This document shows, piece by piece, positions 1-25,927 of a stretch of DNA of 25,927 nt. How positions within the stretch are numbered: the first letter of the stretch is position 1; each line of letters begins with the position of its first letter. The notes below the pieces were generated by a model. It did no database searches. It was not told the origin of the DNA and saw nothing but the letters and a program-made list of their open reading frames with translations. The DNA is from a virus. Location: IMG/VR virus record IMGVR_UViG_3300033153_008176, positions 1 to 25,927 of that record. One strand, given 5' to 3'. The position numbers were made by a program, and so were the translations under genes.

Positions 1-16
1 TAAGGATATCTTCATA

Positions 17-703
17 GTGGATGTTACAGCCATTGTTGTTTTTTGTTGTACACCAAAATTAGTTGAACCGTGTCTTAGTTCTTTCAGAAGATACTACCCG
101 AATATGAGGCTTGTCATAATCGACAATTCTAAGGTTGATCATTGTGGTGAAGGCCCACAATGCGCTAGAGATTTAAGAGAATATTGTAAAAAAGATAAAA
201 ATGCTGAATTACATATTATGCCTTTTAATATTGGTCACGGCTTTGGACTTCATTATGGGATGCTTGAAGTAAAAACAAAGTACGCCTATATTTTTGAACC
301 AGACGTTGACCACCTTAAAAAAGATTTAATAGAAAACATGATCAGTGTTGTGAAAAAAGAAACTTATGGTGTTGGCTATTTGTTTAATACTACTTACTGT
401 GAAGGCCATTATACTACGGGGATCCCATATAACGGTAAAGGGGAGCGTTTAGAGACAATGAAAATGATATGGTTGTATTCCAGCTTAATTGTCACTAAAA
501 GATATTTTGACTTTCTTCCATTCGACTCTGATGATGGGTCAAATGCCGTACCATTACATAAGTCGTCACAGTCAATTCACGACAGCGGTGATGATGCATA
601 TGTTAGATTTAATGTAAATAACTATGTTATACATAAAGAGGGGGTTGGTACTAGGCATATAATAGGTATACCAACAACGGAGAACAAATGGAATTTATGG
701 TAA
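17..703 (+). CDS. Glycosyltransferase family 2-like (GT-A fold) protein
   Basis: A 228-residue protein with the layout of a GT-A glycosyltransferase. It has an N-terminal beta strand (TAIVVFCCTPK), the strand ending LVIIDNS with Asp36, a segment NIGHGFGLHYGMLEV like the family's 'N.G...A.N.G', then YIFEPDVD, whose D96-x-D98 fits the metal/NDP-sugar DxD motif. GTG at 17 is chosen because an AGGA lies about 10 nt upstream; an earlier start outside the window cannot be excluded. Its stop overlaps the phosphatase gene by 16 nt, so the two are probably co-translated. With the sugar-nucleotide genes further right it suggests a phage glycan pathway. The acceptor is unknown. Confidence 0.65.
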   Translation: MDVTAIVVFCCTPKLVEPCLSSFRRYYPNMRLVIIDNSKVDHCGEGPQCARDLREYCKKDKNAELHIMPFNIGHGFGLHYGMLEVKTKYAYIFEPDVDHLKKDLIENMISVVKKETYGVGYLFNTTYCEGHYTTGIPYNGKGERLETMKMIWLYSSLIVTKRYFDFLPFDSDDGSNAVPLHKSSQSIHDSGDDAYVRFNVNNYVIHKEGVGTRHIIGIPTTENKWNLW

Positions 704-1176
704 TTAACAGACAAATGGCACAAGATGGTGCTTATAAAAAGCTTATAAAACCATTCGTTATGGTATCGATATACTCTCCAGAGCTTGGAGAAGCTATACT
801 ACCACCATACACCCAATTATCGGCAACCCTGTGGATAAAATGCCACGATGTAGATTACAACGAAACAGGTGAAATAACGGCACAGCGCGGGTTTGAGGAC
901 TATGATGAAATAAAGAAATTTGACGGAAAAATGGCTTCAGACATTATTAATTTCGTTTCAGAACACGCACCGAAGAATGTAGTGGTTCATTGTGATGCTG
1001 GGCTCAGTCGTAGCCCCGCCGTCGCAATGGCCCTATCAGAAATATTCAATTATGGTGCTACTTCACCGCAATTCTTCGTAAGATCTTATGTTGGCGGTAT
1101 GCATCTTTATAATAAACACATATATAGAACAATGTTAGAAGTAGGCGAAAAACTAATGAAAGGCGATTTATCTTGA
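688..1176 (+). CDS. Dual-specificity / protein tyrosine phosphatase
   Basis: A 162-residue cysteine phosphatase. Residues 98-110 read VVVHCDAGLSRSP, the CX5R signature with nucleophile Cys102 and phosphate-binding Arg108. HDVDY (Asp54 or Asp56) upstream is a candidate general acid. The length fits small dual-specificity phosphatases. ATG at 688 has GGAG 5 nt upstream. The gene overlaps the glycosyltransferase end by 16 nt and is followed by a TTGA overlap with a small membrane protein. Known family members remove phosphate from Ser/Thr/Tyr, and some act on phospholipids, nucleotides or glycans. The substrate here is unknown. Such enzymes are uncommon in phages. Confidence 0.85.
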   Translation: MEFMVINRQMAQDGAYKKLIKPFVMVSIYSPELGEAILPPYTQLSATLWIKCHDVDYNETGEITAQRGFEDYDEIKKFDGKMASDIINFVSEHAPKNVVVHCDAGLSRSPAVAMALSEIFNYGATSPQFFVRSYVGGMHLYNKHIYRTMLEVGEKLMKGDLS

Positions 1177-1271
1177 AGACATTTTTAAAAATACTTATGT
1201 GGGTAGGGGTTTGTTATCTTTTATTTAGATTATCACAGTGCTCACACGATTTCTTGATGTTAACAGTATGA
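1173..1271 (+). CDS. Small single-span membrane protein (32 aa)
   Basis: A TTG-started reading frame whose start overlaps the phosphatase stop as TTGA. Its 32-residue product begins LKTFLKIL and is hydrophobic through WVGVCYLLF, enough for one membrane span, then becomes polar (RLSQCSHD). Its own stop overlaps the next gene as ATGA. Support comes from this chained overlap and the hydrophobic composition, not from homology. It could instead be spacer, but the coupling on both sides argues for a gene. Confidence 0.45.
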   Translation: MKTFLKILMWVGVCYLLFRLSQCSHDFLMLTV

Positions 1272-1411
1272 AGTGCGTATATCTCGGGAAGTCGGCAAAA
1301 TGTAAGAAACCAGCGCCTTGGAGATCTGGTACAGGTAGCTTCTATTGTGATGCACATAAAAAAGAGCTTGAAAAATCGGGCATGAAGTTTCAGAAAATCA
1401 AAGGAAAATAA
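1268..1411 (+). CDS. Small Cys-rich zinc-ribbon-like protein (47 aa)
   Basis: A 47-residue basic protein starting at an ATG that overlaps the previous stop (ATGA). Cys3, Cys12, Cys27 and His30 (last pair as CDAH) are arranged like a small zinc-binding knuckle. The C-terminus is lysine-rich (KKELEKSGMKFQKIKGK). The next gene starts 3 nt after the stop. The function is unknown; nucleic acid binding is a guess from charge and the likely metal site. Confidence 0.5.
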   Translation: MKCVYLGKSAKCKKPAPWRSGTGSFYCDAHKKELEKSGMKFQKIKGK

Positions 1412-1413
1412 GT

Positions 1414-1701
1414 ATGAATCGTTTAGATTTTATAAAAAAACTTCCCTTATTATTGACTGGATTACTATTTATACCAAACCTTACCAGTAATACTAGACGA
1501 GTTGAGTATTATAATGATGGATGGAAGGGTGTTGACTTCAAAAATATAAAAAAGGGTATGTACATCCAAATGTTTGAACCTGATAATAAACCAGTAATAA
1601 TGGGATGGAAAAACGGAAATCCTATGTATGGAGCAATGGCAGTAAGTAACGCATATATTGGTAAATCTGGAGTACTTACATTTGAATCAAAAATATTGTA
1701 A
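1414..1701 (+). CDS. Small protein with N-terminal membrane/signal segment
   Basis: A 95-residue protein. Residues 8-24 (KKLPLLLTGLLFIPNLT) form a hydrophobic stretch after two lysines, like an uncleaved signal anchor or a signal peptide. The rest is a small soluble domain with GWKGVDF and GWKNGNPMYG. ATG at 1414 has AAAGGA 7-8 nt upstream, at the end of the preceding gene. No family is recognised. The segment suggests a product placed at or across the host membrane. Confidence 0.6.
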   Translation: MNRLDFIKKLPLLLTGLLFIPNLTSNTRRVEYYNDGWKGVDFKNIKKGMYIQMFEPDNKPVIMGWKNGNPMYGAMAVSNAYIGKSGVLTFESKIL

Positions 1702-1702
1702 C

Positions 1703-1707
1703 AGGAG
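1703..1707 (+). promoter_or_regulatory. Shine-Dalgarno AGGAG that points to a CTG start
   Basis: AGGAG lies 6 nt before CTG at 1714. There is no ATG, GTG or TTG at usable spacing in any frame that stays open, while the CTG frame is open for 169 residues. Confidence 0.6.
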
Positions 1708-1713
1708 AACTAT

Positions 1714-2223
1714 CTGCGAAGGAACCAATATGACAACAGGGATTGCCTCAAAATAGGCGAAAACGCGGAAAAAAGCTTCATAAAATTAGCAATACATAAA
1801 GGTTATTTCATAAGAAAGTCCAATGCGGGCGAAGATTCACATTATCACTGGGATGTTCTTCTAAAGAACAATTGCAAGGTTGATGTGAAGGCCATGAAGC
1901 GCATACAACGTTCTGACGACAGCGTTCAGGATGAGTGGACTTGGGTTGAGCTCCACGGTGTACGCCCAAAGGACGACGGGTGGTTACACGGGGAGGCAAA
2001 ACTAATAGCCTTTGAAACTAGGGATAGTTTTTTGATAGTTAAAAGACTAGACTTAATTGATCTTGTTAACAAATATGTGAACTTTGACCTTACAGCGAAC
2101 TATGCTAAGGATGCTCAGTATAAGGTATACCAACGTAAGGACAGAGCTGATAAGATTACATTAATCGAAACTGATAAGTTAAAAGAAATTCTTTATAAAG
2201 AGTGGAAAAAACTTGACTTTTAA
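1714..2223 (+). CDS. PD-(D/E)XK nuclease-like protein, probable CTG start
   Basis: The frame is open from the stop at 1699-1701 to TAA at 2221. Read from CTG it gives 169 residues. The N-terminal part has GENAEKSF (Glu16/Glu19), then HWDVLL (Asp47) and KVDVKAMK (Asp57-Val-Lys59). This is the helix-Glu, Asp, D-x-K pattern of the PD-(D/E)XK fold, as in resolvase-like and restriction-like nucleases. The first in-frame ATG (1885) would remove the Glu helix, Asp47, Asp57 and Lys59, so it cannot be the true start. The stop lies inside the spacer of the promoter at 2213. The substrate is unknown: branched-DNA resolution or host DNA breakdown are both possible. Confidence 0.7.
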   Translation: MRRNQYDNRDCLKIGENAEKSFIKLAIHKGYFIRKSNAGEDSHYHWDVLLKNNCKVDVKAMKRIQRSDDSVQDEWTWVELHGVRPKDDGWLHGEAKLIAFETRDSFLIVKRLDLIDLVNKYVNFDLTANYAKDAQYKVYQRKDRADKITLIETDKLKEILYKEWKKLDF

Positions 2224-2241
2224 ATATTTCGTGTGTATATT
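2213..2241 (+). promoter_or_regulatory. Sigma-70-type promoter for the structured RNA and tRNAs
   Basis: The -35 TTGACT (2213-2218) and -10 TATATT (2236-2241) are separated by exactly 17 bp. The predicted start is about 2248. TTGACTTTTAAAT is also found in the promoter at 10206 and, as TTGACTTTTAAAA, in the minus-strand promoter at 7552. The -35 lies in the last codons of the nuclease gene. Confidence 0.8.
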
Positions 2242-2247
2242 AGTTTG

Positions 2248-2705
2248 TTCTTTGAAAATAAAGACCTGAGTTAGGGGTGGCCGCTTCTAATGATGGTTGA
2301 GTGAGGTGACTGAATAATCAGTATGCAATGAGCTGATAAGGTACGCATTCAGGGAGTTGTCCCGCAGTGCTTGGTAGTCCGAGTATCTGAATCGCTTCGT
2401 AGCGAGTCTGCGGTATTTTCAATTGTATGAACTAGACTTGAGATCTATGTTCTAACATACCAGTCACTGTATAGTCTACCAGAGGAGTAAAATCTATTCT
2501 GGTTCCCTCGGGAAAGCCTGTGGAAATTACGAGTAATGATGCAGGCAGACTTTAAATGTAACGGTTGCTGCAACGGCTACATGAGGTTACTTCGTGTTAG
2601 GCGAGCATGTAGAGAGAGCAGAACTATGGACACATGGAAAGTCGTGGCTATTAAAATAATTACTCTGGAAATTGCGCGTATGGTAAGCCGCGCCCTCACT
2701 CTTTT
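2248..2705 (+). ncRNA. Large structured noncoding RNA candidate (~460 nt)
   Basis: About 490 bases without a credible gene, between a strong promoter and two tRNAs. The ends pair perfectly over 8 bp: 2299-2306 GAGTGAGG with 2694-2701 CCTCACTC, next to GCGCG/CGCGC (2674-2678/2689-2693). Internal helices include ACTGA/TCAGT (2309/2318), a three-way junction closed by CCGCAG/CTGCGG (2362-2367/2408-2413) holding CTTGG/CCGAG and CGCT/AGCG, a possible pseudoknot GTATG/CATAC (2425/2456) crossed by TAGACT/AGTCTA (2433/2473), TTCC/GGAA (2503/2511), GCCTG/CAGGC (2516/2542) and CTACATG/CATGTAG (2577/2606). Size and place beside phage tRNAs recall the large ornate RNAs GOLLD and ROOL, but I cannot match a conserved sequence of either. 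There is no tmRNA-type tRNA end or tag reading frame that I can see. Confidence 0.7.
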
Positions 2706-2712
2706 TATATAA

Positions 2713-2788
2713 GCTCCCTTAGCTCAGTCGGTAGAGCGGCTGCCTTGTAAGCAGCGGGTCGAGCGTTCAAGTCGTTCAGGGAGCTCCA
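2713..2788 (+). tRNA. tRNA-Thr (anticodon UGU)
   Basis: A full cloverleaf. Acceptor GCTCCCT/AGGGAGC pairs over 7 bp, D stem is GCTC/GAGC, anticodon stem GCTGC/GCAGC with loop CTTGTAA (TGT at 2746-2748), variable loop GGGTC, T stem GAGCG/CGTTC with loop TTCAAGT, discriminator T2785 and an encoded CCA. UGU reads ACA Thr codons. It is 8 nt downstream of the structured RNA and one base before tRNA-Ala, so all three may be cut from one transcript. Confidence 0.95.
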
Positions 2789-2789
2789 T

Positions 2790-2865
2790 GGGGGGTGGGA
2801 CTGCTAGAGGTGGTCACCTCGCTTGCACCGAGGATTTCAGCGGGGTTTGAATCCCTGACTCTCCA
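2790..2865 (+). tRNA. tRNA-Ala (anticodon UGC)
   Basis: The acceptor GGGGGGT pairs with ACTCTCC and includes a G3:U70 wobble, the main identity mark of alanine tRNA. D stem is GACT/GGTC, anticodon stem CCTCG/CGAGG with loop CTTGCAC (TGC at 2824-2826), and T stem CGGGG/CCCTG with loop TTTGAAT. The region between anticodon and T stems is 7 nt, slightly long. CCA is not encoded: the sequence after discriminator A2865 is C then ATG, the start of the next gene. Confidence 0.88.
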
Positions 2866-2866
2866 C

Positions 2867-3193
2867 ATGAAAACACAAACACTTTTAAAACTTAAACCAC
2901 CGTTATACGCTAGTTGGGATAAAGAACCAATGGTCACTATCTTATTCAAGATGTGTAAAGCCGTTGGTGCTAACTATTATAAAATAAACTTTTCTGCTGA
3001 TCGTTGGTTTATGGAATATATTTGGACAAAAGAAGAAGCAGAGAAATTTCAAGTTTGGATGGGCAATGAAATATATAAGTTTCCAACTTGGAGAAAAGCA
3101 TTTAAATTAACTATAAAGAGAAAAAAAGAAGCTATGGAAATAGCTGAAAACTTTACTTGGAATCACGGATGGAAAACTTATTCTGGATCGTAG
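2867..3193 (+). CDS. Hypothetical phage protein, apparently leaderless behind tRNA-Ala
   Basis: A 108-residue soluble protein rich in aromatic and charged residues (YYKINFSADRWFMEYIWTKEEAEKFQVWM). No family is recognised. The frame stays open into the tRNA, but ATG at 2867 is the first start outside it. That ATG begins one base after the discriminator of tRNA-Ala, so there is no room for a Shine-Dalgarno site outside the tRNA body. 3'-end processing of the tRNA would release an essentially leaderless message. The end overlaps the next gene. Confidence 0.6.
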   Translation: MKTQTLLKLKPPLYASWDKEPMVTILFKMCKAVGANYYKINFSADRWFMEYIWTKEEAEKFQVWMGNEIYKFPTWRKAFKLTIKRKKEAMEIAENFTWNHGWKTYSGS

Positions 3194-3669
3194 CACCGCT
3201 TTCACACGTATTATGGGCAATTGCCGTAATGTTCAATGCTTGTGCGGATACTCTTCAATATAAATACAGTAGCTCTGTATTTTCTCTATTTGAAAATGGG
3301 TCTTTTAATCATTGGTATTTTCGAGATCCTGACGATACCTGGCGGAGAAAATATAATAGCACAGAAGACAATTTTATGCAAAGAAAGAAGTTTCTTGGTA
3401 TACAAATACCAGCTTTCTTTTTTGATGGTTGGCATTTATTCAAAATCATAAGACAGCTTTTTACGTTTCTAACTTTCATGGCCTGTACGATATCTGGTAC
3501 TACATGGGTTTACTATAAGATATACACATCTAATGACGTTATATTATATTCGTGGCCAGTCATAGGCATAAGCTTTATTGTGTTTATGATGGTAACAGGC
3601 GGAATTCATGAATTGTTCTTTAAACATATTTTAATGAAAAAAAATTACTCTAAAAGGAGTGTAAAATGA
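3169..3669 (+). CDS. Multi-span membrane protein, unknown
   Basis: A 166-residue protein with hydrophobic segments near residues 4-21 (LFWIVAPLSHVLWAIAVMF), 95-120 (LFTFLTFMACTISGTTWVYY) and 126-148 (VILYSWPVIGISFIVFMMV). A polar region containing HWYFRDPDDTWRRKY lies between the first and second. ATG at 3169 is preferred over TTG at 3157; GGA lies 7 nt upstream. It overlaps the preceding gene by 25 nt and the next by ATGA. Role unknown; an inner-membrane product is inferred from the spans alone. Confidence 0.65.
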   Translation: MENLFWIVAPLSHVLWAIAVMFNACADTLQYKYSSSVFSLFENGSFNHWYFRDPDDTWRRKYNSTEDNFMQRKKFLGIQIPAFFFDGWHLFKIIRQLFTFLTFMACTISGTTWVYYKIYTSNDVILYSWPVIGISFIVFMMVTGGIHELFFKHILMKKNYSKRSVK

Positions 3670-3908
3670 TTAAGTTTTTAACAAAAGAAGAATTACAGAT
3701 TATCACAGATGCTTTGTTATTTTCTTCTTCATGTGATATCAGTGCTAATTTTGATGGTGCGGATTATCTTGATAAGATGGTGGACATCGCTGAAAAGTTG
3801 AAATCCAACCCATCCAAGCGTTTAACGCTTTATGTTGGTGGCGTTCTTGAAGATCCTATACGTTCTATGCGAATCGGTAAAAACTTTATGATAAAACATG
3901 AAAAGTAA
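3666..3908 (+). CDS. Small hypothetical protein (80 aa)
   Basis: An 80-residue soluble protein (MIKFLTKEELQIITDALL...). ATG overlaps the previous stop (ATGA) and has a strong AAGGAG 6 nt upstream. It contains two probable helices followed by a strand (RLTLYVGGVLED). No family is recognised. Its end overlaps the methyltransferase start by 11 nt. Confidence 0.65.
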   Translation: MIKFLTKEELQIITDALLFSSSCDISANFDGADYLDKMVDIAEKLKSNPSKRLTLYVGGVLEDPIRSMRIGKNFMIKHEK

Positions 3909-4569
3909 AAGTCATGTAAAATGCCCAATATGCAATACCGCTAATCTTCCTCATATAAATAACTATCATATATGTAGAACTTGCAATTCTTTTTACCTTT
4001 TTCCAATAAAAACAAAAGAATACACTGATGGGTATTGGGATGCTTTTTACTCCCAATTCTACATAGATTCCGATAGGATTTTAGATTGTCATGATTTAGT
4101 CAACGATAATAAGCATCTTTTTACTGAAGATGTCTTAGAAATAGGGTCTGGAATAGGTTATTTCATAAGGGCTTTAGATGAGATGAAAATACCTAATATA
4201 GGAGTTGATAACAATCACTCGGCTATTACATATGCAAAATTGTATAATCAGGCCAATATAGAGTACTTTGATGTCGAAAACCCATTTGATATGGTTAAAA
4301 TGGATGGTCAAGTAAAGGTCAAAACAGTTTGTATATACAATACACTCGAGTGTTTCAGAACTCCAATACAGACTATGAAGTTTATTAAGCGTTTTGCTAA
4401 GGCTTATATACACATTATTGTAAGTAGCCAGAGTGTTCACTCTATAACTTCTACTAACTTTTGTATGTATAACGGAGAGACCTTACATGTTCTTGCAGAT
4501 AAGATTGACTGCAGGATTGAGAAGATAATCAAAGATGGAGAAAAATACGAGGTTACACTTCGTGTATAA
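3898..4569 (+). CDS. SAM-dependent methyltransferase with N-terminal zinc knuckle
   Basis: A 223-residue protein. Residues 9-29 hold CPIC and CRTC, a two-CxxC zinc knuckle. Residues 79-89 (VLEIGSGIGYF) are motif I of class I methyltransferases, followed by an acidic NIGVDNN that fits the ribose-binding strand. This arrangement resembles the N-terminal part of sugar C-methyltransferases and related zinc-binding methyltransferases, but their usual C-terminal domain of about 150 residues is absent. With the nearby glycosyltransferase and NDP-sugar enzymes a sugar substrate is possible but unproven. ATG at 3898 overlaps the previous gene; the next gene starts within its last 35 nt. Confidence 0.75.
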   Translation: MKSKSHVKCPICNTANLPHINNYHICRTCNSFYLFPIKTKEYTDGYWDAFYSQFYIDSDRILDCHDLVNDNKHLFTEDVLEIGSGIGYFIRALDEMKIPNIGVDNNHSAITYAKLYNQANIEYFDVENPFDMVKMDGQVKVKTVCIYNTLECFRTPIQTMKFIKRFAKAYIHIIVSSQSVHSITSTNFCMYNGETLHVLADKIDCRIEKIIKDGEKYEVTLRV

Positions 4570-4750
4570 ACTATATGACCCACTTGATTTTAAAAAACAT
4601 AAGCCAGCACGAAAATGGCAGTCATTTTTTGCATTAAAAAATAATGGTATAGCGGCTATGTATATGGGAAAACCAATGGTTTGTTTTAAAGTTCATAACC
4701 ATACACCCTGCATTCAGGATTGGGGTGTTTCTAGAATGATAAAAGATTGA
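4535..4750 (+). CDS. Small hypothetical protein (71 aa)
   Basis: A 71-residue protein starting at ATG 4535 inside the end of the methyltransferase gene. Its stop overlaps the next start as TTGA. It is basic in the first half (DFKKHKPARKWQSFF), with MYMGKPMVCFKVHNHTPC later. No family is recognised. Weak support rests on the unbroken chain of overlapping starts and stops. Confidence 0.45.
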   Translation: MEKNTRLHFVYKLYDPLDFKKHKPARKWQSFFALKNNGIAAMYMGKPMVCFKVHNHTPCIQDWGVSRMIKD

Positions 4751-4938
4751 AGAAACAATCATTATTTAAAGTTCAGATTGGTACAAAGTACTATTTTAGA
4801 ATTTCTTTGAGCGTTAAGCCACCCAGTATACCAATATGGAGATTTTTTGATACTACAGGATTCTGTGTAGGATGGAGTGCTTTTAAAGATATTAAACCAG
4901 ATTATCCTTTCAAACGAAATAAACTATATGTATCGTAA
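4747..4938 (+). CDS. Small hypothetical protein (63 aa), TTG start
   Basis: A TTG-started frame overlapping the previous stop (TTGA). The 63-residue product is basic and aromatic (FKVQIGTKYYFRISLSV, then IPIWRFFDTTGFCVGW) and probably small and beta-rich. There is no clear ribosome site, so it likely relies on translational coupling. The next frame's ATG (4928) lies within its end. Confidence 0.4.
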   Translation: MKKQSLFKVQIGTKYYFRISLSVKPPSIPIWRFFDTTGFCVGWSAFKDIKPDYPFKRNKLYVS

Positions 4939-5161
4939 AGAACAATCACCATTTGCCTACACATATGAATCCAATCATCTTGATAACCGTATTTATTTAA
5001 TTTGGGCAAAAACAAGAGAAATAATAAGAATAGGAGATTCATTAGATGCCTACATCGCGACCAGAACCAATACCATTTATCGTCAACAAAATAATAACCC
5101 TCAAACCAAGAAAGATTCTAGATGTTGGAATAGGCTTTGGAAAATGGGGTTTCTTAGCTAG
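4928..5161 (+). CDS. Hypothetical protein with long overlap into the methyltransferase gene
   Basis: From ATG 4928 the frame gives 77 residues. The first part (MYRKEQSPFAYTYESNHLDNRIYLIWAKTREIIRIGDSL) looks like real protein; the last ~35 residues overlap the next gene by 116 nt and look like out-of-frame sequence (TNTIYRQQNNNPQTKKDSR). A TAG one frame away sits exactly before the next ATG (TAGATG, 5043-5048). A natural frameshift or a one-base assembly error near 5040 would give a normal ending there. Confidence 0.35.
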   Translation: MYRKEQSPFAYTYESNHLDNRIYLIWAKTREIIRIGDSLDAYIATRTNTIYRQQNNNPQTKKDSRCWNRLWKMGFLS

Positions 5162-5600
5162 AGAATATACTGATATCTGGCTTAACCACTGTAATGATGT
5201 TAATGGTTATAAGAAGGAAAATTGGAAGAGTACAATTGATGGAATTGAAATCTTTGACGGATATGTAGAACAGTTGCAACGAGAGATTTATGATAATATA
5301 TGGATAGGGGATGCCTGTGAGTTAGTCCCAGCTCTTCGCACAAGATATGATATGATTATTGCATCTGATATGTTAGAACATATGGAAGGTGAAAAAGGTT
5401 ATGACTTACTTGGTTCCATTAGAGATAAATGTCATAATGCCTTTATAGTAACTCCTATAAGAGTATTGGCCCAAGGCCCAGTTTATCAAAATCAAAATGA
5501 GATCCATGTACATGAATGGACAAAGGAACAACTAGAAAATTGGGGCACTGTTACGGTGGCTGGAGGAGCACATATACTTGAAATTCACAACAATACTTGA
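5046..5600 (+). CDS. SAM-dependent methyltransferase
   Basis: A 184-residue class I methyltransferase. KILDVGIGFGKWG (residues 23-35) is motif I. STIDGIEIF is the motif II acidic strand, IWIGDACEL a further SAM contact, and YDMIIASDMLEHM the motif IV region with the 'LEH' common in small-molecule methyltransferases. ATG 5046 has AGGAG 9 nt upstream. The substrate is not predictable; sugar or cofactor-type small molecules are typical of this group. It overlaps the HNH gene by 23 nt. Confidence 0.8.
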   Translation: MPTSRPEPIPFIVNKIITLKPRKILDVGIGFGKWGFLAREYTDIWLNHCNDVNGYKKENWKSTIDGIEIFDGYVEQLQREIYDNIWIGDACELVPALRTRYDMIIASDMLEHMEGEKGYDLLGSIRDKCHNAFIVTPIRVLAQGPVYQNQNEIHVHEWTKEQLENWGTVTVAGGAHILEIHNNT

Positions 5601-5937
5601 TAATCTGTGGAGAGATGTTGTAAAGATACGAGCAGGACACCAGTGTGAGCGGTGTACTCGCAAGGAAGAACTTCATTCACATCACATCATAAAAAGAACT
5701 TACCACCCCACAAGATTAGAACTAGATAACGGTGTATGTTTATGCGCTATCTGCCACAAGATTGCACATGATCATGAAGATATGTTTAGGCTGTGGGTCG
5801 CCAAGAGGCGCCCATTAAAAACATTAGAAGCCAAAAAACATTCAACTGAAAAATTAGATCTATATCTCATTGAAGCTTACCTATTAGGCGCTAAATACGC
5901 CTACACCAACTTCCCTAAACTAAATTTATACCCGTAA
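5578..5937 (+). CDS. HNH endonuclease
   Basis: A 119-residue HNH nuclease. Zinc pairs CERC (23-26) and CAIC (56-59) surround the core: HSHHI (His35/His36), LELDNG (Asn51), CH and KIAHDH (His60/His64). Start is TTG 5578, with GGAGGAG 9 nt upstream inside the preceding gene. HNH proteins of this size in phages are either free-standing homing nucleases or take part in DNA packaging. It lies far from terminase, so a homing or DNA-degradation role is more likely. Its stop codon lies within an inverted repeat. Confidence 0.85.
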   Translation: MKFTTILDNLWRDVVKIRAGHQCERCTRKEELHSHHIIKRTYHPTRLELDNGVCLCAICHKIAHDHEDMFRLWVAKRRPLKTLEAKKHSTEKLDLYLIEAYLLGAKYAYTNFPKLNLYP

Positions 5938-5944
5938 AGGTATA
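5927..5944. repeat. Inverted repeat TATACC-n6-GGTATA, copy 1
   Basis: TATACC and GGTATA flank CGTAAA and span the HNH stop codon. A near-identical element follows 40 nt on. It could be a protein-binding palindrome or a weak hairpin terminator: a T-rich run (5954-5967) starts about 10 nt after it. Confidence 0.6.
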
Positions 5945-5966
5945 ATTCCAGCTATTTTTTATTTTT

Positions 5967-5984
5967 TATACCCGTTCAGGTACA
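5967..5984. repeat. Inverted repeat TATACC-n6-GGTACA, copy 2
   Basis: A second copy of the element at 5927, with loop CGTTCA and one mismatched base in the right arm. Two copies 40 nt apart (about four helical turns) would suit a dimeric regulator binding on one DNA face. Confidence 0.55.
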
Positions 5985-6059
5985 TTTTGGACGGACTTCT
6001 TGGCAAACTTTATTTTTTTCTAAATCTATATTTTAATTAAACTCTTAAGTACTAATTAC

Positions 6060-6595
6060 ATCTCTTATACGATTTAGTTAATAGAAGAGGGCGCAAGGCT
6101 AGGGCTATAGTTTTAGAAGTTCAGTAACTCGTAATCGCGTATTTTGCGAGACAAAATGTTCTTTCAGTAACATTTTTAACTAAGGTTTCCACACGATTAC
6201 TTTGATGTATCTGTTCCCTGTTATCTAGGCGCTAACGTTTTCTTTAGAACTGCTGTCTTCCAAAAGGTCGACACCAAGAAAAGTGAGCGCCAAAGAACTG
6301 ATAGACTCTCGTTAAAGAACAAACTCGGTCTATGAAATTGAGTCTCACAGGAAACTTAGATACATAAGTAACTGTTTTCTAAAAATTAATCTACACTATA
6401 AGATTGGACACAATTAGCCATTGCTGTCCTACAGGGAAGAAAAAAAATATAGTCGGTTTGACCTACTACCGATAAGGGTAACGAGAAGGTTCTTGTTGAG
6501 GAAAGGTTTATCCAAGTTTCTCGTTCCGCCCGCGTCCTTTCAATTTGTAACCAGCGTTGTGGCAAGCTCTTTTAGATACTGTGAGCTTTTGAGTC
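6060..6595. ncRNA. Gene-free region dense in inverted repeats: second structured RNA candidate
   Basis: About 630 bases (5938-6571) hold no convincing gene but many perfect stems: TTAGTTAA/TTAACTAA (6074-6081/6176-6183) closing a domain with AAAATGTT/AACATTTT (6153/6169); GGCGCT/AGCGCC (6228/6286) extended by TTTTCTT/AAGAAAA (6238/6276); AGACTC/GAGTCT (6303/6340), which competes with ATAGAC/GTCTAT (6301/6328); GGACACAAT/ATTGcTGTCC (6406/6420); TCGGT/ACCGA (6453/6468); AACGAGAA/TTCTCGTT (6480-6487/6518-6525) enclosing CTTG/CAAG; AAGCTC/GAGCTT (6564/6583). The stems are Watson-Crick and do not settle the strand; a few possible G:U extensions slightly favour plus. No clear promoter was found on either strand. 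It lies between converging genes. Confidence 0.45.
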
Positions 6596-7012
6596 AATAT
6601 TAACGGGGGCGTTTAATTCATTCCAGCACGTCTTGCAATACAATTCGTAATCTGGAAGCCTAAAATCTTTTATGTGTTTCATGTTCTTGCAGAACATATA
6701 CAAATACTTTGTTCTCGTATTACACTTACTACATGTGTATTCTTTAGATTTTCTTAGTTCATGCCACATATATTTGAACCAGTCCATCTTATTTCTATCT
6801 TCTTCGAACTTCCACTTTAAGTAGTCTTGTTTTCTAGAACTTAACTTATCAAATTTTTTCTTAGTAATAAAGACTATTTCTAAATCTTTTTGATATTTTT
6901 TTAAACAGGTTCTGAATATGACAAATTCTCTATCGTCTAACTTTAGGCTGGGCAGAGATTCTTGTCTAGTTTTTCTAATCTCCCATCGTTCTTTTGATTT
7001 ATTAATGATCAT
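6572..7012 (-). CDS. Hypothetical protein with C-terminal zinc ribbon
   Basis: A 146-residue lysine-rich protein on the minus strand. A CSKC pair and a later CKTC pair, about 35 residues apart, form a probable zinc ribbon in the last third. The N-terminal two thirds is helical and charged (KKYQKDLEIVFITKKKFDKLSSRKQDYLKWKFEEDRNKMDW). No family is recognised; nucleic acid binding is plausible. Its ATG (7010-7012) lies two bases after the repeated TATATAT element (7015-7037), with no Shine-Dalgarno site. Confidence 0.6.
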   Translation of the reverse strand: MIINKSKERWEIRKTRQESLPSLKLDDREFVIFRTCLKKYQKDLEIVFITKKKFDKLSSRKQDYLKWKFEEDRNKMDWFKYMWHELRKSKEYTCSKCNTRTKYLYMFCKNMKHIKDFRLPDYELYCKTCWNELNAPVNIDSKAHSI

Positions 7013-7014
7013 CT

Positions 7015-7037
7015 ATATATACCCTGTTTTGCAAAAA
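7015..7037 (-). promoter_or_regulatory. Repeated phage control element, copy A
   Basis: On the minus strand it reads TTTTTGCAAAACAGGG followed by TATATAT. These 23 bases are identical to 18251-18273 on the plus strand. It lies just before the ATG at 7012. If TATATA is a -10 box the transcript would start at or just inside the gene, so the promoter reading is uncertain here. Confidence 0.6.
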
Positions 7038-7433
7038 TCAAAATGGTATGTTTTCTTTTGCTGACATCCTATCAAAAGTACTTTCTATACTATTTTCTAC
7101 ATCGCTGGGATCATGCGGAGTATTAGACATGAGCGTTTGTTTTTTTATGGGCTTATCCGCTATCTCTTTAAAGGTCATTTTAACTATAGTTGAAGGGTTA
7201 TACCATGTTGAATTTCCGTTTGGAGATTCAACCATGATGCCATTCTCATGGAAATGCCTAGCTGTATGTTCGGGGTCTCCCCTCCACTCCTGTTCTATCT
7301 CCATAGTAGTATTCAAGATAGGATCAAGTACATGAAACGTGACTTTGTACATTATTTGTTGTGGCGATGTTTTTGCTGATTGTCCATTCATTGAAGTTCC
7401 CTTGGTTTTACCAGATATTTTTATATTATTCAT
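7038..7433 (-). CDS. Hypothetical protein directly behind the initiator tRNA
   Basis: A 131-residue soluble protein with no recognised family; the middle has VTFHVLDPILNTTMEIEQEW and GIMVESPNGNSTWYNPSTIVKMTF. The frame extends upstream through the tRNA, which cannot be coding, so the first usable ATG is 7433, two bases after the tRNA discriminator, with no ribosome site. An alternative ATG at 7391 has AGGGA 6 nt upstream and would give 117 residues. It shares the transcript of the tRNA from the promoter at 7552. Confidence 0.6.
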   Translation of the reverse strand: MNNIKISGKTKGTSMNGQSAKTSPQQIMYKVTFHVLDPILNTTMEIEQEWRGDPEHTARHFHENGIMVESPNGNSTWYNPSTIVKMTFKEIADKPIKKQTLMSNTPHDPSDVENSIESTFDRMSAKENIPF

Positions 7434-7435
7434 AG

Positions 7436-7509
7436 TGGTGGGGGCGTGATTTGAACACGCGACCTCTGGGATATGAACCCAGTGAGATACCAGACTTCTC
7501 CACCCCACT
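7436..7509 (-). tRNA. Initiator tRNA-fMet (anticodon CAU)
   Basis: A 74-nt cloverleaf: acceptor AGTGGGG/CCCCACC, D stem GAGA/TCTC, anticodon stem CTGGG/CCCAG with loop TTCATAT, variable AGGTC, T stem GCGTG/CACGC with loop TTCAAAT, discriminator A, CCA not encoded. It has the bacterial initiator marks: position 1 x 72 is unpaired (A x C; E. coli has C x A), three consecutive G:C pairs close the anticodon stem (29-31/39-41), and A11:U24 is present. Large parts match E. coli initiator tRNA (GGGGTGGAG, CTGGTA, AGGTCG, GTTCAAATC). The A1 x C72 form and T32/T38 in the anticodon loop differ from E. coli. Confidence 0.93.
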
Positions 7510-7523
7510 AATTGTAAAGATTA

Positions 7524-7552
7524 AGTATACGGAATTTTTTTTTAAAAGTCAA
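7524..7552 (-). promoter_or_regulatory. Near-consensus sigma-70 promoter for the initiator tRNA block
   Basis: On the minus strand, -35 TTGACT (7552-7547) and -10 TATACT (7529-7524) are 17 bp apart. The predicted start is near 7517, about 8 nt before the tRNA 5' end. It is the best match to consensus in the window. Confidence 0.88.
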
Positions 7553-7572
7553 GAAAAAAATAACTTGACTTT
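7545..7572. repeat. Inverted repeat holding the -35 boxes of two divergent promoters
   Basis: Arms AAAGTCAAG (7545-7553) and CTTGACTTT (7564-7572) are perfect 9-bp complements around a 10-nt A-rich centre. Each arm contains the TTGACT -35 box of one divergent promoter, so one bound dimer could control both. Confidence 0.7.
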
Positions 7573-7593
7573 ATAAAATCTTTTTCATAAATT
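7565..7593 (+). promoter_or_regulatory. Divergent plus-strand promoter, predicted leaderless start
   Basis: TTGACT (7565-7570), 17 bp, TAAATT (7588-7593). The expected transcription start is at about 7600, which is the ATG of the next gene, so the message would have no leader. Confidence 0.65.
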
Positions 7594-7599
7594 ACCATC

Positions 7600-8061
7600 A
7601 TGGCTACAAATCAGGTTTTTGTGGGAGCACCCCCGAGACAAGGAAAGAGAAAAACAGATTCTCTAATGAAGGGTAAACTTAATGATGGAATGTGTAATAT
7701 AAATATAAATAATTATAAGGCCAAATTTACCTTCCATTCAAAGGGCAAGTCTATTAAGGGTGAGGTTGGGCTGGTTGGGTGTGAAACATCAATGTCTGCA
7801 CAAGTAGTTGGTTCTGTCAACACATCTTTTTTTATAAAACTACATTTAAATGATTTTGAAGTAGCTTTTCCTAAAATAGAAATAGGATCTCTGTTTCATG
7901 ATTGGGAAATTGAAATGAGTGTTAATGGTGTTAGGGGAAGAGTCACGATATCAACTATAGATATATGCCAAGATATGGATGCAATTCGAGAGATTGGAAC
8001 GGCAATTGTTTATCCTTATGGCGGAACTAGGTATGTAGAAATAAATGGAGAAATAAGATGA
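7600..8061 (+). CDS. Hypothetical beta-rich protein, probably leaderless
   Basis: A 153-residue protein, probably mostly beta (YKAKFTFHSKGKSIKGEVGLVG, then WEIEMSVNGVRGRVTISTIDI). No family is recognised. ATG 7600 lies 7 nt after a -10 box and has no Shine-Dalgarno sequence. It is first in the operon with the two NDP-sugar genes and overlaps the next start by ATGA. Confidence 0.65.
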   Translation: MATNQVFVGAPPRQGKRKTDSLMKGKLNDGMCNININNYKAKFTFHSKGKSIKGEVGLVGCETSMSAQVVGSVNTSFFIKLHLNDFEVAFPKIEIGSLFHDWEIEMSVNGVRGRVTISTIDICQDMDAIREIGTAIVYPYGGTRYVEINGEIR

Positions 8062-9014
8062 AAGCTCTTTTATTAGGTGGTGGTGGTTATTTTGGAACCC
8101 GTTTGGCAAGTTTTTTAACGGAATTAGGAGTTAATATAACTGTTGTTGACTTGTTTTGGTTTGGTAATCATATAGAGGAAGGAATTAAAACGATTCATGG
8201 AGACGTAAGTGATGTTACTGTGGATCAGTACGGTAGTTTTGATGTGGTTGTTTATTTGGCTGGTCTTTCAAATGATCCAATGGCTGAATTCAGCCCGAGA
8301 TTAAATTACATACACAATGCATCATATCCAATGCTCTGTGCCACCAGGGCAAGAAAGGCTTGTGTAAAAAGGTTTGTATTTGCCAGCTCGTGCTCTATAT
8401 ATGGTAGGGGCCATATGTGTGGTGAGTATGATCAAATCAAAACAGACTATCCTTACGGTATATCTAAATGGCAAGCAGAACAGGGCTTAGAGCTTCTCGA
8501 GACAGAAGACTTTAGAATAACTTTTCTGCGCAAAGGTACGTTGGGTGGTCATTCACCTAGAATGAGGTTTGACATTGCCGTTAATAGAATGTTTAAAACG
8601 GCTATGGTTGATAATAAAATTACCGTATATGACCCATCGGCATTCCGTCCACTTCTCGACATGGATGACGCCCTCAGGGCATACGCAAGTGCTATCACTG
8701 CGCCCCCCAATGTCCACGGCCCGTTCAACATCATTTCGGAGAATGTAACCATACTGGACTTGGCAATGAGGATGAAGCAGTATATGGAAGTGAAACACAT
8801 GACCACATCTATACAGATCAACAACTTACAGCAGAAAGAAGTTCGTGATTACAGTGCTAACTGGAATAATGCTATGAATGATTTGGGGTTTCAGGGTACG
8901 AGTACACTAGAATATACCATCGATGAACTGTGGCGAAATTGTGATAAGTATGACTATAACGACACAAACACTGTAAATATGGAAGTTTTCACAAGAATAG
9001 AGAGTACAATATGA
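8058..9014 (+). CDS. NAD(P)-dependent NDP-sugar epimerase/dehydratase
   Basis: A 318-residue extended short-chain dehydrogenase/reductase. GGGGYFG (residues 7-13) is the nucleotide-binding glycine motif, VVDLFWFGN the strand 2 region, GDV (48-50) an adenine contact, FASSCSIYG (108-116) the Ser motif and YGISK (133-137) the catalytic Tyr/Lys pair. RPLLDMDDALRAY matches the conserved C-terminal 'R.yvhVdDva.a' segment. The family changes NDP-hexoses by epimerisation, dehydration or reduction. It overlaps the RmlD-like gene by ATGA, so the two probably act in series on one sugar. Confidence 0.85.
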   Translation: MKALLLGGGGYFGTRLASFLTELGVNITVVDLFWFGNHIEEGIKTIHGDVSDVTVDQYGSFDVVVYLAGLSNDPMAEFSPRLNYIHNASYPMLCATRARKACVKRFVFASSCSIYGRGHMCGEYDQIKTDYPYGISKWQAEQGLELLETEDFRITFLRKGTLGGHSPRMRFDIAVNRMFKTAMVDNKITVYDPSAFRPLLDMDDALRAYASAITAPPNVHGPFNIISENVTILDLAMRMKQYMEVKHMTTSIQINNLQQKEVRDYSANWNNAMNDLGFQGTSTLEYTIDELWRNCDKYDYNDTNTVNMEVFTRIESTI

Positions 9015-9850
9015 GAATAGTTATCATTGGTTACACGGGTATGCTTGGTAGTGACCTATTTACCTATTTGACTGCCAAGCGTCAAGATGTATTTGGGCTT
9101 GATCATAGCGACATAGAGGTTGCCAGCCCAGATACCTTTGGTGTAATGGATGACTTCAAGCCAGAAATCATAATAAATACGTCTCATTGTAATTTTGAAG
9201 ACAGCGAGGCCGATCAAAAACGTGCTTTCGAGGTTAATACAGAGGGAGCAGGGAACGTAGCAAAGTATGCCCAAAAGACTGGTGCTTCAGTAATTCATTT
9301 TAGTTCCAGTTATGTTTTTGATGGTTCTAGAAATGTTTATCTCAATGAAGACGAGGCACCAGGCCCAATAAATGTATATGGAGTTTCAAAGCTTGCTGGT
9401 GAGTATATGGTAAAGAATTATTGTGAAAAGCACTTTATAATAAGGACTGGCGGGTTATATAGTAAGGTACAAACCAGAAAAGGGCCTAGCCATATTCATG
9501 ATATAATCCTTTCAGGTCAAGATAAAACTATTGATGTTTTTGGTAATTATCATTTTTCTCCTACTTGGACTTTACAGGTTTGTAAGAATTTAGTGCATCT
9601 GTTTGATTCTGGGGAGTACGGACTTTATCATATGACATCAACTGGTGACTGTAGTTATTATGATTTTGTGAGTTTGATCATAGAGGAGCTTAGGCTTCCC
9701 GCTGAGGTTGTAAAGGTTGATAATGAATTAGGGAACACACCTATGCGTAGCTTGTTACATAATAAGAACCTTGAAGTTATCGGATTAAATAAAATGGATT
9801 TTTGGGATGCAGCCTTAAAGAGATGTTTACTCAATTTTGAGGTATCATGA
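9011..9850 (+). CDS. dTDP-4-dehydrorhamnose reductase-like (RmlD family)
   Basis: A 279-residue protein of RmlD length. Features are GYTGMLG (7-13) for NAD(P)H, DHSDIEV (31-37), FKPEIIINTSHCNFEDSE (the 'kPDvViNaaAyt.VD.aE' motif), HFSSSYVFDG (96-105), and NVYGVSKLAGE with Tyr123 and Lys127 as catalytic pair. RmlD reduces dTDP-4-keto-rhamnose to dTDP-rhamnose. The canonical Ala-Ala of the third motif is replaced, so the exact sugar may differ. It is in an ATGA-coupled chain with the epimerase and the Ser/Thr-tailed protein. Confidence 0.82.
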   Translation: MRIVIIGYTGMLGSDLFTYLTAKRQDVFGLDHSDIEVASPDTFGVMDDFKPEIIINTSHCNFEDSEADQKRAFEVNTEGAGNVAKYAQKTGASVIHFSSSYVFDGSRNVYLNEDEAPGPINVYGVSKLAGEYMVKNYCEKHFIIRTGGLYSKVQTRKGPSHIHDIILSGQDKTIDVFGNYHFSPTWTLQVCKNLVHLFDSGEYGLYHMTSTGDCSYYDFVSLIIEELRLPAEVVKVDNELGNTPMRSLLHNKNLEVIGLNKMDFWDAALKRCLLNFEVS

Positions 9851-10203
9851 GTCTTATTAGTAGGGCTCTTGGTGGTGTTGCTCAAAATATAGTAGGGCTT
9901 GGTGGTGTTGCTCAAAATATAGTAGGGCTTGGTGGTGTTTTTACTCAAACGGCACAAGCTGCTAAACAAACCGCTTTAAGTGCACAAGATCTTTCAGATG
10001 CATTGGCGATGTGGGGAGTACCAAGATATAGAGGTAAGAGAAAATCTCTTTTTAAATGTGATGCTAACGTTTGGGGATATTGGCAAGATATGAAAACTAG
10101 ACACATCACGATAGATGGTTTATATAAAGAGGACTTTGTATCACCACCCTTTACTGGTACAACCAGCTCTACCAGCTCTACCAGTACAACGAGTACAATT
10201 TAA
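9847..10203 (+). CDS. Repeat protein with Ser/Thr-rich C-terminal tail
   Basis: A 118-residue protein in three parts. Residues 7-31 are ten-residue repeats (LGGVAQNIVG, twice plus a partial), encoded by an exact 30-bp DNA duplication. The middle (65-100) has GKRKSLFKCDANVWGYWQDMK, a compact polar domain. The last ~16 residues are only Thr, Ser and one Gly/Ile. The Gly/Ala/Val repeats may form an amphipathic or packing helix. ATG overlaps the RmlD-like stop. The tail type recurs in the protein at 24075. Virion location and glycosylation are guesses from the tail and from the neighbouring sugar genes. Confidence 0.65.
   Translation: MSLISRALGGVAQNIVGLGGVAQNIVGLGGVFTQTAQAAKQTALSAQDLSDALAMWGVPRYRGKRKSLFKCDANVWGYWQDMKTRHITIDGLYKEDFVSPPFTGTTSSTSSTSTTSTI
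9871..9940 (+). repeat. In-frame 30-bp tandem repeat
   Basis: 9871-9900 and 9901-9930 are identical (GGTGGTGTTG, CTCAAAATAT, AGTAGGGCTT) and a partial third copy starts at 9931. Part of the unit also precedes 9871. The exact identity suggests a recent slippage duplication. Confidence 0.95.
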
Positions 10204-10205
10204 AT

Positions 10206-10234
10206 TTGACTTTTAAATAAAAAGGCCGTATATT
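10206..10234 (+). promoter_or_regulatory. Sigma-70-type promoter
   Basis: TTGACT (10206-10211), 17 bp, TATATT (10229-10234). TTGACTTTTAAATA and the -10 match the promoter at 2213. The expected start near 10241 leaves only a few bases before ATG 10245. Confidence 0.8.
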
Positions 10235-10244
10235 AATGGATATA

Positions 10245-10361
10245 ATGGATAACAAAAGAGGAAAAATAAGAACATTGATATTCAAGTGGTTCTTTATGGG
10301 ATTTTTTACCAGTATAACCTTGTTAATAATAATTATACTTTACATTTTGGAGGTGTTATGA
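10245..10361 (+). CDS. Small single-span membrane protein (38 aa)
   Basis: MDNKRGKIRTL followed by a hydrophobic span (FFMGFFTSITLLIIIILYIL). ATG 10245 is preferred over the in-frame ATG 10236, which would lie upstream of the predicted transcription start. There is no Shine-Dalgarno site. Its stop overlaps the next start (ATGA). A positively charged N-terminus predicts an inside-facing N-terminus. Function unknown. Confidence 0.5.
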   Translation: MDNKRGKIRTLIFKWFFMGFFTSITLLIIIILYILEVL

Positions 10362-10555
10362 GAAAAGTACTTAGCATTGGTACCATCATTGAAAACGCGG
10401 AACCTAGTGATGACATTAAAATCGTTATCAACGACGAAGATATTGATGGATTCTTTGTCTTATCCGCTGATTCTGGAAAGAAAGAATATCGGTTCATAGC
10501 AAAGAAGGGTGATTTTCGTAGTATTTTAAAAGCGGTATTAGATGAAAGCGAGTGA
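10358..10555 (+). CDS. Small hypothetical protein (65 aa)
   Basis: Start ATG 10358 has GGAGGTG just upstream and overlaps the previous stop; a longer reading to 10286 would begin inside the membrane-protein gene and lacks a ribosome site. The product (MRKVLSIGTIIENAEPSDDIKIVINDEDIDGFFVL...) is acidic and probably alpha/beta. No family is recognised. It overlaps the next gene by 14 nt. Confidence 0.6.
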   Translation: MRKVLSIGTIIENAEPSDDIKIVINDEDIDGFFVLSADSGKKEYRFIAKKGDFRSILKAVLDESE

Positions 10556-10766
10556 TATTTGTGGAGAATACACGGATGATCAAATTTGGTTTAATGGTGA
10601 GCGCCGTACAGTGTGTTCTTATTGGAATTTAGATGTGCCTGGTTTATGTCGTCATGAGAAACATAATGTTTGTCGTGTTAAGTTAATGAAGTCTGGAATT
10701 ACAGATGGATGGCTATTAACCTTTATGGAAGATATGGGGTGTGTACTTGTTAAAGAAAATCTTTAA
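10542..10766 (+). CDS. Small hypothetical Cys-rich protein (74 aa)
   Basis: A 74-residue protein with Cys at 7, 25, 36, 44 and 67 plus His38 and His41 (CRHEKHNVC), which may bind a metal. It starts at ATG 10542 inside the preceding gene and ends within the dUTPase gene. No family is recognised. Confidence 0.55.
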   Translation: MKASDICGEYTDDQIWFNGERRTVCSYWNLDVPGLCRHEKHNVCRVKLMKSGITDGWLLTFMEDMGCVLVKENL

Positions 10767-11202
10767 GCTTCAAAAAGCATTTAATACATTTATTCTTGAT
10801 AGGGAAAGATATGTGGGTTGGTTTTATGATCTTTGTCATAACCAAACCAAGGTGTGGGAGGATGTAAGGGTAACATGGCTTTTAAAATATAATCGTGCTC
10901 AAATGCATGAGTCAATGGAATTTGAAGATTCTCTTCCTTGGAAATGGTGGAAGAAGACAAGGAATCTTGATGGTAGTATTGGAACTGAAGATATTAATTA
11001 TCAAAATCTTAAAGTCGAATTAGTGGATGAGCTTCATTTCTTTATCTCTAAATGTCTTATAGCTGGCATAACTCCAAATGAACTTTATGATCTATATAAG
11101 AAAAAACTTAAACTTAATTATAAGCGTCAGAACGAAGGTTATCTCACTGGCGAATATCAGAAAATTAAAAATGGCAAGGAAGACAATGAGCAAATCATAT
11201 AA
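10741..11202 (+). CDS. Dimeric (all-alpha) dUTPase / NTP pyrophosphatase
   Basis: A 153-residue all-helical protein matching the dimeric dUTPase group related to MazG. HESMEFED (56-63) gives the first acidic helix, PWKWWKK (66-72) the family's tryptophan segment, NLKVELVDELHFF (89-101) the second acidic helix, and KKLKLNYKRQNEGY the C-terminal Lys/Asn/Arg motif. The reaction is dUTP to dUMP plus pyrophosphate, keeping uracil out of phage DNA and supplying dTMP precursor. GTG 10741 is chosen as the first start; it overlaps the previous gene by 26 nt. Confidence 0.8.
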   Translation: MYLLKKIFKLQKAFNTFILDRERYVGWFYDLCHNQTKVWEDVRVTWLLKYNRAQMHESMEFEDSLPWKWWKKTRNLDGSIGTEDINYQNLKVELVDELHFFISKCLIAGITPNELYDLYKKKLKLNYKRQNEGYLTGEYQKIKNGKEDNEQII

Positions 11203-11410
11203 ATGGACGACAGATTCTGCGGAGACTTTTGTTTTTAGAAATTCTGATGTAATTAAAACTAAGCTTGGATCTATCTTGGTAAAAAATACCAGTGCTGGCA
11301 ATGGTGTTCTTGGTGCTATAGATTACCTTGTAAACTATAAGAAGTATTATATAACCATGGTTACGGAGGAAAAATTTGAAGAGGAGCGTAAAGATGTTCA
11401 CAAACAATGA
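11186..11410 (+). CDS. Small hypothetical protein (74 aa)
   Basis: ATG 11186 is chosen because AAGGA lies 6 nt upstream; longer readings run far into the dUTPase gene. The 74-residue product (MSKSYKWTTDSAETFVFRNSDVIKTKLGSILVK...) is basic with a charged C-terminus. No family is recognised. Both ends overlap neighbours by 17 nt. Confidence 0.55.
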   Translation: MSKSYKWTTDSAETFVFRNSDVIKTKLGSILVKNTSAGNGVLGAIDYLVNYKKYYITMVTEEKFEEERKDVHKQ

Positions 11411-11600
11411 TATCCTTAATATTATGTTAAACAACGGTATGGAATATATTATGGATAATGTTCCGATGAAACAGATTGAAGACGAGAAGTTCCGTACATT
11501 AATTGCGGAGCACCTTGATCTGAGAAAGAAGATGGTACAGCATATAATTGATGGTTCAGTAAAGAAAGATGACGCTCAAATAGAATTGGATTTAAAATGA
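11394..11600 (+). CDS. Small hypothetical helical protein (68 aa)
   Basis: ATG 11394 follows GGAG with 7-nt spacing. The 68-residue product is acidic and helical (EDEKFRTLIAEHLDLRKKMVQHIIDGS). It overlaps the preceding gene by 17 nt and the formyltransferase start by ATGA. No family is recognised. Confidence 0.55.
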   Translation: MFTNNDILNIMLNNGMEYIMDNVPMKQIEDEKFRTLIAEHLDLRKKMVQHIIDGSVKKDDAQIELDLK

Positions 11601-12256
11601 TTGGGGTAATAACATACGATCATCCTCACAGGAAGACGTATGATACACTGTGTTTACTAAAGGCTAAAGGTTATCATGACGTTTCTTTGATCCTTTTGCC
11701 ATGGGAAGATAGAAAGGGATTTGTTCCACTATATAAACACAGACCGTATGGAACATTTGTTGATCCAGAATTGGTTGTGCAGAGTTTTGAATATAATGTA
11801 TATGATGCAGGTGTTTCGCCTGATTGTGATGTGTATCTTATTGCTGGTGCTGGTATACTCGGCCCCCCGTTTTCTACTAATGGAAAGACAATAAATGCTC
11901 ACCCAGGATATTTACCGAACGTTCGAGGACTTGATGCGTTAAAATGGGCAATACATGAAGGCCAACCTATTGGCGTGTCAACTCATATAATAGAGGAAAG
12001 GCCTGATGCTGGGAAGATTCTTGATCGACAATACGTTCCTATATACTCAAATGATACTTTTCATGCTCTCGCCCAAAGGCAATATGAGATGGAGGTTGAA
12101 ATGTTGGTTAGGGCCATGGAATTATTTAAGAATAAAAGTTTTGTTTATGAGACATATGAACAGGATTTGATAGATTACCCTTCTCATATGAGAATGCCGA
12201 AAGATAAAGAAATACATCTTTTAAATAAGTTCCAAAAGTTGGTGGAGAAATCGTGA
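11597..12256 (+). CDS. Formyltransferase-like protein
   Basis: A 219-residue formyltransferase-fold protein. The signature INAHPGYLPNVRG gives Asn100 and His102, and HIIEERPDAGKIL gives Asp137: the Asn-His-Asp triad of 10-formyl-THF-dependent transferases at family spacing. 'WAIHEGQPIGVSTH' also matches. The family includes GAR transformylase, methionyl-tRNA formyltransferase and sugar-amine N-formyltransferases. Methionyl-tRNA formyltransferase is normally about 310 residues with a C-terminal tRNA-binding domain, missing here. Nearby NDP-sugar genes favour a sugar substrate; the phage initiator tRNA makes a tRNA role worth testing. Confidence 0.75.
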   Translation: MIGVITYDHPHRKTYDTLCLLKAKGYHDVSLILLPWEDRKGFVPLYKHRPYGTFVDPELVVQSFEYNVYDAGVSPDCDVYLIAGAGILGPPFSTNGKTINAHPGYLPNVRGLDALKWAIHEGQPIGVSTHIIEERPDAGKILDRQYVPIYSNDTFHALAQRQYEMEVEMLVRAMELFKNKSFVYETYEQDLIDYPSHMRMPKDKEIHLLNKFQKLVEKS

Positions 12257-12411
12257 TACCCCTTCTAAACAAGTGCGTTATAAATGCATGTAGCCCGCGG
12301 AACAGACATAGGTGGATATGTAGAATTTTTGTGCTTTTAATCATGTTGTTTATTCCTATTTTTATTTTTATGCTCTCTATTGCTCTTCCTATATGGATGA
12401 AAGGTTGTTAA
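12253..12411 (+). CDS. Small membrane protein (52 aa), GTG start
   Basis: GTG overlaps the formyltransferase stop (GTGA) and has GGAG 5 nt upstream. The product has a basic N-terminal half (CSPRNRHRWICR) then a strong hydrophobic span (IFVLLIMLFIPIFIFMLSIALPI). The next gene starts directly after its stop. Function unknown. Confidence 0.55.
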   Translation: MIPLLNKCVINACSPRNRHRWICRIFVLLIMLFIPIFIFMLSIALPIWMKGC

Positions 12412-13575
12412 TTGTTTAAAATACTACATACTGCAGATAGTCATTTTCAGCAGAATAGGCTTGATGAGTGCGTTGCTAATGCTAATTTTATCAGAGAGTA
12501 TGCCCTTGAGCATGAGCCAGATATAATTATACATGCTGGCGATTTATTCCATAAAAATACTACGATTAATTCGCCAGAGTATTTGGCTGCTGTTGACTTT
12601 ATTAAAGGTTTGTCATATATGGCCCCTGTGATTATAATTAGGGGTAATCACGATCCAGATGGGTGTTTGAGTGTTCTTGATAAAATGGAAGATGTATTTA
12701 CCTTTGATGAAATGACAACGTTTAAGTACAATGATATTGTACATGTTGAGTATCCTTATATAATAGAGTTTGGATTAATTCCCTACCAAAAAACAACATC
12801 TCTCTCGGGAGATACTGTAGAGAAGGCCCGCGTATCTACCACAAAAGACATAAAGAAATTCATAACCAAGTTTGCCAAAACCCCAAAGGAAAACGACGAC
12901 AGAGATCATTTAAAAATAATAGTGGCACATATTTCTGTTGCTGGTGCAGAGCTTGCTAATAGTGAACGTATTTTAGGTAATGAGGTTATGGTTTCCCCTC
13001 AGGATCTTCTTAAAGAAAACATCAACGCAGTTATGCTTGGTCATATACATAGAAATGATCAGGATATATTAGAGGGTACGCCAGTGGCGTATAGTGGATC
13101 ACATTACAGGACAAGGTTTGATGAAACAATGGAACCAGGATTCTGTTTTTGGAGTTTCGATATGGAAGATTATAAATGGATTGGCGCAAAGAAAGAGTTT
13201 GTTAATACGCCAGCCCGTGATATGGTTAAGTGGGAACTAACAACAGAAGAGACAATGGAATATATGAGTACTGGTGAGTTTCCCTTTGAATTACTTCCCA
13301 ACGCTGATATGAAAGTTGTCTTTTCGGTACCAGAGGGAATGTCCTCCAATCTTGATAGGGATAAGTTCAAAGAAGGATTTGAGTTTGAGAAGTATAATTC
13401 TACAATTAAAGTTTCAACTATCGTGGAGCCGAAAGCAAGTGTGAGAAGCGCGGATATAGCGAAGATGAAAACAAAAACAGATATCTTTACCGAGTGGGCT
13501 GGTGTATCGAAAGTCAAGCTTACAAAGACAGTAAAGGAAAAATTTAACGAGTTAGTTGAGCAGTTTGATGATTGA
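12412..13575 (+). CDS. SbcD/Mre11-type DNA exonuclease subunit (phage gp47-like)
   Basis: A 387-residue calcineurin-like metallophosphoesterase with the full Mre11/SbcD motif series: D9-S-H11 in HTADSHF, GD (43-44) in HAGDLFH, GNHD (78-81), VAHIS (His173) and GHIH (210-213). These residues bind two Mn ions. SbcD/gp47 works with an SbcC/gp46 ATPase to process DNA ends and hairpins in recombination. No SbcC-like gene is in this window, so the partner may be elsewhere. Start is TTG 12412, directly after the previous stop, with AAAGG upstream. The C-terminal ~120 residues should form the partner-binding cap. Confidence 0.88.
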   Translation: MFKILHTADSHFQQNRLDECVANANFIREYALEHEPDIIIHAGDLFHKNTTINSPEYLAAVDFIKGLSYMAPVIIIRGNHDPDGCLSVLDKMEDVFTFDEMTTFKYNDIVHVEYPYIIEFGLIPYQKTTSLSGDTVEKARVSTTKDIKKFITKFAKTPKENDDRDHLKIIVAHISVAGAELANSERILGNEVMVSPQDLLKENINAVMLGHIHRNDQDILEGTPVAYSGSHYRTRFDETMEPGFCFWSFDMEDYKWIGAKKEFVNTPARDMVKWELTTEETMEYMSTGEFPFELLPNADMKVVFSVPEGMSSNLDRDKFKEGFEFEKYNSTIKVSTIVEPKASVRSADIAKMKTKTDIFTEWAGVSKVKLTKTVKEKFNELVEQFDD

Positions 13576-13732
13576 TGTTTACCAGTATATTACGTCGAAG
13601 TCTTTGGATGGATATAAGTTTATTTCAGGGGCGGGCCTGTCTTATCATGGCCTCAATGAAGAAGAGAAGATAAGTAAACCAGAACACAGAACACCAATAA
13701 TAATCTATGGAGATAACGGTGAGGGCGATTAG
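13568..13732 (+). CDS. Small hypothetical protein (54 aa)
   Basis: ATG 13568 lies within the last codons of the nuclease gene. The product (MIDVYQYITSKSLDGYKFISGAGLSYHGLNEEEKISK...) ends in a strand and acidic tail (TPIIIYGDNGEGD). No family is recognised. The next gene's GTG overlaps its end. It was judged real from the continuous overlap chain and protein-like composition. Confidence 0.45.
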   Translation: MIDVYQYITSKSLDGYKFISGAGLSYHGLNEEEKISKPEHRTPIIIYGDNGEGD

Positions 13733-13874
13733 GGTTATTAGTGGGACATATTATATAATACCAGATTGGTCATCTAGAAAGAAGGCCGTTTCTTTGTTTG
13801 CTGTTGAAAAAGAGGTAGCTAACTTCGGTCATTACTTTACATACTATTATGGGGGATTAAGTGGAATACAATAA
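13719..13874 (+). CDS. Small hypothetical protein (51 aa), GTG start
   Basis: GTG 13719 has GGAG about 6 nt upstream and overlaps the previous frame by 14 nt. The product (MRAIRVISGTYYIIPDWSSRKKAVSLFAVEKEVANFGHYFTYYYGG...) is basic and aromatic. No family is recognised. It ends 14 nt inside the next gene. Confidence 0.45.
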   Translation: MRAIRVISGTYYIIPDWSSRKKAVSLFAVEKEVANFGHYFTYYYGGLSGIQ

Positions 13875-14346
13875 TACTGACATTAAATATTCAAAAAACT
13901 TGATTAATGACATTTTAGTTAGTATATTGGGAGTGCCCAAGAAATATCAGGGAGGAAGGTCTTTCGGAGGGTATTGGTCATTGATGAATAAGTGGATATA
14001 CAAAGACAGATATGATTTACAATATATCTACTTTGTGGTCAGCAGATTAGAAAAAAAGGAAATGACGATGAACACTGGATTTGTAGAGGGGGCTTTGCGG
14101 AGTAAGAATTGGATTGACGCCTATAATCCAGAGGAACATAAATTGCCAGCGGGTGGACAGAGGGACAAGTTACTCGAGGCTGGCCACACAATAAAAACAC
14201 TTCCAGTACACTTACTTACCAAGGAAGAGCGGAAGCAGAAAAAAGAAGAAACAGTTGACACGGTTTACGGAGTAACGGATACTCAAAGGGAGGCATTGAC
14301 AGGGCTTCTTACACAGACAGGAGGTGTATTTGGAGGTAAAAAGTGA
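13861..14346 (+). CDS. Hypothetical protein upstream of the replicative helicase
   Basis: A 161-residue protein from GTG 13861, with GGGGGA close upstream. The N-terminal ~65 residues are helical and aromatic (NLINDILVSILGVPKKYQGG, YWSLMNKWIYKDRYDLQYIYF). The C-terminal part is charged with a helix KEERKQKKEETVDT and a Gly-rich end. Its position just before a DnaB-type helicase, overlapping it, would suit a helicase loader or replication accessory, but I see no motif for that. Confidence 0.6.
   Translation: MEYNNTDIKYSKNLINDILVSILGVPKKYQGGRSFGGYWSLMNKWIYKDRYDLQYIYFVVSRLEKKEMTMNTGFVEGALRSKNWIDAYNPEEHKLPAGGQRDKLLEAGHTIKTLPVHLLTKEERKQKKEETVDTVYGVTDTQREALTGLLTQTGGVFGGKK
14319..14324 (+). promoter_or_regulatory. 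Shine-Dalgarno AGGAGG deciding the helicase start
   Basis: A full AGGAGG lies 5 nt before TTG 14330. It overlaps the upstream GTG at 14324, which therefore cannot use it. Confidence 0.75.
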
Positions 14347-15670
14347 GGTTGAAATAATCGAGCGTGGTTTTTTAGGTGCAATTTTGATGAATCCAGATAA
14401 TATGGATTTACTAATAAACGTAAATAGCGATTGGTTTACATCTAATGGAAGGGCATTAATATTCAATACTATGAAAGATATTTATAGTGCTGGTAGGACT
14501 ATTGATGCTATTACTATTCGATCAAGGATTGCTGGTTCTAAAGTTGAATATAAAAACGAAACAATTGAAGATGTATATGATATGCTTAAAGATGAGGATA
14601 TTAATCCAGCAAACTTTACATCGTATCAAGAAAGTCTAGAAGAGAAATTTTTACAGAGGACGATGTCATTGTCATTGAGAACTTCTATTTTAAAAGTACA
14701 GGATGCTGAGATAGGGTCTATCAAAGAAATAATTGACGAGGTTGAGGGTGACTTATTTAAAGTTTCTCAGAGTAGTGAGGCGTTTAATACAACAATAAGA
14801 TTGGGTAATATTGGCGTAGATTATATGAAGAAGCTTAAAACTATAAGGGAAAACGGAGTTCCGCCATTTATCGCTGAGACTGGTTTGAGAGATATAGATA
14901 AGTTGATAGGTGGATTTAGTGAGGGGGAATTTATATTACTTGCCGCTCGCCCAAGCATGGGTAAGACAGCGCTGGCTTTACAGATTGCGCGTAATAACAT
15001 TGCTAAGGGTCGTGCCGTAGGCTTTATTTCTCTTGAGATGTCTAAAGAGGCCATCTTTCTTCGCCAGCTCAGCTCTACGTCGAAGATAAATAGCATGAGG
15101 ATACGGTCTGGTCAGATAACTAAAGTTGAGTTTGATTATCTTGCGAGTGTTTGGAGTGATATAAATGCTGATCCATTTTATATAGATGATAAGGCGCCTT
15201 TAAACGAAGCCTCTTTAAGGGGGATAGCTAGGAGAATGGTTTCACTTTATGATGTCGAGTTTTTGATTGTTGACTATCTCCAGCTTATGGATTCGAGTAA
15301 GGGTAAGGAAAATAGACAACAGGAGATATCATCTATATCAAGGGCTTTTAAAAACCTATCAAAAGAACTCAGTATACCAATTATGGCCTTGTCACAGCTA
15401 TCAAGAGCAGTTGAGGCAAGGAACCCACCAAGACCAATGATGTCTGATTTGCGCGAGTCTGGCTCATTAGAGCAGGATGCAGATGCAATTATTTTTATAT
15501 ACAGACCAGAATATTATAATATAGATGCTTTTCCAGATGGCTCACCTACAACTGGGTTAGCAGAGATAATTGTGGGTAAGGCAAGAAATGCCGAAACAGG
15601 TTCTACTAATACAGTTTTTATAAAAGACACAGGAAGATTCGAAAATCTAGCTAAAGAAAACATAAACTAA
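14330..15670 (+). CDS. DnaB-type replicative DNA helicase
   Basis: A 446-residue DnaB-family helicase. The N-terminal domain (1-100) begins EVEIIERGFLGAIL, typical of DnaB. The RecA-like domain has ARPSMGKT (Walker A, near 206-213), VGFISLEMS, FLIVDYLQLM (Walker B with Asp), ALSQLSRAVEAR and MMSDLRESGSLEQDADAI, the standard DnaB C-terminal motifs. It unwinds DNA 5' to 3' as a hexameric ring at the phage fork. TTG 14330 is preferred to GTG 14324 because of AGGAGG 5 nt upstream. SSB follows 13 nt later. Confidence 0.95.
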   Translation: MEVKSEVEIIERGFLGAILMNPDNMDLLINVNSDWFTSNGRALIFNTMKDIYSAGRTIDAITIRSRIAGSKVEYKNETIEDVYDMLKDEDINPANFTSYQESLEEKFLQRTMSLSLRTSILKVQDAEIGSIKEIIDEVEGDLFKVSQSSEAFNTTIRLGNIGVDYMKKLKTIRENGVPPFIAETGLRDIDKLIGGFSEGEFILLAARPSMGKTALALQIARNNIAKGRAVGFISLEMSKEAIFLRQLSSTSKINSMRIRSGQITKVEFDYLASVWSDINADPFYIDDKAPLNEASLRGIARRMVSLYDVEFLIVDYLQLMDSSKGKENRQQEISSISRAFKNLSKELSIPIMALSQLSRAVEARNPPRPMMSDLRESGSLEQDADAIIFIYRPEYYNIDAFPDGSPTTGLAEIIVGKARNAETGSTNTVFIKDTGRFENLAKENIN

Positions 15671-15683
15671 AAGGAGTTTTACT

Positions 15684-16124
15684 ATGAATTGTAATAACGT
15701 AACGTTGGTTGGCCGCTTGGGTCAAGATCCAGAAGTCTCTGCCCTTCAAAATGGCGATACTGTGTGTAATTTTTCTATGGCCATGACGGAATACTACAAG
15801 AAAGACGATCAAAAAGATTTTAGCGAAGAGACCACATGGATTAGTATTACCGCTTGGAGAAAATTAGGTGAGCGGGCAGCAAAGTTTGCAAAGAAAGGTA
15901 CCGAAATAATGGTGCAGGGTAAGTTGCGGGAAAAGAAATGGGAAGATAAGGAAACTGGAGCGAAACGTTCTCGCGTGTATGTTCTGGCTAATAAGTTGGA
16001 TTTTGGTGAAGGTCGTATTAAGTTGGATAAAGATGCTCAACAGGCTCCGCCCGCCAATCAAGAGGCACCAGCTAATGCAGAGGCGCCCGCCAAAACGGTA
16101 GACGACGAAGACCTTCCTTTTTAG
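15684..16124 (+). CDS. ssb: Single-stranded DNA-binding protein
   Basis: A 146-residue SSB. The OB fold covers about residues 1-108, with NNVTLVGRLGQDPEV, WISITAWRKLGERAAKFAKKGTEIMVQGKL and RVYVLANKLDF. A Pro/Ala/Gln-rich linker follows, then the acidic tip DDEDLPF, which in bacteria binds replication and repair partners. AAGGAG lies 7 nt before ATG 15684. It covers ssDNA at the phage fork and probably recruits host or phage proteins through the tip. Confidence 0.96.
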   Translation: MNCNNVTLVGRLGQDPEVSALQNGDTVCNFSMAMTEYYKKDDQKDFSEETTWISITAWRKLGERAAKFAKKGTEIMVQGKLREKKWEDKETGAKRSRVYVLANKLDFGEGRIKLDKDAQQAPPANQEAPANAEAPAKTVDDEDLPF

Positions 16125-16136
16125 AAGGGTAGAATA

Positions 16137-16610
16137 ATGGAAGAGAAAAAGTGGTCTGATTTAGCACAGTACGAATATCCCGAGGCGGCTGGAATGGTCG
16201 CCTCTAAGGATATTATTAAAATGCTCCACGATCGGTTGATCACAAAGGTCAATCTATTGGCGTGGAATGCTCAATTTATAGCAGATCTTGAAGTAGAAGT
16301 TAGTGCTATTAATGCAGCTATTGGTGTTATCAAAACTAAGAAACACCATCTTGTTAATTATCATTTGACTCAGTCATTTGATAAAATTCCAAATTACTAT
16401 AAACGTAGTAAAGATTTAATGGCTTCGTGGGTTGAAGAGAACCTCATAAAAAGTGAGCTTATGACTTTCAACGATAAGGTTGAGAAATATAACGGAGAGC
16501 TCATAGAAATTCAAAGGGATCTATTTACTTATAAGTATAAATATGAGGTATTACAAAAATCAATTGATGTTGGTATATGCCTTGTTAATTCCATGAAAGA
16601 ACATGAATGA
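16137..16610 (+). CDS. Hypothetical coiled-coil protein
   Basis: A 157-residue, mostly helical protein. Long heptad-like stretches (IADLEVEVSAINAAIGVIKTKKHHL and NDKVEKYNGELIEIQRDLF) suggest a two-helix coiled coil. ATG 16137 has AAGGG about 8 nt upstream. It sits between SSB and the HD-GYP gene and overlaps the latter by 8 nt. No family is recognised. Confidence 0.65.
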   Translation: MEEKKWSDLAQYEYPEAAGMVASKDIIKMLHDRLITKVNLLAWNAQFIADLEVEVSAINAAIGVIKTKKHHLVNYHLTQSFDKIPNYYKRSKDLMASWVEENLIKSELMTFNDKVEKYNGELIEIQRDLFTYKYKYEVLQKSIDVGICLVNSMKEHE

Positions 16611-17322
16611 CGATCTGTATAATATAATGCTCGAACAGGATAGAAAAGTAAAGCAAGCAGAATTTGACACAAGAAGAACTATTTTCTTAATTGCTTTTTT
16701 GCGTGTGATAGAGGTGCATGAGCACTCTATACATACGGCAAGACATTCTGATCGTGTAGCAACTATCTCTCATTTGATTGGGAAGACAATGGGTTTACCA
16801 GATAGAGAGCTTGGTCAATTGTGGAGATGTGGGCTTTTACATGATATTGGAAAGATAGGCTTGTCTTCTGAAATTATATTGTCTGATAAAAAGCTTTCAA
16901 AGAAGGAGCGAGCTAGGGTCAAAATGCATCCTATTTATGGCGCGAAGATTCTAGAAGTTGCACCATTTTTTAAAGTAGAGTCACTTGTTACAAAACAACA
17001 TCATGAGTGTTTTGATGGTAATGGATATCCAGATGGCATTGAGGGTAAAAATATTCATTTATTTGCAAGGATAATACATGTTGTAGATGTGTATGATGCT
17101 CTTGTTGCTTTTCGTGGATATAAGGATTTATGGGATGAGGGAAGGGCGGCAAACTACATTGCCCTCCAAAGCGGGAAGATGTTTGATCCGAGGGTTGTAA
17201 AGATATTTTTAGCTGCAATGGAGACCGAAAGGTTTCAAGGTTTGTATAACGATCCAGAAGTATATTCAGTATATAAGGAGATGATGGATGATGAGAGTGC
17301 TGTTAGTGGGGGTGTCGGGTAA
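16603..17322 (+). CDS. HD-GYP domain phosphodiesterase
   Basis: A 239-residue stand-alone HD-GYP domain with every signature residue: ARHSDRV (His48), LLHDIGKIG (His80-Asp81), VKMHPIYGAKIL (His109), QHHECFDGNGYPDG (His133, His134, GYP 141-143) and VVDVYDAL (Asp162, Asp165). In bacteria this domain hydrolyses cyclic di-GMP, and some members cleave 3'3'-cGAMP. There is no receiver or sensor domain; only about 30 residues precede the catalytic fold. It overlaps the coiled-coil gene and the dNMP kinase gene, so it belongs to the replication/nucleotide operon. The substrate is inferred from the family. Confidence 0.9.
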   Translation: MNDDLYNIMLEQDRKVKQAEFDTRRTIFLIAFLRVIEVHEHSIHTARHSDRVATISHLIGKTMGLPDRELGQLWRCGLLHDIGKIGLSSEIILSDKKLSKKERARVKMHPIYGAKILEVAPFFKVESLVTKQHHECFDGNGYPDGIEGKNIHLFARIIHVVDVYDALVAFRGYKDLWDEGRAANYIALQSGKMFDPRVVKIFLAAMETERFQGLYNDPEVYSVYKEMMDDESAVSGGVG

Positions 17323-17920
17323 GGCGGGGCATGGAAAAGATACTTTGTCTGATATAATATCCAATTCTTTTGAGAAAGATGTTGACGTTCAGGAGAAGAT
17401 TTATTTTGCTGGCCAGTTAAAAAGAGCGGTTCAAGAGGTTTTTGATTTAAATTATGATGATGTGTGGGATGAAAAGGGGAAGGAAAGGCCGATTGAACAT
17501 TTGGGTGGGATTACTGGCGGTGAGGTTCTACAGAAATTCGGCACAGATGTGGCCCGTAATATATACCAAGACATATGGATATATCATTATTTAAAGGATC
17601 TTAAATCTCAGATTGGTTTTAATGATGATGTTGATAGAATGATTATCTATACTCCAGATGTAAGATTCCCAAATGAATTTAACACTGTAATGAATGCTTA
17701 TAATGGCAAGATGCCAAGGTCTGGGATTTCTTTTAAATCAATGCTTGTTCGTGTTGTAAGGCCAGGTCATAAGACAAAACGAGATCCAAATCATCCATCT
17801 GAAATAGCATTAGATAATGAGGATAGGTGGAATCATATTGTTGTTGCTAAAAATTTAGTACAACTTGAATATGCAGCAAGTCCAATAATAACAGATATTA
17901 AGGAATATTTTAGTATCTAA
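17288..17920 (+). CDS. Deoxynucleoside monophosphate kinase
   Basis: A 210-residue P-loop kinase. GKAGHGKDT (11-19) is the phosphate-binding loop in the GxxGxGKDT form typical of phage dNMP kinases (T4 gp1-like). YFAGQLKRAVQEVFDL fits the base-binding lid and FGTDVARNIYQDIWI the acceptor helix. PDVRFPNEF is the conserved 'D.RfpNE' strand. It phosphorylates dNMPs to feed phage DNA synthesis, matching the dUTPase. ATG 17288 has AAGGAG 7 nt upstream and lies 35 nt inside the HD-GYP gene. Confidence 0.85.
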   Translation: MMRVLLVGVSGKAGHGKDTLSDIISNSFEKDVDVQEKIYFAGQLKRAVQEVFDLNYDDVWDEKGKERPIEHLGGITGGEVLQKFGTDVARNIYQDIWIYHYLKDLKSQIGFNDDVDRMIIYTPDVRFPNEFNTVMNAYNGKMPRSGISFKSMLVRVVRPGHKTKRDPNHPSEIALDNEDRWNHIVVAKNLVQLEYAASPIITDIKEYFSI

Positions 17921-17937
17921 TTTTTTTATAGTATCAT

Positions 17938-17951
17938 GTGAAAGTTTTCAC
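17938..17951. repeat. Small palindrome GTGAAA-GT-TTTCAC before the sigma-like gene
   Basis: A perfect 6-bp inverted repeat with a 2-nt centre, ending 8 nt before the ATG of the sigma-like gene. It could be an operator that controls that gene. No clear -35 box was found nearby. Confidence 0.35.
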
Positions 17952-17959
17952 GAGGGTTT

Positions 17960-18352
17960 ATGCCGAGTTATAAATATGCGGAGATATCGAATAGTGATAA
18001 GATAGATTTTTATTCAGAAGAAGATGGTTTATGGGCTGACTACGAAAGGATGCATGAGTTTGTTCAGTGGCGATTTATTAAAACTGTTGCCAGAAGATAT
18101 CTATCACCAAAACATTATCAAATATTTGTATTACAGGGAGAGAGGGGTTTTAAGCAAGAGGATTTGGGAACGGCTATGGGGTGCTCAAGACAGCTTGCGG
18201 TATATCATTTGAAGCTTGGGCTCGAGGTGTTAAGGGATACATTTGCAATTTTTTTGCAAAACAGGGTATATATGAGGGGTGGTTTTCCAGCACATTGTGA
18301 ATACGAAAGCCAATTAAGGGGAAATTTGTATAATGACAGATTCAAAAACTAA
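17960..18352 (+). CDS. Sigma-70 region 4-like helix-turn-helix protein
   Basis: A 130-residue protein. Residues 48-93 (YLSPKHYQIFVLQGERGFKQEDLGTAMGCSRQLAVYHLKLGLEVL) follow sigma region 4: a 'LSP...F.L...G..Q.DLG..MGCSR....H' helix-turn-helix with recognition helix near 74-88. Region 2 is not visible, though residues 25-45 are helical and aromatic. It could be a compact late sigma factor, a sigma-like regulator, or a DNA-binding packaging protein. GAGGG lies close before ATG 17960. Its coding sequence contains copy B of the repeated control element. Confidence 0.6.
   Translation: MPSYKYAEISNSDKIDFYSEEDGLWADYERMHEFVQWRFIKTVARRYLSPKHYQIFVLQGERGFKQEDLGTAMGCSRQLAVYHLKLGLEVLRDTFAIFLQNRVYMRGGFPAHCEYESQLRGNLYNDRFKN
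18251..18276 (+). promoter_or_regulatory. Repeated phage control element, copy B
   Basis: TTTTTGCAAAACAGGG then TATATATGAG. Its first 23 bases equal copy A exactly. It is preceded by another TTGCAA (18243-18248), as is copy C. It lies in the 3' part of the sigma-like gene, about 57 nt before the next start (18333), so it could be a promoter for the terminase block. Confidence 0.6.
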
Positions 18353-18515
18353 GTTTAAATGCGCAAATATTAAGTGCGCCGCTCACGATCGCTTTGTTAT
18401 AGGGCCAGTATATCTTCATAAACAAAAGAAATACTGTCTTCCTTGTTATAAAAAGCTTATAGCTAGGCTTCCAGTTGTGGCTGACCGTGAGACGAGACCA
18501 ATATATATAGCATAA
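18333..18515 (+). CDS. Small zinc-ribbon protein (60 aa)
   Basis: A 60-residue basic protein with CANIKC (10-15) and CLPC (36-39), a likely zinc ribbon. ATG 18333 has AGGGGA about 10 nt upstream and lies 20 nt inside the sigma-like gene. The small size, charge and place before terminase suggest a DNA- or protein-binding accessory. No family is recognised. Confidence 0.6.
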   Translation: MTDSKTKFKCANIKCAAHDRFVIGPVYLHKQKKYCLPCYKKLIARLPVVADRETRPIYIA

Positions 18516-18518
18516 ATT

Positions 18519-19403
18519 ATGAACTTTATAACAGAAGAGACCACAGAGGGTCTCAATCTAAATCCAGACATAGATAGCTTTGACATACCGAAAGACGATT
18601 ATCAAAAGATACTCAACGGCATGTTTATGGCTTTCCTTGGAAAAGTAAAGGATTGTGACTCAGAAGCAACAACAGAGGCCTATTGCAGAAGGGTGTTAAA
18701 ACAATGTTCTAGTTGTTTTAAGCCAGATGGTAAGATATGGAGAAAGCCACCAGGTAAAGATGCTGTTGATTGGTATGAAAAACTTTCTCTAAGACTTAAG
18801 GTTTTTGGGTATGATCTTGGTACTCAGTCTTTGATAGGTAGAAGAGAATCAAAAATCTCCTCAAAGATTAAGGATCTTAATAAAAGAGATAAGAAAGATG
18901 TTGATCCAAATGATCGAACATTTACCATGCAGGAGCAGGCAATATTTGATGAGTTTAAGGAGAAGTTCAGAAAAGATTTTCCCAGTTCTACCACTACTGC
19001 TGATGAGCTAATGATTGAAAGACTCGCTTTCTTATCTGTACTTAATGCAAGGGATATAAAGCTTGTTTCCCTCAGTAGAGATCTTACAAAAGAAATAAAA
19101 GATCTCACGGAGAGTCTTGGCGTTTCAGGTAAGCAAAGACAGGCCGTTATGGGAGATGATAATAGTGGCACCCTTGAGCAATTAAGCATGAAGTATAGAA
19201 AAACTTTAGCTGAGCATATTGAAATTGAGTCTCTTTGGAAACTTGAGGAAATGAAAAGTGTTGTCAATGCTGTAGAGCGTGGAACAACAGAAGAGTTTTT
19301 AGCTATGTCTTGGTATAAAATTTTATATGGTGGTATGATTGGTGATAAGCCAGCAACATATGATGGTATTAAAAAATTTATAAAGAAGAAATTCAATGAG
19401 TGA
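18519..19403 (+). CDS. Putative terminase small subunit
   Basis: A 294-residue protein just before, and overlapping by 8 nt, the large terminase. It is largely helical with many charged residues. It has a central basic section (SKIKDLNKRDKKD), a helical core (ADELMIERLAFLSVLNARDIKLVSLSRDLTKEIKDL) and a C-terminal YDGIKKFIKKKFNE. I do not recognise a specific family; the call rests on position and size. A small terminase would bind the packaging site and regulate the large subunit. Confidence 0.5.
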   Translation: MNFITEETTEGLNLNPDIDSFDIPKDDYQKILNGMFMAFLGKVKDCDSEATTEAYCRRVLKQCSSCFKPDGKIWRKPPGKDAVDWYEKLSLRLKVFGYDLGTQSLIGRRESKISSKIKDLNKRDKKDVDPNDRTFTMQEQAIFDEFKEKFRKDFPSSTTTADELMIERLAFLSVLNARDIKLVSLSRDLTKEIKDLTESLGVSGKQRQAVMGDDNSGTLEQLSMKYRKTLAEHIEIESLWKLEEMKSVVNAVERGTTEEFLAMSWYKILYGGMIGDKPATYDGIKKFIKKKFNE

Positions 19404-21234
19404 GGTTAAGCTATCCCGAGAAGAATTGTTTCTCATGCCTCAAATGTATCTTTTTTATAGGCACTATCCAGTATTGGCTGTGCGTGATCTATTAGGGATA
19501 ACCCTGTCAACACATCAAAGGCTGGACTTGAGGTTAAACTGGCAAACAGAAGCTAGAGACATTATAAGAATCTTTTCCCGTGGTATGTCAAAGACTTTTG
19601 GTGAAGCGATATTTGCTATTTTGTCGTGTATTTTATACCCAAGGCTGAAAGTTCTTTCTCTCGGCGCGGAGGGTTTTCGGCAGGGCAAGATGATTCTTGA
19701 AGAAGCCGAAAGTATTATTCGATGTGAGAAAGACGGTCAAGAGGATGATGGTTTTGTAAGGGCCATGGTCAATACTGGTGGTAAAAGATTGTCTGGTAGC
19801 CTTATACGCAAAGACCCTGACCTTTGGAAAATAGAATTCCTGAACCGTAGTGTTATAGGCACGGCTCCCCTTGGTGCTAAGGGTGAGGCAATTCGTGGTT
19901 TTCGTGCAAACATTACACAGGTTGATGAGCGTCGTGGATTAAAGAAAGAAATAAAAGATCGTGTTATACGTCCATTCTCTATTATAGATTACAACGTTAT
20001 AACACAAAAACAAGAGTATGAGAATAAAAATATAGATTCAGGAACTCTTCAATACGCGGAAGATGATTATACGAAAGAACTTGAAGAGTATATGCGCCTC
20101 ATAAAAGAAGGTAGCAAGAAACATCTTGTTGTTAAGTTTATCTACCCCGATGCCTTTGATGAGGCGAAAGAGGGTGAGGATTACAAGTATGATTGCAAGT
20201 ATTTCAATAAAAAGTTAAAATTTTGGAGCGTTCCTTATGGTATCAAGGTTGACGATATCGAAGGAGAACTCGACAAAATAACTACAGATATTGAATCTTG
20301 GCGTAGCGAGCACTTGTGTGTTCCAATGAGGGCAACTGGTGACTATTATTCATTTGCATTAATAAATTCTGTCGCTCAGAAGAGAGTTTTTACCGATGAG
20401 CAATATATGGAATTAACAAAAACAGATGAAGAGAATGCTACGATGTATCTTCGGCCTAAGTTAAAATGCAAAGATCCGTGTATTCTCAGTATTGATGTTG
20501 CCAGGGAACACGATATGACAGCATTCACCGTTACTAGATTGGGCCCGCTTTCCGAGGAAGAATGGAATCCAGTTATTCAGGAGGGCAAAACAAAGTTTTG
20601 TAATACTATATGGGCCTATCAAGAGAAGCACATGCAGGACACTGACACAGCAATTAAGATCTATGAGATAATGGATATGTTCGAAAATATAGTTATTGTA
20701 GCCATGGATAAGCGCGGAGGCGGATCGAGTGTCAGGGATCAGCTATATAGGGTCGTGAAGGAGGGCATTGCTCCTGACTTTGAAATACTATTTGATCCGA
20801 ATGATGATGATGAAGGTGGTATTGCACATTTGTTAAAAGATAAGCGTGGTCAGATGACAAGTTTTAATGATAGACTTCGCCTTGTATCGTATTCAGATGA
20901 GGATAATACTAAGGTTAATAGGAGTCTTAAGACTGCGATGGGTGAAGAAAGATTTTACTTTTGCGGTGGTGATGAAAAAGTTGATGAGGAAATACAGTTT
21001 GTGCGTGATTATATTAATGTTGCGCCTCGTCAGTTTAGGATGATTAAGATAAAGCCTACTAAGAACTGGCTTAACTTTACAACTCCTAATCCAGATGTGG
21101 ACTTAAAGGATATGTATTCCTCTACGGTCTATGGTTGGGGAGAGATAATGAAATTGATACATGAAAGTGACATCCCAAAACAATCGCCAGCAGCGACTAT
21201 TGCTCCAGTAATAACCGTGAAAAGAAGAGGATAA
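19396..21234 (+). CDS. terL: Terminase large subunit
   Basis: A 612-residue packaging motor. SRGMSKT (61-67) is the variant Walker A of large terminases. TQVDERRG (Asp177-Glu178) is Walker B with the catalytic Glu. The C-terminal RNase H-like nuclease has CILSIDVAREHDMTAF (Asp367, Asp373) and VIVAMDKRGGG (Asp438), with later acidic residues around PDVDLKDMY. It cuts concatemers and pumps DNA into the prohead by ATP hydrolysis. ATG 19396 overlaps the putative small subunit; the portal starts 3 nt after the stop. Confidence 0.92.
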   Translation: MSEVKLSREELFLMPQMYLFYRHYPVLAVRDLLGITLSTHQRLDLRLNWQTEARDIIRIFSRGMSKTFGEAIFAILSCILYPRLKVLSLGAEGFRQGKMILEEAESIIRCEKDGQEDDGFVRAMVNTGGKRLSGSLIRKDPDLWKIEFLNRSVIGTAPLGAKGEAIRGFRANITQVDERRGLKKEIKDRVIRPFSIIDYNVITQKQEYENKNIDSGTLQYAEDDYTKELEEYMRLIKEGSKKHLVVKFIYPDAFDEAKEGEDYKYDCKYFNKKLKFWSVPYGIKVDDIEGELDKITTDIESWRSEHLCVPMRATGDYYSFALINSVAQKRVFTDEQYMELTKTDEENATMYLRPKLKCKDPCILSIDVAREHDMTAFTVTRLGPLSEEEWNPVIQEGKTKFCNTIWAYQEKHMQDTDTAIKIYEIMDMFENIVIVAMDKRGGGSSVRDQLYRVVKEGIAPDFEILFDPNDDDEGGIAHLLKDKRGQMTSFNDRLRLVSYSDEDNTKVNRSLKTAMGEERFYFCGGDEKVDEEIQFVRDYINVAPRQFRMIKIKPTKNWLNFTTPNPDVDLKDMYSSTVYGWGEIMKLIHESDIPKQSPAATIAPVITVKRRG

Positions 21235-21237
21235 AAT

Positions 21238-22923
21238 ATGGCTAAGCAGGACTGGTCTAAGGAAGAAAGATTGCAGTTTTCAAAAGAGATATTTGATAAA
21301 GCTAAATCTATGGGCCTTGGTGTTGAGCATCATCCAGATAAATACGGTGGATTTCTTACAATAAATCCTAATGTTAAAAATAAGGAAGCAAGTCATGTTG
21401 AGTGGCAAATCAGTAAGAACGGTGATGTTCACATGGCTGGGACTCTTCCAAGCAATACAAAATCTGGATATAATTTTTTAGTTGATGCTAAGGACTACGA
21501 GGCCGATAATATAGAGCGGCGAGACAAGATTCTCCTAAGCAGGAAAGCAGTTAAGTACGAAGGCATAATAGCTACCGCGATGGAAGCACTGGTAGAAGTC
21601 CCGACCTTGGGCGGGTGGTACATTAATTGTAATGATGAGGATCTTCGGAAGCTATGTTATTATTGGGCTAAGTGGTTTAATTCGATGGGTGACAACGGTG
21701 CTATCCATTCGGACGAAACAACTGTTCAGACTGTTGGTGGAATAGAATTGTTCTCAATGCATTGTTTGTGGCAGTTATATCAAGATGGAGATTCGATCTT
21801 CACAGAGCAGTGGGAACATGTTGTGGTGCCAGAGTTAGGTGGAAAACGCTTTAATCTCCCTAGTAAATATATTGATCATGATGTAGCTGAGGCTGAGATA
21901 TCAGAATCTCTTGCCAGTATGGGTGTTGAGGTTATTAGGGTTGAAATGGATGACGATGTTAAGGCCGTTATTGATGGTGGTGGTGATTTGGATGACGATC
22001 AAAAACTTCTGCGTGACACAATCCCTGAAGAACTTTTAAAGAAAATGAAAGAGACTACTGAGACGAAGTTTATCCTTCCTTCTGAATTCACAACACATTT
22101 TACCAGAAAAAACAATGAGCGCGATGCTTGGGGTCAACCCTTTACTATTAAATGTTTTCCAGCTTTAGCTTATAAGCATAGATTGAGAAATCTTGATTTA
22201 GCTACGATAGATGGTCTCGTTCAACGTGTTTGGATTGTGAAGATTGGTATGGAGAATGAGAAACATCCTTTGGCCACACCTGATAATGATCGTGTTCTAT
22301 TAGCTGTTTCAGCATTTCAAAAACTACAGACTCAGAATTTTTTAATATGGAGTGGGCCTGATTTAACTACTGAGGAGTTTGGTTCTTCTCAGAATAACGT
22401 CTTAGGTCTTTCTGATAGATATAACAATGCTGATTATGACATATTGTCGGCCCTTGGCGTTCCCCGCGTTTTAATTGATGGTGGTGGTACTGGGGTTTCT
22501 AAAGGTATAGAGGGTTATGCTAAAACCATAGCTCAGATGGAAAGATATCAGATAATGATTGGGCGTTGGATTGAGAGTAAACTTCGCCAAATAGCCGTAG
22601 AAAATAACTTTAAAGATGAGTTCCCAACGTTTCATTGGAACTTTCTTAAGATGCGTGATCAGGATAAGGCCAAGAATATTGTTTCTAAGGTTTATGAAAA
22701 TGGTGGCATGGGTATCCGTTCATACCTCAATATGTCTGGAATGCCTGCAGATGATATAATAGAAGAGGCGATTGCAGAAGAAGAATCTGGGCTTAAAGAT
22801 CTTATGCCTACGCCCAATATTCCTTTTACAGGCCCAGGAGACAGGGAAGACATAAAAGATGATGATGGAGAAAATCCTTCTTCTAAACCCAGCGACGAAG
22901 ATTCCAATCGTGAGGGAAAATGA
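21238..22923 (+). CDS. Portal protein
   Basis: A 561-residue protein directly after the large terminase. It has the portal layout: an alpha/beta N-terminal region with GLVQRVWIVKIG, a long central region, LSALGVPRVLIDGGGTG (the 'lgvP..ll.g' crown-side motif), a stem helix (GYAKTIAQMERYQIMIGRWIESKLRQI), and GMGIRSYLNMSGMPADDIIEEA, a typical 'g..s...~l...G~d...e' end. The C-terminus is acidic and disordered. It forms the dodecameric gate at the capsid vertex. The family is recognised from these segments and gene order. It overlaps the HNH gene by ATGA. Confidence 0.85.
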   Translation: MAKQDWSKEERLQFSKEIFDKAKSMGLGVEHHPDKYGGFLTINPNVKNKEASHVEWQISKNGDVHMAGTLPSNTKSGYNFLVDAKDYEADNIERRDKILLSRKAVKYEGIIATAMEALVEVPTLGGWYINCNDEDLRKLCYYWAKWFNSMGDNGAIHSDETTVQTVGGIELFSMHCLWQLYQDGDSIFTEQWEHVVVPELGGKRFNLPSKYIDHDVAEAEISESLASMGVEVIRVEMDDDVKAVIDGGGDLDDDQKLLRDTIPEELLKKMKETTETKFILPSEFTTHFTRKNNERDAWGQPFTIKCFPALAYKHRLRNLDLATIDGLVQRVWIVKIGMENEKHPLATPDNDRVLLAVSAFQKLQTQNFLIWSGPDLTTEEFGSSQNNVLGLSDRYNNADYDILSALGVPRVLIDGGGTGVSKGIEGYAKTIAQMERYQIMIGRWIESKLRQIAVENNFKDEFPTFHWNFLKMRDQDKAKNIVSKVYENGGMGIRSYLNMSGMPADDIIEEAIAEEESGLKDLMPTPNIPFTGPGDREDIKDDDGENPSSKPSDEDSNREGK

Positions 22924-23504
22924 TAGAACGAACCTGTGAAACATGTGGTAAGAAATTTAAAGTTTTTTCTTGTCGTATGAAAAATAATGACGCAAGATTT
23001 TGTTCAAGTAAGTGTTATCAGTTAAATAGGGGTTTTTGTGTAGAAAAAGAATGTGAAGTTTGTGATAAAAAATTTATGGTTCGTAACTCTGTTTTAAAAA
23101 AAGGTGGCGGTAAATTTTGTTCGCCCAAGTGTTATTATTCGAGTGAAACAACGCGCAAAGAAAGGCGTTGTAGGTTTTGTGGGAAGATATTTACAACAAA
23201 TTTGCATAGAATAAAAATTGGACAAGGAAAATTTTGTTCTATACAGTGTAATAACTTAGATAAGAAAAAACATTTTTTCGGACAAAAATCGATTCATTCT
23301 TTTAGAGTAAGGGCTAGAAAATTAGCTTTAAAAGCATTTGAACCAATATGTGTTATCTGTGGTGAGCCAGAGGATCATGTTCATCATAAAAACTGTGATC
23401 CCACTGACAACAATATTAGAAATTTAGAGTTTAGGTGCAAACCATGTCATCTCGATATTCATAGAGAAATAAGAGAGGAAGCTAAGTCATTAAATTACAA
23501 ATAA
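22920..23504 (+). CDS. HNH endonuclease with three tandem zinc fingers
   Basis: A 194-residue protein. Three repeats of a CxxC...CxxxC finger cover residues 6-32, 45-71 and 84-110, each with the ending 'FCS..C'. A basic linker (HSFRVRARKLALKAF) follows, then an HNH domain: CVIC (144-147), VHHKNC (His155/156), DNNIRNLEF (Asn165/168), CKPCH (173-177) and His181. The modular fingers plus HNH are typical of homing-type nucleases that recognise long sites. Its place between portal and amidase suggests a recent insertion in the structural module. Confidence 0.88.
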   Translation: MIERTCETCGKKFKVFSCRMKNNDARFCSSKCYQLNRGFCVEKECEVCDKKFMVRNSVLKKGGGKFCSPKCYYSSETTRKERRCRFCGKIFTTNLHRIKIGQGKFCSIQCNNLDKKKHFFGQKSIHSFRVRARKLALKAFEPICVICGEPEDHVHHKNCDPTDNNIRNLEFRCKPCHLDIHREIREEAKSLNYK

Positions 23505-24046
23505 TTATAGACGCTGGACATGGAGGAAAGGACAGTGGGGCCATAGGCTTTAACGGTACAAAAGAGAAAGACTTAAATCTTATCTACGCAAAAAAGTTAT
23601 TTGACATCTTAGATGAAGACATAAGATTTGAGCCAATATTAACTCGTACCGACGATACTTACCTGAAGTTGTCGGAGAGGGCAAGGATAGCAGAGGATGG
23701 TGGCGCCCATGTCTTCCTTAGCATACATTGTAATGCAAGCGTATCGCGGAAGCCCAACGATGTGCAATTATATTATTATTCAGCTAAGAAGGATAAACCA
23801 CTGGCAAATGCTTTATTTCAAATGGTAGATAAGGTAGATGGATTTACATCTAAATGGAGCCGCACGATATTTGGGAACTTCTTTGTCTTAAGGAAATTAA
23901 AAGATACAAGTATTCCCGCATGTTTAATAGAAATTGCATTTATATCAAATTTAGAAGATGAAAAAAGACTAAACAATCTGAAATTTCAGGATACATTTTG
24001 CCAAGAAGTGGCGAACGGTTTACGGGCTTTTATTTTATTGAGTTAA
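23489..24046 (+). CDS. N-acetylmuramoyl-L-alanine amidase (endolysin), ATT start
   Basis: A 185-residue Amidase_3 enzyme with all zinc and catalytic residues: IIIDAGHGG (His11), KEKDLNL (Glu26), FLSIHCNA (His80) and CLIEIAFISN (Glu148). It cuts the amide bond between MurNAc and L-Ala for lysis. The frame is closed by TAA at 23483-23485. The first ATG/GTG/TTG-type start (TTG 23669) would delete His11 and Glu26. ATT 23489 gives MKLQIIIDAGHGG, the usual family N-terminus, with AGGA 9 nt upstream. No signal peptide or membrane span, so a holin is needed to cross the membrane. It overlaps the HNH gene end by 16 nt. Confidence 0.88.
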   Translation: MKLQIIIDAGHGGKDSGAIGFNGTKEKDLNLIYAKKLFDILDEDIRFEPILTRTDDTYLKLSERARIAEDGGAHVFLSIHCNASVSRKPNDVQLYYYSAKKDKPLANALFQMVDKVDGFTSKWSRTIFGNFFVLRKLKDTSIPACLIEIAFISNLEDEKRLNNLKFQDTFCQEVANGLRAFILLS

Positions 24047-24074
24047 AATCTTAACGTTAAGAGGAGAAATCCAA

Positions 24075-24284
24075 ATGAGTAACAAATTATTTCCGACTGG
24101 CAAGTCCATCACACTGAACTATGCCGACAAGTTGAATGTTGCCGATGCTAGTGATAAGGATCAGATAAAAACGATAACTATTGAAGACCTTATTAACAAA
24201 ATTGGCCTTACAACCAGTACCAGTACCAGTACAAGTTCAAGTACAAGTACGAGTACTTCTAGTACATCTAGTACAACTACATAA
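24075..24284 (+). CDS. Short protein with long Ser/Thr-only C-terminal tail
   Basis: A 69-residue protein from ATG 24075, with AGGAGA about 7 nt upstream. Residues 1-45 form a small polar domain (MSNKLFPTGKSITLNYADKL, then IKTITIEDLINKIGL). Residues 46-69 are only Ser and Thr, coded by a degenerate AGTACN-type six-base repeat. A similar tail ends the protein at 9847. It lies in the head gene cluster just before a terminator. A small decoration or fibre-related part is possible; I recognise no family. Confidence 0.65.
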   Translation: MSNKLFPTGKSITLNYADKLNVADASDKDQIKTITIEDLINKIGLTTSTSTSTSSSTSTSTSSTSSTTT

Positions 24285-24291
24285 TAAAAAT

Positions 24292-24315
24292 AGCCCTCAT
24301 TTTGGGGGCTTTTTT
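24292..24315 (+). terminator. Rho-independent terminator
   Basis: AGCCCTCA pairs with TGGGGGCT (one T:G pair) around a TTT loop and is followed by six T. It is 8 nt after the Ser/Thr-tail gene stop and is the clearest terminator in the window. Confidence 0.92.
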
Positions 24316-24340
24316 ATCTTTTTTTTATTTTTGCAATATT

Positions 24341-24366
24341 TTTTTGCAATCTAGGGTATATATGAG
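24341..24366 (+). promoter_or_regulatory. Repeated phage control element, copy C
   Basis: TTTTTGCAATCTAGGG then TATATATGAG, three differences in 26 bases from copy B, with the same extra TTGCAA (24331-24336) upstream. It lies between the terminator and the protease/scaffold gene, where a new promoter is needed. Confidence 0.65.
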
Positions 24367-24375
24367 AGGTATTTT

Positions 24376-25927
24376 ATGGAAAATGAACTAACCTATTTTA
24401 AAACTGAGTTAAAAGCGATGTATCCAGATTTATCGGATTCTAATCTTCATGCTTCTGCAATGACTATGATTAAGCGTAGATGGAGAAAAGAGAAGGATGG
24501 ATGGAAGATGCGTGGCGGTATGGTATCTCAGATTACTAAAGAAGAGTATTTTAAATTAGAAATAAAAAGACCCAGTATGCCTAATAAACCTGATTTTAGT
24601 AAACAACAGGAAACTGCTTGTGCTGACTTCAAAGGGTATCCTTATAGTTTTCGGTTGCATGGAACTATGGAGATGATTGACGAAGCACAAGTCCCATCCC
24701 AATTAGAATATATCAAAAGTGGTAAATCAGATTTTAAGAATGCTCGTCCAAATGATTATTTACTATTGAAGAGTGTTCTCTGCACAAGCTTGCCGTTTGT
24801 CAACGCAAATGGTGATGCTTTCGATCCCACCGATTTAAAGGAGGCCGTGGAATCTGGACAACTAGATAGATATCAGCCCGCTATCGTTGACTGGAGACAT
24901 GACTTTCAAGTTTATGGCACAACTATTGGTGCCGAGATTGTTGACCAAAAAGTCGAAGTAGAGGGCTTTGGAAAACAAGAAGTGAAACAGGTTATTGTAT
25001 ATAGCATATTTCATTCTTGGTTATTCCCAGATAAAGCAGAAAAGCTTCGCAAGTGGGCCGAAAAAGGAATTTTAACTTTTTCTATGGCTTGTGGTGCTGA
25101 ATCTATTGAATGGAAAAGTGATGATATGGTGCGTATATTGAAAAATCCACATTTTGTCGCCAATTCTATCATTCCTCCTGATTCTGATCCAGCGGACGAG
25201 AATGCAACTCTTTTAAAGATAGCTAACAAGCAGGAGAAGGACATTCCTGTTGTGTATTCGAATTATGCACAGATACCCGAGGGTGTTACGTGTGCATGGT
25301 ATAATGAACAAAATGAATCTGTAAATAATACAGGAGAAGACATGGATTACAAAGAGCAATATGATGCGCTACAGTTAAAGTTGGTTGAAGCAGAAAAGGC
25401 TAATGAGATATTAGTAAAAGCCAACGCTGATTTAGAAAAAACTGAAGCGGCTAAGAAGATCGAAGAGCTGACGAAATCTGTAGAAGCCTTAGAACTTAAG
25501 GTTGAAGAGATGACAAAAGCTTCTGAGAAATTCGAGGCAGATATGTCTGCTAAGCAGGCAGAACTTGATACTGCAACAACGGCGCTTACTGAGGCTAATG
25601 AGCAGTTGAAAGAATTGCGTTCTGTTGAAGTTGAGCGTATCAATGAGGAACGTAAAGCTGAAATCGCTAAAGTAATTGGTGACGATGAGGAAAAGATTGA
25701 ATTCTGGCTCAGCAAGTACCAAGCTACTATAAGTGACGAAGGCAAAATAGTTGATCCGAAAGAAGATTTTGAAGCTACAATGGCCGCTATTCCCGTTGCA
25801 CCAGAGAAAGAACTGACTGCAGAGGAAAAAGAAGCCAAAGCGAAAGCCGAAGCTGAGAATGTCAAGAAATCGGAAAAAACTAAACGGTCTGAGGAAGAAG
25901 TCGTTGTGGCAACTAAGAAAGCTGAAG
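24376..25927 (+). CDS. Prohead protease fused to scaffold (runs off window)
   Basis: Open from ATG 24376 (AGAGGT 5 nt upstream) to the window end, at least 517 residues. Residues ~125-255 resemble prohead proteases of the herpesvirus-assemblin fold: LLLKSVLCTSLPFVNANGDAF, VDWRHDFQVYGTTIGA (candidate catalytic His175), and GILTFSMACGAESIEW (candidate nucleophile Ser236). From ~325 on the protein is a long acidic/Lys-rich coiled coil (EQYDALQLKLVEAEKA... KKIEELTKSVEALELKV), as in scaffolds. It should direct capsid assembly and then cleave itself and head proteins. The position after portal and terminase agrees. The major capsid gene is expected just beyond the window. Confidence 0.8.
   Translation, partial: MENELTYFKTELKAMYPDLSDSNLHASAMTMIKRRWRKEKDGWKMRGGMVSQITKEEYFKLEIKRPSMPNKPDFSKQQETACADFKGYPYSFRLHGTMEMIDEAQVPSQLEYIKSGKSDFKNARPNDYLLLKSVLCTSLPFVNANGDAFDPTDLKEAVESGQLDRYQPAIVDWRHDFQVYGTTIGAEIVDQKVEVEGFGKQEVKQVIVYSIFHSWLFPDKAEKLRKWAEKGILTFSMACGAESIEWKSDDMVRILKNPHFVANSIIPPDSDPADENATLLKIANKQEKDIPVVYSNYAQIPEGVTCAWYNEQNESVNNTGEDMDYKEQYDALQLKLVEAEKANEILVKANADLEKTEAAKKIEELTKSVEALELKVEEMTKASEKFEADMSAKQAELDTATTALTEANEQLKELRSVEVERINEERKAEIAKVIGDDEEKIEFWLSKYQATISDEGKIVDPKEDFEATMAAIPVAPEKELTAEEKEAKAKAEAENVKKSEKTKRSEEEVVVATKKAE
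25332..25336 (+). promoter_or_regulatory. Internal Shine-Dalgarno for a nested scaffold product
   Basis: AGGAG lies 5 nt before an in-frame ATG at 25342 (Met323 of the protease gene), exactly where the coiled-coil region starts. Confidence 0.7.
25342..25927 (+). CDS. Nested in-frame scaffold protein (Nu3-like), partial
   Basis: In-frame internal start of the protease/scaffold gene, giving MDYKEQYDALQLKL and the complete coiled-coil region without the protease domain. In phage lambda the same design (C protease with nested Nu3 scaffold) makes a few protease-scaffold molecules and many free scaffold molecules. Evidence is the strong ribosome site and its match to the domain border; the end is outside the window. 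Confidence 0.7.
   Translation, partial: MDYKEQYDALQLKLVEAEKANEILVKANADLEKTEAAKKIEELTKSVEALELKVEEMTKASEKFEADMSAKQAELDTATTALTEANEQLKELRSVEVERINEERKAEIAKVIGDDEEKIEFWLSKYQATISDEGKIVDPKEDFEATMAAIPVAPEKELTAEEKEAKAKAEAENVKKSEKTKRSEEEVVVATKKAE

Follow-up and report, generated by a model that had tools for sequence, protein, structure and literature searches.

What kind of element lies at positions 2248-2705 of the viral record IMGVR_UViG_3300033153_008176, immediately 5′ of a tRNA gene, and does it act on its neighbors or on its own? We call the window the whole stretch analyzed here (25,927 nt, positions 1 to 25,927 of this record), and all coordinates are positions in it. The strong promoter that a preliminary description had placed upstream of a structured RNA was recovered, and its two hexamers are conserved in both homologues of the locus, G001 and G003. 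From its position, a transcript would be expected to start near 2248. The order promoter, RNA, tRNA-Thr(UGU) is common to the window, G001, and G003, i.e., to three related phages. Two tRNAs had been announced 3′ of the RNA: tRNA-Thr stands, being identified by both ARAGORN and Rfam, while the second is without support. Indeed, the tRNA-Ala-like stretch (around 2789-2866) is called by neither ARAGORN nor the Rfam tRNA model and corresponds to an insert missing from G001 and G003. This stretch, located between tRNA-Thr and the next ORF, resembles a tRNA-Ala(UGC) with an odd D-arm and carries CATG on each side. The ORF that comes after tRNA-Thr has no PHROG match, and the interval separating the closing helix of the RNA from the tRNA showed no terminator-like hairpin.

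Considering the window sequence alone, the structure is barely beyond chance, which is weak evidence. The folding energy of the RNA gives z = -1.56, 8 of 100 shuffles folding as well; complementary 8-mer pairs number 3 for 1.4 expected; and 6.3% of shuffles contain a perfect 8-bp helix whose arms are separated by 350 nt or more. We found the two homologues via their terminase (97% identical for G001 and 81% for G003), and their RNAs are, respectively, 90% and 74% identical to that of the window. A 126-pair model applied to the three sequences is paired at 98.4%, and 40 pairs are changed on both sides, against a mean of 14.8 in shuffles and 1-5 in slid controls; the structure being largely derived from these same three sequences, the slid control is flattering, and the shuffle control and the family-wide test presented below share this circularity to a lesser degree. 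The perfect 8-bp helix that had been proposed to join the RNA ends, with 387 nt between its arms, is present, and where its arms differ among the homologues the changes are compensated (8 of 8 pairs kept, with three double changes and one single). The many internal helices proposed are also there: P1 keeps 9 of 9 pairs, 8 of them with double changes, in an almost wholly rewritten sequence, and 5 of the 7 pairs of the P3 stem are changed on both sides. Because the homologues keep the pairing with changes on both sides, we take the structured RNA at 2248-2705 as solid: it is real. Its parts are collected in Table 1.

Table 1. Features of the RNA locus, in window coordinates.
Feature	Position	Strand	Remarks
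Sigma-70-like promoter TTGACT-17-TATATT	2213..2241	+	-35 TTGACT 2213-2218, 17-nt spacer, -10 TATATT 2236-2241; 10 of 12 consensus positions (1.8 such sites expected by chance alone in the window); hexamers kept in G001 and G003
5′ leader hairpin UCUUU-GAAAAU-AAAG(A)	2249..2264	+	near-identical in all three homologues; read from the sequence
P1 hairpin	2270..2291	+	immediately before the closing helix; found in most family members
Rfam manA RF01745 match	2286..2470	+	26.2 bits, E 1.1e-4
Closing helix, 5′ arm GAGUGAGG	2299..2306	+	same helix as the terminal one in manA and its relatives
Core strand GUGACUGAAUAA	2306..2317	+	A2309-U2342 and C2310-G2341 pair
P2 hairpin UCAGU...GCUGA	2318..2336	+	2 double changes in 3 sequences
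Core strand UAAGGU	2337..2342	+	manA match and family alignment
P3 domain	2344..2412	+	stem 2344-2350/2406-2412 around three hairpins; computed fold
Window-type extra domains	2417..2651	+	hairpin 2417-2443 and highly conserved domain 2471-2651
PT hairpin GCGCG-UAUGGUAAGC-CGCGC	2674..2693	+	UU before; abuts the closing 3′ arm on its 5′ side
Closing helix, 3′ arm CCUCACUC	2694..2701	+	followed by UUUUUAUAUAA
tRNA-Thr(UGU)	2713..2788	+	ARAGORN and Rfam; 11 nt past the closing helix; also follows the RNA directly in G001 and G003

To which family does this RNA belong? At Rfam thresholds, tRNAs alone were matched in the window. A relaxed search with all 4227 Rfam families identified manA (RF01745), the E-value given in Table 1 being corrected for 4227 families; up to E 10, no other model matched the RNA, the remaining matches falling on the tRNA region. 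G001 also matches the manA model (E 2.3e-7). The gathering threshold of manA, 55.2 bits, is missed by the window, by G001 (28.8 bits), and by G003 (24.9 bits). The match places the core correctly, and its 3′ end is misplaced because the extra domains intervene. The window RNA shares with manA the core GUGACUGAAUAA-hairpin-UAAGGU with its AC/GU pair, P1, an enclosing terminal helix (to which the proposed 8-bp helix corresponds) whose arms are further apart than in compact manA, a hairpin-bearing P3 domain, a hairpin before the 3′ arm, and its phage-borne nature. On the other hand, it scores below the cut-off, lies outside the cyanophage branch, and carries extra domains that are absent from compact manA RNAs and add about 230 nt; among viral contigs, G003 alone has a match to a 19-nt piece of them. 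It also belongs to a promoter-RNA-tRNA unit instead of being placed in a 5′ UTR before mannose, nucleotide, or photosynthesis genes, since tRNA-Thr comes next. The best description of the window RNA is that of a new and enlarged variant inside the manA superfamily; it is not filed as RF01745. The suggestion of a new family was not quite right: the RNA forms a divergent, enlarged branch of this superfamily.

In the manA structure, A4 and C5 of the core pair with U and G of UAAGGU. The G003 core is GUGGCUG with UAAGGC, i.e., the A-U pair of the window is replaced by G-C. We searched viral sequences for this G-C double variant and for the A-C single variant. The double variant gave 109 raw matches, 81 of them with a proper P2 hairpin, against 116 raw matches and one with P2 for the single variant, the remaining A-C matches being mostly accidental TAAGGC inside the manA P2 loop. 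The same A-U versus G-C difference appears again between a Virgibacillus plasmid homologue and the phage contig L271 (76% identical). The computed fold also contains a helix between GUGACUG (2306-2312) and the fully conserved CAGUCAC (2461-2467), whose formation excludes the core pair. We set this helix aside because it competes with the better supported, family-wide A-U/G-C core pair; the two pairings might represent a possible conformational switch.

The core GUGRCUGAAUAA-hairpin-UAAGGY is present in more than 200 phage contigs. A core scan of viral contigs gave at least 120 matches, mostly marine manA, and the divergent A-U form was found in 41 viral contigs or loci. When searched in 257 Gb of cellular genomes, the divergent A-U pattern gave three matches, judged to be due to chance, in seemingly cellular coding or intergenic sequence and without structure. 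Hence, the superfamily is phage-borne. We curated 45 members with their ends and aligned 22 of them (alignment A4): 93.2% of cells pair, and the covariation reaches 0.696, against 0.186 for shuffled and at most 0.158 for slid alignments. The parts common to the family are P1, the terminal helix, the core with P2 (several pair types per position), the P3 domain, and PT directly before the 3′ arm (consensus UUG-RGGUA...AAUCC), and the window RNA has every one of them. Most members are compact (125-190 nt). A model named R1, built without the window, G001, and G003, gives 39.4 bits for the window (E 6e-9), 42.4 for G003, and 34.9 for G001, well above the 19-23 bits of chance core-pattern matches in bacterial genomes; the pattern that served to collect its training sequences had been suggested by the window and manA, so the Rfam match is the cleaner independent test. 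R1 found one copy per record in ten records, and a blastn of the window RNA and of four RNAs of the G-C branch against annotated phages gave nothing useful. In another locus, L327, two RNA copies lie in tandem (3288-3442 and 3489-3661), and the second copy carries GUGACUGAAUAACGC...GCGUAAAGUA as a variant core.

The size of the RNA and its tRNA setting had suggested GOLLD and ROOL, and both of these features hold. The Rfam models themselves do not follow: neither GOLLD nor ROOL (RF03087) matches the window up to E 10, and ROOL matches neither G001 nor G003 at this limit. GOLLD is likewise a large phage RNA near tRNAs, with no common motif seen. ROOL shares with our RNA its large size, phage origin, terminal helix, and frequent proximity to tRNAs, but measures about 500-660 nt, has its own central domains, and forms known octamers. 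The link between them is L271: core, P2, and terminal helix are the same in this member, which scores 39.9 bits with R1 and matches ROOL from end to end (86.5 bits, E 3e-16), under the ROOL gathering score of 99.1. As L271 matches ROOL, the initial comparison may still hold at a more distant level. This bridge between ROOL and manA rests on one lineage, L271 and its near-identical copy L295; the 35 further records searched, among them those of the window, G001, and G003, gave no ROOL match, and neither did the Virgibacillus homologue. The L271 RNA (3733-4243) and that homologue (L437, 3001-3523, on the 313-kb Virgibacillus halodenitrificans plasmid NZ_CP033050.1, Bacillota) are 76% alike, and both carry the manA-type core. 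We tentatively suggest that manA, the window RNA, and ROOL could be branches of one ancient phage RNA superfamily with a common core and modular extra domains, in which manA would be free-standing and ROOL-like and the window type mid-sized between compact manA and the cage-forming RNAs. Other known RNAs were set aside. T4 RNA C and RNA D, stable RNAs of the T4 tRNA cluster, are also noncoding RNAs beside phage tRNA genes; their locus has no GUGRCUGAAUAA core, as read from the sequence, and no R1 match. RNase P, tmRNA, and group I introns have no Rfam match in the RNA itself.

Earlier workers already noticed tRNA neighbors of manA (PMC3692125). Among 77 dereplicated members, 14 have a same-strand tRNA within 300 nt, compared with 1.6% for positions drawn at random from a related set of loci that had not been dereplicated; tRNA adjacency is enriched yet not universal. 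Some members (L067, L223, L239, and L284) lie between two tRNA genes, and eight loci (L080, L127, L226, L240, L262, L266, L283, and L286) contain tmRNA or permuted tmRNA genes, some of these calls being matches to the tRNA-like domain only. In isolated cyanophages, manA is found after gp23, before gp32, and beside purL, ferredoxin, transaldolase, and unknown genes, so that many copies share no common neighbor-gene theme. Directly past the closing helix, 24 of 45 members have a U-rich stretch (12.8% of control positions do), which fits an RNA end just after this helix. Two further elements were observed past members of the family. L123, L125, and L129 contain a second probable structured RNA, closed by ACACAUG/CAUGUGU about 170-240 nt past the core, between the manA-like RNA and tRNA-Pro. 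Many cyanophage loci (e.g., L017, L058, and L060) have, shortly past manA, a conserved hairpin GACCUAAGAUGCAAC...GGGCAGAUGGUC with a U-run, which resembles a shared terminator or another small RNA.

Taken as a whole, this locus probably encodes a phage RNA of about 450 nt, free-standing and acting in trans, which is an enlarged and divergent member of the manA superfamily and is freed from a transcript that it shares with a tRNA. Its own promoter would drive one transcript, carrying the RNA and tRNA-Thr. The RNA would adopt a multibranched fold that the 8-bp end helix locks, and would be freed either by RNase P, cutting where the tRNA begins, or by transcription termination within the U-run UUUUUAUA. 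It could then persist and act in trans, as a stable, abundant RNA or scaffold during infection. We infer a trans rather than a cis action because members lie between two tRNAs and the cyanophage neighbors are unrelated, and the tRNA and tmRNA company suggests that this action would most likely take place in or near the translation machinery instead of switching an adjoining gene. The score below the Rfam manA cut-off counts against this reading, as does a tRNA adjacency that is enriched but does not extend to all members.

The main rival is a cis-regulatory, riboswitch-like leader, in which the RNA would sense a ligand and control tRNA-Thr and the following ORF. We consider it rather unlikely, even though manA is listed as cis-regulatory and possible riboswitch (PMC2864571), a role proposed by both Rfam and its 2010 discovery paper, the RNA stands 5′ of tRNA-Thr and the ORF in all three phages, and many cyanophage copies are 5′ of genes. 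Indeed, the genes downstream of members have no common theme, the members enclosed by two tRNAs have no adjoining mRNA, the nearest ORF is for some members on the opposite strand (according to crude ORF calls), and the terminator-like hairpin sought between the closing helix and the tRNA is missing. An effect on the downstream operon is nonetheless possible, an ORF coming after the tRNA. Still less likely, the RNA could self-assemble into a large RNA-only complex of the ROOL or GOLLD type. ROOL, which occurs in phages near tRNA islands, assembles into octameric cages, and in one Ligilactobacillus strain its abundance equals that of 16S rRNA (PMC12286853); the window RNA fits in size and setting, and L271 matches both ROOL and R1. 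Against this, ROOL matches neither the window nor G001 and G003, the superfamily is mostly compact, and the window type shows no identifiable kissing loop. It is improbable that the RNA serves the tRNA operon as a leader for processing or stability, functionless once cut off: the tRNA-Thr directly following the RNA in the three phages is what such a leader predicts, but a tRNA is lacking near most members, and a leader of this kind would not require inner domains so well conserved. Finally, a coding stretch or chance fold, to which the weak single-sequence folding score, a 58-aa ORF (2536-2712), and a core reading GUG ACU GAA UAA could point, is already contradicted by the covariation, both family-wide and among the three sequences, by a 2-nt indel among homologues inside the 58-aa ORF, and, for the core mini-ORF, by the stop-less natural core variants GTGACTGAACAA, GTGACTGAAAAA, and GTGACTGAATCA.

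Since 2010, manA has been catalogued as a cis-regulatory motif of marine origin and as a possible riboswitch. Should it instead be a branch of a phage-wide family of free-standing RNAs, this label and the search for a ligand need reconsidering, and the Rfam threshold would mostly miss such a family, given that the manA cut-off is reached by 4 of 20 loci of the G-C branch. Moreover, a compact core of less than 200 nt would be much more convenient than ROOL or GOLLD for probing, structure determination, and deletion, and the role of the ornate RNAs of phages would become testable in the cultured cyanophages that carry manA (P-SSM2, P-HM2, and S-SSM5).

Elsewhere in the window, 5.4 kb from the RNA, two adjoining ORFs (8058-9850) resemble nucleotide-sugar epimerase/reductase genes, the kind of gene to which the manA and wcaG motifs were linked. 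Two unrelated ORFs (9847-10203 and 24075-24284) end in similar C-terminal tails made only of Ser and Thr, TTSSTSSTSTTSTI and STSTSSSTSTSTSSTSSTTT, and the one at 9847-10203 also carries tandem GGVAQNIVGL repeats.

What the first reader, a model, noticed from the sequence alone, without database searches (positions are those of the whole stretch)
7436..7509. Phage-encoded initiator tRNA with an A1 x C72 mismatch
The sequence shows all initiator marks: unpaired 1 x 72, three G:C pairs below the anticodon loop, A11:U24 and CAU. Phage tRNAs normally serve elongation. The mismatch is A x C, where E. coli has C x A, and loop positions 32 and 38 are both T. It is transcribed from the best promoter in the window as the first product, so large amounts may be made. 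It might bias host ribosomes to phage starts or replace a cleaved host initiator tRNA.
Basis: partly seen in the sequence, partly recalled or inferred. Interest (0 to 1): 0.85.

Follow-up and report, generated by a model that had tools for sequence, protein, structure and literature searches.

The report
Phage-encoded initiator tRNA, conserved in relatives
This uncultured phage carries its own copy of the special tRNA that starts every bacterial protein; the gene is real and kept by its close relatives, but many other phages carry one too, including some with the same unusual first base pair.

Summary
A tRNA(CAU) lies at 7436-7509 on the minus strand with A1xC72, G29-G31:C39-C41, A11:U24 and U32/U38. 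An initiator covariance model gives 84.4 bits against 47.7 (elongator Met) and 42.8 (Ile2), so it is initiator-class. Four related virus contigs carry the tRNA in the same place; the five copies show compensatory changes at 10 of 21 pairs and an R11:Y24 pair in all. The 1:72 position varies (AxC, G.U, U:A) and is never G:C. A promoter-like site with 17-base spacing lies 8-16 bases upstream in four of five.

It is not exceptional. AxC occurs in 8 of 78 distinct viral initiator tRNAs, in a Bixzunavirus mycobacteriophage, and in 49 bacterial genome stretches, mostly Nitrospirota. U32/U38 recurs in other phages. 'Best promoter in the window' is wrong.

Most likely it tops up or replaces host initiator tRNA during infection; U38, in the region VapC toxins cut, fits nuclease evasion but is untested. 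More unusual: the flanking genes look leaderless, one starting exactly 2 nt after the tRNA.

The parts
7436..7509 (-). initiator-type tRNA(CAU); position 1 = 7509, discriminator A73 = 7436; A1xC72, 3 G:C pairs, A11:U24, U32/U38; CCA not fully encoded (ACTA)
7524..7552 (-). promoter-like site TTGACT-17-TATACT, 14 nt upstream of the tRNA 5' end; same 17-nt geometry in G001, G002, G004
7038..7433 (-). small ORF (131 aa) whose ATG lies exactly 2 nt after A73; homologous ORF with the same junction in G001 and G003, and a weakly similar one (21%) in G004
7565..7593 (+). divergent promoter-like site TTGACT-17-TAAATT, ending 6 nt before the ATG at 7600; same geometry in G001, G002, G004 (leaderless-type)
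7600..8061 (+). divergent neighbour ORF (153 aa), no family match, conserved beside the tRNA
6572..7012 (-). second downstream ORF (146 aa, paired CxxC motifs), conserved in G001 and G002

Best explanation
It is a functional phage initiator tRNA gene. Inferred path: transcribed from its own upstream promoter as the 5' part of a tRNA-mRNA transcript, matured by host RNase P and 3' processing, given CCA, charged by host MetRS, formylated by host Fmt (weak 1:72 and R11:Y24), and used by host ribosomes for initiation during infection. The likely benefit is to supplement or replace host initiator tRNA when infection or a tRNA-cleaving defence depletes it; U32/U38 in the loop would fit a nuclease-resistant copy. 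Shown here: gene, class, conservation, promoter-like element. Not shown: expression, charging, formylation, nuclease resistance.
For: Initiator model 84.4 bits vs 47.7 and 42.8; the same preference in G002, G003 and G004, while G001 scores 66.7 with the initiator model and is not listed by the other two. Syntenic in five related phages with compensatory changes. R11:Y24 in all five, 1:72 never a strong pair. Conserved upstream promoter-like site in four. VapC toxins cut tRNA-fMet in the anticodon stem-loop, at the anticodon or 3' of it before the stem (PMC7180214, PMC8522696); U38 lies there. 6 of 78 distinct viral initiator tRNAs depart from A38 against 0 of 46 cellular ones, p=0.08 for position 38 alone, p=0.026 for 32 or 38. 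Phage tRNAs with loop changes that evade tRNases have been proposed (PMC10264068).
Against: No expression data. U38 is not conserved within the family (G001, G002, G003 have A38), and three relatives have only one or two of the three G:C pairs, so they may be weaker initiators or dual-use tRNAs. PMC10264068 reports that phages facing the S. flexneri VapC tend to avoid tRNA-fMet. The host is unknown, so the host initiator tRNA and any VapC could not be compared. The p-values rest on a cellular sample dominated by Nitrospirota.
Confidence: 0.72

Rival explanations
1. Specifically a counter-defence replacement: the host cleaves its own initiator tRNA (VapC-type) on infection and the phage copy survives because of U32/U38.
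For: U38 is in the known cut region; loop departures are found in viral but not in the sampled cellular initiator tRNAs; G004 shares U32/U38.
Against: Three of five relatives keep A38; significance is marginal and the cellular sample is narrow; no host or toxin identified.
Confidence: 0.25
2. The tRNA serves mainly as a processing element: cutting the tRNA 3' end creates a 5'-CU-AUG, effectively leaderless mRNA for the small ORF, so tRNA and ORF are co-expressed.
For: Exact 2-nt spacing in 4 of 5 fMet tRNAs and in two tRNA-Thr genes of relatives; no SD precedes that start; the divergent ORF also looks leaderless.
Against: Does not require an initiator identity; lost in G002; in the window a second in-frame ATG 42 nt downstream has an SD-like AAGGGAA. 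Offset-2 ATGs are only modestly enriched after viral tRNAs in general (11 of 392, about 2 expected).
Confidence: 0.2
3. Elongator Met or Ile2(CAU) tRNA that only resembles an initiator.
For: Anticodon CAU; three relatives have fewer G:C pairs in the anticodon stem; G1.U72 is associated with dual use in mitochondria (PMC7949028).
Against: About 37 bits lower with the elongator model and 42 lower with Ile2; R11:Y24 and weak 1:72 in all five.
Confidence: 0.05
4. Relic of a host tRNA attachment site or host contamination.
For: Some viral-contig initiator tRNAs in the census lie close to contig ends.
Against: The gene is internal and flanked by conserved phage genes in all five contigs; compensatory evolution and no fully encoded CCA.
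Confidence: 0.03

Closest known systems
Bacterial initiator tRNA-fMet (e.g. E. coli metZWV/metY)
   Same: Weak or mismatched 1:72, three G:C pairs, R11:Y24, CAU, similar D-loop
   Different: AxC instead of CxA at 1:72; U32/U38 instead of C32/A38; phage-encoded
Phage-annotated tRNA-fMet/Met(CAU): Caulobacter phage CcrSC, Stenotrophomonas phage QDWS359, Mycobacterium phage Erdmann (Bixzunavirus), DSS3_MAL1, Erwinia pEa_SNUABM_47
   Same: All ten examined phage tRNAs score higher with the initiator than the elongator model; Erdmann has A1xC72; DSS3_MAL1 has U32/U38; tRNA-fMet in pEa_SNUABM_47 is from PMC7760394
   Different: Many of those examined lie next to other tRNA genes in larger genomes; here it is a lone tRNA joined to a small ORF
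Nitrospirota cellular initiator tRNAs with A1xC72
   Same: A1xC72, three G:C pairs, A11:U24
   Different: All have C32/A38; no host link could be shown

Membership tests
Bacterial initiator tRNA (tRNA-fMet) | Absent or weak 1:72 pair | tested here: met
   AxC in window and G001, G.U in G002 and G004, U:A in G003
Bacterial initiator tRNA (tRNA-fMet) | Three consecutive G:C pairs 29-31:39-41 | tested here: met
   GGG:CCC in window and G004; relatives G001, G002, G003 keep only one or two
Bacterial initiator tRNA (tRNA-fMet) | R11:Y24 (A11:U24) | tested here: met
   A:U in four, G:C in G001
Bacterial initiator tRNA (tRNA-fMet) | Best score with an initiator model | tested here: met
   84.4 vs 47.7 and 42.8 bits
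Bacterial initiator tRNA (tRNA-fMet) | Formylation and P-site initiation | not testable with these tools
   needs biochemistry
Elongator tRNA-Met | Y11:R24 and strong 1:72 pair | tested here: not met
tRNase-evading phage tRNA (PMC10264068) | Anticodon-loop change at or near a nuclease site | tested here: inconclusive
   U38 present in window and G004 only; nuclease and host unknown
tRNase-evading phage tRNA (PMC10264068) | Resistance to cleavage | not testable with these tools
   needs assay

The most novel reading that the evidence does not exclude
The phage couples its own initiator tRNA to leaderless gene expression: the tRNA's 3' processing releases a leaderless mRNA and the divergent gene is transcribed leaderless, so extra initiator tRNA would favour 70S initiation on these phage messages.
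Probability: 0.08. Interest if true: 0.75.

Novelty: new member of a known kind. Interest (0 to 1): 0.38.

Why it matters
It documents an initiator tRNA kept by a family of uncultured phages despite drift at positions thought to define initiators, a natural series for testing which features matter. It also shows that phage initiator tRNAs are common and mostly annotated simply as tRNA-Met, so their role in infection is an open and testable question.

Tried and rejected
Formyltransferase ORF 11597-12256 as a phage Fmt: rejected, best matches are PurN and sugar formyltransferases, only the N-terminal domain was matched, and RmlD-like and epimerase genes lie nearby. Host assignment to Nitrospirota from A1xC72: suggestive only; no terminase match, the DNA matches examined fall in conserved genes, short near-identical matches are not in repeat arrays, and AxC is also found in unrelated viruses. 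AxC as unique: rejected. Pattern search for near-identical tRNAs in viral contigs: none. Literature: tRNA-fMet has already been reported in huge and jumbo phages (PMC10747093, PMC7760394).

Full report
Observation. ARAGORN and Rfam both place a tRNA(CAU) on the minus strand at 7436-7509. The CCA end is not fully encoded (A73 is followed by CTA).

Class. I built three covariance models: from cellular initiators (mainly Nitrospirota, nine of twelve with other 1:72 combinations than AxC), elongator Met and Ile2 tRNAs. One E. coli elongator sequence in the elongator set, and the E. coli initiator query, were typed from my own knowledge. The assignment of the two CAU elongator sets to Met and Ile2 is by resemblance. 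The window tRNA scores 84.4, 47.7 and 42.8 bits. The relatives G002, G003 and G004 rank the same way; G001 scores 66.7 with the initiator model and is not listed by the other two.

Conservation. Terminase and epimerase searches found four related contigs (G001-G004; terminase identity 81-97%). All four have a tRNA(CAU) beside homologues of the neighbouring genes. Over the five sequences 98.1% of pair cells are standard, 10 of 21 pairs change on both sides, and slid controls collapse to about 44-55%. 1:72 is AxC twice, G.U twice, U:A once. Three relatives have lost one or two of the three G:C pairs; R11:Y24 is kept by all. Selection therefore maintains a tRNA with a weak 1:72 pair. A more distant relative, G008 (59% terminase identity), has only a different tRNA in the stretch held.

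Expression. A TTGACT-17-TATACT site ends 14 nt before the tRNA; the same 17-nt geometry stands 8-16 nt upstream in G001, G002 and G004. It is not the best promoter-like site of the window: two others score 11/12 and eleven others also score 10/12.

How unusual. Some of these contigs may include host sequence. An E. coli initiator query matched 275 phage records; ten phage tRNAs checked all prefer the initiator to the elongator model, among them Mycobacterium phage Erdmann with A1xC72 and DSS3_MAL1 with U32/U38. In about 85,000 species genomes a strict A1...C72 pattern gave 49 stretches, mostly Nitrospirota, all C32/A38. Nitrospirota initiators show several 1:72 combinations, but no independent evidence ties this phage to that phylum.

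Function. VapC toxins cut tRNA-fMet in the anticodon stem-loop, at or 3' of the anticodon (PMC7180214, PMC8522696). U38 lies in that region. Departures at 32 or 38 occur in 9 of 78 viral and 0 of 46 cellular distinct sequences (p=0.026; position 38 alone p=0.08). This fits the evasion hypothesis of PMC10264068 but is weak, since three relatives keep A38. I favour a general supplement or replacement role, with evasion as one possible driver.

Leaderless neighbours. In the window, G001, G003 and G004 an ORF starts exactly 2 nt after A73, and two tRNA-Thr genes of relatives show the same junction. On the other side the divergent ORF has its -10 ending 6 nt before the ATG in window, G001, G002 and G004, whereas 12 of 20 ORFs surveyed have an SD-like core upstream. 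This suggests leaderless messages on both sides; a coupling to the initiator tRNA is speculation.

Noticed in passing
window 7430-7436 and L010, L009, L013, L007, L006: Start codon of the following ORF exactly 2 nt after the tRNA discriminator base (C-U/C-AUG), for two different tRNA/ORF pairs in this phage family.
   Followed up: partly
window 7565-7600: Divergent ORF with TTGACT-17-TAnATT-6-ATG in four relatives, so transcription would start at about the start codon (leaderless).
   Followed up: partly
window 2790-2865: Degenerate tRNA-like sequence (23.4 bits with the initiator model) directly after tRNA-Thr(UGU) 2713-2785, missed by ARAGORN and Rfam; loop CTTGCAC suggests Ala(UGC).
   Followed up: no
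window 11597-12256: Protein matching only Formyl_trans_N, nearest PurN and sugar formyltransferases, with RmlD-like and epimerase genes at 8058-9850; probably glycan decoration.
   Followed up: partly
window 16603-17322: Phage-encoded HD-GYP type (HD_5) protein, similar to c-di-GMP phosphodiesterases.
   Followed up: no
L142-L190: A1xC72 initiator tRNAs in bacteria are concentrated in Nitrospirota, and that phylum shows several 1:72 combinations (U:A, AxA, CxU, UxU, CxA, CxC).
   Followed up: partly

Follow-up and report, generated by a model that had tools for sequence, protein, structure and literature searches.

In the viral DNA analysed here, an IMG/VR virus record that is likely a fragment and whose whole stretch of 25,927 bases is called the window below, a run of genes on one strand encodes, in order, an SbcD-like phosphoesterase, a 161-aa protein, a DnaB-like helicase, a single-stranded DNA-binding protein (SSB), a 157-aa helical protein, a predicted stand-alone HD-GYP phosphodiesterase, a deoxynucleoside monophosphate (dNMP) kinase and a helix-turn-helix protein, and continues through a 60-aa and a 294-aa protein to the terminase and the portal protein (Table 1). 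The HD-GYP gene lies 2.1 kb upstream of the terminase gene. An earlier note on this DNA, made from its letters alone, had assigned it to a phage replication operon, and this is supported in two ways: the DnaB, SSB, SbcD-like and dNMP kinase genes share a strand and are separated by short gaps or overlap slightly, and between 12.3 and 21.3 kb no terminator-like site was detected on the + strand. The position that the note gave the gene, between those of SSB and dNMP kinase, is right in outline, but the gene for the 157-aa protein also sits between SSB and HD-GYP. The HD-GYP reading frame overlaps that of the 157-aa protein by 8 nt and that of the dNMP kinase by 35 nt, overlaps which suggest that its translation may be coupled to both neighbours.

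Table 1. Genes of the replication and terminase region, and motifs within the HD-GYP gene
Feature	Coordinates	Strand	Basis
SbcD-like phosphoesterase	12412..13575	+	PF00149, phrog_100
DnaB-like replicative helicase	14324..15670	+	PF03796 E=6.3e-87, phrog_19
Single-stranded DNA-binding protein (SSB)	15684..16124	+	PF00436 E=5.8e-30, phrog_44
Helical protein, unknown family, 157 aa	16137..16610	+	conserved 93/76/76/73%
HD-GYP phosphodiesterase (predicted), stand-alone, 239 aa	16603..17322	+	ATG start; Pfam, motif, fold
Divergent loop, codons of residues 37-48, E-V-H-E-H-S-I-H-T-A-R-H	16711..16746	+	alignment
HD motif and catalytic Lys, codons H80-D81-I-G-K84	16840..16854	+	sequence, five-phage alignment
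HH and GYP motif, codons H133-H134-E-C-F-D-G-N-G141-Y142-P143	16999..17031	+	sequence, alignment
Rxx(R/K) guanine-recognition motif, codons R171-G-Y-K174	17113..17124	+	alignment, literature
Deoxynucleoside monophosphate kinase	17288..17920	+	phrog_139 E=1e-24
Protein with sigma-like helix-turn-helix	17960..18352	+	by eye; no family match
Terminase large subunit	19396..21234	+	phrog_9 E=0.0005, phrog_15503; weak similarity to named-phage TerL
Portal protein	21238..22923	+	phrog_2739 E=3.5e-17

For the 157-aa helical protein, no family, PDB or fold match was obtained and no relative was detected outside the phage clade described below, within which it is nearly as conserved as the HD-GYP protein. 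Its identification as a UvsY-like recombination mediator was rejected, as PDB, PHROG and fold searches gave it no support. Elsewhere in the window, a glycosyltransferase gene (17-703) adjoins a gene for a small phosphatase (688-1176) with an HCxxGxxRS motif and a DSPc match of E=7.7e-07, below the Pfam cut-off. A nucleotide-sugar epimerase, an RmlD-like reductase and a formyltransferase-domain protein, encoded at 8058-9850 and 11597-12256, form a set of surface-sugar type in a phage, and the window also carries tRNA-Thr(TGT) (2713-2788, + strand) and tRNA-Met(CAT) (7435-7509, - strand).

Domain, fold and active site

The Pfam profile HD_5 matches the 239-aa reading frame with E=3.7e-30 and 105.4 bits (cut-off 27.2) over profile positions 11-170 of 170, which covers the domain in full and places the protein in the HD-GYP family; a PHROG search with the same protein returned no match. 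The earlier note had delimited a stand-alone HD-GYP gene here, and its ends are exact, on the + strand: the product is a stand-alone HD-GYP domain without a sensor or receiver domain. In the PDB, phmmer matched V-cGAP3 of Vibrio cholerae (5z7c, 3.4e-31), PmGH of Persephonella marina (4mcw, 7.7e-28) and PA4781 (4r8z, 5.4e-17). The protein consists of a long N-terminal helix (residues 2-40), a divergent loop up to His48, a core of about residues 44-205 and a conserved C-terminal tail (206-226), and its AlphaFold model, built with a 71-sequence alignment, has a mean pLDDT of 88.7. All of the top 15 Foldseek matches to this model are HD-GYPs. The nearest solved fold is the c-di-GMP-bound HD-GYP domain of DvhD (9rbz, 1.3e-10; TMq 0.69-0.75), followed by PmGH (4mcw, 1.5e-10) and 4r8z. 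DvhD is about 24% identical and its domain belongs to a PAS/HD-GYP protein, whereas the phage domain stands alone. PmGH, a c-di-GMP phosphodiesterase, has in common with the phage protein the fold, the seven ligands, the Lys, the GYP motif and Arg-x-x-Lys, but it carries an N-terminal regulatory domain, has Glu185 (which binds a third iron) and Asp183 at the positions of phage His44 and Ser42, and lacks the two-residue insertion. V-cGAP3, a 3'3'-cGAMP phosphodiesterase, shares the HD-GYP core and, unlike the phage protein, has an extra N-terminal region, with a Tyr where PmGH has Glu185.

One of the outcomes that the earlier note had named as counting against its reading, a clear match to an HD nucleotidase group, did not appear. 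The nucleotidase folds YqeK, YpgQ and SAMHD1 were found by Foldseek only at E>=0.1, against 1e-10 for HD-GYPs, and searches against HD nucleotidase families (YfbR, dNTPase, YqeK, YpgQ) gave no family match, so an HD nucleotidase identity was rejected. The protein also has an HD fold rather than the 2H phosphoesterase fold of Acb1-type anti-CBASS nucleases. The best reading of its sequence is as a cyclic-dinucleotide phosphodiesterase; its sequence, motifs, fold and purifying selection all speak for the family and for the likely chemistry, and on these grounds the cyclic-dinucleotide hydrolysis proposed in the earlier note stands as the likely chemistry.

Residues were mapped onto PmGH (Bellini et al., PMC4159591), in which H189 corresponds to phage H48, H221 to H80, D222 to D81, K225 to K84, H250 to H109, H276/H277 to H133/H134, D305 to D162, D308 to D165, GYP to residues 141-143, R314 to R171 and K317 to K174. 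The seven family-wide metal ligands (H48, H80, D81, H109, H133, H134 and D162) are invariant in all five phage orthologues, as are catalytic Lys84, Asp165, G141-Y142-P143 and Arg171-x-x-Lys174. The GYP motif is thus intact, as the earlier note had stated, and residues 133-143 (HHECFDGNGYP) agree with the family pattern HHExxDGxGYP. The note's further statement that all metal ligands are present holds for the seven family-wide ones, but not for the eighth of the trinuclear subfamily, PmGH Glu185, which is replaced by His44. The Rxx(R/K) motif, R171-G-Y-K174 in all five phages, is of the c-di-GMP type; it has been described as guanine-recognising and as favouring c-di-GMP (PMC10882959).

The active site departs from PmGH mainly in the loop of residues 37-48, which is two residues longer, has Ser42 at the Asp183 position and His44 at the Glu185 position, and ends in His48, the first of the metal ligands; the five phages do not differ at residues 37-45. 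In PmGH, Glu185 is an eighth ligand that permits a third metal (iron) in the trinuclear subfamily, and an alanine mutant of Asp183 is inactive (PMC4159591). With His44 in all five phages, the protein has neither the Glu/Asp of the trinuclear E/D-T-G subfamily nor the residue of the Y/F subfamily, proposed to be dinuclear, and by its sequence fits neither published HD-GYP subfamily. Among the matches listed, His occupies this position in only 2 of 80 sampled bacterial domains, and an Asp at the Asp183 spacing is kept in 74 of 80 bacterial domains against 14 of 30 scorable stand-alone domains from virus collections, counts that are not independent because they come partly from one clade with a shifted loop. 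The loop is modelled at lower confidence (pLDDT about 73); Glu40 might stand in for Asp183 there, the loop being two residues longer. Because Ser42 and His44 occupy the Asp183 and Glu185 positions in a loop that is shifted by two residues and less certainly modelled, catalytic activity is not assured.

These replacements affect positions on which PmGH activity depends or which are important for it, and would fit a weak or dead HD-GYP that senses cyclic dinucleotides or forms a scaffold with a coupled helical partner, for which the overlapping and nearly as conserved 157-aa protein is a candidate. Inactive HD-GYPs do exist, e.g., Bd1817 (PMC8177086). However, degenerate members such as gp79 of Bacillus phage G lose ligands, whereas the seven core ligands, Lys84 and Asp165 are all invariant here, and we consider loss of activity improbable. 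The altered loop could instead mean another substrate. The enzyme might hydrolyse pGpG, dinucleotides or another nucleotide set free during infection and feed the adjacent dNMP kinase, as its nucleotide and replication enzyme neighbours, the HAD-like genes inserted beside it in two relatives (L003 and L007) and the preference of PA4781 for pGpG (PMC8177086) would allow. Such a salvage or turnover role is unlikely, given that the full HD-GYP signature and the guanine motif are retained and that no nucleotidase family or close nucleotidase fold was matched.

Conservation in a clade of tailed phages

Four other IMG/VR contigs (L002, L003, L005 and L007) carry an HD-GYP orthologue at the matching position, with 91/81/81/75% identity; together with the window they form a small sample of five, and the clade is represented here by contigs of at most 38 kb. 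The gene is present in all five at a fixed position, whereas the HNH genes on its upstream side and the HAD-like gene on its downstream side vary in presence. By eye, the latter is a HAD-like phosphatase gene that lies between HD-GYP and dNMP kinase in two relatives only (L003, 6696-7265; L007, 6152-6712). When 16 proteins were ranked by conservation in the three more distant relatives, HD-GYP came second to TerL (97/86/87/81%) and its identity exceeded those of DnaB, portal, SSB and dNMP kinase. Values of dN for HD-GYP are 0.05-0.20 with dS high or saturated, and the only pair without synonymous saturation gives dN/dS = 0.059. Four syntenic orthologues, and low dN beside high or saturated dS, show that the reading frame is not a chance match; HD-GYP is a core gene of this clade of tailed phages, under strong purifying selection.

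Counter-defence genes are usually accessory, variable and fast-changing, whereas the HD-GYP gene, present in all five members of this small sample, is second in conservation. We therefore doubt that the enzyme serves counter-defence by removing 3'3'-cGAMP-like CBASS alarm signals or type III CRISPR cyclic oligonucleotides, since it is a core gene with a fixed position and near-terminase conservation. A role of this kind, against SMODS and CRISPR signals, was predicted by Iyer et al. (2021, PMC7824862) for HD-GYPs of jumbo phages. Those enzymes (e.g., QDB70412.1) are likewise phage-encoded and proposed to degrade cyclic nucleotides; they are set apart from the present ones, by published description, in that they belong to jumbo phages and were proposed for counter-defence. 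The best PDB sequence match, V-cGAP3, is a 3'3'-cGAMP phosphodiesterase that also has Rxx(R/K), which makes 3'3'-cGAMP a possible substrate, and expression with replication would be timely. However, Rxx(R/K) is described as favouring c-di-GMP (PMC10882959), no defence-linked neighbours were identified, and PADLOC matches were generic only (the HD stretch of Cas3, nuclease domains). Removal of CBASS signals, as raised in the earlier note, is thus possible but rather unlikely; nothing at the locus points to it specifically, and a routine role in host signalling agrees better with the core status and extreme conservation of the gene.

Stand-alone HD-GYPs elsewhere

Among 50,697 records, no verified named phage matched at E<=1e-5. 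The tblastn matches at this threshold were 28 faecal-sample contigs labelled 'Bacteriophage sp.' without annotation, five of which were examined and found marked UNVERIFIED, and 'Microcystis phage' MaAM05 (MW495066.1, L010), which carries rplK, rplA, secE, nusG and a secretin and is probably a bacterial sequence filed as phage. MaAM05 was rejected, and all of these records were left out, as phage evidence; six of the tblastn-matched loci remain in the virus-collection set below. Bacillus phage G gp79, the only named-phage BFVD match with E<1e-3, was rejected as a functional relative as it is degenerate, with neither the HH nor the GYP motif.

A broad motif scan gave at least 80 loci in viral contigs and at least 80 in bacterial genomes. 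Among the matches listed, HD-GYP proteins of no more than 275 aa, counted as stand-alone, account for 32 of the 82 virus-collection loci and for 7 of the 80 bacterial ones (Fisher p=6e-6). The 82 loci all lie outside the window's clade and include six from the annotated phage set; two of the seven bacterial loci are cut by contig ends. Virus collections include bacterial contamination, and the phage context of the stand-alone loci was therefore checked: a terminase or another hallmark of phages is present in about half of the stand-alone viral records. In at least eight (L048, L053, L055, L070, L072, L079, L084 and L088), the HD-GYP and terminase genes share a strand, with HD-GYP 0.7-3.5 kb upstream, a recurrent arrangement that involves terminases of several unrelated types and for which no published description was found. 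The adjacent terminases belong to several PHROG groups (phrog_38, 15, 2 and 5909), and in L095 and L099, with a phrog_9 terminase, the HD-GYP gene lies on the terminase's other side. One viral stand-alone clade (L048, L049, L052, L053, L055-L058, L070 and L079) has a loop of the form R[DE]x[YFW][ND]HH in place of the usual DxxTxxH.

In the phylogeny that the earlier note had proposed, the five phage proteins form one clade (support 100) on a long stem, separated from the closest of the sampled bacterial domains by about 1.8 changes per site; the window's protein groups with the HD-GYPs of L031 and L064, two long viral contigs of 189 kb and 162 kb, with a support of only 82. Among the matches listed, REC-GAF-HD-GYP proteins of Desulfobacterota score best in pairwise searches (about 42%). 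That of Desulfobacter vibrioformis (L104), among the most similar bacterial domains sampled with about 42% identity over 175 residues, differs from the phage protein in its 511 aa, its receiver and GAF-like regions (read from sequence) and its canonical D-x-Y-T loop. Assignment of a Desulfobacterota host from these matches was rejected, about 40% identity being too weak for it. In the large tree, at least four changes on starred branches suggest multiple independent origins of the phage stand-alone genes, a reading that was not adopted, as a test of the phage-validated subset did not reject a single old origin in phages (p-AU 0.46). It is possible, though doubtful, that stand-alone HD-GYPs are a widespread phage-adapted class, placed beside terminase or replication genes in many unrelated phages, with a reworked N-terminal active-site loop (a two-residue insertion with Ser/His here; loss of the catalytic Asp by other means elsewhere); they would then act on host cyclic dinucleotides through a modified metal site or with a changed substrate range.

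A proposed effect on host cyclic-dinucleotide signalling during infection

We put the probability at about 50% that the HD-GYP of this clade is produced while the phage replicates and acts constitutively on cyclic dinucleotides of the host, c-di-GMP being the likeliest. What we infer of its catalysis, substrate, timing and physiological effect is as follows. Its synthesis probably accompanies that of SSB and dNMP kinase at the time of replication; among the cyclic dinucleotides of the host, its most likely substrate is c-di-GMP, which it would cleave to pGpG, perhaps along with other guanine-containing 3'3'-dinucleotides. The phage enzyme lacks the REC, GAF or PAS domains that gate its bacterial relatives, and should therefore act constitutively; ungated, it would collapse the host c-di-GMP pool in every infection, and the lower c-di-GMP would alter decisions of the infected cell on its surface, motility and growth. 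Such a reset of host signalling is probably a routine part of infection and not an optional anti-defence trick.

The idea of a phage HD-GYP directed against cyclic-nucleotide signals is already published for jumbo phages (PMC7824862), and no experimental study of any phage HD-GYP was found in the open-access full-text literature. New here are a phage clade with a core HD-GYP, the recurrence of stand-alone HD-GYPs beside several terminase types, and the reworked loop. If the enzyme is active, changing the cyclic-dinucleotide signals of the host would be, for some tailed phages, a built-in step of replication rather than optional counter-defence. The enzyme would then offer a simple unregulated enzyme for testing the effects of c-di-GMP on phage development, and the viral stand-alone HD-GYPs with odd loops would be a ready set in which to look for new cyclic-nucleotide specificities.
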